Shown piece after piece: positions 1 to 64,000 of a DNA stretch of 64,000 nucleotides (positions are counted from its first letter, which is position 1; every line of letters starts with the position of its first letter). The notes below the pieces were generated by a model. It did no database searches. It saw only the letters and a program-made list of their open reading frames with translations, and was not told the origin of the DNA. Source of the stretch: Apus apus (lineage: Eukaryota; Chordata; Aves; Apodiformes; Apodidae); contig NC_067282.1 in assembly GCF_020740795.1 (NCBI RefSeq), positions 173,568,274 to 173,632,273 of the forward strand. Direction: 5' to 3'. A program made the translations under genes and the position numbers.

Positions 1-3000
1 AAAGGAAACCACAGCACTATTGATCATGAAGGTGGTTATTTGCGTGAAGATTATATGAACTCAAAAGTTACATTTTGAGATGTCAGTTTACAACCATTGT
101 TGGGAGTCTGCTTTAAGTAATTTGGGTAAGTGCAGAAATCTTTCTGCACACTCACTGTAGAGGTGATAATGTGTGGTGTTCGGAAGGGGTGCTGCTAGAA
201 GAGTGACGGATGTGAAAATTAGCTGTTCTGAAAAGTGTTGCAGATTGTGAACTGGCAGTATGCACGGGACAAACGGGTTGCTTGGTACTAACCTCCTACA
301 ACAAAATTTCATAGAATTGAGTTCTATTAATATGTAGGAAAAAAATGTTTTGGTTTGTTTTGTTGGGGTTTTTTTGGGCTTTTGCTTTTTTTAATTTAGA
401 CCACTTTGCTCAATGTTTTTGATGTTGCATCTTAAAAAAAAAATAATAAAAAAAAGTAATCCAATACAACTGTGAAAAATTCAAAAGATACTTTGATTAT
501 TCTGCCATGGACATTTATTTTCAACCTGATCATTATTTTCCAAAGTGCAGGGAGAAGAGAGATGTTTTATAAGGAAAAGAGAAGAAATGTCTTTATGTTA
601 AAGAGTTTTTCTTTCTTTCTTCTGTTTTGACACTGATTAAAAAAAATATTTTCACAACACTTGCACTGATAATGAGCCTAAATCTGTCACTCACAGTCAT
701 GCTATTTTCCAGATTAATGAAGGAAAGCAACGTCTGGTCCTTAAGGAAGATATAATCAGTTTTGTTCCTGAAAGTTTATTGAGTTTTGCTCTATCTGTGA
801 TAAAAAAACCTTAAACTCTCATCCTGGGGTATATTCCTAATATCTCTCATTTTAAAGTAAGTGTAAACAAACCTATAATTTTTATTTATCTATGTATTTG
901 TAGATCCATGTACTTATTTAAATAATATATTCATTATTAGAGTCTCTTAAAAAGGAAAAAAGAAGGATCTTCTGATCATGACTGAAAGTTGCAAAATAAA
1001 CCAGGAGGGTTTCAGTAAATAAATTAGTATCTGCATACATTTCTTGATTAAATGAATCTTGCTAAAAGCACCAGATGCAGAAAAGAAAAGACTAATTGTC
1101 CCCATAAGGAAATGGTTGACATACTGATTATACTGAACCACTGCTCTTAGTGGGAGTTTTGTGAAAATTGTTTGTTCCTGAATTTTCCTTCCACTGCGAA
1201 AATGTTCTTTCATTGTAATATTTGATATGCAATTATTTTATCTATTTATATACATCTAATTTGCCCCAGGAAAATGTCTCTTATTGTAATCTGGGTTTTT
1301 TATAGTATGCACGTGATTTTTCTATGAACAATATTGATTAGGCTAATATTGGTGGCTTTTAATTTTAAAGCTCTAAGCAATGTCTAATTTGTCTCCATTA
1401 GTCATAATTTTTGATACATGAACTTTCTTCTAATTGCCACTGAATGTCTTTTGCAACCTCATAGGACTTTATAAATAATGTCTGAAAAATACAAAGTTCT
1501 TCAGCTCCTGGAAGTCGTGAAACGTTAAAGACATAGCAGAGATTCATAAAATGGTATATGACTAAATACTTGTAACTAAAAAAAACACCACAAGCCTCTA
1601 ACAAGACCTAGTTGAGCAGTGTGAATATAAGAAGCAATTTCCCATTGCTAAAAATATTTAGATTTAAAAAAAATCAAAATATGTATCTTTGGCATGTCAT
1701 GCACTTTAATTCATGTAATTGGAACAGAAAAGAAAATATAAATAACTATCAGGAGACTTATTGAATGTGCCTGTCATCTTCTTTATGACACAGAAAAAAA
1801 TTAAACACCACGAATATATTTTCAACATTCAGAAAACAGCCTGATTTTGGTTATAGATTTTAGCTTGGCATCTGTGTTAGTTCTGTTCAAATACTTAAGA
1901 GTACTCCTGAAGAGTAAGAAGGTAAGATTGCTCTTTTAGTACCTCTGTGCTTCTTATAGCCATTTTGTCACATCTTAGTATATAAGGATTTTTGTTCTCC
2001 ATCAAGCTCATTCTTTCAGGTGGCTCCTGGATAAGGTGTATCTTTCATGATCAGCAGGAGACTAAACTCTCTATAGATCCATACTAGCAGTCTCATATCT
2101 GACCCTTTGGCCTGGAGCAGTTTTACACTTGAACCACATTCATAAGAGATTCTAGTTCTCCAGACTAAATTACCCCATTACTGACTGTCACAGGTTAACT
2201 CCTCCTTAATCTCTGGGGTGAGAAAAAGGTTTGATGCAAGTATTTGGGAGGGACAGTCAATGAAAAGGAGTGAATCATTATAAAGAAGAGGCAAGGATTA
2301 ATGGCAGAAACTTGAAGCAACCTAATCTTACAAAAATTACTCCTCTTTCCATACATCCTTCCTAATGATGAGCTAGTATTGATGGGCTTATCTCAGGGTT
2401 TCACTTTGCACCTTTTCAACCCTCTCTTGGGTCACATTTTTCAGGCTCAAAGCCAGCGAAGGACCTGTGTGCAGAAACACTGTAAGCAAGATGTGCACAG
2501 ACGTACAGTGCGAAGCAGCTGTTGACTACCACTCACAAATGCTACAAGTTTAAGCTTTAGTGTGCTCACCATGCTGAAGAGAGACCTGAAGAATTTTTGC
2601 TGGTCAGAAAGAGCCAGTCAGGAAGAACAGAGCTAGCCAATGCCCTTGTATTGGTTCCTTCAGGCTGATGAGTTGCCATCTGTTGACTCCACCTTCCTCC
2701 CTTCAGGGTTTTCCTCCTTTCTTTTTGGGTATTTTTCCTTTTGAATTTGTCGGCTGCCAGCAAACACCATCTCCCATAACTCTTACCTGCAGTTTTGCCC
2801 TTCTTACTTTTCTCAGTTCTCTCTACAGGCTTTCTTGTGGTCTTTTTCAGAGCTTAGTTACTTGCTCAGAAGTCTGGGACAAGTTTATACAATGGGGACA
2901 TGGCAAAAATAAGTCTGAACCATAGGAAAACAGACAGCTGAATCCATGGTGGGGATGGTGACAGAGCAAGGGGTTATGTTTCTTTTTTGCTGTATAAACT

Positions 3001-6000
3001 TGTAGAGGATTCAGAAGATCTTTCTCTTCTGAACGAGATACTAGCTGTATTAGCAAGTGTCTTGCCTGAAAATTACATCTGTGCCCTGTTTTTGTTTCTG
3101 AATGTAACTGAAAATAAGTATTTATCTATAAAATTCATGGTACAGTTTGGTCCCAGCTATGCAGCAGACACCTGATAGATGTGCTTCTGCTATCACCCTG
3201 AGCCTAGAATTTGGGAAACTCTCTCACAGTTGTCATGTGCTCTTGTCTGGTTCCCCCTTTTCTGGTTCCTGATGTATTTCAAGACAACACCCCAATCTTT
3301 TTGTTCCAAACTGAAGCCATGACTCATGTCACAGCTTTTACATGGGCTCCCCTGCAAATACCTTAAAACACATTTTTTAAATCTCTAGAGGGGGAGAACA
3401 ATGACCCTGCAGAGATAGTGACTGCTTGTTTTTAACCTTATAGGTTTTTTTGAAGATATATGTGTTTCCTCAGAGTCTAATCACAGCACTGTGTGACAGT
3501 CATTCGCCTGTAGTGGATTCAAAATACCACCTGACCACCTGCTCAGCATGTAAGTTTACTGTGTGCCGTGATCTCTTATGGGGGCAAAAAAAGAAGGAAT
3601 CCCTCCCTGCCTTAGCATGTGGTGTCATAGATATGTTGAACAGAAACTCTCTGTGGAGTGTGTGATGGGGGTCACCAAAGTTTTCTTTCCTTTTTGTGCA
3701 ACTGAATGTTCTGGTAATTTCCTTAAAAGTATGTTTTTTAGGAGAAGCTGTTCATTGTTATGTGGAAATGTAAAAGCTGTACCTTTACACAGAAAATGTT
3801 GATTTAATATCCACAGTATTCATCACTCACAAAGGGGTCTGCTGAAGAGTTTACTGACATGAATAGAAAGTTTCCCATTGTCTTCAAGTGCTAAGCATTG
3901 ACATTGCTAAGCTAATGACTACATTGAGGCAACAGCTACCAGTGACAACTGGAGGATTTCTAAAACTGACGTCTGTTCTTTGCAGAAATCGTTTACTTGT
4001 GTATTAGTGATGGTAAAAAAAATACACTGAGTTTGGAAATGGAGATGTTGTTAGCCTGATGTGGCCCACACAACTGGAACATTTGATTCAAGGAAGTAAT
4101 GCACATTAAAAGAAATTACCCTTCTGTGAATCAATTGTTATAATGTCTCCAATTTTTACAGTGCTAATCAATTGTTACGAAATTAAATGAAAAACATTAC
4201 ACTTTTTACAAAGTGTCACCTTCATCAGTATTCTAGCAAAGACTTTCTGGAAATAGTTATTTCTTGGTGGGTCTGAATCAAAGCCTAACTGAATATTACA
4301 AGAGTTTGGCTGAAGACATTGTGAATATTCTCTCTTCTCCTCTGTAAACAATCATGTCTGTCTTTGCATTTTGGAGCTGTCTTCTCTGTCTTCAAATTAC
4401 TTTAATTAGCTCCTGCAAACTGAAGATAAAATGGGCTGCAGAGCTGTCTCATCAAGAAGCAACTTTGGTCAATTTAGGTCATTAAGACCTTATCAAATGC
4501 TCTCATTAGTGTTATTCTCAGAGGAAAGGATTTCCCCTCCCCCAGCTAAACCTTACAGAGAACAAAAAGTCTAGATAGTAAGAAAACATGAGGAATTGCT
4601 TCAACTTTAAATTAGAGATAAAAAGGTAAGGCTGTAAATCAAGGAAATTAGTCCACATGAACTGGAATATAACAATATCACTTTATGGCTCATTGTGGTA
4701 TCACTAATTCAGTGAAAGAGTGTATGTGCAAACCAAAGAATATAAAACTCATTCCAGAAAATCTTTGATGCAGCTGCTGGTCTTCCATCATCTGGAGTCT
4801 GAAGTGAGGTTCCTAGGCTCACTGAGCTATTACATACAGAAAATCAGGGGCCTAAGAATGGATTTCAACATATCCTTTACAAAGCATTGGAAGAGCCCTA
4901 TGTAGTTTGTATGTGACGGTCTTCAGGGTATTTTCTGATGTTTGCTTGATGGATGGGATGGAAATCGATCACAGATTCAACTTACACAGCAGCAACAATG
5001 AACACACATGGACCAGGTAGCTTTGTAGCTTTCCACAAAGCCAGACACTAAAGCCCACAACCCCTAAGCCGATGAGCCAGACATTGACGAGAGAGAGGAA
5101 GGCATACCTGAGGCAAGACTATTGTTAATGTCTCCATTGTTTTATTGCAAAAGGAAGTTCATATGGTGAAATTACATTGATAAGAACAGTTTAGCCAAGA
5201 TTAAACTGCATTCCTAATTTTACCTTTCTTCCCATTTCCAACAACTTTTTATTAAAATGAAACACTGTGTAGCTAATTCGTGTGTGATTCATTCAGACCC
5301 TTTTTTCTTTACCTCTGATTTTTATTCCCACACAGATAGACAAAATACTGCTCATATTGATATAATTGGAAACACTGCCAGTGATTTCAGCAGGAGCAGC
5401 ATCCAGCATAGCATAGGTAGGTTACTGAGCTTGCATGGGATATCCATTTTCACTATTCACTCCCAGTATCACACAGGCCTATTACAGAAGCACAAAGTAT
5501 CATATGACAATTATAGCATTAAAGATCACAATCACATCCAAATTGTCAGCCTTGGTGTACAGCAGTTCTTGAAGCGAAAACTGCTCTGTTGCAGACAAAT
5601 GCTGAAAGAATGAAACTAACTGTATTATTTTATTGTACAATAATGTATGCCAAGTCTAAATTCCTATAGGAAACCATCAGGAGTCATCTAAATCATCATG
5701 TTCACTCTCGCTAGGGCTTCATGTAGTTCAAATTCATAGAATTCTTCTTTGAAGCTGCCATGTGACTTCCATAAACCTACATGGCAATAATGTTTGGCTT
5801 TCAAAGCGTTTTTCTAAAGCAGCTGTACAGAGTCCATTTCAAGCCATGGAAATGAATAGTTATTTTGACAGCCAAGGCAGTGATGCTGAGATACTAAGAA
5901 CTACTTTCCACATCATTAACTACAGCCTTTCCCCCTTGCTAGAGTAGCTGGTAAAATAGGGCAGACTGCTTTTTGTCATGACAGCTTCTCAACAGCTCAT

Positions 6001-9000
6001 TTTGTAGGGTATTAATCATGAATGTCTTTTCACCTTTCAAAAAATTATTTTTTTTACACAATGGGCCAAGTATATTGGTCACTAAATTGGCATACTATGA
6101 TAGAAAACTGGATTACTGCAATTTATTGAACCTAAAGTTTTAATCTTCTGATAACTTCAGCAGGTCCAAAATGGAACCATGTTCTCAAACACAGACTCAG
6201 TGTAACATACTCAGCAGTAGCTGTGGGCTCCCCAGTATACCTCTTCTTAATAGGAAGGTCAGTTTAACAGTCTTGGACTTCAATGAAGTAACTGACATTA
6301 TCAGGAGAGGTCACAAGAACTGTCCAAGCAGCTGAATCAATCCTGGAGTGCTTTATGAAGAAAGACAACCAGTCTCTGAATCTAAGGGCTGATGAGCAAA
6401 ATTCTCTTCTTTGGCCCCAGCACAGTAGAAGGAGAAATGTGGAATGTGGAAGAGCTTTGTCTTGAGACATGTTTTGAAGCACCAATAACTCTCACAAATT
6501 GGACTTGTATGCACAAAATTAAAAGCAGGCATGAGAGTGGAACAGTGTATTCTACCTGTATTATTACCTGTTTGCTTGAACTGATTTTAAATTCAAAAGT
6601 TGTGTATTTGGCTTAGGAAAACTCCAGGTGAGGACAGGTGCTCCAGGATAAATCTGTGCATCACCTCATCAGAATGTTCTGCTTCATGAACAAACACTTG
6701 GACCTACACTGGGTCTCCAAGGGCAATCCAAAGCTAAGACTGAATCTGAACCTTGTACATCTATAATAAAGATGGAGCATGAGGAAAAAATATTTTGACA
6801 GCAGATTTTTGCCTTCCATTCAAGGCCTTAGAGACCTTTTCTTTGGAGGAAGTGGCATACTTGTTTATGGAGTTCAGCACTAGGTAACAATAGACAGACA
6901 AGGAATCAAATAGGAACCAATGTCCCACATGCAACCTGCACGATGGGCTCAGCGAAACAATTTCATTATGAAAGCACTGACATGAAACAAATTTTGCTGT
7001 ATTTATTAATATAAGAACTTGGTTGCCAGAAAGATCTCTGGGGATGATAAATAAGTTATCTCCTTTTTTTATTGAGTATCGTAAAGTTAGTATTGTAGGC
7101 TTGGAAGATGAACAGAGGAGATCGGAATTCCATTAATTTCCTGGCTATTGTAATGCTACAAATAAACATAATTTTTTACAGCAGGGAACAAATTTGACAG
7201 AATCCACTGGGATATGAGGGTACTGATTAAGAAGATATTGCAAATGTAGTTTATCTACAGCCTGGCTGAAAAAGAGTTTGACAGAAAAGAACATTTTGTA
7301 CCATTTGAAACATTAACTTTTAAAGGTCCCACAAAGTGCAGCTGTTCTTCAGCAGTATAAAACAAAGACTTACTGTTATAAGCAGTTGGAGATTTATTTC
7401 AATTAGGCGTTTTCCATCTGCAGAAATTCACAGTTTTCTCATGGGGAAGATATATTTTTCTTTTCAATAAATCTTTGGAAATGAGTGAAATTTAAAAGTG
7501 GTGATCTTGCAGTTCGGAATTTTCACTAAACTTTCTGTTTAGAATTACATGATGTAAGACTGTAGGAGCATAACTAGAAGTTAATTATGATAACATACTT
7601 TTAAATACAGAAAAATATGAATTCTCAAAGTGTTTGAAACAGAGTATCTAAGTTAAATTCTATTTCTTCAGGATTTTGAGTTATTAAAAAAAAGTAAAAA
7701 TTAATTTGCATGCTTTTTGGAGAGGTCAGATAAATGCAAATTATCAAAAATATACAGGATGAAAATGTTTCCCACCCAGAAACACTCCCAGCAGTAATTC
7801 CCAGAGCTTCTAAATGCCAGAGTTCACTCCAACATTCATTTCTATTTAATGATTAATCAGTTATTTATAGTATTTTTAATTATTATAAGTATATATTAAG
7901 CAGAAACAAAATAAAAATCCTGAAGTTCTTACTTACAGCATCAGTATTTGAATATCCAGGACAGAAATCTCTTTCAGGCACACACTGATCCTCTGAATTC
8001 TGAAGCACAAACTGCTATTGTCTTCTGATACACTTACTATGGCACCATCCAACTAAGCAGCACTTATTGCCAGGGTTATCATCTGAGGCAATGCCTCAGT
8101 GGTGTGGCTGCTGGTATAAAACTGTAGCTTGTGATCTTTGGACAGACAACTGACTGCAGAGGTGCCAAAGCTAGTGACTTCACCTTGGAGTGGCTGCACA
8201 AAATTCAGGTTGACAGAACACAACTGGATACAAATAAATTATTTGGATTATTTGGATTGCTCTTCAGAATTTTTATACAATTGAAAGGTCATCAGTATTT
8301 AGAGAATCATCTAAATGTAAAAAAAATAACTAATGTTTTCAAATCTGAAACTGCAAGCTTCAACACATGATCAATTTTGAGATCTGTGAACAATCCCTCT
8401 GTCAATAAAACATGAAAGATGGGAATGCAAATAGTCACCTATTTCCTGCCACTGCCATCCATTAACACATAAAATGACAGCAAGGTCATGATTCCCTCGG
8501 CTCAGCCACAATACTGTCATGCCTTATTCTACAATATATTTGGGCAGAAAATGGCTCATTACAACTACCTACTGCAAAGTGGGGTGAGAAGACAGAAGCA
8601 GTTGAGACCCCGCACAAACTGTTCCTTTCCTTTTGTTTCCTGACTACATGTGTAGGTACAATATTTGAAGCAGAGGGGAACCATCTGCACTGGTAACTTT
8701 TTGAATTGCTATTCAGAAGAACAAAAGGATGAGCAGTTGTCTGGTTATGTACAAAATAGATTGCAAGGCTTCTTATTCAAAGGAAGTAAGTTAATATCAT
8801 GTAATATCTACTACTCATATACAGATTATAATGCATGATGCATATGGATTATGCAAAGCAGTGGATTGTCAGTGAAATACAAAAATCTTAACAACATTCA
8901 GCTCTAAGAAAAAGCAAACACTTGGTTAATAATTACAAAGAGAGAACATAAGAAAACAAAACTGCATGCATCTTTTGTGCTTGTATCTTAAATGACAGAG

Positions 9001-12000
9001 AAGCACAGTCTCAGTGAGTGGTCCTGAATACATGGTTTAGCCAGACAAGCAATAACAACAGGTAATGTGTTGTGATTTTTACACAGTAACATGCCTGGAT
9101 CAACCTGGAATATGCATTTCATTTGTCACTGAAGGTTATGGAAATATTCTGTACAGCTTTATATCAGAAAATAGTCAGAAAATAAAGGTTTTGAGCTATA
9201 GCTTAGAATTCAACAACAAAAAAATTCTTTCTAATGGAAACCCCTGAGGATGTAAAATGACAGCCCTGGATTGATTCAGTAACTTTTAAAGCACTCTTAA
9301 TGGACCTCAACTCTAGTTTCACAAGGACAAATCAATTTGTCCACCTAGTTCTATAGCCTTCTCTAACACCAGTACCAAGGACTAAATACAAATTGCCTTC
9401 AGGCACAGAAGTAGCTGTGGCATAGAAAATGCTGGGACATGGAGAACCAGAGAACCTTCTGAAAAGTCCTTCAGAATTTTCTCCTGTATCAAGAGAGAAG
9501 TGTCCTAGCTTTCAGGATATGGGTGATGCTAGGATTGCCTTAAAAGAGTTGGTTTGGGACCAATCTTGTGGAAAAGTGCCAAATCTAGGAATGAAGCTTC
9601 ACCTCTCCACAAAAACATTTGATAAGGAATTGAAATTTCACGTGAGTGCAGCTGAAATAATTCAGTTTTTGCCAGAAAACTTTATGCATTGTGAAGAGGA
9701 TGAAAGGAGATGCTTTGCAGAATTGATAGGGTAACTGTGCATGTTCCATTTTATCTTTAAGAGGGTGAAAGAATAATTAATGGGACATATCTTTGACTTT
9801 TATCCATCTCTTACCTTCTTCTTACAGTATTTTTTTCTTTAGTCCTCTTTTTGACCTTGGATGCATCTCCCAAGACACTGTTGCACCTACATGTACCTCA
9901 TTCCATCTCAACAGCCAGAGTAGCCTAATATGTGACTTTCCTGCAGCCAGTACTTTCCAGTAATATTCATCAAATGCTACAGATAGTAGACACTAAATCA
10001 AATTGCTTTCAGATTTTTTTTTCTTCTCATTAAATTGTAAACTGCGTATTCTCTACCAGAAGTATTTGGGAACACTCTAGCCTTTCTCTCAGTATTTTGG
10101 TTTTATAATTATGGCCAGCAAATGTCAACTTCCATTCATCCACTATATCCTCTAGGTTTTTCTTTAAAAAGTCTGTTGGTACCAGAGGTAGTTTGGATCT
10201 AGTGGATTATAATGAATTATAGCAGGTTCCTATTGCAGCATTCTCTGAAGTGGTTATAAATGCCACACAAATAAAATATTCTCCACAAATCCTTGTGTGT
10301 CAGAGTAATTTCTAATAGAACCTGATTTCATTTCCACAGAAGCTGATAAGTGTTTTCTAGCCAATATCACAATATACCTCTAATGCTCTCTAAAAAAGAT
10401 AAAATATTGACTGCATTCTATATATGAAAACCTTGACTCAAGTTCCTTTATGGCAGAAACAAAGGCCAGATAACATTGAACGGACGAGTTGTTTGGATGG
10501 GTTTAAATAGAAGCCAAAGCAGGTAGGAAGGAGAAAGATGAGGTTTAAAACAGCCCCACTGCTGCTCCTGCAACAGCTCCCACCAGGGATTCTTCCTTCC
10601 ATCTCCCCGCCCTGAGGTGTGCTAAGAGCATGGGGTACCTCAGCTGTCCAGGGCAGGCACTCCTTCCTGCTCCTGCACTGGAAACCATTCTGCTCCCTGC
10701 AGCTTGGTCTAAGAACTTGGGGGCCTTTCCTCATTGCTGGCAGATATGACCACATGAGTCCAGGAATGGGTTATCTGACAACTGCCCTTTTATTGGGGGT
10801 GTTCTACTTATGTAGATTTTGGGAATAAAGCAGGGACAAACATGCTTGTTGAAAAAGCAGAGTTAAATATATTTTTCCATGTAAAAGGGTGAAACAAAAG
10901 TTTTAAAGATATTTATTATTAGGCTGAATGCTGCCTGAACTTTTCTTGTCTGGAAATGACAGTCAGTTTAAATACCACTTTGCCAAATTCATCCAACATA
11001 CCTTGTACATTCGCATAGCAGCTGTGCTTCCACTAATGAGGATTATTGGTATTTCAAGGCTGAGGATCGAATTACTTTAAATTCATGCTTATTTGAAATA
11101 GTTGACAATTAATTAGGGCTTAAGGAAACAGCTCAGACCTATTCCTGTCCCTTGCATCTGAATTTTACCAGGACAAACATATTAAAGCTAGGTGCAGCAT
11201 GAGCCTGTTAGGCTTATAGGTTACACAATGCAAATAATGACTAGTGTAAGAGAATGATCCTCACAGTTTTCTGTCATTGCTTTCTCTGGCCCTGTCTCCT
11301 GCTGTCCTGACATCCTGACAGGATTTCCTAGATGAAACTGGACCTGACTTGTTACCTCACCTTGCCTGATGATCACTGAACTGTCCCTTCCACCACCCTG
11401 GTCCTGCCTGAGTGCCCTCCTCTCTGTGTGTTTCTGCCTGCCTGTGCTGAGGTCACCCTCTCCTCCTGGCTAATCCTCCTTCCTGGAGCAGCCTGGCTTT
11501 TGCTGTTCCCTGACATAGGCAACTACTCTAAACATCTGCCCCAAAAGTAGCTATTTCTTTCCACTATCAATGGATTATGAGATACACACTTCAAATGTAG
11601 CTAGTCAACTGTAGACATGGGAACAATCACAAATGAGGTAATAAATTCCTACCCAACACCTGCTGGAAATTACTGTATGTGTGTTTTACTTAATACTAAT
11701 TCTCTGGAAATGTTTTCTATTCTTCAGAATTTTTCTTAAAATGCAGTTGTATATCCATATATTCTCATCTGGACATCTATTAGATTCCTAAGGTAAATAA
11801 TTTAGTTTTTAAATTCATGGTCTTCATTATGATACCTTGATACATTTCTTTTGCAGTATTCTGTGGTTGCAGCCAGGGCTCTACCCAAAGGGCTTTGAGT
11901 AATATGCTAAGACACCTGCTTGTGCTTTCCCATAAAATTGCTCTTTAATGATCTTCCCATCCTATCCCAAGATTTGTTACTGCTACAACAGAAAATATGG

Positions 12001-13121
12001 CCTTTCCTAACTTTGCTTTAAGCACAAATTTTTCTTCTCTATACCCCATTCTGTAAGAATAAAATTCTAAGTGTTTTGGGTTTTTTTTCCCCCTCTTCTC
12101 TGTCTTCTGCTGACATCTCTAAACTCCTGATGCAGCTTTTGACCTTGAATGCAGTTGACTATGAATCATGTGGGAGCAAAAACTGCCTCCCGCTGGAATT
12201 CTACTGGAGGAATTAATTCAATTTTTTTTCAATGTTTTCAACAGAGAAAATAAAAATGAAACTTCAAAAGTTGAAGCCTTTACTGGCAAATTCCACTTCA
12301 CTGATCTCCAGCATTCACGCGATTGGCAAGATAACAGATGTTACATCAAGAAAGTAATTGTTATCTTTGCAGGCAGACAGGGAATACCAAAATTACAAGG
12401 AAGACAAGTGGCACTAAGGGAGATCCACCAACACTGGTGTCCTTAGGCTGACACTGTTATAATCCAGAATGAATTTAAAATGTTATTATTTTAGAAAATC
12501 AAATTGAAAAATGTAAAATACATAGATTTGTCTTTTAAAATACCTTAGGATCAGTTTGACACAAATGGCTGCTTTGTTTAAGCTTGTGCTTAGATATACT
12601 ACAGAAATAAGCTGATAACTACTTTGGAATGTTTAAGATTTGCTACAACTGAGCTGCAAGTCCCCATCACTGGGAGAAGGTAAAGATGTGGTAGACATGG
12701 ATATCAGCTCGTATCTACCAGTAGTACAGTATGGCAGTCCAGAACACTAGCTGCTGAGGAATAAGGCTTATCACCTTCTCAACATTTATCTGTGAAACTT
12801 TCTGACATTCCAAAAAAGAATGTGATGATGTCCAGAGAAGAGACACCTTTTTTGTGCAGACAGGAGGCAATAAATCATTCAGAGCTGTTTAATATTTTTT
12901 TTTTACACTCAAAATAACTAGTAAACAGCTTTAAACTACAAATTTCTCAAAGAGATGTGAAAACCTCTCCTATATTCTTCAGGTTATAATGGGAGAACTG
13001 GAAAAAAAATCAATCTTTCTATCTTTCTAATACTGAAAAATACTTCCATCTAACAGCTTAGAGATATTCAGCTGCCGTTATCTTCCAGACAAACCAAGAC
13101 AAGCCTTATAATACAAGACAG
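1..13121. other. AT-rich non-coding stretch, no supported gene
   Basis: No open frame here looks like a real exon. The frames are short, start and stop at random, and match no family I recognise. The longest (9429-9734 plus, 101 codons; 10438-10755 minus, 105 codons) show no domain and no convincing splice context. Two pockets are richer in GC than their surroundings, 10440-10830 and 11280-11520. The first ends in AATAAA near 10824 on the plus strand and could be an old transcript end or a decayed repeat. I see no tRNA, rRNA or CR1 sequence. The stretch is best read as intergenic or deep intronic. Confidence 0.6.
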
Positions 13122-14159
13122 TGTATTTGGTTTATGTGTTCAGGTGTTGGCAGTGGAAGGCTGCAGGAGCGGCTTCTGTGAGAAGAAACTAGCCGTCCCT
13201 GTGTTGGACAGAACCAATTCCAGGTATCTCCAAGACAGACCCACTGCTGGCCAAAGCTGTGCCCATCAATGATGCTTATACTGCCTCTGTGATAACATGG
13301 TTAAGAAAAGTTTAAAATTATATGCAGGAGTTGTGAGAGAGAAGAGTGAGAAAATGTGAAACAACCTTGCAGACATCAAGGTCAGAGAAAAACGAGGGGA
13401 GGAGGTTGCTCCAGGTGCCAGAGTAGACATGGAGATGATTATGGTGATGCAGGTTGTCTACCTGCAGCCTATGGAGGGTAATAGTGGAGCAGATATCCAC
13501 ACTGCAGCCCACAGAGGACCCTATGCTGCAGCAGGTAGATATGCTCTGTAGGAAGCTGCAGCCCATGGAGAGGAGCCAATGCAGAAGCAGGCTTCTGGCA
13601 GGAGCTGTGGCCCTTGGGGCATTCACACTGGAGCAGTTCACTCCTGAAGGACTGTACTCTGTGGAAAGGACCCACACTGGAGCAGGTCTTGAAGGACTGC
13701 AGCGTGTGAGAAGAACTCCACACCAGTTCATGAAGGACTGTATCCTGCGGGAAGGAATGCACACTGGAGCAGGGGAAGAGCATGAAGAGGAAGGAGCAGC
13801 AGAGACTAAATATTATGAACTGATCACAGCCACCATGCCCTTACCCCCTGTGCCCTCGGGGAGGACAAGGTAGGAACTTGGGGTTGAAGGGATAATTTTG
13901 GGCCTGGGAAGAAGGGGAGGTGGGGGAAAGGTGTTTATAATTTTGCTTATAATTTCTCACTATCCTACTCTGTCATTAATTGGCAATTAATTTAATTAAC
14001 CTTCCCCATGTCAAGATTGTTTTGCCTGTGACAATAACTGATGAGCAATCTCCCAATCCTTATCTTGCCTCATGAGCTTTTTCGTCTCGTTTTCTCCCCA
14101 TCATTCTTAGGAGGGGAAGCTTGATAAGTGCCTGGCATGCAGCTGAGCTTAACCCACCA
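13122..14159 (+). mobile_element. Probable solo LTR of an avian endogenous retrovirus (ERVL-like)
   Basis: This block of about 1 kb differs in composition and texture from the AT-rich flanks. It begins TGTATTTGG and ends in CA after an AACCCACC run. It holds a series of imperfect ~45-bp units built on GAAGGACTG and CACTGGAGCAG, with unit starts at about 13645, 13691 and 13732. A purine-rich stretch follows (13860-13930), then a TCATTAATTGGCAATTAA segment near the 3' end. This arrangement resembles long avian ERVL-type LTRs as I remember them; I could not check a repeat library. No gag, pol or env reading frame lies beside it, so it would be a solo LTR. I saw no clear target-site duplication, so the ends are approximate. 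Open frames inside it are by-products of the repeat. Confidence 0.6.
13645..13774 (+). repeat. Three imperfect ~45-bp tandem units inside the LTR
   Basis: Each unit starts GAAGGACTG and ends near a CACACTGGAGCAG-type motif. The starts at 13645, 13691 and 13732 give spacings of 46 and 41 bases. More diverged GGAGCAG-bearing units lie upstream, from about 13490. The unit count may vary between copies of the element. Confidence 0.65.
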
Positions 14160-15020
14160 CTGAAGGTAATTTAAATTACTTGTAAAAATTATGTATTTGT
14201 AAAAATTATAGAGAATAAAGTTACAAATGAAAGAGGTTTCTCAAATAAATGTTTAAAATGTAAAAAATGTCACATCATCAAGCAACAGAATGAAGAATCT
14301 AGAATTTTTAGCAGAGCAATATTACTGCCTTATTTTCCAAAGTAAGTAAAGTCCAATGAAAGACACATCTATATCTGAACCACTTGTAACATTTGTTTAT
14401 TGAGTTAACTTTGAATTAGATTAACTTAGGTTTTGATCCAGTTTTGAACTACTGCCATGTTTCATCTTGACACTCTCTATAGGTAAGTAAGAGTAAACAA
14501 TTATGCTGACCATTTCCTGCTAAGAACAATTTAATTGCCAACCCCTTATCATGAGAAGCTATAGAGATTAAAAACTCTCTGAATTCTCACTTATCCTTTT
14601 TATAAGATTGTTTCTAGAGTCTCCATACTTCATATCCGTCATATGTAATTTAACTGGTTTTGGCAGGCAGTATTAAATTACAGGAAATTGATAAAATAAC
14701 TGTATAAAACTAATTAACAACATATTAACTTCATACATTGTATTCTTGCCAACATAAATGGAAATTGCATATGCATATCAAAAGAAAAAAAGAGTGCAGC
14801 TGTCTTCTTCAGCATCAGTAATTTATATTCAAATCCCTTCATGTGTACCTCCAGAGATCCAAGGGATTGGCACTGTAAAGAAGGCCTTGCCCATTAGAAG
14901 AAGTCTAAACAACAACTGTAAGATAGGCACCAAATTTTAAGATGAGCAAAGATAGCTGTGATGAACCCTGAACTTGGTTTTAAATCTTGAAGCTGTTCAA
15001 ATCCTACTGTTAAATGCAAC
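14160..15020. other. AT-rich spacer, nothing recognised
   Basis: This is unique-looking AT-rich sequence between the LTR and the first CR1. It has no exon-like frame and no repeat I can name. Confidence 0.5.
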
Positions 15021-16110
15021 ATCATAGAATGGTTTGAGTTGGAAGGGACATTAAAAATCACCTAGTTCCAACCCCCCTGAATGGGCAGGGACATCTTCCA
15101 CTATATCAGGTTGTTCAGGGCCCCATCCAACCTGGCCTTGAACACTTCCAGGGATAGGGCTTCCACAACTTCCCTGGGCAACCTGTTCAAGTGTCTCACC
15201 ACCTTCATACTAAATAATTTCCTCCTAATGCCTAACCTAACTCTCCCCTCTTCCAGTTTAAAGCCATTGCTCCTTGTCTTTTCACTACAAACCCTTGCAA
15301 AAGGTCCCTCCCCAGTTTTCTTGTAGGCCCCCTTCGGGCACTGGAAAGCCCCTATAAGCTCCCCCCGGAGCCTTCTCTTCTCCTGGCTGAACAGCCCCAG
15401 CTCTCTCAGAGGTTCTCCAGCCCTTGGATCACCTTCGTGGTCCTTCTCTGGACTTTCTCCATGAGCTCCATGTCCTCCTTATGTTGGAAGCTCCAGAACT
15501 GGACACAGTGTTCCAGGTGGGGTCTCATGAGAGCCAACTAAAAGGGGGAGAATCACCTCCCTTGGTCTGCTGGCCAAACTTCTTTTGAAGCAGCCCAGGA
15601 CATGGTTGACCTTCTGGGTTGCAAGCGCACATTGCTGGCTCATGTTGAGCTTCTTGTCCACCATCACCCCAAGTCCTTCTCCTCCAGACTATTTTTGTTT
15701 CGGTCTCCACCCAGCCTGTCTTTGTGCTTAGGACTGCCCTGACCCACGTGCAGGACTTTGCACTTGGCCTTGTTGAACTTGATGCAGTTTGCACAAACCT
15801 ACCTCTTAAGCCTGTCAAGGTCCCTCTGGATGGCATCCCTTCCCTCCAGCGTGTCAACTTCACCAGGTGCCATCAGCAAACTTGCTGAGGGGGCACTCAA
15901 TGTCACTGTCCATGTTGCCGACAAAAGATCTTATATAGCACTGGTCCAAGTACCGACCCTTAGGGAACACCACTCATCACAGGCCTTTATCTGGACATTG
16001 AGCTGTTGATCATCACTTTTTGAATGCAACCAGACTCCAGCTAGTCATTGATGCAGAGGGCGACACCCCCCTCCTCTTCTGCCCTGCTGGTCTTTCCTAA
16101 AGAGCTTAGA
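15021..16110 (-). mobile_element. CR1 LINE, minus strand, 3' end plus RT and endonuclease remnants
   Basis: CR1 is the dominant avian non-LTR retrotransposon. ORF2 encodes an endonuclease and a reverse transcriptase, and the 3' end carries short ATTCTATG-type repeats. Here the left edge reads ATCATAGAAT, the reverse complement of that terminus, so the element runs right to left. The body shows the conserved 3' region, then minus-strand ORF2 remains near 15500-15670 (LNMSQQCAL and REVILPL motifs). A GSVLGPVL-type RT motif follows near 15930-15960. At 16050-16100 the minus strand reads RRGGGVAL, a CR1 endonuclease-type motif. Endonuclease and late RT are too close together, so most of the RT core is deleted. 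Stops and frameshifts make it dead. Confidence 0.9.
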
Positions 16111-17035
16111 CCCAACCATAAATATAAATGAAATGTAATAATTTGAGAACTTTTTCTGCCTCCAAATTACCACTACGTACTGATATGCTCTGGTTTAGCT
16201 GAGCCCTTTGAGTACAAAGCAGGATAACTGCAGCTTTGCTAAAAATAGCCAGAGGAGCAGCAAATTAGAACCCAAAAATATAGTTTGTTTGGGTTGTTTT
16301 AATGTTGTGGTTTGTTTTTTTTAAATCATATTGAAATTGCTAAATCAATTGGTTTTCCTTCATTTACCTCTGAGTGCAGGTGGCAACAGAAAGCTACTAG
16401 AGTCTTGTAGACAGAGGAGCAAAATAGCCTTCTTTTGAAAAACCTCAGCCAAAAATACACTGTGGTTTTCACGGGGAAACAACGTGAGCAAGAATATATT
16501 AAAGTTAAGTAGATTTTAAAGGACAGATTCAATGTATTGCCATTTTCTGAACAGCCCTAGGCTTCTATGCATTTTTTTCTCAATCTTGGCCAAACGTCTT
16601 TTAGAGAACTCTGTTTAGGTGTTAATAAATGACAATGAATCATGTCCATTTGTTTCCAAACAACTCTGGTGCCCAAGAGTACTCTGATACAGATTTATTA
16701 CATTCTGTGTAAAGGGGAACCCTGCTTTTCAAAATGCTTATTCTAGCTTTTCCTGGAAGGGAAAGCTAATGATACTAGTATAAGCAGCTGATTAAAGAGT
16801 TTCAGTACTCTAAAATCTATTTTACTGTTGAACACATCTTTCATCTTTCTGAAAAATAAGCACAGGCTTTTAATGCAGGCCACTAGTCAATGAAAAGTAG
16901 AATCCTTCATCTGAGCTGTCTGCATAACTTGACTTAGTTCCTGAGTTTAGGTGGATATTTCCTGGAGTACACACTTTCCAAAAGACAGGGAGTTCACATA
17001 AGAATCCCTTTTGATTAATTTTGATATTGTCAAGA

Positions 17036-17107
17036 CAAAAAAAAAAAAAAAGGAAAAAAAAAAAGAAATAAAGATAAAAAAGCCATTTTAAAATTAAAAA
17101 AAAAAAT
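17036..17107 (+). repeat. A-rich low-complexity tract
   Basis: Long A runs are broken by single G and short AT interruptions over about 70 bases. It may be a decayed poly(A) or simple low-complexity sequence. No retroposed gene body is recognised upstream. Confidence 0.85.
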
Positions 17108-20100
17108 ATGAAAAAGTGGCAGAAGACGAAGATCTCAACAGATCAATAAGGAAGCTAATCCAAAGATTTTTAACACTTCTCAGGAGGTATGTGTCAATGA
17201 TACATGGCTACATAGAAAATGAAGTTAAGTTATTTGTGGCAAAACTGAAATCAATCAGATTATTTCTCTTCTTCAAAATGAGTTATTAACATTTTGACTG
17301 TGTGGTGCACTCAACAGAAGAAAATTTATACTTCAAACAGAAAATAGAGGTCAGTCAGTAGGTAGTTATTTGGGGATAGTTAGCGATTCTGTTTGGCTCC
17401 GTCTCTAAGTAGATACTTATTTCAAACATGATGCCCCATTTATCACATTATAAGTTGAAAGACCATAATATTAGACTGAGAAATCACATTAAAAATACAC
17501 CTCAGTTTTAGTGAGACTCCATATTAACTTCATTGTCTTGACAAAAGTAGCTATATAAGAAACATTGTTACAAACAATCCCTACCTTAACTGATTTTTTT
17601 TTTCCTAAACTGTCACTAGAAAGCTAGTTACTTCTGAGACTCTTTCCTCTGGAGTTTTAGGCATCTGTAAATACACTCATGCATGCTCAGGAAAGTAGTT
17701 GGCAATGAGTTAAATTACAAGAAAGATTATTTAGATTCTTCTGCATTCCAGGTCTTCTCTACTAGGCTAGGAAATACTGCAATTACCTTTATATATCAAA
17801 GGAGTATTTAAATCTTGTGATGAAATTACTTAGTATTTTCAAGTGGTAAGGCAAGCACCATTGTTATTTTGAGAGTTGCCCAGAGCAAAAATAAAAATTC
17901 TATTAAATTTGCAGTATATTTAGGCTTTTTTTTTTTTTTCTCATTAAAATCTCACATTTACTGAATAGCTAAATCAATATTTCCAACATTTTTTCGATGC
18001 TTGTAACTGTGTTTTCAGATTTATAAAAACACCTATTATTCATTCTGGTACAACGGGCTTATCTGGGGAAACCAGTTATCTATAATGCATAAAATCTTTT
18101 TGCTTTATGAATTTGCAATATCATTGATGGTCTCAATAAGTGGTGAGTCAGCCAAAGACTGAAAAAAATTGATAAAAAAATAAGTCACTGACAGTGAAGC
18201 TGTGCCAGGCCTTTTGAAATATAGTACACAAATGCCTGATTTACATCAGAAATAAACAATTTCACTAACTTCATCTACAAAGACAATCAATATAAACTAA
18301 TAAAAATGCAAAATGGAAAAGTTTGGATCCTGATGACAATAGAAAAGGGAGCTTGGGAGAAGACTGGGAAACAAGTGTGCAGATAGCTTGAAATAGAGAG
18401 ATTCTGCTGTATTATGGGAAAAAAGGCCAAAAAAAAAAGCTGGATGAATGCAAAGGTGATAAAATTTTAACTTTCAGAGGACCTGCAATGAAGGAAGAGA
18501 CCCAAGAGAATTGGTTTAGAAACCTGAATGAACACTGGGGCTTGCCTTGAGAAACAGTCCACAACGATAATAAAAGTAGTAGGCTTATTTGAATTGGGTT
18601 TTATTTCTTTATTTAACCATATATACCCCATAAGACTGAAGCTCTGAGAAAATCTGGATTTAACCTGCTAGGATTGATGGAAACTGTATGAAGTTTAGTG
18701 CGTCAACAGTTCTGGTGATGCTCTTTTCAGTCTGTTGGTTTCACTCAAATCATGGACCTGAACACAAGAAGGATTATTCTGCATAATGTTATACCTCTCA
18801 AATTAAGCTTTCTAGATTAAGACCATCATACCAGTTCTGGACAGTCACCACTATATAAAAACAGGCACCTCTTGAGTGAAACTCAGCCACTCTACATTGG
18901 CCCCCTGAGTTAGGATTTGATGAGTTTCCTCTGGAAGTGTTCATTTCTCCCAATTAACTACAGAAGACACACAACTAAATAAGGTTAGACACCTACCCAT
19001 TAAACAAATTAATTCAGGTGAGGTGAATCCTTGCCTGGAAGGCAGTACTTGGAATTGCTGAGACTTAGAAAATGTGAAAGAGCAGTAGTTCCCCATGTGT
19101 GACCAAAGCAGTTTGTAACCAACAGTCTATTGATTGATCCAGGTAGTGGTCCAGCATTACCTAAACTCTAAACTATAAAATGTTATCACAATGGTAGTAA
19201 TGTTTTCTGACTTGTAGTCTGATTATACTTCTCACACATTATTCTCCTTTTCTCTACTTTTTACTGAAAAATATATCTGAATGCAGGCAAAGTTTCTTGC
19301 TTCTTCCTGTATTGCAAAATTCATTTCACACAGAGAAACTCCCTACACAAGAATGGGCAAAATTACCTGGAGTATCTATTTGAATTTGGAAGGGCAGAAA
19401 GAGAGGAGTCCTGGCATAGATCCATCACATAATTAAGTATCGGACCTACCAAAACCAAATAGAAAGTAATTCGAATAGCAGAGGCTCAGACACTTTTAAA
19501 GTGTTTTCGTATCACATTTTACAGATGTCTGTATCGTCAACCTTGAAGAAATCACTAAATCATTATTTCACACAATCCTCAGCTTTAAAGAATGCAGAAT
19601 TACCACATTTTTTTACAGTGTGGACTTAGATTGCTATTATTCAATTAAATTTTGGATAATTAATTACACATTTGCTTTAAAAAGCTGCTTTCCAATTGTC
19701 ATACAGGGAATCAAATGTCAAAGCAGCTTAAACCTGAGGCAGATTCAGAAGAACAAAGCCAGCAGGCACACGGAAAAATATATTGCAGCCGTGTGCGCAG
19801 GTGCAATAAGTACCTGAAAGTCCTTGAAACTGACTCTCCCTCATCTACTTTTTTTCTTCAAAATCTCAAGAATATTTATGGAACTGAACCTTTTTTGATC
19901 TTTACAGTTCCTCTCTTTCCTTGAATATGGTTCAGGCAAAGGTTGTTGTCTCCCATATATAATTAGTCTCTGGTGTGCTAAAGTCTGAATTAGCCTGTTC
20001 CAGCTCAAGGGAAAGAAAATGTAGGAGTAAAATATCTTGGCTGTTATAGAGTCTTTACGTAAGGAAGTCATCAAGTCACACTTGATGTTTCTTTCTGGAC

Positions 20101-20460
20101 TGCTGCCTTTTCCCTGGGGAGACATGAAACAAGATGTGGCTTAAACAGATGGTTGTTGACTCTGAATTATTTAACAACTAAATCAATGAGAAGCTTCTGC
20201 TGCCATGAGAGGAAAGAGTGTGCTGGAAGTATTCCTTATCCTCCTCCCTCTCCTGCTAGAAGTGGCCAGAAACAGTTTGCTATTGGCAGCATCAAAGCCT
20301 GCAGGGTGGAAGTGGAAGACATAGAAGTGAAATCTGGATTCTAGAGCTACCAAAGAAGACCACCATTACAAAAGAAATACATTTATCTTCTTCAAATGGT
20401 ATTTATCCAGTTTGATATACATCTATGGTTAATTGATGTGGTTAATGGGATAGGAGGTTT

Positions 20461-20476
20461 AAAAAAAAAAAAAAAA
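20461..20476 (+). repeat. Poly(A) run of about 16
   Basis: An uninterrupted A run is followed by a further A/G-rich stretch. No gene-derived sequence is recognisable upstream. Confidence 0.85.
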
Positions 20477-21571
20477 TAAAAGAAGAAAAAGGCTAGATAC
20501 CCTATATAGCCTGTAGCTATGCAGTCTACATAAGACAGGCTCAGATCTTAGTTTTGAAATTCTGTGAGACCACAGGCTAATTAATTTGAGCAATGAACTG
20601 CACTCTAGGATAGTTTACCAAAAAACTCTCAGGAGAAAGACTGCAAGGCTGAATTTCTCCTTGTGCTCCCCATTGAGAGTGTGTAACCCATTTCAAAGGC
20701 TGAGCATAGTGCTACTGTCATAAGAAGGAACACTCCTTGCTGCATCACAGATGGGGGAGTAAAAGGCAGCTTGTTGCAAACTGAGATTTTACACAACTTT
20801 GAGATAGCAATAATTTGGGATTTCCCATTAGGTAAATTGCATTATTAGATTGTATGGTATTTGTAGGGTATTGATCATCAGTCAGCTACCGGAGTGATTT
20901 AACAAAAGTTGTAATTAAATAGCAATTTAGTTAATGATTCAAGAAGGGCAAGGTTTACACAAGTCTTACAACAGCGTTTCTTAAAGCAAATTACACACAC
21001 ACAAGCACACACACATTCACATAAATACAGAGGTTAACCTACGATTTAGTTTTTCTCTTTTTTAAATTGTAATGAGCTATTGGCATCAAATTATTTCAAA
21101 CTTTGTGAAATCTAATTATAATTAATTTCTCTCTGTCACGACCGGATTCCAGGGGGGCTACTGGCTGTCAGGATGTTTCCGTGACTTCCCCCCCACCCCC
21201 TCAGTTTGGAGGGGTTGTTGAATAAGACCGAGGGTCACACGTGGCGTTTGCCTCTCACAGAGGAAGGGCCGCTGCGGGACTGTATTTTAGCGGTAGTTAG
21301 AATGCACCCCCAGCACGCTCACAAATTGCTACTGAGGCCAATGTTTAGTTTACGAATTAACTGGTTTAATAAAGGTTAACACAAACTGAGTGATGAAGTT
21401 TCGGGAAAATGTACAAATGGCAAACGGCTGCCAGGGATATATCAGGGAAGCAATGTGTCCTTTAGGGAGGTCATGCAAAAAGTGCTGTGCCCGTAAGGCG
21501 TTCTCTCCGAGAGAGGGTTGTGGATTAAAGGAGAGGGAGGGAGGAGCTGACCCCGGCAGGACAGTTAGAGA

Positions 21572-21598
21572 GTGTGTCTGTCTGTGTGTGTGTGTGTT
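21572..21598 (+). repeat. Short TG/TCTG microsatellite
   Basis: A TGTC/TG-type dinucleotide run inside the CpG-rich block, with about six uninterrupted TG units at its right side. Confidence 0.75.
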
Positions 21599-21858
21599 TA
21601 CCCTTCAGTAGCGTGTGGCTCCTGGGATGCGACTTCTTTTCCAGCTGGGAGGGCTCGGCAGCAGGTCTGATGGGGGGGCGGCTTCCCAGTAACAGGGGCC
21701 ACCCCCCAGCAGCGGGCGGGCAGGCAGCAGGCGGACCGGGCAGGCTCCAGTCCCGGGGCAGAGCGGCAGGCGGACCGGGCTGGCAGCTACGGCAGGATCT
21801 CGAAATCCGTGGTTTCGGGGGCAGCCCCTCGCGGCTCGGCAGCGGCGGCAGCAGTTTG

Positions 21859-21872
21859 GTTTCCCCGGTAAC
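21859..21872 (+). promoter_or_regulatory. Imperfect RFX X-box-like motif
   Basis: GTTTCC-CC-GGTAAC fits the RFX X-box pattern GTNRCC(N0-3)RGYAAC except for one base in the left half-site. It lies in the CpG-rich body of the candidate LTR. It gains some weight from the perfect copy about 440 bases downstream. Confidence 0.3.
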
Positions 21873-22300
21873 CGGCAGCAAAACGGGGGAGGGGGCTCCG
21901 GCCCCGGCCCCGACGGCTGCGGGCAGGACCCGGTGCTCCAGGGGACAGAACCCCGGCACCCTCACCGCTACGGCTCAGGCTGGATCCCAGGGCAGGCAGG
22001 CAGGCCGGTTAGCAGGCCCGGCAGAGCCCCAGCGCCAGGCTCCGCAGCAGGGGGGTGTCCCACACAAGAAGCGTCCGAGCAGCCTTGGTCCCACCTGCTA
22101 AACTCTCTGCCTTTTGATACCCCCGTGACCCACCTGTCCAGTCAGTGTCACTGTCCAGAGCCAATGAGCATCCATGAGCCCCAAGATAAGGCAGTAACTA
22201 GCAGGGGCAATGCATGACTTGTTGCCCATCCTTCCTGCCTTGTAACACACCTGTTGTTTTGCTTTCGTTTGTCCTTGAGCAGTAGGCCTGGTTTTGGTCT

Positions 22301-22314
22301 GTTACCTGGGTAAC
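22301..22314 (+). promoter_or_regulatory. Perfect RFX X-box-type palindrome
   Basis: GTTACC-TG-GGTAAC matches the RFX-family X-box consensus exactly, with both half-sites intact and a 2-base spacer. RFX factors drive ciliary and spermatogenic genes. An inverted repeat with 8-bp arms (AGTCAGCA / TGCTGACT) follows directly at 22315-22339. Whether it is bound is unknown. Confidence 0.5.
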
Positions 22315-22482
22315 AGTCAGCAGAAGGCCTTTGCTGACTTAAAAGGCATTTTGGTCAGACTTATGTGGGGAAGAAGGACTGTTTCCCACACTTTCTTTTC
22401 TTCTTCATCATCATCATAGAGTGCCTAAATGAATAATTGTCTCAAAACAACTGCCCTGACAAAATGGACATTGTGCTTGGGT

Positions 22483-22688
22483 GGGGTCCTCGTTTGATAA
22501 GCCACTTGGACTCTGTTCACACAAAGAGAGACCCTCATTTGATAACCACTCTGATAAACTGGGCCCTGGTCTCTCAAGAAGACCCCCTCCTTCGGTGGTC
22601 ATCCCAATAAGCTGGACACTGTCCTTGCAAAGGGAGCCCCTCCTTTGGTGGCCACCATGATAGTCAGGACACTGTCCTTACTTGATAA
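22483..22688 (+). repeat. Four degenerate ~50-bp tandem units
   Basis: Units start with GGGTCCTCGTTTGATAA, GACCCTCATTTGATAA, GACCCCCTCCTTCGGTGG and GAGCCCCTCCTTTGGTGG, at about 22483, 22530, 22581 and 22634. Units 3 and 4 are the most alike and share GGACACTGTCCTT. This spacing is typical of U3 enhancer repeats. Confidence 0.6.
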
Positions 22689-23024
22689 GGAACAGTGGCA
22701 TGCAAACAGCACCCTGCGGAGGCAGAGTGCCTTTTTGTGTAAGCCCCCTATAAGATCACTGAACAGGGCCCACGTGCAGCACTACATGAGTCATTGCTTG
22801 GTCAACCCAGCTGGGAGGCCCAAGAGATCACCTGGACCCCCATGCCCCACTCATTTCTAGAACACTCTAAAATTCCACACTGAGTCTGTGCAAGATATGT
22901 CAAGGCCTCACAATAAGATGGGGCCAGGTAGCATAAAAGATGCAGGCTCCAGAAGCTTGGAGCATGCCTGCCATCCAAGGACCACAACTTACTACTAAGA
23001 TCATCACTGGATCCAAGGGTAGTG

Positions 23025-23161
23025 ATACCTTCTCTATCCCTCTTTATCTCTCTCTTCTGCTTTTTTCCTTATCTCACTCTTTTTTCTTTTCTTTTCTTTC
23101 CAGAATATACATTTCTGGTACCAGTCATACTGGGCTATGATGCCAGAAGCAGGAGTCCCAG
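23025..23161 (+). other. Polypyrimidine tract with AG, then a possible mini-exon and GT donor
   Basis: About 75 bases of almost pure C and T end in TTTCCAG at 23102, an excellent 3' splice-site context. CCCAG-GTATGG occurs at 23152-23162, so a 50-60 base exon could be defined between them. No coding meaning is evident. It may be a cryptic splice unit inside an LTR-like repeat. Confidence 0.25.
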
Positions 23162-23282
23162 GTATGGTCAGGGAGCACCTGACCATCACAACTTACTGCA
23201 CTTGTAACGAGAAAAATAGCACTATGTTGGCTTGCCCTGAGATCACAAAGTGGCCTGGGGAGGCGCTGCACCACAATGTTGT

Positions 23283-23795
23283 CATAGAATCATAGAATGT
23301 TTGGGGTTGGAAGTGACCTCTAGAGATCATCTAGTCCACCCCCCTTGCCCAAAGCAGGACCACCTAGGGCAGGCCACACAGGAATGTGTCCAGATGGGTT
23401 TTGAAAATCTCCAGAGGAGACTCCACAAGCTCTCGGGTATCCTGTTCCAGTTTTCAATCCACCTCATAGTTCTATCATCTATGATTCCTTGAGTTTTCCT
23501 GTGAGGATGTTATGGGAAACAGTATCAAAAGCCTTACTGAAGTAAAGGAATATGACATCCACTGCTCTCCCTTCATCTGCCCATTTGATCATGGCTTTGT
23601 AGAAGGATATCAGATTAGTCAAGCAAGATTTCCTCTTAGTAAATGCATGCTGGTTACTCCTCATCGCCTTCTTTTCTTCCATGTGGTTAGAGATGGCCTT
23701 CAGAATGTGCTGCTCCATCACCTTTCCAGGATTGGAATCACCACCTTCAGACTTGTAAAAGACCTGTCTTTCCTTGACAAATACAACCTTCATGA
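23283..23795 (-). mobile_element. CR1 LINE fragment, minus strand, 3' end joined to RT core
   Basis: The left edge carries two CATAGAAT units followed by the typical CR1 3' segment (to about 23475). The remainder is minus-strand reverse transcriptase sequence. A 104-codon frame at 23479-23793 contains KVMEQ, KSCLTNLI and FSKAFDTVSHNIL motifs. In an intact CR1 these parts are well over 1 kb apart, so the region between is deleted, or two fragments are abutted near 23478. A TCTATGATTC at the junction slightly favours two separate CR1 ends. It is not coding-competent. Confidence 0.88.
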
Positions 23796-23921
23796 AAACT
23801 TCACAAACAACAGGTCAAATGTCCCTCAACTCCAACTTTTCAACCTTCTAATTTTGAAATTGAACCCAGAAAGTTTGATCAGAATCAGAGGGACAGGAGC
23901 TTCTCAGTGCTTCAAATACGT

Positions 23922-24160
23922 TTTATTAGTTGAAGCCATGAGTCACAGCCGATAGGGGTGATCACAGCTGATAATGGACTAAAAGGGCGTCTCTCCAGCA
24001 GAAGACCCGACCTGTCGCGTCTGCCCAGCTCTGGACCCGGAGGGCGGGCGCTGTCCATGGTGCTGAATTCCTCGACCCTCCCCGCCGGGCTCCCCGGGGC
24101 TGCCGGGGCACCAGCGGCTCCCGTGGCCCCTTTAAAAACAAAAGAACAACCCAAGTGACA
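23922..24160 (-). other. Small CpG-rich block with minus-strand poly(A) signal
   Basis: About 200 bases (23960-24130) are very rich in C, G and CpG in an AT-rich setting. On the minus strand a TTTAAA lies at the upstream end (about 24131-24136) and AATAAA at 23922-23927 at the downstream end. This is a compact promoter-to-polyadenylation arrangement like an LTR or a short retroposed unit. An 80-codon minus frame (23912-24154) is Ala/Gly/Pro-rich and resembles translated CpG-island sequence more than a protein. I do not call a gene. Confidence 0.35.
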
Positions 24161-24186
24161 AGACCCTCGTCAGCACTGAGCCATTT

Positions 24187-24200
24187 ACACCAGAGGGCGA
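24187..24200 (+). promoter_or_regulatory. CTCF-like motif
   Basis: ACACCAGAGGGCGA matches 12 of 14 positions of the vertebrate CTCF core CCASYAGRKGGCRS. It sits about 40 bases beyond the CpG-rich block. Some CTCF sites in vertebrates are spread by transposable elements, which fits this repeat-dense spot. Binding is not shown. Confidence 0.4.
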
Positions 24201-24654
24201 GCATCTGGAATGAACTGCACAGTGTCAGGCAAGCGGGTCCCTTCTGCTGAGCTTGCAATCAGTCCTCATTCCTGTGTTTGCTTTGGCTGAACAACCCCAG
24301 CATCTGCCAGCCATTGGACTGACTACTCTGCTAAGCAGGTTGTGCACAATGACACATACTTAATAGGCCACAGGGGAAATTACTTTTTAAAAAACATAAT
24401 TAAAAAAAAGGAAATACATATGGAGTAATTCTGTGCCTTTGAACTCAAAAGTAGCCTGAACAGAGACCTCACACAGAGATAAATTATGACCAGTTCAGCA
24501 GTATCATGCCTCTGCAAAGGTAGACATGGATTTTAATATAAATAAGTAGCACTGTATGTATTGATGTTCATGAATAAGGCTGCCTTTATATGTTCGAAAG
24601 TTAAAACAATTTTATAATCTTTTAGTGCCACTGGCACAGGAAGAATCTTAAGGG

Positions 24655-24797
24655 ACCTCTGTGTACATGTGAGACAGAAAGACATGTAGGTGTGGTGCTT
24701 AGGGGCATGGCTTAGTGGTGGAGTTGGCAGTGTTAGGTTAATGGTTAGACTCAATGATTTTAAGCATCTTTACCAACCCAAATTATTCTATGATTAT
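24655..24797 (+). mobile_element. CR1 LINE 3' tail, plus strand
   Basis: Only the last ~140 bases of a CR1 are present. They include the GGCTTAGTGGTGGAGTTGGC segment, the diverged pre-terminal segment near 24750 and the terminal ATTCTATGATTATC. The 5' part is missing, as expected from incomplete target-primed reverse transcription. Confidence 0.85.
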
Positions 24798-25263
24798 CAT
24801 ACAGCTAAGAAATGTGAATTGTTGTGCAAAACCGGTCCTTTGAATTAACCATGTACGGTGTAGCTTTCTAGTTACTGAGCAGTTAAAATGAAACTGAGGT
24901 TAAAACATTTACCATGCTCAAGTGTGGCAACTTTTCCTTAGGGAATTTGTTGCATTTATGTCAAACATACATATAGCAATCTTATTTGCTGACATTCAGC
25001 AATCTTTTGGACCTTAAATCCTAGCAGAAAATGTGACTTTAAACTTGTGGGAAGAACTGAGCGGCTCAGAAGTAGAAATGAGCAGACTAGAGACACTGTA
25101 AGAAGTCCCTCAGTTTCTGAGTATGGAAAGTATAAAGACAAAAATCTGACTATCATTTTTTTATTAATTAGTCTACCTGAAAATTAAATCAGCTGACACT
25201 TATTCTTTTCTAATTGGACAGAAATGAGGCTGTTCACCTTCTCAAAATAGTTATTTATTATTA

Positions 25264-25430
25264 ATAGAATCACAGAATTGTTTGGACTGGAAGGGACCTT
25301 AAAGATCATCTAGTTCCACCTGCATGGGCAAGTACACGTCCCACTAGACCAGGATGCTCAGAACCCCATGCAACCTGATCTTGAACATTTCCAGATCGGG
25401 GCCATCCACGATTTCCCTGGGCAGCCATCA
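25264..25430 (-). mobile_element. CR1 LINE 3' fragment, minus strand
   Basis: The left edge reads AATAGAATCACAGAAT, the reverse of the CR1 terminus. The conserved CR1 3' segment (GGAAGGGACCTTAAAGATCA) follows, up to the CCCTGGGCAGCC motif. It is truncated after about 165 bases. Confidence 0.88.
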
Positions 25431-27509
25431 TTCAGAATGAACAAATCAGTAGCAACAGAAATCTGATGTTAAGGAAAAGAAGTACCAGAAACACAGATGA
25501 CCCCTTGGTGCCCAATTCCTTAATGCAATGAAAAATTTGCATAGCTTTAAACATTTCCTCAAGATGCAAACTTTGCTATACAGCAAAGTAATTAAGTACA
25601 TTTTGAATCTCATTAAACTGTCACAACCTTAAATTGTTTGAAAAGTGAGGAAATATTGATGCAGCTGCTTATAATAGTCAAGCTTACACTGAGCAAAAGA
25701 GTAAATCGGAATTCATAGATTCTATGCAAAAAAAACCCTTAAGTTGGACAACACATGAAAATAATGTGTGCGCTACCAATTTTCTTAGCTACACATGTCC
25801 TTGTTAATTTGTTTTCATCCTTTTTGTTAAAACAAGCTGAACATAAATCCAGATGATCTGCCTTTCCAATTGACTCTAAAATTCATCATTAATAAAATCA
25901 CACTGCTTCTCTTTATTATTGTTTCATTACTGTAATGGTATGTAAATTATATTCATTAGCTTGTAATGCTTTTCTTTGTGAATCTGCCTGGGGCAGAGAA
26001 TTCTTTGCCTCATTTTGCCCTAGATTATTCCGTCAACTTTAAAGGATTTCAGCATACTTCATCGGCTCTGAAGTGGAACAGTGAAACATACTCAGAAGTT
26101 TTATACTAATTTATTTTTCTGTATCATATGAGCAAAGATAAACCAAGCTTCTCTTGAAGTGCTGTAGTCTGCAACCCACTAGACATGTGGACTGTCTTGA
26201 GGATACCTAGATGTTACAAACAGAAGTCTAAGTGCCATGGTCATGGATCTGGTAAGCAGCATTCTGCAGAAATAGTCTCAAGAGTTCTTTTGGGGGTATT
26301 GACACGACAAATGCAACTACTAGACAGGTCGTAGTAACTTCTTGCTACACAGACACTGGGAAATCTACTTGCTTTATTCTCCAGTTTTGATTAAGACTCA
26401 CTAACAAAGGTAAAATTTAATAATGTAGATGTAGACCTTAATTTTGCAAGACTGTAGGTAGCATTAATGATGTCAAGATGGACTCTCCACCGACTAAGAA
26501 AGATCTCTGGCTTGCAGATCTGTAGGTGTGGGTGTATGCACATAGATATAATGCTGGATTTGAAGTTCTTGCAAAGAAGAAGTTTTCCCTTAGAAATAAA
26601 ATAAAGGCAAATAGAGACTATTGTAATCTTTCCTTTTCACTCCTCATTTTAAACATAATGATTTTTTAAGCCTGAGATTTGATTTTTAGGCAGGGGTAGT
26701 TTCTAAAGATTAGTAGAGAATACAGACCAAGAACCAGGCATTTTTCATGTTCCAAACATTCTGAAAACATCAAGATTTGCAGTTATTGGAACATGCAGCA
26801 ATGTCAATTTGAAGATACCTGTTTCAAGAAGAAGGGCAAACATAAATCCAGGAGTATGGATGGCCAAGAATGATGTAATTACCTCCAAGAATCTGACATG
26901 AATAATTCTTTTTACCTACTAATGGACTGACAGCCATCCTCCCTCCCAGTCTTCATTCTGTTTCAGCTAAGTCACTAAAAACAGCAAAAAAAATTCAGGT
27001 TTTGTTGAGAGCAACACATTTTTTGTGCTATTATTGTAAGCATCCTTAAATTTATTTAAAATTGGAAGTAATTGCCTAGTAATATCTATGAAAGTGAAAA
27101 AAATACTGAACTTTTCATTATCTATTCCATGAAAGAAAATATGGTCAGCAGCCTGCAAACCTGTGGTGGTTGTAAGGTACGTGTACAAGCTCAGTGCATC
27201 TGGGATGGTTGCAAACAGAAGTAGGACAATTAGATAGAGAACTAATTTTAGACTATGGTCTGCCAGATTTACTCATATCTCCATTAGGACAGCTGCCAAT
27301 ACTTTGACATTGTGACAAACACATCCAAAGAAAAAGCTCATACACATTTCATCATCCTTTCTCCCACAGGCATGAGTGGGTACAGTCAGGCTAAGGGCTT
27401 AGGATGTGAACATCTGGGGTATATTCACATGAAAATAGATGAATGAATCTGAGGATGCTTATTTTTATACATTCCACATACAAGTGCACACACACATTCT
27501 TTATGCACA
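25431..27509. other. AT-rich spacer; part may be conserved non-coding DNA
   Basis: No exon-like frame is present. The part at about 25840-26060 has few simple repeats and carries AT-rich homeodomain- and octamer-like words (ATGTAAAT, TTAATTTG, CATTAG). This texture is often seen in conserved enhancers, but nothing in the window alone proves it. Confidence 0.4.
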
Positions 27510-27665
27510 TGAATGTGGCCAGCAGGTTGAGGGAGGTTATCCTCCCACTCTATTCCACACTTGTGAGGCCTTACCTGGTGTATTTCATGCAGTTCTGGGC
27601 TCCCCAGAACAAGAAACTACTGGAGAGGGTCCAGCATAGGGCCACACTGCTGCCCTTTGCAAAGG
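27510..27665 (+). mobile_element. CR1 LINE ORF2 C-terminal fragment, plus strand
   Basis: A short plus-strand frame reads [17 protein letters not shown] and then [19 protein letters not shown], the conserved C-terminal part of CR1 ORF2. Both ends are missing and the terminal repeats are absent, so it is an old fragment. Confidence 0.85.
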
Positions 27666-29930
27666 TTTTCAGTGTGTTATCTCTCCAGACATCTCTGCAA
27701 TGCTCCAAGTCTGGGTCACCTAAGGGAGGCCACTCTTCCTCCTGAAAACTCCTAATGGATGTTTATCACTCAAGGAGAACAATTGGTTCATTGTACCATC
27801 TGCCTTTGTTACACAACTAGAGCACAAGCCTTAATGTTTAAGTGGCTTTTACTAGAATTTCAGAAAATAAAAAGGAAGATTTCATAACAATACTGGTAAG
27901 CTGCTAGGAAAATGCATTGCACTCTAAAACCCTCTGTAAGATTCTGGTTTTGTGCAATATTGACAGTTTGACATTCAGAGATTGATGTTACCACACTCAG
28001 ACAATAGAACACTTGGGTTGTCTCTGAGTCAGACAATGACATCTGTGCAGAAGGTTTGATTTGTATTTATCATCTGTATTAATTCTTCAGTCTTTTCTAT
28101 ATCAATTATCTAACCATCAACTTTGGGTTGTTCTCACAAAAAAATAACATTATTATTTTCTTCACAGATAAGAAACAGAAGAAAATTGTAAGATATGTGC
28201 TTGAGTTAGCATAGAAAATCGAGGCAGAGCTATGTACAGAAACCAGAGGAGATGAGCTCTAGCTGAGTATCTTACCTGCTAGCCACTCATTCTCCTTCTT
28301 AGACTGATGTCCCACTCTGGAAAGCTGAATATCCCAGCTTTCAAGGGTTTGTAGCCAGTCATTGGAACTCACAGCCAGGGAAGAGAAAAAGTCCCCAGAC
28401 AAAAAAGGCAAAGTAAGAACTGCACAATAACACTGCTCAGAATGTAATTGTTCAGTTCACTATCCCGTGGTATCTTTTGGGCAATAAAATTGGAATAATG
28501 ATGTTAAGCTTGCCAATTATCACCAATTAAATTGGTTCCCTCAGTTTAAGCAGTGAGAAGAAAGAATTATTTGCAGTCCTAGCTCAATTATTAATTTGGA
28601 AGGGATGTTACTAATGGTCATTTTCTCCATGTAAAATCTATGTGTTAAGTCATGCTCTTGGACCCATCCTAGAGTATAATAAATGTTTCTGAAGTGAGGC
28701 ACATACCAATACAGTTTATTTCTTTGAAAAACACTGAGCAAATAGATCTGCATAGCAGGACAGAAGCTGACTTCAAATATCATTACATATAAAAGGACTA
28801 ATAAAATTTCCCAATTTCTCTTATTATTTCAAGTTGAGAAAATATAGGGAAAAATCTTTAAGCATTTGCTCACATTTTACTTTGGCATGATTGTTATTAG
28901 CTTATATTTCTTTTGATCAAATATTTTTATGATGAAATCAAGCTGATTTAAATGTTCGTGGAAAATAAATTTCAAGGTCACATACACAAGCATTCACAGA
29001 AACAAAATACTCTGTCCTTCCATGTGATATTTTACTCCAGAAAGGTTCATTTATCAATCAAATCAGAGCAAGGAAATTGCATCACATGATTTATCTGACC
29101 TATCGCTACACGGCAATATAACTGAAATATCAAATATTCTGAGAACAAATTACAGGCAAGACAGAGATTAAAAATTCTAATCACAAATGCACTGATTTAG
29201 TAATTTAAAATAAGAAAGAAATCCCCCAAAAAACACATTATCTGCTTACAAATATCTTTTCAGGAGAAAAGCAGTACATTGGTTCTGTGAGTTATTAATC
29301 AAAAGCCCATAAATATGTATTTTATAACAGCAGGGTATATTAATCCATAACTTCTCCTAATAACCTGAGATAAATGCAAACTGTAAATAAAAATTTTAAA
29401 AGTTTTTTGCCCTTTTTTGCTTTTGTGATGAGCAAAACATCAAAGGCCCTTCTTTCTGCTTTTTAAATTTAGAAGTACCATCAAGTCTAGACATGACTTC
29501 GTTCAAAGCCTTGATGAGGCTCTAGGAAGTGTAGCTGAAATGTTTCCTTACATTGATTGAAGGGGAATGAGAAAAGATCCTAAATTTTTAAGCACTTTCC
29601 TTTTTGAGTGTTTATTTGCTGGAGTTCAATAAGAGAGAAATATTAAAGCAAGATATGTGGCATTGAAGCTATATGGTGTATAAGAGAAACACTCAAAGTA
29701 TACTGTGTACCTCCCTTTTCCATCTCTTCACTGCATGTGAACCAATGACATGAACATTATGAACTGAGCACCAGCATGTGACCTGAAAAGCATGTACTTC
29801 TTTGATGGGGTACACACGTGTCTCAGGCTGTGTCACACAATGGCCGTGGGATTCCCACCTCCGCCTCCATACACATGCACATGAGGGAGCTTTGGTTGTG
29901 ATGTCTCCTAGCACAACATGTTGTAATTGC

Positions 29931-29963
29931 TTGTGTGTGCATGTGTGTGTGTGTACATGTGTG
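29931..29963 (+). repeat. Imperfect TG microsatellite
   Basis: TG units are interrupted by CA and AC steps. The overlapping open frames nearby (Cys/His/Thr-rich) are artefacts of this repeat. Confidence 0.85.
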
Positions 29964-31405
29964 CAGAGCCAGAGCTGTGTACCCACATTGAGAACATTTC
30001 CATTTTGCTGGTGTGTTGCCCAGCTGTGTGCAGTAAGATAGCATAATCCGTGAGGTCCTTGGGAAAAACTGGCTCCATAAATTTGTCTGTCAGGTTTGTA
30101 CAACTTGTAGTCTGACTCTCCCCAAGAGATCTCTTAGAAATAAAGCAGTTTTCTTCTGGCAGTCTCCAGTTTGCAGTGTGTAGACTCTACTTGATGACCT
30201 TGGACAATAAGAAGGGCTTTGGCAGGTAACGGCACTGTGTACTGCCTCATAAAAACTTTTGGCTCCACAATACTTATTAGAAATTGTTCTGGAAAAAAAA
30301 TAAATTGAAAAAATGGTTGCCCAAGTGTTGGAGACTTCTCCATCTCAGTTTATTCCCATCTGTTCTGTAAAATCTTGTACTTTAGCTTAATTGCTTCTTT
30401 GCCTTTTCTAGTGTTTACCCATATATGTTCGCTTCAGAGAGCAATCAAATTCTCCCTCTTCCAGGAAGCTCTATAACTGGGAATAAGTTTTTGGTTCAAA
30501 ATTATGCTTGGGTAATGTGAGACACTTAAGCACCATGTTTAACCATTAGAAGTTTACTAAGGAGACAGAGAATTTAAGGTTTGAGAACTACCTAGAAGTT
30601 AGGCAGCTCTGGCTTATCTTTTTAGGTAGGAGCCTGATGACGGCTGTTCACTCTGATTCCTCACAGAACATAAAACAACCCCAATCTTCATTGGTAAAGT
30701 CCCAAACACAATTATGTGAGATTCCAGATTGCAACTGAAGGCTCCCTAAAATCACCATATCCTTTTTTTTGCAATCTTCTTTCAAAACTAAACAAGTAAT
30801 TTCTAATTCTCCCCACCCCCTCAACCACAGAAATGTGTTTTTTCACGAGAATTGAAATAAGTAGGCTTAGCATGTGTTTTAATGTGTTACAACTTTAAGA
30901 ACACATTGGTATTTTGTCAAAACTAAGAAGATTTTTAATGCAAAAAAAAAAAAAAAGTAAAATCAAAGCTGAAAATACTGGGGATTCTGATAGTGCTGCT
31001 GTAAAAAGGATCTGCTGGCAATTAAATACAACGTTCTCTGCTTGTGAGGAGAAGACAGTATTTCTTGTCAAAATATTATATTCAGATATCTTTCACAGGG
31101 AGAAAGCAGAACAAAAATACTCAAAGCTAGCCTAAATCATACATCTTTAGTTGTATACATATGCTTTATAATAAAAAATTTAGTGTGAAGGGATAGCCAC
31201 TACTTATTTATGACATATTTGGTTCCATTTTCAGGACACAGTATGTCAGCGAGAAGAGCAGATGCAATTTACCAGCCCTGATGTGTTGTGCTTACAGTGC
31301 TGAGGACCCTGGCAATCAATGGAGGCAAAGGAGATGCTCTCAATATAGATCCGTATTATATTTTTTTCTTCATGAAGGAGAAACCCTGTCATTTATCTGA
31401 TGGGA

Positions 31406-31433
31406 AAATAAATAAATAAATAAGTAAATAAAG
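31406..31433 (+). repeat. (AAAT)n microsatellite
   Basis: About seven AAAT-type units with one G interruption (AAGT). Confidence 0.85.
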
Positions 31434-34400
31434 GATTCATGTAGCAAAGAGATAAAATTTACTCTGGCTTTTTAGTCAGATATCATTAACAATGGAAGCT
31501 ACTAAAACGTAGCAATTTGGAATTGCCTTCTTAATATACTCTATTGCCAGTTATATACACCTTTTCATTGTATATGGTGCAACTCTGGAGGCAATTAAAA
31601 AAATGTTTTTCTTGGGAGGATCTATCATTAACATTTATGAGGCACAGCTGTGGAACTTAAAGCCATTGGCTGAAAAGGGCATTCCCTGTGAAGAAGCAGA
31701 ATATGGCACTTCTGTAACTCCTTCAGTCACTGCCATTCCAAGATCCTAGAAGAAAGGAAGTGTTTTGCTGGATGAAAATAGCTGGCTCCTTCCTTAGGGC
31801 TTCTTTTGTTCAAGATTTTGAGGCACATTGGCATTTCTAAAAGTTCAGCCAGGGTATGTGGAGAGGAGAAGAGACCATTTTTGCTAAGTACAGTGAATCC
31901 CATTTCACTAGCCACCTGGGTGCACAAGAACTGCTACATTTTGTCACAGGAAAGATCCATCAAATTTTTTCTGTCATCAGCTAAGCATGGATACATAGGA
32001 AAGGTATGGAGAAAGGGGTTTTTTCCCCAGTCTGTTCTTAGAAACCAAGCTTTTAATCTGAAGCTAATACGGTCTATTTTTTGGATGTCCTAAAATACAT
32101 CTATCTCTCAGAAATATAATTAAAACTATTTCTAGCTCTTCACACTATCACATGATACTATTGGAGGTCTTTCTCCAGCTCCACAAAGTGAAATGTGAAG
32201 GAGTGCTGATTTTCTTTTTAACCTCAGTTTAGTCCTGGCTTGTTATAGTCAGCCCCTACAAGTAAAACAGGTTTGAAGCAGATAAATTCTGTTAGTTCAG
32301 ACCTATCAGATGAATTAGATCCTAATGTATGAGACTCACTTGCCATGACGCCATGGGAAAGGCACCTTATGAGCTGTGGGATGGTACCACATAGCATGAT
32401 ACAGTACAAATCATGGAGCAGACTTGATTGCCAAGTGGATCTCAGCATGTGACTGGGAATGGTTCCACAGCACTTGACTTCTGGGTTGGTAAATATTTTC
32501 TACCAGTACCTTACCCTGGTTATAGCACAGCCCTGTTCAATCACATTTGTTTGGGGCTCTCAGCTCCAGGGTCTGGCAGACAGAGATGTGCTGAGTATAC
32601 ACATCTGGTCTGTGGGGTCCTGAGGAGGGACAGAGACTGAGGACCTGCGTTGAAAATATGCACTGCTACATGGGAGTGTGAAAGAGAGTAAATCATATTG
32701 AGTATCATACTCAGAATGCAAGACTTGACAGCTCTGGGAATCTGGTGATGGAAGTGCTCTGTAAGAACACAGATAGGATATAACCCTGATAGCTGCATGG
32801 AATCAGGGGTGGTTATTCAAAATTTGAGTAGTCATATAGAAAAATATATGTGAATGCTAAGAAAAAAATGTTTCTACTTACATTTGAGATGGAGGAAGAT
32901 TTCTGAATAAAGTTGCACTCTATTCATTTTGTTCTCTTCTGTCAGATCCCCTACAAAATCCCAATGCCTGTGTTTACTCTAGAATGTCATTTTCTTAAAC
33001 TCTTTCTGCATATAGAAAGAGCTTTTGAATAGACACGTATTATAGTGATAATATAACTAAATATATCATCCGCCCATACACTTGCAATTGACTTTCCTCT
33101 AAAGCTGGTCTTTTCTTCATAGTTCCTGCATCTAATTATCATCAATTTTGGCTCAGGAAGGAAATGATCTAACACTGAACAGATCAATTATTTTAGCAGC
33201 AAAAGAAAAAAAAATCAAATTAGTAAACTGGGAATTTCAGATGGCAATTTGATCTTTGGCACATGTGTTTCTTAGAGGAAAAGTGCACATAACAGAACTT
33301 ATCCTGTGGAAAGTCAATTGAATTCAGTATGATAAAGTATCAGTGACTTCTGGCACTGAAACGTAAAAGTAATTCATTTCCATCCAACACCTAACAACAC
33401 CTAATAGCAAACTGTCCTGTATAAAAGATGCTTAAGACAAAACAGAGAAGGTGATGATGTCATTCTATGAGGATACAGTCCATTTTATTCTACAGCAGTA
33501 CTTCAGCAGAGGAAAACATAATGATTTATTAACACACAAGAAGTACCCCTGGCAGGCATAGTTAATATTTTAGTACTGCAGGCAATTGAATGTGTCTCAC
33601 TTGTTGCTCTGACCTTTCTTATTCTTTGTACCATAATTTCTTAGAACTTCTGTTTTACTGGTGATCATGCAATTAGAAAGATCCTTTTATGCAAGCCATG
33701 ATCATTTCTCACATAAACAGTATCTTTTTCTTTATGAAGCTTGTTATTCATAGTGCACACTTCAAGACAGTTCAAGGTGATTCACTGAGATCAATAAAGA
33801 CCTTAGACAGGACATGTTAAGATATACCGATCAGTAAACTGGGATTTTTAGACTATAATTTTATTTCTGAGTCGTTCAATATGTCAGGGAAGAGTGAATA
33901 CTATAACCATGGTGGGAACAAATAATCATTTAGATCTTCAGGTGAAAGAAGAAGAAGCACCTGAGTGACAACTTCATTAAATTTGAATACAACTGTCTCT
34001 AACTATGCTGTAAAAGCTTCAGGAGCAATTAATTTCCTTTCTACCAGTAGTGACAATATATCACATAACAAGAAATGAGGACTGAAAACAAAACAGGCAA
34101 AGCATGATAATTAAGGAATCTGAAGTGGTAAATCCTGTTTTGATCATGTGTAAGGTTGTTTTTGTCTTCTTTCTCTAATATTATTTTTTTCATTCCCCTT
34201 CAAAAATTATAACTTACTGGAAAACAGAGGTATTTTTTCTTGTCAGGTCTGGATAATATTTTAGTTTCTCATAGAGCTGGGTATGACAGTTTTACAGCCT
34301 CCACACAGTGATCTTCACTTTTTCCTTTTCATCCCTGAGTATGGGAGGTGGCTGCTGAATTTTCTGCAATGGAAGGAGAGCACCACATGTAACTGGATTA

Positions 34401-37400
34401 CCAGGAATACATGGCTTTAATTTTTTCTCCTAGCTTTTCTGGAATTTTATTTTGTGGGGACCTTAACTGGATTACCCCAGCATGTTCGGGTTCACTACTG
34501 GATAATCCAAAGGGATCTGTATGTACCCATCTGCTGGGACCACAAAGCAGGCAAAATTTTGAGTGAAGTCTGCCTAAGCATTAGCATTCCAATAAGAACT
34601 TGTTTCCCTTCTCCTCACTGTAGACCCAGCTCACTCTTCCCTCTAAGTGTCAGGAGCCCTGTGCAAGCTTCCTGGTTTCCCTCATGACTCTTCTCCCATC
34701 CTTTCCCTGCAGTCCTTGAGAAGCAACTTTCTCCCTCCTCAGCTGGCAAGAAACTTCCAAGAACAGAAAACCTCTCCTCTCCAAGAGGTTCCCACCATCC
34801 CAGCATGGAACATCACAAACATCACTTATAAACTGACAATAAGCAAATGAAATACACCACACCAGTGGAGCTACAGACAGAATGTTAGAGGTATTTCCAA
34901 AGCTATAATTAAAAGCATAATTTATCTGCCTCTGTAGACAACCTCCAATCCAAACTGATGATAAACTCCATTTGTCAAAATCACATGCCAAAAATCTCAA
35001 GTGCAAAACTCTGACTAGCAAAAACCTGGCAGTGAGGGGCAGTGCTGAAATAACTTCATCAGTATTAAATATTTGATGAAGCCAGAAGAACTGAACTCAC
35101 TAGAATAATAAGCAGGTACCATCCACATAAGCTAATTCTAGATTTGGAAGGCAGGTCTGTAAATTCCATCTGGAGTCACTGGAGAGAGATGCAGTCCTGC
35201 AGCAGATGAATCAAAGCACTTGTAGTTAGGCTGCTGCTCTGAATCACTCTCTTCAGGTGTTTTTCTTTATTCACAGGGAAGAAGAGCCTCAGAAAACCAC
35301 CTTCCCTAAGTTTAAGCAAGTTCCAGGGCATTGGACAGTCCAGGTCTTTCAAAGTTGGTAAATGGTATGCATAGACACAGAATTACGGTAAGATTTCTCA
35401 AATGACTACCATTAACTAGAAACTTCACTCTTATTTTCAAAAGTGTATTTAAAGGCAATGGGGGTTTAATTCCTAAATATCTACTGGCCCATAAAATATG
35501 TAGCTCTACCAATGTTCCTCTGAAAAAATATCACCTTGAAAAAAAGAAAACTTGTGATTTAATTTCACATCAATGGACATGTGTGTGTGGTCGAAGTGGG
35601 AGTAAAGCTGGGAACAAAAGAACCTGAGGGAAATTATTAGAACAAATGTTTCATACATTAAAGAGGGTGACTATTAACTCAGGCTCTGGCACTGTTAAGA
35701 AGTTCCTTGACATCACGCAAAAACAAATGAAGCAAGATCCCACAAGTTGGCAGATTGCTATAAAAATGTATAGGTTAAAACAAAAATCTGGAATCGTTTC
35801 TGGAAATGAACTAAATAAGCCATTACATTTTGCATTGAATATCTTTAAGTTACTGCTTCATGCACAGTAGATAGGATTGCTTTCCGGAGACAGAATGGAC
35901 TACTTTGGAAAAAAAAATATTTGCACTGTGTTTACACAGTACAAATTTAAAGAGGAATTTGTGGCCAAACTTAGTATCTGAGCAGTCCAATATGTCCAAA
36001 GACCCAGAACATTCCCCAGCTGCAGAACAGGTGCTAACAGTGTGGAAGTAGCCAGTTTCACCCAAATCATGGGTAGTTCTTTGCTTTTGTTTCCATTAAT
36101 TCTTGATTAATCAGCTCTTATCTAGACTCGAATTCTGACCTATACATTAAAAATTTACTCCATTACACAAACCAATATGAAAGGAAGTTGAATAACTTCA
36201 TTGTGTACTAAAATAGTAACCAATGTGTTTCTGCTGGCCTTCCTAAGTGTTTGGTATTCACAATAAGAAAGATGTACATGGCAAAATAGCGAGATGCTAA
36301 AGTCAGTGTTGCATGTTTTAGAAATGAAATATCATTTCTATTCATTGAGGAGAAAAATAAGGATGTTTGATGCTGCAGGGAGTTCTACATCAATAATACT
36401 CAAGACTTGCAGAGTTCACATGTCTGATTTTCTATTAAAACTGATGGTCTCTGCTCTCAGAAGTGTGCTTAATGGCAGTTCTGGAGCAGTAAATAAAACT
36501 ACTGTGTTAATTTCTCACCCTGTTACATACACCCAGGCAAACTCGGTTTCCAGATCATACTACATTGTAATGCAATTCTCTCCTGCAGTTGTGTACCATG
36601 GGCACTGCACCAGTTTCCATCACAGGAACAGGGGGAATGAAGAATAGGATCCGGCAGAGAAAGCCAATAGAACTGGTAGAAAAAAGACATCTGAAGAGGC
36701 TGTCTGGAAATTAAGGCATCACAACCTCATTGCTAAAATTCAGGCTGAATCCCTTTAACAAGACTGGATTTAATTTACCACATATGCTCATATGCATCTA
36801 GTCTTATTTAAAACGCTTAAACTCCAGCTGAAGCATCACTCTCCTGCTGCTACCCAGCCTTCACTGACCACAGGAGAGTCTCTCAAGCTTTGTTAGAGAA
36901 TGTGAACTAATTTCATAGCATCCTGAATGGAAGGGCAGAGCCTGTTACGACAGAGAAAAGGCACAGTCCTTTGTGAGCACAAAGGAGTTCTGGGGTGTCT
37001 GTGTGTCACTTTTGTTTTAAACCACAGTAGATTTCAGAGGTGCATCTAGAAGATCTGAAGGTAGGCAGGTGTCTGCTCCTCACCATCACATGGGCTTTCC
37101 CTGCTTCCAGGCCTCAGCTGCAGTTCATGGGAGCAGCTGTTGACACATTCCAGCTTAATCTCTATTTCAAAGGTATTTTTTAGATGAAAAACAGTGTACT
37201 GAGAGAAAAAAATGGATTACACAGAAGAAACCACATTTATTTTAGGGTATCCATCTAGAGTTATCACCTACTTCTTACCAAAACCGGTGGAATTTTGTTT
37301 CACTTAAGTAAATCCCTCCATTTGGGGGTCTTATGTTAGCAGTCAGAGTTCATCTGTTGCTGTCCAGACTTTACCTGTAGAACACAAATGGACATACCAT

Positions 37401-37441
37401 GAGTATTGGAAGCAGAATAGCTCAATACTTTGACTAAACAA

Positions 37442-37467
37442 AAAACAACAACAACAACAACAACAAA
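37442..37467 (+). repeat. (AAC)n microsatellite
   Basis: About seven or eight AAC units after an A-rich lead-in, 76 bases before the tetranucleotide repeat. Confidence 0.9.
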
Positions 37468-37542
37468 GGAATCCTTCATTCTATAAAACTTAAGGAATTA
37501 ATTACATTTTTCTGCTTCTTAGCTATTAAGTTGCAAAGATTA

Positions 37543-37594
<52 letters not shown>
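37543..37594 (+). repeat. Pure (ATCT)13 microsatellite
   Basis: Fifty-two bases form thirteen perfect ATCT units with no interruption. Perfect tetranucleotide arrays of this length are usually polymorphic, so this is a likely length-variable marker. Confidence 0.95.
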
Positions 37595-37595
<1 letters not shown>

Positions 37596-40586
37596 CCTCA
37601 TATCCATTAGACCAAAAGATCATTTGTTTGCCACCTGAATGTTGCACTTGCTCTTTGCTGAAGCAATACAGGCAGAGCCACAGAAAGCAGAATATTTTCT
37701 TTGACTTCTTTATGTCTTCTGTCTTTACAACTGTAGACTGGCATTATACGACCCTGAATATAAAAATCAAAGCACTTCTCTGACAACGCTGTCAATGAAA
37801 ATGTACTCGTCACTACAGATTATAATTAGAAACCTCATGCAATGGATACAGAGATTGGACATTAGTGCTAAGCCTTGGCAAAGGAAAATCTGAGCTCATA
37901 TGATATGTCATTATGTTATCCTAGTCTCAGGTAGGGGATTTAATTAGGAGCAAGTTTTCAATTATGAACACCTGCACTTAGTTATTTATCATTACCTTGT
38001 GAGAGTTTGTATTAGTCTGCACTGCATCTTATGCTGCAGGGTAAAGATTTTTAACAATAGTTATTTTAAGAGTGAAATAGCACTTTAAAAATGCTGTTGC
38101 TTTATGATAATTGGGTTGAATTTACTGAGGGTCATGCACTATGTTCTTTACTTTGAAAGCTTAGGAAGTATCCAGTGAGCCATGTTTTTTAATGGTAGAA
38201 AAGAAAATTTATCTTTAAGGAAGGCTGTTTACTTCCACTGGCTAACTGGATTCAACTACACATTTTGTGGTCAGACTAAATCTACTGTTTTCACTTCATT
38301 CTCCCAAAATATGTGCTACTATACCTCCTTAAGTATTGAACACATTCTTTTTTCACCCTGAGTGCTCATGTTTTGGAATTACTGCACAACCTGTCTTTCT
38401 AAATGTCACAGGGAACCTTGAAAACATGTGGATAATTGAGGATTTGAGTATCTGAAGGGCATTGCAATGTAATGTGTCTGTTCTGGATGACATGACCTTC
38501 TTGTAGAAAACAGAATTCTGGATGTTTATAATATCCATACTCTAGTGCTTTTCCAAATGATTTGCTACTGTAGAATAATTACTTTCTCCCAAGCAAAATA
38601 GATTTTCTTGTTTTACTTCCTGCTTATTCTCCAAATCAGCCTCCGTATGTGAGAAGGCCAGTGGTTTGTCTTGGATATTTTCCTGTCTCCAGCACACCGA
38701 TGGAAGTCTCCAGGGTGAGTATGAAAAACTCCAGCATGAATAATGGTGGAAAAAACTTTCCCTGGAGAAAAGATCATTCTAAAGTAACTGGTCAGTATCC
38801 TAACACTTTTGCAACACTAACCTGGCTCCATTCTTCCAGAAATCTTGGAAGTTCACTGATGTCTTATAGCAGTGACTGCTGTATGTACCACTAGAGAGCT
38901 TTACAGACATGACAGACCCTGTGAGGTAAGTATAATTTATGGAGTATTTGACTCTGCTAGATCACTTACAAAGAAGTTTAAATTAACCCAATCTCTCTCA
39001 CGTCCCTCCACACCGTGATGTGCAGATCTTTTTCCTGCAATTTATATCCAAAAAGAAACTTTTCAGCCTGTCTGTCAATACTCCTATCAAAATTAGTTGG
39101 AACTAATTTTCAGTGAAAATTTTCCTTGCATACAGACATATTGCAGATCCTGCATTCTTTATAGACATTATATACCGCTTCACAACATAAAACATTTTCA
39201 GTAACACCTATCTCAGCCTCTGGAGAGTTAATCTGTTTTGTAGAGAGAAAACTGCTGATTTAGGATATCTGTGTTTCATATAGTGGCTCAGATGGAAGCA
39301 ATGAAAACCAGCCAAGCAAAGAGCAAGACTGATGTGATTTGTGTGGCACACTGAGGTGGGAGATAATTTAAAATTCCTTAGTCAAGCAGCCTATTTCATG
39401 TCAGACTTTATACAGTTTCTGAACATCTTCCAAACACAATTATATTTACCAGAATCTAATGGTTACTTGTATTATTGATGTATTTGCTCAATAAACATCA
39501 ACAACAGTTACTCATGTATCCTCTTTCTGAATGACACTAAGAAATGAGTGAAAATTTCAAATATTCAATTCATAATGTACAACTAAATTTTTCACTTGCA
39601 TTAGACTGTAGTAAGACGAGAGGAGTACTTGCTCTCTAACATGGGAAGACAGCTGGAGCAGGTCAGGCACAGTACATTTTCAAGCTTCATTTTTCCTCTG
39701 GTTTGAAAAAATGCCGATTAAAAAAATTGGATGATTTATAGTCCTCTCCAGCCACTGATTATTGCCTCTTAAATCTTCCACCTAGAGACAAATGAAGCAT
39801 GGAGTGTCCAGCATTGACATTATAATATAGTAAAGACAATCTGTTAAATCATATATATGTTGTAGTTAACTCTAATTTAGAATATAAATCTTTGTGACAG
39901 ATGACTGTGACATCATCCTCCCTTGAGTTTTGTTGCAAGGAACTGAAGCTTAAAAATAATGAAATGCTTTATTTTCCAGCAACCTTTTTAAGGTCAACCT
40001 GGGGAAGTTTTGGTATACTCCTATGTGGGGCCACTATTACCAAGTTCATCCTAGCTCAGTGCTAGTAAACCTGTTTTTCTCTCCATCTATTCAGAAGATT
40101 CCCAGAAGACCTCCTGACTTTTTGACCTCCTCAGACTTTTCCTCTTCTGTTCTTTCTGGCTGGAGGAATGTAAGTTGCAAATAGTTCAGTGTTTGGGAGC
40201 TTCTGGGATATGTTACTTTTCCTTGGTTTGATTGCAACACCATAAGGTTCATTATGCTTGTGATACCATGCAATAAGTATTCAAATTCAAATGTCAGTGT
40301 TAACTTTTGTGAACCGCTTTGAAATAAATAAAATGAGCATTCCAGGGTATAGGTGTTCATTGGCTAGTAAGTGAAGGAAGAGAAAAAGTGTAAAACTCCA
40401 TGTTGTTTTTTCTGATTAATGTAGCTAGGTAGAAAGTATATGTATTTGCTGCCTCTTAGGGAACTGCCTCAGTACACTCTGTACTTAACTTCCATCATTG
40501 TAGAAGGCACATAAAGATTCAGACCTATATTAATTTAGGACTGCCAAGGACTTTGTTCTTTGTTAATTTAACATCAGTATGTGATT

Positions 40587-41225
40587 TTACAGAATCTTTC
40601 TAAAACTAGTTTCTTTCCCCTTATATAATGAATATAACCCTGATAAAGATTGAATATAAAAAATATTCAGACTGCATAGAATAATATGGTGAAATACAAT
40701 TTCAGGATTGAGTTTAAACCAATTCAATGCTACAAACATAAACAGACTATTAATGCTTGTCAATGAGAAGAAAAAAAAGAGCAAGTGAGAGAATAAGAAA
40801 TGCAGAATTTTCTCCATCAGAAAATACAGCTCATTCAAAGTCAGATGACATGCAGAAATCATGGCAGTACTTTTCCTTGTGAAAAATAAAGTAAAAACCC
40901 CTAATTTTTCAGCCTCCTTCGACATTTCAGCTAGAAATAACTTTTTATTCTGCTGCTTTATGTCTGTGTAAGAATTACCAGTGTCAACACTGCAATGGAA
41001 TGCTTTTATTTTGTTGAAGTGTTCTGACAACTGTGACACAAAAAGTTTAAAACCTTTTCTCCTTGAGAAGCAAGTGTGTATCTGAGAGCAGAGAGACATG
41101 AGAAGCTGCTGTGGGGGAGTGACCAGGTGCCTCACCCTACTTAAGTCTTTGCCCATAAGAAAGGTTGTGGTGGAGGAGAGTTGAGCCAACTCCATCACAG
41201 TAGCTATAAATTGACTCAAGGACAA
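40587..41225 (-). other. 212-codon open frame, probably not a gene
   Basis: This is the longest uninterrupted frame in the window. The translation has a mixed N-terminal half and a very hydrophobic Phe/Leu-rich run around residues 130-155. That run simply reflects an A-rich plus strand (poly-A gives poly-Phe on the minus strand). I recognise no domain, family motif or splice context. AT-rich sequence can throw up frames of this length by chance. It is kept as a note, not as a coding claim. Confidence 0.12.
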
Positions 41226-41262
41226 TTACCATGGAATAACTGATAAATATTATTTTTTTCTT

Positions 41263-41284
41263 CCCCCCCCCCCCTACCCCCCCC
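41263..41284 (+). repeat. Poly-C tract (C12-TA-C8)
   Basis: Twenty C residues are broken once by TA. On the minus strand this is two long G runs, which could pair into a G-quadruplex or cause slippage. It lies just upstream of the start of the 212-codon frame. Confidence 0.9.
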
Positions 41285-43741
41285 AAATTTGCCTCCTGCA
41301 TATCAACTAAGATAGCAGGAGAGTCAACCATCACTTTTGAAGGCTTCTTGCTGATAACAGACATATTTTGAATTTTCTTCTTCCATTAAACTGATTTAAG
41401 AGTAACCCAGTGAAAGTCAAGGGATTAGCACTAATGCAAGACAGACATAAGTGAGAAAGTAGGCCCAGAAATCCATTCACATTCACAAAACATCATACAG
41501 GCAAAGTAGCAGGAAACCATTCATTATAGGACTGATTTTTAGTATGTTAAGAAGCAATCACTTTTCACTGACAATACCTGGACTTCCAAATGCTCATAAT
41601 ATCTAAAAAATCAGCCCTAAAACTTTTTGTTATATCTGCCCACTTTCTGCAAACCTACTGAAAACACAGTGGAAAGTGCTAGATTAGTGGTTTGTAGATG
41701 CTCAGACTTGGGTGCACATATTCTGCAAACTCTCTCCTTCCTCAGGAGGGAAGGACTTCACATACCCTTTGTGGTTTATTTTATTACACTGTTATTTGTT
41801 AGCCTCAGATAACTGCTTTCTTATCTAAAGAAACCAAAAGTGAATGATTTTGTGGCTGGATGAGAAATGTTCCTAAAGAATAATCCTCTTGCAAGGAATC
41901 TACAGTAACAATCTGTTTCTCAGAGATCTGAAAGCTGGCAAATGAACAGACCCCAACTCTCATGAATCAGGCATTCCTGCCTTCACTCCCATTAGGCTTA
42001 GGACAAAAATGTGTCGTCTTTATACAGATTGAGGTAATTTGCTTCAACTGAAGGTAGCCAAGGAAAGATGAGATTTTGTGAAGAAAACTCATGTACCTCT
42101 GTAGCACTGGATAGAAAAAAGCCAGTGGAAATCAATGTAAATGCCCCTTACTGCAACCCCAATTTCACAAGGTGATAAATTAAATGTGTCAGTGAAGAAT
42201 TTAATCCTATTAAACTCACTGAAATCAAGTATATGCTGAAACACATACACATGTCCAAAAAAAGGACATCAAGAATGTTAAGACCAAATTTGAAATACTG
42301 ACTCCAAAATCTCAGCTTTTCCTTTCATTTGGGGTGGTATAAAACTACTGACAACTATGGATGAAACAGATATAAACCCCACAGATGTGATTAGACACCA
42401 GCGCCGCAGGCTCAGCACTGTCATATACTAGGATTCCTGAAATGTTCTCAAAGACACATTACAAATAACCTGTCCGATCTGAATCTTCTCAAGTTTCATT
42501 TGAGGGAGAAAAAGGAGTTGAAAAGCTTTAATAACAAAAGCACGGCTAATTGTTCATGCATGAAAGCCAAGGACAGGCATTTTCTGCACCAGCTCTGCTT
42601 TTCCTGAAACACTTGACTGTGTACTTAAGTCCAAAATATACTTATCCATCTACACTTATATTCAGAAACCAGAAAAGCATCACTAGGTTTTTCTAGTGAT
42701 ATTCAGAGAATCTCAGCCCTCAGCAGGGTGAGATCTGTTGCACCCCTTGAGGTCAAGTATATCAAATGACACTTTTAGAGTTGTCCCCAAGGCATTTAGA
42801 CTGGGGCCACATGTGAGAAGTGGGAAGCTCAGCACAGAAGGCTCCCAGATCTTTCTCCTATAAGACTGAAATGAAATGAAAGCTGGAGTGTGTTTGGCTT
42901 CCGGATCAGGATTTAGGTGCCTACAGTTTACCTACGTCTTGCTTTACATGACAAAGTCCTCTCATAAATCCAGCCAGTAGTGATAAGATGATGGTATGTA
43001 TCATTATTCTGCACAAGGTCTTCAAAAGCGTGTGCCAGCTCTTTCAGAGTCGAGATTCTTGGATACATAGGCAGTGAAGAAGAGCTTACCAGATATCTTT
43101 ACCATTGTGTCAACTAGTAGAGATTCCTTTAAGGTTTCTTATCATTCTCTGTGGTACCATCCTGTTTCTCTGAATCTCCCTACAACTCTAAGTTATGTGC
43201 AGCTCTCTTCTGAAAAAAAACCTCTGAATCCCATTCCTCAAGAAGTACTCAAATATCTAAGAGAAAAGTAATTAATGTAAGTCCATGGATAACTGCAGTA
43301 TGTGCATGCAAATTTCTAACCTACTGCATTACAGCGAATTGTGCAGATGGGCAAGGACCTTGGAATCAGTCAGCAGCAGGGAAGTCTAGACTGGTTGAAA
43401 CCTTACAGCAGATTTATGTGATTAACTATCATAAAGGTTTTTAGTTATCATATTGAAAATTATCCAATTAAACTGCACCTTTATAACCAACAATGTGCTT
43501 TAGTAAATCCAGTTGATTGGTAAATGATTTTTTTAAACAGGAATAGAAGAAACCTAGGAAGTGCAATTGTCCTTCCAGCCCTGATACCAGCCTTGCCAAC
43601 TGCTTACAATTCAGATCAAGTAAAAAGAATTTTCAGAGCATATAAATATGAAATAACCTTCTGCTAGTTCACAGACTTGAGAGCAAAAGGAATGTGTCAG
43701 ACTTTAAGAAGCTGCCTTTCAGAACTTCAGCTCCTGCACTT

Positions 43742-43757
43742 TTGTGTGTGTGTGTGT
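43742..43757 (+). repeat. Short TG run
   Basis: About seven TG units; minor simple repeat. Confidence 0.8.
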
Positions 43758-44298
43758 TTGTTGAGTGTTTTTGAAACAGAGTAATGAGAAATGAACATCT
43801 TTGATGCATTATACAGTCACTCCAGCAAAGTCCATTCAGATAACAGAAGATTTTTTCGTATTTTGTTGTGTCCTCCTACTTGCAAACAGAAATAAAAGTT
43901 GTATGTACTGTAAATTCAGGCATTCATAAGCTCTGTTAATCCAGACTTATTTATAACATGTAGGAGTAACATTAATTTGACTCCAGCTTGTGTGCATCTT
44001 GCTTTGTGAATGGGTTCAAGTTGCTTAGAAAAAAACCCCAGGTAATCTGGCAGCTGAATTCTGTAGCATAATATGTAGGAGCAATGGGGGCAGGAATAAG
44101 GAGGGAAGCTGTGGCTCATTCATTACGTGGGCCGAGGGTTTACATACTCAATAACCAGGCTGACTCTTTTCCTTTGCTACAGCTGATCTCACACTTCTGA
44201 GAGGTTCTTAGTACAGACTGTACTGTTGGGGCCAGTGATTTGGTTTAAAAGGTGATAGCTCCACCAAACTGAAACAGAGTTTCCTGGGACAGAGATAT

Positions 44299-44326
44299 TT
44301 TTTTATTTTTTTAATTTTTTTTTTCC
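44299..44326 (+). repeat. T-rich low-complexity tract
   Basis: T runs are interrupted by single A residues. On the minus strand it is A-rich. No retroposed gene sequence is recognisable beside it. Confidence 0.8.
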
Positions 44327-45586
44327 TACAAAATTTCAAAGCCTTGCTGCAATTAGTGGAGATGTTAGAGCTTCTCTGAAAGAAAAATTTTTTAAAAAGT
44401 CATCTAGATCTGCTGCAAGTGAACGTGAAAAAACCTAAGTTTTGCTTTTGTCAGTAAAGCAGAGATTTTCAGAATTATTTCAAGGCTTTTTAGCACTTAC
44501 CACAGGATCAAGGACAAACAGCGTCTCACTACTCCTGCCGATTCCTTCCAATTTGCATTATTTGTTCTATTTGTTTATCACTTAACTTGACCTGCATCCA
44601 GTGTCTTAGCTTTGTGAACATTATCAGTATGCTCTTTGGGAACTGACACTTGAGATGCTCCTTCCATAAACTGATCAATTTGCATATTCAAAATTCCCCG
44701 TGTACATATGTGCATATATAGACATGAACATGTATGTAAAAATATACAGACACATTCAATGTATATGCATAAATATATATGTATTAGCCCCATAAACAGT
44801 TCTATAAACTTTCTTTTCCTGAAAATAAAACATTGAGCTCTAAAGTCCTGAGTACTTAATTTGTAAATAATTCTGCAATGTGTGTTTAGCACAAATGAAT
44901 GCACCAAAAATTCTTTACGTTTATCAGTTTGACACTTTTAAAAACATGGCAAGAAATAGGCACTTTCTTCTGTGTGTGACACTTTGCAAAGATTAATCCA
45001 TAAAACTTGGCAGCTGCACTTCCCTCTCTCATACTTTGTGGCTGGGAAAGCTCCTGTGAGGAATGGGAAATGGATGACACTGCATGTCTGCAGTGTTCAC
45101 AGTTGGATATAGTCAAGTCAGTCCTCGCGGTTCAGCTTCAAAGCCGTGGAGACAGCAGGATGGGTTAAGGGAGAAGCTGAGCTCTGCAGGTGGCAAGCTC
45201 ATTAGCTTCTGCCTGCCAAAGCTCCCAGGAGGACAGACGAGAAAGGGTGTGGTGATGCTCTTGGGGGTGAGACCAAGGATTTCTACATTGCATTCTGTCC
45301 AGGTGCCTCAAGAGCTCTTCTTTGAGGAATTTGACTTTACACACAGTTCAGAAATAATGCCTGGGTTGTCCTTTCAGTTACCTCAGTAACTTTATAGGGC
45401 CTAACCATGCTCTTTGCCAGTAAGGAGAGTTTCTCTACATGCAGAATTCTGTATCCATATGACAAGCTGGGCCTGTATTTACATGTCTTACTAGTATGCC
45501 TACATCAGTTACGAATTTAAAGAAACATGCAACCCAAGCCCTAAAAAGACATGTACAAACAAAAAGTGTCTTGTAGACAAAGGTTA

Positions 45587-46956
45587 CAGAATCACAGAAT
45601 CATTACAGTTGGAAAAGACCTCTAAGACGACCAAGTCCAACAGTCCGCCCAGAAGGAACAAAGAAAAAAACACAATAAAACAAACACACAAAAAAACCCC
45701 ACCAAACAAACAGCAAGACAACAACAACCACCATGCCCACTAGAGCATATCCTGCAGTGCCATGTCTACATCTTTTTAAAATACTTCTAGGGGCAGTGAT
45801 TCAACCATCTCCCTGGGCAGCCTATTCCAGTTCCTGACTACTCTTTGGTAATGAAATTCTTCCTAATATCTAGCCTAAACCTCCCCTGACACAACCTGAG
45901 GCCATTTAATCTTGTCCTATTCTTATTCACTTGGGAGAAGAGGCCAAAAACCACCTCAGTACAACCTCCTTTTCAGGTAATTGCAGAGAGCAATGAGGTC
46001 TCCTCTCAGCCTACTTTGCTCCAAACTAAACAATCCCAGTTTCCTCAGCTTCTCCTGATAGTACTTGTTCTCTAGACCCCTTCACCAGCTTGGTTGCTCT
46101 TCTCTGGACTTGCTCCAGCAACTCAATGTCCTTCTTGTAGCAAGGGGCCCAGAACTGAACACAGTACTTGAGCTGCAGCCTCACTAAAGCAGAGTACAGG
46201 AGGACAATCACCTCCCTACTCCTGGTGGCCACAGTATTCCTGATGCAGGGGCCAGAATGCTGTTGGCCTGCCTCCTTGGCTGCCTGGGCACACTGTTGGC
46301 TCATGTTTAGCTGGGTCTCCACCAGAAGCATCCCTAAGTCCTTTTTGTGCTGGGCAGCTTTCCAGCCACTCTTCTCCAAGCCTGTAGTGTTGCCTGGGGT
46401 GGTGACTGAAGTGGAGGACCAAGCACTTGGTCTTTTGAACCTCATACAGTTGGCCTTGACCCATTGATCTAACCTGTCCAAGTCCCTCTACAGAGCCTTC
46501 CTACCCTCAAGCAGGTCAACACTCCTCCTGAATTTGGTGTCATCTGCAAGCTTACTAAGGAAGAACTCAATCCCCTCATCTAGATAATTGTTAAAGATAC
46601 TGAGTAAGACTGGGCCCAAAACTGAGCTCTGAGGAACACCACCTGTGACCAGCCACCAGCTGGATTTCACTCCATTCACTACAACTCTCTGGGCCTGGCC
46701 ATCCAGCCAGATTTTCACAGTGAAGAGTACACCTGTCTATTCCATGATCCATCAGCTTTTCTTGGAGAATGCTGTGGGATTGCTGTGCTTTACTAAAGTC
46801 CAGATAGACAATGACCACAGCCTTTCCCTCATTCACCAAGTGGGTCACCAAGTCATAGGAGGAAATCAGGTTGGTCAAGCATGACCTGCCTTTCCTGAAC
46901 CCATGCTGGCTGGGGCCTGATGCCCTGGCTGCCCTGCATTTGCCATGTGAGTGCAC
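45587..46956 (-). mobile_element. Long CR1 LINE copy, minus strand
   Basis: The left edge reads CAGAATCACAGAATCATTACAG, a CR1 terminus in reverse. About 1.37 kb follow, covering the 3' region and the second half of ORF2. Minus-strand frames carry, from the 5' side, FRKGRSCLTNLISSY and VYLDFSKA (46591-46956), the catalytic-type ADDTK near 46560 (with L for the usual F), and then a C-terminal ORF2 stretch ([47 protein letters not shown]) at 46026-46481. Frameshifts separate these pieces. An A/C-rich low-complexity insertion at about 45660-45730 interrupts the 3' region. It is 5'-truncated within RT, as most CR1 copies are. It lies about 380 bases beyond the PHF7-like gene's poly(A) signal. Confidence 0.93.
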
Positions 46957-47336
46957 TCGATGTACCTATGAAAACATTACTTTGCCTTGCATAGTTACTC
47001 CAGTATACTATCTAATTTCACTAGAATTGTTCTAAAATATAGGGAAATGCCATATTGGCATCCAGTGGTAGCTTTCCAACCAACATTTGAATGCTTCTGC
47101 GATACCATAAACTACATCTCCGCTAGAATATATCAATACCAGCAAGATCTCTTAGGTGCATTGAATTAAACATAATTTAGGAAAAAAAAGCAGAGCTCTA
47201 CCTTATAGCTCATTAGTGAGGAAACTCTTCTGCGTGTGAAAAGAACCACAATCATTATGAAACTCTTGATATCTATGTGTCCTATCTAGAGAGACATCTT
47301 CATGTCACAAATACAATGCAGAGGTTAACAGTCAAC

Positions 47337-47342
47337 TTTAAT
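47337..47342 (-). terminator. Poly(A) signal ATTAAA for the PHF7-like gene
   Basis: The minus strand reads ATTAAA 47 bases after the stop codon, in the context GACAATTAAAGTTGAC. ATTAAA is the commonest variant of the vertebrate polyadenylation signal. It implies a very short 3' untranslated region of roughly 65-75 bases. Confidence 0.65.
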
Positions 47343-47389
47343 TGTCCTGGTGGAGCGGGATCAGGACCGGCACTTTGGGACAGCACACG

Positions 47390-50300
47390 TCAGGGTCTGC
47401 GTTGTCTTGCCTGGCTGTAGGGGTGATTTCGGGCCCGACGCTGTGAACGGGAGTGGTCTCGCATCTGCATGGGCCCAGGGCAGCTGGGCCTGCTGGTCTC
47501 AGGGGCCACGGAGTTGTAGGATGTCCCCAGTGTCACCTGGTTTGGGGTGATGGCACCGCTGATCTTCAAGGTCACACTGGAGGCTGTAAGAGGACATAAG
47601 GAGGAGGTCAAGGTCACAGCCCCCCAGGCCCAGAGTAGGACAGGCCAGAGCTAGGACCCCAGCACTCATGGAGCAGAGAGGCTCTGCCAAGCCCACCCTG
47701 GGCACCCACCCAGGGGGCACTTGGGTGCTTTGCCTTTTACCAGTGCCCAGGTCAGCACAGCAATCACACTCCCAGCTGGTTGAGCTTTTTCTCAGGTGGG
47801 AGCAGCCTCTGTGGGTGCCCTCAGCAGCACAGGAGCAGCACAGGAGCAGTTGCCAAAGCCTGAGGAAGCAAAAGGTTGGTGGCTCTGTGGACAAAGTGAC
47901 TGCAGCATGGGATTGTCTGGCAGAGCTCCTATTCTCAGTCCTTCTGCTTTGAGCCTTTGGTGAGACAGAGTTGCCATGTAGAGCCCTGGGGTGCAGCTTT
48001 GGCAACTTACCCCTCTTCCTCCACCTGTTCCCTGCCTCCTGGACAAAGGCACTCCCTAGCATCACAGCACCTGTGCCTCTCATATAGTTCTTGATAGGCA
48101 CCATAATCTTCCCATGATGGTCCTCTTTTGGTGAAGAAAATGAAAATTGATGAGCCCCTGCTGCTCCAGCATGAGGCAGATACAGAGCGTCCCTGCTCCT
48201 CCCCCGCTATCCTGTTTCCAAGTCCTCAGTCAAACTGAAGCCCAGACTCAGGGGACAGGGGAGGTCCAGGACTGCTGTGACAATCCCTGGCACAGCACAG
48301 TAATTGTACCCTCCTGACTTGTGAGATAGGAAGAAAAAAACCCAACCTCCTGGGGATTTGAATTCCCATGGTGAGCATTTCCATTGAAAAATTATACTGA
48401 TTTTGACAGTGTAGGCAGCAGAAGCCATAGTAGCCAGCATGGATAGCCTGTTTCTGGATGCAGTCCCTGTGGAACCAGGCATGCTTGCATGCTGGGCACA
48501 CCATGGTTCTGTAGGACTTTCTGTCTTCCACCAGGTCCAGGCAGATGAGGCATGTGGTGTTCTTCTCTGGAGCCACCTCCACTGCCTGCTCTGGCCGGTG
48601 CTCCCAGCAGAAGGACCTGGGGGAAAGAGGAAAGGGTTGGGTGAGATGAGAAGTGCTGAGTCCTTCCCAGGTGATGGGGAGCAGGAAGAGGAGGTGTGAA
48701 AGAGACCCAGACCCAGGGCTCTGGCTCTGCCTGTGACTGACTGCTAGGAAGCATCACTACAGGTTCCTTTCTTTTTTTGGCTGATGCTGGAGGGAAGGGG
48801 ACCGAATACTATGAGCCTCACCTGTGAGGGTCAGCCCTTACCTGTAGAGTCCAAAGAACTGGGTCACACATTCACCCTCCTCAGCGCAGGGGAGATGGAA
48901 GCTGCGGTCACAGCCCATCTCGCAGCAGGTGATGGTGGCCCCACTCTCACCACAGACAAAGCAATGCTGGAAAGAGTACAGCAGCACCCATTATCAGCAG
49001 CCTCAGGGCCTCCACAGCCAGTCCCACACCTCCACACAGGGCGCAAGATGTGGCCATTGCTGGGTCACACCGTGCAGATCTGCCTGACAGAGGAGGGCTC
49101 TTGTGCTGGAGCCTCTGTGAAGGTGCTGGGAACAAGACTTCTGTCCAGAGCTGGTTGGAGAGCCAATATTTTATAAACATGAGACAATATTCTATAAACA
49201 TCTGAGAGAAGTCTTTTGGTCTCATGTCCTCACCAGGAGAAGATTATGGAGCAGATCATCCTGAGTGCCATAATGCAGCACGTGCAGAACAAGTGGGTAA
49301 TCAGGCCCAGTCAGCATGAATTCATGAAAAGCAGTTCCTGCTTCTAAAACCTAATTTCCTTCTATGACAAGGTGACCCATTTAGTGAATGAGGGAAAAAT
49401 TATGGATGTTGTTTACTGGAGTTCAGTAAAGCTTTCAACACTCTTTCTTACAGCATTTTCCTAGAGAAACTGGCTACATATGGCCTAGACCAGTGTACTC
49501 TTTGCTGGGTAAAAAACTGGCTGGATGGTTGGGCTCCAAGGGTTGTGGTGAACTGAGTTAAATACAGCTGGAGGCCCATCAAGATTGGTGTTACCCAGGG
49601 CTCAGTGTTGGGGCCAGGTCTGTTTAGTATCTTTATCAATGATCTGGACAATGCAGTCGAGTGGACCCTCAGTAAGTTTGCAGATGATACTAAGTTGGGA
49701 GGGAATGTTGATCTGCTGGAGGGTAGGAAGGCTCTGTAGAGGAACCTGGACAGGTTGGATCAATGGGCTGAGGCCAGGTGTATGAGGTTCAACAAGGCTA
49801 AGTGCCAGGTCCTGCACTTGGGTCACAACAACCCCACACAATGATACAGGCTTGGGAAACTGGCTGGAAAGCTGCCAAGAGGAAAAGGATCTATGGGTGT
49901 TGATTGACAGATGGCTGAATATGAGCTAGCGTATGCCCAGGTAGCCTAGAAGGCCATCCTGGCATTTATCAGAAATAGTGTGGCCAGCAGGACTAGGGAA
50001 GAGACTATCCCCCCCTGTACTCAGCACTAGTGAGGCTGCACATCAAGTACTGTGTTCAGTTCTGGGCTCCTCACTTTAAGAAAAACATCAAGGTGCTGGA
50101 GTGAGTACAGAGAAGAGTAACATAGCTGGTGAAGGGTCTGGAGATAAAATCTTATGAGAAGTGTTTAAGGAACCAAGGTCATTCAGTCTAGAGAAAAGAA
50201 GGCTGAGGGGAGAGCTTATTGTTCTCTACAACTACCTGAAAGGAAGCTGCAGTGAGGTGGGGGATGGTCTCTTCTCCCAAGTAACACGCAATAGGAAACG

Positions 50301-51249
50301 ATGACCTCAAGGTGTTACAGGGAAGGTTTAGATTAGGTATTAGAAGATAGTTCTTCACTGAAAGGGATATTAAATGCTGGAATACGCTGCCCAGGGAGAT
50401 GGCTGAATGACCATCCCTGGAGGTGTTTAAAATACATGTAGTTGCAGGGCTTACAAATATGGTATAACACTCAACTCCGTAGAGCTAGGTTAACGCTTGG
50501 ACTTGACAGTCTTAAAGGTCTTTTCCAACTAGAGTGATTATGTGATTCTGTGGCTGGGATTTCTTTCCTGGGGTCTGGGCTAAGTTCCCACAAACCTCTC
50601 CTGGCACAAATCTCCCTGTTCTTGTCAGGTCCTTACCTTCTGTGCTGCCTGTTTGATTGCATATCTAATATCCTCAAGGCAAACTCCATCGTTATGCCAT
50701 TGCTGAAAAATCCCATTGCCAAAATACTGCAGAAGAGAAAAAACAACAGGTTGATGATGACAGCATGTCAGGGATTGCCTGTCAGAAAGCTGCAGGTAGC
50801 CCTAGGGTAACTCACCAGGCAAAAGGAGTGTGCACAGATCCCGCCATTCTGCAGTTTGGGCCCACAGATGTCTGGGTCAGCCCCTGCCCGGTGACACAGC
50901 ATGCATTCTGGAGAGGAGAGAGCAAATGCCACCAGAAATGAGAGGCTCTGTGGGCCTGGGGGAAGACTACCCTAGGGATTGTCCTCTATCCCTGCCCAGC
51001 TGGCTGAGGGATTGGGCTGGAGGCCTTGGAGAAGAGGGACCATTGCAGACATAGGGGTCCCGGCAGGTGCCCCTTGCCCAGTCTGGGCCCTGCTTGCTGA
51101 CAAAAAGAACGGGCCCTGCCCCAGGGTGTTTGGGGCACTTTGGCCTTCCCCTCCACTGCTCTCAGCCCCATGCTGAATGCCCCCACAGCCTCTCTGCTAG
51201 GCTGTGGGAAGAACACTTTGGTCTCACCTTGCTCCATGCTAGCAGACAT
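47390..51249 (-). CDS. PHF7-like: PHF7-like PHD/RING zinc-finger protein, 8 coding exons
   Basis: Coding exons, 5' to 3' on the minus strand: 51249-51228, 50907-50816, 50726-50637, 48966-48842, 48616-48347, 48124-48011, 47859-47741, 47583-47390. All introns are GT-AG and the total is 1026 bp, a 341-residue protein ending in TGA. The first ATG has a good context (CACCATG). Residues 9-37 (CMLC...HSFC) form a C2HC knuckle. With 70-116 (CFVC, CCEMGC, HLPC, CWEH) they make an extended PHD finger. Residues 132-180 (CLIC, CPAC, HRDC, CLHC) are a C4HC3 RING/PHD-like finger. Residues 219-272 ([21 protein letters not shown]) are a third PHD-like finger. The tail (319-341) is Arg-rich. This is the PHF7/G2E3 architecture without a HECT domain. 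PHF7 is a nuclear histone reader and E3 ubiquitin ligase of spermatids; the same role here is inference. No stop, frameshift or lost ligand is seen. The weakest point is the exon 5 donor (AG-GTTGGG). Confidence 0.92.
49235..50552 (+). mobile_element. CR1 LINE in intron 3 of the PHF7-like gene, antisense to it
   Basis: About 1.3 kb of plus-strand CR1. It begins in the RT domain (KVMEQ-like, then [16 protein letters not shown]), includes an intact FADDTKLGG catalytic motif near 49675-49700, and continues through the ORF2 C-terminus to the 3' tail ending GTGATTATGTGATTCTG. Several frameshifts and stops make it inactive. It occupies most of the 1670-base intron between the PHF7-like exons at 50726-50637 and 48966-48842; without it that intron would be about 350 bases. 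It covers nearly the same ORF2 segment as the copy at 45.6-47.0 kb, in opposite orientation. Confidence 0.93.
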
Positions 51250-52520
51250 GGTGCACGTCACTCGTGAACACTGGGAGAGTCTCCATTGCAGCAGTGCTGG
51301 AGTGTCTCCACTGGTGACCCTGAGGGAGAAGTGGCATGTGGGTTTGCTTGTAGCTCCAGCCCAGAACCCCGAGATGTGAAGTTCCCCTGCTCCCTCAGCA
51401 GCCCCTGTCCCTCCCCTGCGCTCTCCTCACCTCACCACATCACTTTGACATGGGCCTGAGCCCACTGTCCCTTTGTTTGTGGCTTGGCTCTCTGTGTCTC
51501 AATGGCCACTATGAAATCAGCACCCATGCGCCCCTGGCATGGGCAGGGACCTCAACCATCTGCTACCCATAGTGACACAGCCACCACCTCATAGGGGTGG
51601 GTGTGAAGGAAAGAGATGGGGCCCTGAACCCTTGGCACCCACATAATCCACACAGGGGTGGATGCTCCTGCAGCAAGTGCCGAGTCAAATGCCAGGTCTC
51701 CCCAGGGCAGCTGTCAAGGGTGACACTGCTTGCTGAAAGCTGCTGCAGGGCTCCAGCCCTGACCCGGGGCAACCTCTGCTCCTGCCTCAGCATGGGGAGC
51801 ACTGCCCACATGGCAGGAAGGTGATCTTTCCTCTCTGTGCTGCACCTGGAAGGCAGCATCAGCAGGACTGCCTCCAGTTCTGGGCTCCCCAGTCCAGGGG
51901 ACAGAAGTGACCTTCAAGCCTAACCTGAGCTCTCACATCCCATCCACTCAGATGTTGGTCAGTGGTTGGTGCCTTCTTCAGCTCCTACTTCTAGAAAGTG
52001 TCCCCAGCCACCTTCCAATCCAAACTTTGATGCTTAGGTTTTCCTTCTCACCAGGCTTTCTGCAATGCCATTCTGCCTTCTGATGCTATGGCATTAATGA
52101 GCTCCATTAGCTGGATGCTGACAGAGGTGAATGCTGCCAGAGAACATGCTCCCCAGCTCCCAGTGTGGCTTTGCATGACCACAGTTCTTTGACCAGCTCT
52201 GTTTGACCTCCATTGCTCAAGCCAGTGCCTCAGAGCTCTCAACACATTCCCTCTGAAGAGCTCTAACTGTTGTGGCCATGTCTCCACCTCATGCCTTCCC
52301 AGTCACAGCAGTCAAGAACAGAAGGACAGAGTGCTGCCTCAAAGGTCTCTTTTAGACTCTTCTTTCCTTCCTCATTGTCTCCGTGTCAGCTGAAAAGCCC
52401 GTAAGGTCTCCCAGATTCCCTTGCCTTCCTCAGAGAGGACAGCTGCTCCCTACTTTAGTAAATCAATGCACTTTTCTTGAGATGTTCAAGTGTAAGGCAG
52501 CTGACAGGCACAGGGTTGGC
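51250..52520 (-). promoter_or_regulatory. GC-richer 5' flank of the PHF7-like gene
   Basis: This stretch has the same raised GC as the gene and drops to AT-rich sequence near 52.5 kb. It should hold the promoter and any 5' untranslated exon. Directly upstream of the ATG the minus strand reads CTCTCCCAG (51279-51271), a fair 3' splice site, so the first coding exon may begin at 51270 and an upstream non-coding exon may exist. A CRE half-site (TGACGT on the minus strand, 51260-51255) lies a few bases before the ATG. No TATA box is obvious. Open frames here (for example 51563-51917 minus) have no recognisable domain and look like GC-rich noise. Confidence 0.4.
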
Positions 52521-55500
52521 TGGTGCTCTCTTCAGCCAATAAAGTGGGGATATCAATAAAAAAATGAAGAAATTATGCTGATGATGAATAGAGTGATCCA
52601 AAATCAAAGAGATGCCATACAGACTGTCTAGCTGGAACTGAATATAGTTGTCTGTCTATATCCAAATGACCTGCTGAGGTTTTGACAAGAGCCTTCTCAA
52701 GGTGAAATATATTGTATGATGATAACTTGACTGTCCAGCTGATATCATTCAGAGCAATAACCCTTTCTCTAATAGGATATGGAAGGATAAAAAATATGTT
52801 TGTGCTGATTATATTTGATTTAGAGTCACAGAATAAGGATACAAATGGTATGACTTATTATTCATGCAATATCCTATGTGGACATAACATTTAATAGGCC
52901 ATCAAATAAAGGTTGTTTTTTATAGAACTTGTTAATCACAAATATCCAGAACTTCAGAAATTCTTAATTTCAACAGGAATGATACATTTAAACTCCTCTG
53001 AACATCTGGTCTTAAATTAATGTGGGATGATGTTTAGTTCATATTTAAGTAGAGTACCCATTAATTTGAAAATATAAAACCAAAAGTGTTAACAGAATGC
53101 AAAGGTGACCTCCTGTTATTCTATTAACTCATCAGTAGTGTGACCTGTTTTTAAGGGCATGATAATTACACCTTATAACTGAAAAAATATATTTAAAATG
53201 AACTTGTCCTCCAAATTTACAAAGTTCTGTTTAGGCAGGTTGAACCACCTTCAGAAAATCTCTGTCTCTTTGCATCGACTTTGCAGAAAACCTAGGATGA
53301 TGAAGCTCCCCCCTGGGTTAAATAGAGTGGCATTAATCAGGTGGGATAAACTGGGGTCTGAAGACATCAGCTATCTTTGAAACTCTCCAGGGATCTTGAT
53401 TCAGCTGCAGGAACTTAAATAGTTTATTCCAAAACCTAATAGCATGTCCCTTCAAAAATACAGGGGTTTTTTATCTAAAGTATTTCCATCTGTTTTTCTT
53501 CATACCAATTTAATATTGAGGGTTGAACAAAGACTCTTGGAGATAATGCAAACAGTCCTGAAGGTACTAGGTTCAAGCCTATCAATTAATTTCACAGGTT
53601 CCAATTTAACAGGCAGAAGCATTATTAGCACCACCATGAACAAATTATTACAATCAAATCCTTAGGATCAATGGATTTGGATTCAAATACAATCACAGTT
53701 ATTATCCCCAGGATATGATTCAGGGTCCAGTTTAAGGAAAACAGCTGAATGTCAAGGAGAATCCCTTCCTGAATTTTTTAACTTTAACATTCATTTAAAT
53801 GTATTTTTATGCCAATGTAGATGAAAATAAGTTGTCCTTGCCAACACGGACTGCCCCAGGTAGACCATTCACACTGCAACGATGACACATATCAAGCAGA
53901 CAAGACTGATTGGAAACTTTTCAAAAGTGGCCTGACATAACTTGCCAGAAAGGCAGAGGGGAATTAGGGGGAAATTAAGACTGCACCACCTAGAAACCCC
54001 CCTCTGATTTGCTTAAAATTGAGTCTTGGGACTGCATTCAGCTGAAGACTGACATTATTTCAGTGAAATGTAAAGTCAGATAGCACAGAATCAGGGCAAT
54101 GGAGAGCTCTGAAGATAGGATCAAAATTTTAACTGTCCTTTACCTTTGAGAAGCACTGGAAGGTGCTGAAAAAAAAAATAGATTAAAAAATAATATGACC
54201 TAGAAATATTAGAGTGCAAATAAAAATTCTACTAAAATAGCAGATATTGTATGACAAGCATCAAGAAAATCCATGTGCTTTATCACAAACTGCCAACAGA
54301 AAATATTTTGAATAAGATCTTAATATAGTACTGTATAATTTAGTTTTGTACATTGGTATGATCCTGAAAAACCGTGTCAAGACAACACACAGTTCTGCAT
54401 TCTCAAGCTCACACACCAAGTTATCTCAGTCCTTTCTATATAGTATTTTGCAGAGCCTGGGAGGTTAGAAACTGTCCTTTTACAGCACAAAGGCTTAGGT
54501 GTTACTGATATTTTTCTCTAAAGGACAATTTTAAGGAAAATGTGAATGAACAACACAACCCATGCTGCTAACAAAATGTAAACTCTAAAGAACTGCTAAA
54601 TATCTTGTGCTATTTAGCATAAATCTTGAGCACAGTAGCAGAGAGCCCAAGTTTGTATTCTGCCTTAGAAATATAATCAGTGATATGCCCACCAGATGCT
54701 GAAATCCAGGAGAAAGTTAAAGACTCTCCAATGTTATTTCTCAACAATTTGTTAAAGGATTTTTCAGATTTCTAGTGCTGACTTGAAATATTTTACAGCC
54801 TTGGTTTCTCTCCAAATTGTGTCTCTTAATCACAACAAACTGTCATACACTGTCAGTCTCCACCAGTGGAAATGATAATGAACAGCTTCACTTTACAAAA
54901 ACACAGCTAACTGATTTCAGATTGATGAGGATGGCAAACAATTTTGCCCCAGCCTTTGATGAGCATATTTGTGCAGCTTGGAAATTCCATCCCAGAAAAG
55001 TAAATGTGCTCTTGGCAGTTGGAAGACAGATTGCACCAGGGCTCTCTTCTAGTAAAACTGAACTAATCAGTGAGCAGGTGTCTGATCTGCAGCCCTTCAT
55101 GCACTGTTCTCTAAACTCTGGGCTTTCATTAAGGCTGCAGTCTCTAATGACAACTTCCACATACAGTGGTAGACTCCTGAACAAACTGTATCTTGGGAAC
55201 ATGGTCTTACACATGCCACAATTCCTTTTCCAAAATCCCAAATGTGACATGTGTCTTTACACTTTGATACTGCAAGGGTTTTACTTTCCTTACTTTATTA
55301 CTTCTGGAATGTAAATACATGGCTCAAACAGTGTTCAAACAAATAGACTGCTTATAGGGTATAGTCCCCTTGTTAGCATGTATTCAGGAAATCCCTGCAT
55401 TGTACCCATTCAGTCCCTGGTGAAGAGGGAGCATGTGAAAGTAGACATCCAAATTACCACTCCTGCAGCAACTCAAAGTGTGCTACTCTTCTGTACAAAG

Positions 55501-55604
55501 GCAAAATACTGTTTCCTGCTTGGAGAGTAGCTTACTGGCTAGACATTCTCTCTGCTTGGGCAACAGCTTCTTCCCCTACCAGCAACGCAACAGGAGCTGG
55601 AATT
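52521..55604. other. AT-rich spacer with two overlapping unexplained open frames
   Basis: Mostly featureless AT-rich DNA. At 54817-55314 a 165-codon plus-strand frame coincides with a 120-codon minus-strand frame (54888-55250). Neither resembles a family I know, and neither has obvious exon borders. It may be a decayed repeat or retroposed sequence that has kept even base composition. It runs to within 300 bases of the CR1 fragment at 55.6 kb. Confidence 0.3.
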
Positions 55605-55893
55605 GGAGCAGCTGAGGGAATTGGGGTTGTTCAGTCTGGAGAAAAGGAGGCTGAGGAGTGACCTTATTACTCTACAACTACCCAAAAGGAAGCTGTAGCG
55701 AGGTGGGGATTGGCCTGTTCTCCCATGTAACAAGCAATAGGACAAGAGGAAATGGCATCAATTTGTGCCAGGGGAGGTTTAGATTAGATACTAGAAGATA
55801 ATTCTTCACTGAAAGCATTATCAAACACTGGAACAGGCTGCCCAGGGAGGTGGTGGAGTCACCATCCCTGAAGGTATTTAAAATACCAATATA
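55605..55893 (+). mobile_element. CR1 LINE ORF2 end and 3' region fragment, plus strand
   Basis: Plus-strand sequence reads LRELGL and [12 protein letters not shown], then the usual CR1 segments around AGAAGATAATTCTTCACTGA and CAGGCTGCCCAGGGAGGTGG. It stops near AGGTATTTAAAAT, before the terminal ATTCTATG repeats, so both ends are missing. Confidence 0.9.
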
Positions 55894-58800
55894 AATACCC
55901 CAAAGAGTTGCAAATCCATTATGGCTAGCTATGTAGCAGACTATAGCCATACAGCTGTTTTGAACATAAAGATATAGCTGAACCAGAAAGAGCTGACAAG
56001 ATCTTGATCATGTGGAATACAGTAGACCATACTGGAGAGGTGAAGCACCAGGAAAGGATGCAAGGCCAAGATGCCTACCTGTACACTGCTTCTATCTGCC
56101 CTCCATTTAATTCTGCTGTGAACAAAATCCTGGATTATTAAGAACTTTCTATGGAGTCAAAGTATTTGTCATCTTAAACATTCATAGCAGGATAATACAT
56201 CTGCTACACTCTGTTTTCCAGCAGATTTTTGCAACTTATTTACAGAATTCTAAATACTTAAGTAATGACAGCTTTCTGTACTATACAATGGATAGCAAGT
56301 TGCCAATTACATTTTGTCTGTAAAATCTGACTGTTACAAATATGCTTTCTTCATTGAAAGAGAACCTAGGTTCTTGCTCATTTGCCCACACTATGGTATA
56401 ATGCTACAGAAAACTCAAGCTGCTTTATTTCCAAAGGTATATTTGAAGAAAAAGAATTATATACTTTGCACTTTTTTCATCATCTGAAGGAGAGGAAAAT
56501 TAAGCTTCATATGGGGATTGATAATTTAAGAGCATTTAAATTAGTCCCAAACAAGTTACTATACAAAACTTACAGAGCAGTTACAGTAGCAGTAACTGCA
56601 GAAAACTGAAGGCTTAATTTGAAATTAAGCCTAACTATAAATTTGTAACTAAGTACAGTGGGTGTCACTAAAAATTCAGCATTCAGCACAGGGGAAGGTG
56701 GTGTAACACCTATGAGCAGTGTGAAAGTTACCACAGCTATGAGCATGCCTGGAGCAGCAAATGATGCTCAGGATGGTAAGTAACGGAGAGAGTTATCACC
56801 ACCCTGCTAAATGGTCACAGATTGCAGATATTTATAGCTAATGAAACTATCAATGTAATCATTGTATAGCAGCACTTCCAATACTGATATTGAAGAGCTT
56901 TCTGTGCAGTGGATAACTAATCCCTGCTGTGCTTGTCTAAGATAGTTGGTATATGTTTACTTATGGATGAGAAAAAAGCGGTAAAAATGTCTTTTCAGAG
57001 CAGCTGAGTTCTCTTGCCCAACATGCAGTATCTTGAGTCTGTTTCAAAAGGTACACCTATCTGTAGTCCTTCCTGAATCCAGTGTAGGTGTTGGTCATCA
57101 GCCCTTCTAAAATCAGGTACATGTACCTCTATTTAAGATGATGTATAGAATCATAATGAATTACATGAAGACTGAAATATAAAGAATTTGTAACTCCTGT
57201 TTGGGAATCCATTTGTTCTCTTCCCATGGTCTGAGGAACACCCATGCAGCATCCTGCTGCACACAGTCCTGTTTCAGTCACTGTATACAGGTAGCAGCTT
57301 TTAGACAAAGACAAACACTTTGACAAATTCAATGCCATGCAGTCAGATTTTGAGGATTTTACACAGCTAAATTACTCTAAAAAGCTAATTTCTAGTGATT
57401 TTCTAAATACTTTAAAGAAAATTAGCCACCAAGTCAGATTTAATGATCAGATATTCCTGGCTTCACAAGTTATTGACTATTTTAAATTACTAACTTGAAA
57501 GACTGACCCGAATGACTACAGGTGGCTCAGCTAAACGCTACAGACCTGCTCACTTCATCCTAATATGGGGACACCTACCATTAAATCTTCACCATTTATG
57601 TCTACCTACTTACAATCATCATCACTTAGTATCATTTGTCCTAACAAAAATTTGCAGATGAAACTTATTCTCCAAATTCACTGCAAGAAACCAAATCTAT
57701 GTTGCATCAAGATCTACTACATCAGGTGAGCCTGTGCAAAAGCTGAACGATCATGTAACATCACTCAAAGAGGACTGGGATTTACTGGAAGCAAGTATGC
57801 AGCCCAACTAGTCCCTTGAGCACAGCCACAATGAGAAGGTCACAGCATGAGTAGTTCATTGTTAAGCTTTTAGCCCCTCCCTTACATTTTTAACCTTCAC
57901 TTTAAACCAAGTTGATGTCATGGTTTAAATGACTTAATATCAAACTAACAATAGCTGCAGGGGGGAAATTTGATGCCAATAGAATTCCTCTCCCTCTCAA
58001 GCTTCCTATAGGTTTCATCAGAAAGATGTAATCCTGAACCTGAAAAGCAGCAGTAGAAGTTTATGTTTGGGCATATTTCATTGATCAGCACTTCCTGTGC
58101 CCTCCATCCTGCCTTCTCTGACACCCCTACAGGACCTTTCCTGCTCCCCTCTGGGCAGTGATTAATTTCTCCTTCACTGGACCAGTTGTTGTTTGGAGAC
58201 ATGCTCAGCCTTAGGAGCCCTTCAAAGCAAGACAAATTTGGCCAGTGCTGCTGATTTAGTGCTTAAGATCTTGCGCACCTGCAGTACTACATACATAATA
58301 AAATCCTTCCATATGAAGTCGTTGCCTCTCTCTCCAGTGCCTAGTTGAGCTTCACAATGCTGTCTAAAAGATAAAATATTTCCCACCATCAGCAGATATT
58401 AGAGATATTTAAATGACAAACATGGGCTCTGCCAAGCTCTTGATGGAAAGCTGAAATACAGCTTTCCAGCTCTATTTCCACATTCAGCTACAACATCAGG
58501 AAGCTGAGAAACTAAGAGAAGTGTAAAGGATCTACAGTACATGTACACAAGAGGAAGAGGAGAAAAAGAAAAGGGAAAGAGAGAGTATTTTCTTTCTTTG
58601 TGTTTTTCTCTTCAGTACTTTTTTATTTTAATTTGTTTTTTTTCTTTAGCTGTTATATTTTAAGATAAGCTCTTTTTGCTTATATATCAATTATGGATTA
58701 CTTTTGAACTATGCATGCAATATGTATCTCAGTGTTTAAAGGAAATAAAAACATCTTTCCTTCGGGGGATTTTTCCTGTGCAGTTATTCTTTTATTTCAC

Positions 58801-61800
58801 TTTGGTCACTTTTTTTCTGTATTCTAGGATCATATGAGAAAGAGAGCAGCTCTCTTCTGTGCCAGAGAAATAATGAGTGTTTCCAAAAATACTATTTTAC
58901 GATAATATCAAAAGTATCTTAATTTTATATGATCCTAATTTTTCATTGCTTAACTGTAATGCAAAAAAAAATTCAAAACCCTAAAGTAACAATGAAAGGA
59001 AGGTAGCCTGGCTGTCTAATATCCAGGGTTTATTTTCATCTCTCTTGTTCATTAGAACATATAAATACTTCTATGGTTATTAATTTGGTGGGGTTTTTTT
59101 TATTTTGTATTTTATTATCTATAACATCATAAATCCTAGTAAAATACAAAAATTGCTGAATTCACTCTTTAGATGTATACCACTGTATTCTGCTAAGTTA
59201 ATAATGAACATTTTTCATAACTTGCAAAAGATATAACTTGATTTGTTATTGAAATTACTGAATGCTAAATTATAAACTGAAATTTCAACAATATTGACAG
59301 GTCTAAACAATCATTTCTATATGACTACTAAACACATAGATTTAAAGAAGAATATGCACTCGTTAAACTATCTCCTGCATGCAGAATTCTTTCTTATAAG
59401 GCAAGTTTTTAATATTTTAAAAGGAAATTTTTTTGCCCTGCATATTTGTCCCTTTCCAGCAAATCTATGACTTCTCTTTCAAAGCATATCACACCAACGC
59501 AAACCAGCAAAGCACACAACTATGACACCAGTTATTTTTTTTCTCAGATGCTGCTTAGTAACAAAGAATGTTTATTTTTAAAGTACTTTGTCACCTTTAA
59601 AACCCTAAAATTAGTACAAAACTATAAAAAAAAATGTTTTGTTTCAAGAAAAAGGTTTAGAGTGTCTAAAGTACATGCCAAATTGAATATGAATTTGTTT
59701 ATCTAATCAAAACCAAGATATTTCTGTCACTTCATTATGGTTTCTACTCATAAAAGATACATTACTAAAAAGTGCCCTTGACTATTTTTAATCAAGGGTT
59801 TTAAAACACTATCTTTCTCATGCCTATCCTTTAATAAAGTACCTTAAAAGAATGGCAATGTAATTTCTTACCTAGTTCTACCTGTTAAGATCTCAGAAGC
59901 AAGTAAGAAATTAGTGTACTAATCAAAGTACGTTCTGTACTGTGAATTGTTCTCTGAGCTGTTACCTGTTTGGACATAATTTTAAAACCTTCTGCAACTG
60001 CTGATGCCAGAAAACCATCTCAGATTGTTTTACCACAGATTATCGCTGTTTTTTACAATAACTGATTTCCTTTCTGTTTGCATTTACATTGAAAAATAAT
60101 ATGCAATGCTTACTTATTGACAATAGAAAGCTGTCAACCACTTGTTCACCTAGTAAACAGCTTGAGAAAGACTAGCAAAAGTAACTCACAGCAGGTACAT
60201 AACCTTTTTAAATAATGTAATTTTTTATTATTTTTTAAAGAACCCAAAGGCACCTTAGAGGATCCAAAGTAGTGCCTATATGCCTTATCTCCAGTTAGAT
60301 TTCTAAATTCAGAGAAGTTAGAGAATCTCTACTCTGCTGTAACAGATGCTTGAATCAATACATGTATGTGCATTTTTCAGTCAAAACTGCTTTCTCTCTG
60401 CAAAACCATGCTTTTGCAGATGTCAAAAGGATCTGTTGCTTAGGCTGGTGAAACCTATCACCAGGTCTGTAATTCACAAACTAGGTCATTTCTACAGTTA
60501 TGTCCCTCGAAAGTCCCAGATTGTTTGGAGTATTCTGAGTGCTGATGCTGAAGCACAGGATTCAGCATCCTGCTCACCGCTGTTTGAAGGAAACAGCAGG
60601 TGAGGGGTGCAGTTTAATGTGAGTTAGTTCCTCTGCCCTGCATTTGCAGGAGATGGTACTAATCACCCAGTGACACATTAGACAGAGGGAGACCTTCCTA
60701 ATGCTCTTGCAGCTACACCACTCTACAGACAGAGATGCAGAGGAACCAACAACCAGAGAGAAAGGCATAATCTTGTACCTCAGCAAACAGGCTCTCACAC
60801 AGACATGGCTTAATCAGGTGACAACCTGGCATTACCAATTCACTTAATCAGAAGATCAATACAGGCAGCAAATCCTCTCAGTCAAGGGGCTTCGGTTCCA
60901 CCATTCTCTTTGATCCTTCCTTTAATTTGGCACAGGTTTTGTCGTTGTCCTGCCTGAAACTCAGTCAACTCAGAAATATTGTAAATTCTACTGCAGAACA
61001 TGAAGTCTTTCTTTAAGACCTGTTCCTTTATTCTTACTTTCTGAACCATAGATGATACACAAACCAGTATAATTATATGTCAGATCTTCAAGTGATATGA
61101 ATTAGAGTTTTTCCACAAAGAGGAGAATGTCTATAAATGGCTTCTAGAGTCTCTAGGGCTTCATTCCAGCCACTCAATCCCTTTGGAGTAATATAGACAA
61201 CTTCTGTCACAGACAACAATGAACCAGGGTGTGGGTGGGCTGTACAGAGCTTTCCCCATCAAGACAAAGCAACGTTAAATAATTCCCTAATTGCTGGGTC
61301 ACTCAAGATACTTTATTAGTGACTTCTCACTCACAACAGAAAAATACCATGCCTAGTAAGCCTTCTTACATTATAATTCTGTTGTGTTCCTTATTTTGGC
61401 AACTAAACTCCTTCTCTGTCTCTGCTTTACTGCCAAACTCAACACTTTAATTGCATATAGAGAATTCAAACATAGGCTTATACCTACCTGAAAGCAGTTT
61501 CATGTTCAATCTTTAAAAAGAGAAGTCTATTATTTATGAAAATGCAAATAGTTTATTAACAGAAAATGTTCTTCTAGTCCAAAACAACAACAACAAAAGC
61601 ATTTTGCTGGTTGGAAATTGCTAGATCAATGACCAGGTTACAAACACTCCTACAAAAAACCCAGAAGAGCAGGCTTTTCCAAGAAAAGTAAAATGGAGCC
61701 CAGTTTAGCAGGTAAAATGTTTTCAAGCTCCTCACATTATGCAGGGAATGCCTGGAGCTTATTTGGGAACAGATAGGTTTCCATAGGGAGAGGTAGTGCA

Positions 61801-64000
61801 CAACTGCCCTGTCCCCAAGGACAAAACCCAGCCCATGGTGGGCATTGTGTCCCACAGAGAGAGCTGAGTGTCACTGCAAGTGACCAGCAAGACTCCCTTC
61901 AGCTTCAGCAGCTATTTTCTCTGGCATTATGAGTGTCATTTAGATAATACAAATACAACTAACCCATTACTCTCCCAGAACATGCTCACAGCTGAAGCAC
62001 TGAGGAACTGGCAAAGTGCTTTAAATTCTCTTTGCTGAGAGCTTATTACTCACAAGGGACTGGTTCTTCCTCTATGTTTCCGGCTGTTAAATTGCCCTCA
62101 AGGATACTTTTTCACATAACCATTTACTGCAGTGGCTTTAGAGGAGACAAAGAAGTGATGCGGAGAACATTGCTGTAGTCCATCTGGAAAAATCCCACCT
62201 TAAAAACATTTTTGTAACTGCAAAGTCTGTACTTTTGAAACCATTTTCTGAGTTTGCGTTCCTACCAATCCTACTACTCAGGGCAGAAATCTAACCCATC
62301 AAGTAGAAGTCCGTATTTTCACCAGTAATGAACTGATTGATTGTGACACCTTTTCTAGGCTGAAAGGCCTGTATTATCTTCCAACAGCTGCTGTATGCTA
62401 AAGGTACTATGGTAGTTCAGTCCTGGACATTCATTTAGTACAGGGAGACAACACCAAAAGAACCCTCTAGGCAGTTCTCTCCCCAATCCCCAACCCTCAA
62501 CACACTGAATGTTCCATTTGAAATTCCAACTTCATTGGGTGTGGGGGAGAAAGCTAATACACAGTTTTGTAAGAATTTGAAGAATAAAGTCAGATATATT
62601 TCTGCTGTAAAATATTGGCTTTCACTGAAGCTGAGGAACAAAAGGATGGTCTTCCACATGTGGTTATGCACTTATACCTATAAAAAATAGCATGCGGACA
62701 GAATCATCAGACAAAGATTACTCATTTGGAAAAGAAAGTTGAACCACTTGGAGACTGAAATTCTCATGATAATTTTATATTGAGTTCAATTTTATTATTT
62801 TAATGGCAAAAGTAAAGGGTAATCTACTTTAAACTGACCTTCTAAAGTACAAACAGATAATTAGAATAAATTACTAGCCACATGAAACTTAAATATGAAA
62901 CCTTAGTGCTATGTAAACACTAATGCTCAGCCGTGCATGAGACAGGAAGGCAAAGAAAAAATACCCTCAAACATCAGGTGTAATGGTCCTAATAATAGTC
63001 TTATGTTCGTGTTGTTAATAACCATTAGTATCTCCTGATTTGCATGTATCACAAATCAGACTAGAAAAATTAAGTGTGAGAGGGGGCCAGTTCAATGTTC
63101 ACCAGACAATCTTTCCCTAAGACTTTGAATTTGCACAAGTGCTCGACACTGATTTCCCTGCCAGTTAGCCCTCAGACACTTTAAGAAATGAAAACCCCAT
63201 CCACTGGCCAGGGCACAATTTACAGAAAGAACAAGCCCCTGAAAAACAGTGCTGTTCCTAGAGAAAAGGTTAACATTGTTAGGGCTGCATCAAAGAGACA
63301 GAAATAAGAAAGAAAATATTAAAGGTAACTTTTCCCTTTTGGTCTTGCTGCAGTAGGGGAGATCCAGCCAAGCTATTAGGCAGCAGATCAGCACAATAAT
63401 CTGTAAAAATTGCCATCAGGGGGACCTTGCTTGTGCATTCAGTTACTAAATAGCTCTTTCTACTCAATCATATGGACAACCTACCGTGTTTATGTAATTT
63501 AGGCACAAATACACAATCCTAGTGTGAGTCACCACAGTCTCCCCCATGTGTTAAGGAATTCATCAGACCCTAGTACCCAGCTATAGAACAAAACTAATGC
63601 TTCATTCTCAAACACCCACTTCACTGTTCTTGAATTCCACACAAGCTCACTACAAGGTATCTTCCAGTTCTCAGCACTGTCCCTCCAGGATAAGGACTTC
63701 AGACGTCATTTTGCTGTCTGTCAGCCCTGGGAACAACCACAAGAGATTTCAGTTTTCTATGAAAGGTAAGCAAGTCTCATCCGGCCTTGAAGAATTCTCT
63801 GACACAGGGATGTCTGGGGTGCTTGAAACACTCCTAAAACATTATACACCTTCCTGAGAGATTGCAGCCTACTATGGGCTTTGTAGGAGGCAACGGCATA
63901 GCATTAGCTTAAATTAGCAAAACCCTCATCCTTTGCAACAGGATTTCTATTATTTTCCTCTTCCCTCTTTGCAGTTTCCCAGAACAGTGAATTCAAGCAC
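55894..64000. other. AT-rich non-coding stretch, no supported gene
   Basis: No exon-like frame, CR1, LTR or RNA gene was recognised over 8 kb. Open frames are 60-96 codons with no domain. A purine-rich then T-rich stretch at 58550-58650 is low complexity. Confidence 0.5.

What the first reader, a model, noticed from the sequence alone, without database searches (positions are those of the whole stretch)
47337..51249. Intact eight-exon PHF7-like gene alone in an AT-rich desert
All eight coding exons join in phase with GT-AG borders to a 341-residue protein with every expected zinc ligand. There is no disabling change. Because introns are present it arose by DNA-level duplication or is the original locus, not by retroposition. 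Established knowledge: PHF7 acts in male germ cells, and PHF7-like copies are multiplied in the zebra finch genome. Inference: this may be a lineage-specific, testis-expressed paralogue.
Basis: partly seen in the sequence, partly recalled or inferred. Interest (0 to 1): 0.75.

Follow-up and report, generated by a model that had tools for sequence, protein, structure and literature searches.

The report
Intact swift PHF7-like gene, intron lost
A bird gene that looks like the sperm-chromatin regulator PHF7 is complete and apparently maintained by selection; it seems to be an old shared copy rather than a new one, and one of its introns has vanished exactly at its borders.

Summary
On the minus strand, eight exons (51249-47390) join to 1026 bp and 341 residues with GT-AG borders and no stop or frameshift. 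Five other proteins recover the borders they span. The nearest solved structure is human PHF7.

The genome is almost certainly Apus apus: contig C36 has the length recorded for an Apus protein. No other match on contig C1 was listed (a lower bound).

Two inferences change. It does not look like a recent lineage-specific paralogue: Chaetura has a 95% identical protein, and the gene falls in a set of 23 rows, all Neoaves by recalled classification (87/88). And one short ancestral intron is gone to the base: exon 5 (270 bp) equals the 163+107-bp exon pair of intact paralogues.

Domain dN/dS against paralogues is 0.31-0.33 by counting; a codon model over four copies gives 0.52. Oddly, exon 3, and less clearly exon 5b, differ between copies more than introns do, yet codon-model dN/dS stays below 1. 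Testis expression and ligase activity are inferred, not shown.

The parts
51228..51249 (-). coding exon 1 (ATG; MSASMEQ)
   Evidence: its donor recovered with P0004 and L011
50816..50907 (-). coding exon 2, first part of extended PHD (C9, C12, C32, H34, C37)
50637..50726 (-). coding exon 3, variable stretch of extended PHD (residues 39-68); differs between copies more than its flanking introns
49160..50551 (+). CR1-like insertion in intron 3 (element type judged by eye)
   Evidence: coordinates of 8 of 9 dispersed copies continue across it; L017 has no match on both sides; empty site seen in L009, L010, L011
48842..48966 (-). coding exon 4, second part of extended PHD
48347..48616 (-). coding exon 5, RING; fusion of ancestral exons 5a (48616-48454) and 5b (48453-48347)
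   Evidence: 270 = 163+107 in L009, L010, L011; homology to 9 of 9 dispersed copies breaks at 48454 or 48455
48453..48454 (-). point of precise intron loss (CIQ|KQA, phase 0)
48011..48124 (-). coding exon 6, start of third zinc module (C220, C225); acceptor AAAAG
47741..47859 (-). coding exon 7, rest of third zinc module (C245, C248, H254, C257, C269, C272)
47390..47583 (-). coding exon 8, Ser/Arg-rich tail and stop
   Evidence: acceptor with P0003, P0004, L011
47337..47342 (-). ATTAAA polyA-like hexamer
   Evidence: motif only
47284..51955 (-). outer limits of sequence shared with one or more dispersed copies (includes about 0.7 kb upstream)
   Evidence: 47284 with L011, 51955 with L017

Best explanation
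This is a functional, solitary PHF7-like E3 ubiquitin ligase gene of the common swift, the orthologue of a Chaetura gene and a member of an old subfamily found across Neoaves. Shown here: intact reading frame, homology to PHF7 over all three zinc modules, dN/dS below 1 against paralogues, separation from the other swift copies older than theirs from each other, and exact loss of one ancestral intron. Inferred from named relatives: the protein reads histone H3 with its PHD modules, recruits a UBE2D-type E2 with its RING and ubiquitinates histones in male germ cells before histone removal. The intron was most likely removed by recombination of the locus with a spliced cDNA copy, since only that intron left, to the base, and the other introns stayed.
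For: Gene model. 42% identity over 276 aligned residues to human PHF7 8jwj, 225 bits, with ligands kept as I assign them. Pfam PF13771 at 52.2 bits against a cut-off of 29.1. The model of the Chaetura orthologue has 8jwj (PHF7-UBE2D2) as first Foldseek hit, E 5.2e-23. dN/dS in domains 0.31, 0.31, 0.33 against three intact paralogues, upper bounds 0.43-0.46. Chaetura differs at 12 of 264 residues, none a ligand. Window+Chaetura 100/99; set of 23 rows 87/88. Intron at the lost site in 15 of 16 other loci modelled, including a G2E3-like gene; the 16th is too decayed to tell. The many chicken co-orthologues are reported with relative testis expression of 50% or more (PMC6609395, passages).
Against: No RNA evidence. 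Two weak-looking splice signals. The NCBI model P0060 of Chaetura lacks exons 6 and 7, which would break the third zinc module. The codon model over exons 2-7 of four copies gives 0.52, and dN/dS among the other three copies is 0.45-0.60, so constraint is moderate. dN/dS to the Chaetura orthologue could not be computed because no Chaetura DNA was available. The predicted model has mean pLDDT 73, a third module below 50 in part, and rmsd 12.9 to 8jwj over the whole length. In the larger quick tree the subfamily rows were not resolved as one group. An exact genomic deletion is not excluded for the intron.
Confidence: 0.72

Rival explanations
1. Recently silenced copy: the frame is still open but the gene is no longer expressed or correctly spliced (weak exon 5 donor and exon 6 acceptor, CR1-like insertion in intron 3).
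For: Weak-looking signals; insertion absent from paralogues; six of nine dispersed copies are decayed; Chaetura model P0060 lacks exons 6-7.
Against: No stop or frameshift in Apus, and a collinear Chaetura protein with 12 of 264 changes and none at ligands; GTTGG- or GTTGT-type donors are shared with intact paralogues.
Confidence: 0.15
2. Lineage-specific swift duplicate.
For: Only Chaetura proteins reach 95% among the 120 listed of 662; other listed rows reach at most 80%, and that over part of the query.
Against: dS to the three intact Apus paralogues is 0.66-0.76, larger than among those three, 0.45-0.51; groups with proteins of many neoavian orders.
Confidence: 0.07
3. The intron was removed by an exact genomic deletion, or by gene conversion from another already intron-less copy, not by cDNA recombination.
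For: The intron is short (84, 85 and 79 bp in three intact paralogues); row P0016, without the subfamily motif but inside its set, hints at exchange between copies.
Against: Exact to the base with the frame kept and no scar; no copy shown to be intron-less among 16 other loci modelled (15 have it, one unclear).
Confidence: 0.3

Closest known systems
PHF7 (human/mouse; PDB 8jwj, 8jwu, 8jws, 1weq)
   Same: Extended PHD, RING and PHD-like module in the same order, paired Cys/His kept
   Different: 42% identity; third RING pair CxxC instead of CC; the last 59 residues of the tail are not aligned
Avian PHF7-like expansion (chicken 63, zebra finch 38, turkey 17, duck 6 copies; PMC6609395 passages)
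   Same: Same family; same exon plan as three intact Apus copies apart from one intron; dispersed and decayed copies present
   Different: No other match listed on its contig; RING motif CQNQY (CQN group); one ancestral intron missing
G2E3
   Same: A G2E3-like gene of this genome (L048; the name is recalled, not from a call) shares the PHD/RING part and an intron at the site lost here
   Different: No HECT domain found in the window protein; G2E3 has one (PMC12794477 passage)

Membership tests
PHF7 / avian PHF7-like | Homology across extended PHD, RING and PHD-like modules | tested here: met
   phmmer to 8jwj over residues 6-282, 225 bits
PHF7 / avian PHF7-like | Zinc ligands of the three modules | tested here: met
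   29 of 38 human Cys/His kept; ligand set assigned by spacing, one RING position shifted
PHF7 / avian PHF7-like | No HECT domain (unlike G2E3) | tested here: met
   Pfam scan lists PF13771, PF13832 and two RING models below cut-off only
PHF7 / avian PHF7-like | Nine-coding-exon plan of the intact Apus copies | tested here: not met
   Eight exons; 5a and 5b fused. A trait of the gene, not one that defines the protein family
PHF7 / avian PHF7-like | Ubiquitin ligase activity and H3K4me binding | not testable with these tools
   inferred from PHF7 (PMC7141194 passages)
PHF7 / avian PHF7-like | Testis expression | not testable with these tools
   reported for chicken copies (PMC6609395 passages)
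Processed retrogene | All introns absent | tested here: not met
   Retained introns homologous to paralogues
Lineage-specific paralogue | Closest relatives within the same genome | tested here: not met

The most novel reading that the evidence does not exclude
A Neoaves-wide PHF7-like subfamily is marked by one shared, base-exact intron loss made by recombination with a spliced cDNA, and cDNA or interlocus exchange keeps reshaping this family: introns are held alike while exon 3 diverges about twice as fast and exon 5b also runs ahead. The family would be a live record of RNA-templated gene editing in the bird male germ line.
Probability: 0.2. Interest if true: 0.6.

Novelty: new member of a known kind. 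Interest (0 to 1): 0.36.

Why it matters
It turns one gene of a poorly sorted bird family into a candidate orthologue group that can be followed across orders, with a rare genomic change (an intron loss) as a possible marker. It also raises a testable puzzle: in this family some exons differ between copies more than the introns beside them.

Tried and rejected
Rejected: processed retrogene (introns retained); other PHF7 pieces in the window (none below E 0.01 outside the gene); tRNA or Rfam features (none reported). Not settled: a mobile unit with shared edges. The copies share roughly the same stretch; the repeat search showed only short repeats, but I made no targeted test of the ends. The structure of Chaetura P0002 without an alignment was useless (pLDDT 35.6).

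Simple positive selection on exons 3 and 5b: codon-model dN/dS is 0.82 and 0.40, and below 1 in all eight exons run (exon 1 not run), so the excess over introns is left unexplained. Intron read-through test: 149 homologues, 27 CQN rows with 0 read-throughs, 118 others with 12, 4 without the motif; one-sided Fisher p 0.076. Rows are not independent (several per gene or species), so only suggestive.

Rows dropped: one search left out P0005, P0018, P0060 of 121 proteins and added five Apus sequences; in that quick tree (rooted on the distant G2E3-like row) the CQN rows formed an open comb, not one group. One search used 24 CQN rows and 40 others of 149 homologues, plus three Apus paralogues and the window protein. 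There three suboscine CQN rows fell outside the set, one non-CQN row (P0016) inside; the bootstrap had not settled and the root is a midpoint. Loci L050 and L051 were not modelled.

No paper on a PHF7 intron loss in birds was seen in the first 10 listed of 51 and of 56; listings only.

Full report
Observation. The minus-strand model has exons 51249-51228, 50907-50816, 50726-50637, 48966-48842, 48616-48347, 48124-48011, 47859-47741 and 47583-47390. Together they give 1026 bp and 341 residues. An aligner I wrote reproduces it from the window's own protein, which is circular. Of six other proteins, five (Chaetura, Gymnogyps, Harpia, Egretta and Apus copy L011) give no stop or frameshift. All five agree on the borders from the exon 2 donor to the exon 7 acceptor, three on the exon 7-8 junction, two on the exon 1-2 junction. 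The sixth, an annotated model with retained introns, gave one stop and three frameshifts.

Where it is. The window is G000:C1:173568274-173632273 of a 1.10-Gb genome. Contig C36 has 77,839,815 bases, the contig length listed for the Apus apus protein P0093. P0093 pairs with the copy at C36:74.4 Mb with support 100, at 91% identity over 307 columns, the P0093 model keeping extra sequence. I infer Apus apus. The protein search of this genome gave 47 exon-level matches, a lower bound; those on C1 are all this gene. Other copies lie on C3, C4, C10, C36, C5, C17, C9 and C26, with a G2E3-like gene on C6.

What it encodes. Pfam PF13771 passes its cut-off. Human PHF7 8jwj matches residues 6-282 with 225 bits. 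Of 38 human Cys/His aligned, 29 are kept; the ligand set, which I assigned by spacing, is complete apart from one shifted RING position. The model of the Chaetura orthologue (66-row alignment, mean pLDDT 73, part of the third module below 50) finds PHF7-UBE2D2 first (E 5.2e-23, TM 0.66, rmsd 12.9).

Age and selection. Of 662 proteins in the first search (120 listed), the best is Chaetura pelagica (95% over 77% of the query); the next two by score are at 73%, and partial ones reach 80%. In a careful tree of 68 rows, window and Chaetura join with 100/99. They fall in a set of 23 rows (87/88) from swifts, hawks and eagles, condor, cormorants, gannet, egret, cuckoo, turaco, bustards, potoo, owl, parrot, woodpecker and penguin. 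The nine galliform, waterfowl and ratite rows of the tree lie outside it. That all 23 are Neoaves is recalled classification. The bootstrap had not settled, the root is a midpoint, and the quick 123-row tree left these rows unresolved. By counting, dN/dS in the domains is 0.31-0.33 against three intact Apus copies; the tail gives 0.52-1.02. A codon model over exons 2-7 of the four copies gives 0.52.

Intron loss. Intact copies L009, L010, L011 have 163- and 107-bp exons where the window has one of 270 bp. Their intron there is 84, 85 and 79 bp. Of 16 other loci modelled, 15 have an intron at this place, some with shifted donors in decayed copies; L013 is too decayed to tell. DNA homology to all nine dispersed copies breaks at 48454 or 48455. 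The other introns are homologous, so the gene is not a retrocopy. Whether other birds share the loss is open. No CQN-group model reads through such an intron (0 of 27; 12 of 118 others; p 0.076). The Morphnus model P0124 appears by eye to read through introns elsewhere but has no insert at this point.

Exons against introns. In all six pairs of the four intact Apus copies, non-synonymous divergence of exon 3 exceeds that of its flanking introns (0.33-0.41 against 0.15-0.18, p at most 4.3e-4). Exon 5b exceeds its neighbours in five of six pairs (p 0.021-0.051) and falls below them in the sixth. Exon 8 differs clearly in two of six; exons 4 and 5a do not. The six pairs are not independent. Against decayed copies the same pattern holds: exon 3 in 5 of 5 measured and exon 5b in 6 of 6 exceed the pooled introns. 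Against positive selection: codon-model dN/dS is below 1 in each of the eight exons run; by counting, synonymous sites also differ more than introns in most exons. Gene conversion of introns, constraint on introns, or exchange of exons could each explain this. Exon 3 has length differences, so its alignment is less sure; exon 5b has none.

Function. For PHF7: binding of H3K4me3/me2, H2A ubiquitination and histone removal in spermatids (PMC7141194, passages). Many chicken copies are testis-biased (PMC6609395, passages). PHF7 is expanded in turkey and chicken (PMC10360393, passages; Fouchecourt 2022 seen only as cited there). Sixty copies in chicken, 16 on Z (PMC12794477, passage). The canary paper failed to find the zebra finch expansion (PMC4373106, passage). 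None of this tests the present gene.

Noticed in passing
window 21000-22500: CpG-island-like stretch (GC 0.56-0.60, CpG o/e 0.49-0.65), a possible promoter of an unseen gene; one ORF there (21529-22098) has no Pfam match.
   Followed up: partly
window 23482-23814 (-) and 46594-46965 (-): Reverse-transcriptase fragments (RVT_1, below Pfam cut-off).
   Followed up: partly
L049-L055 (contigs C5, C17, C9): A separate PHF7-like group: near-identical copies about 4.5 kb apart on C5, and further copies near the starts of contigs C17 and C9.
   Followed up: partly
L009, L010, L011 and window exons 3 and 5b: These exons diverge more than introns between copies; unexplained.
   Followed up: partly
window 48617-48841: Intron 4 is 225 bp here and 69-83 bp in the three intact Apus copies.
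   Followed up: no
window 49160-49201: A 21-bp unit twice in tandem at the left edge of the intron 3 insertion.
   Followed up: no
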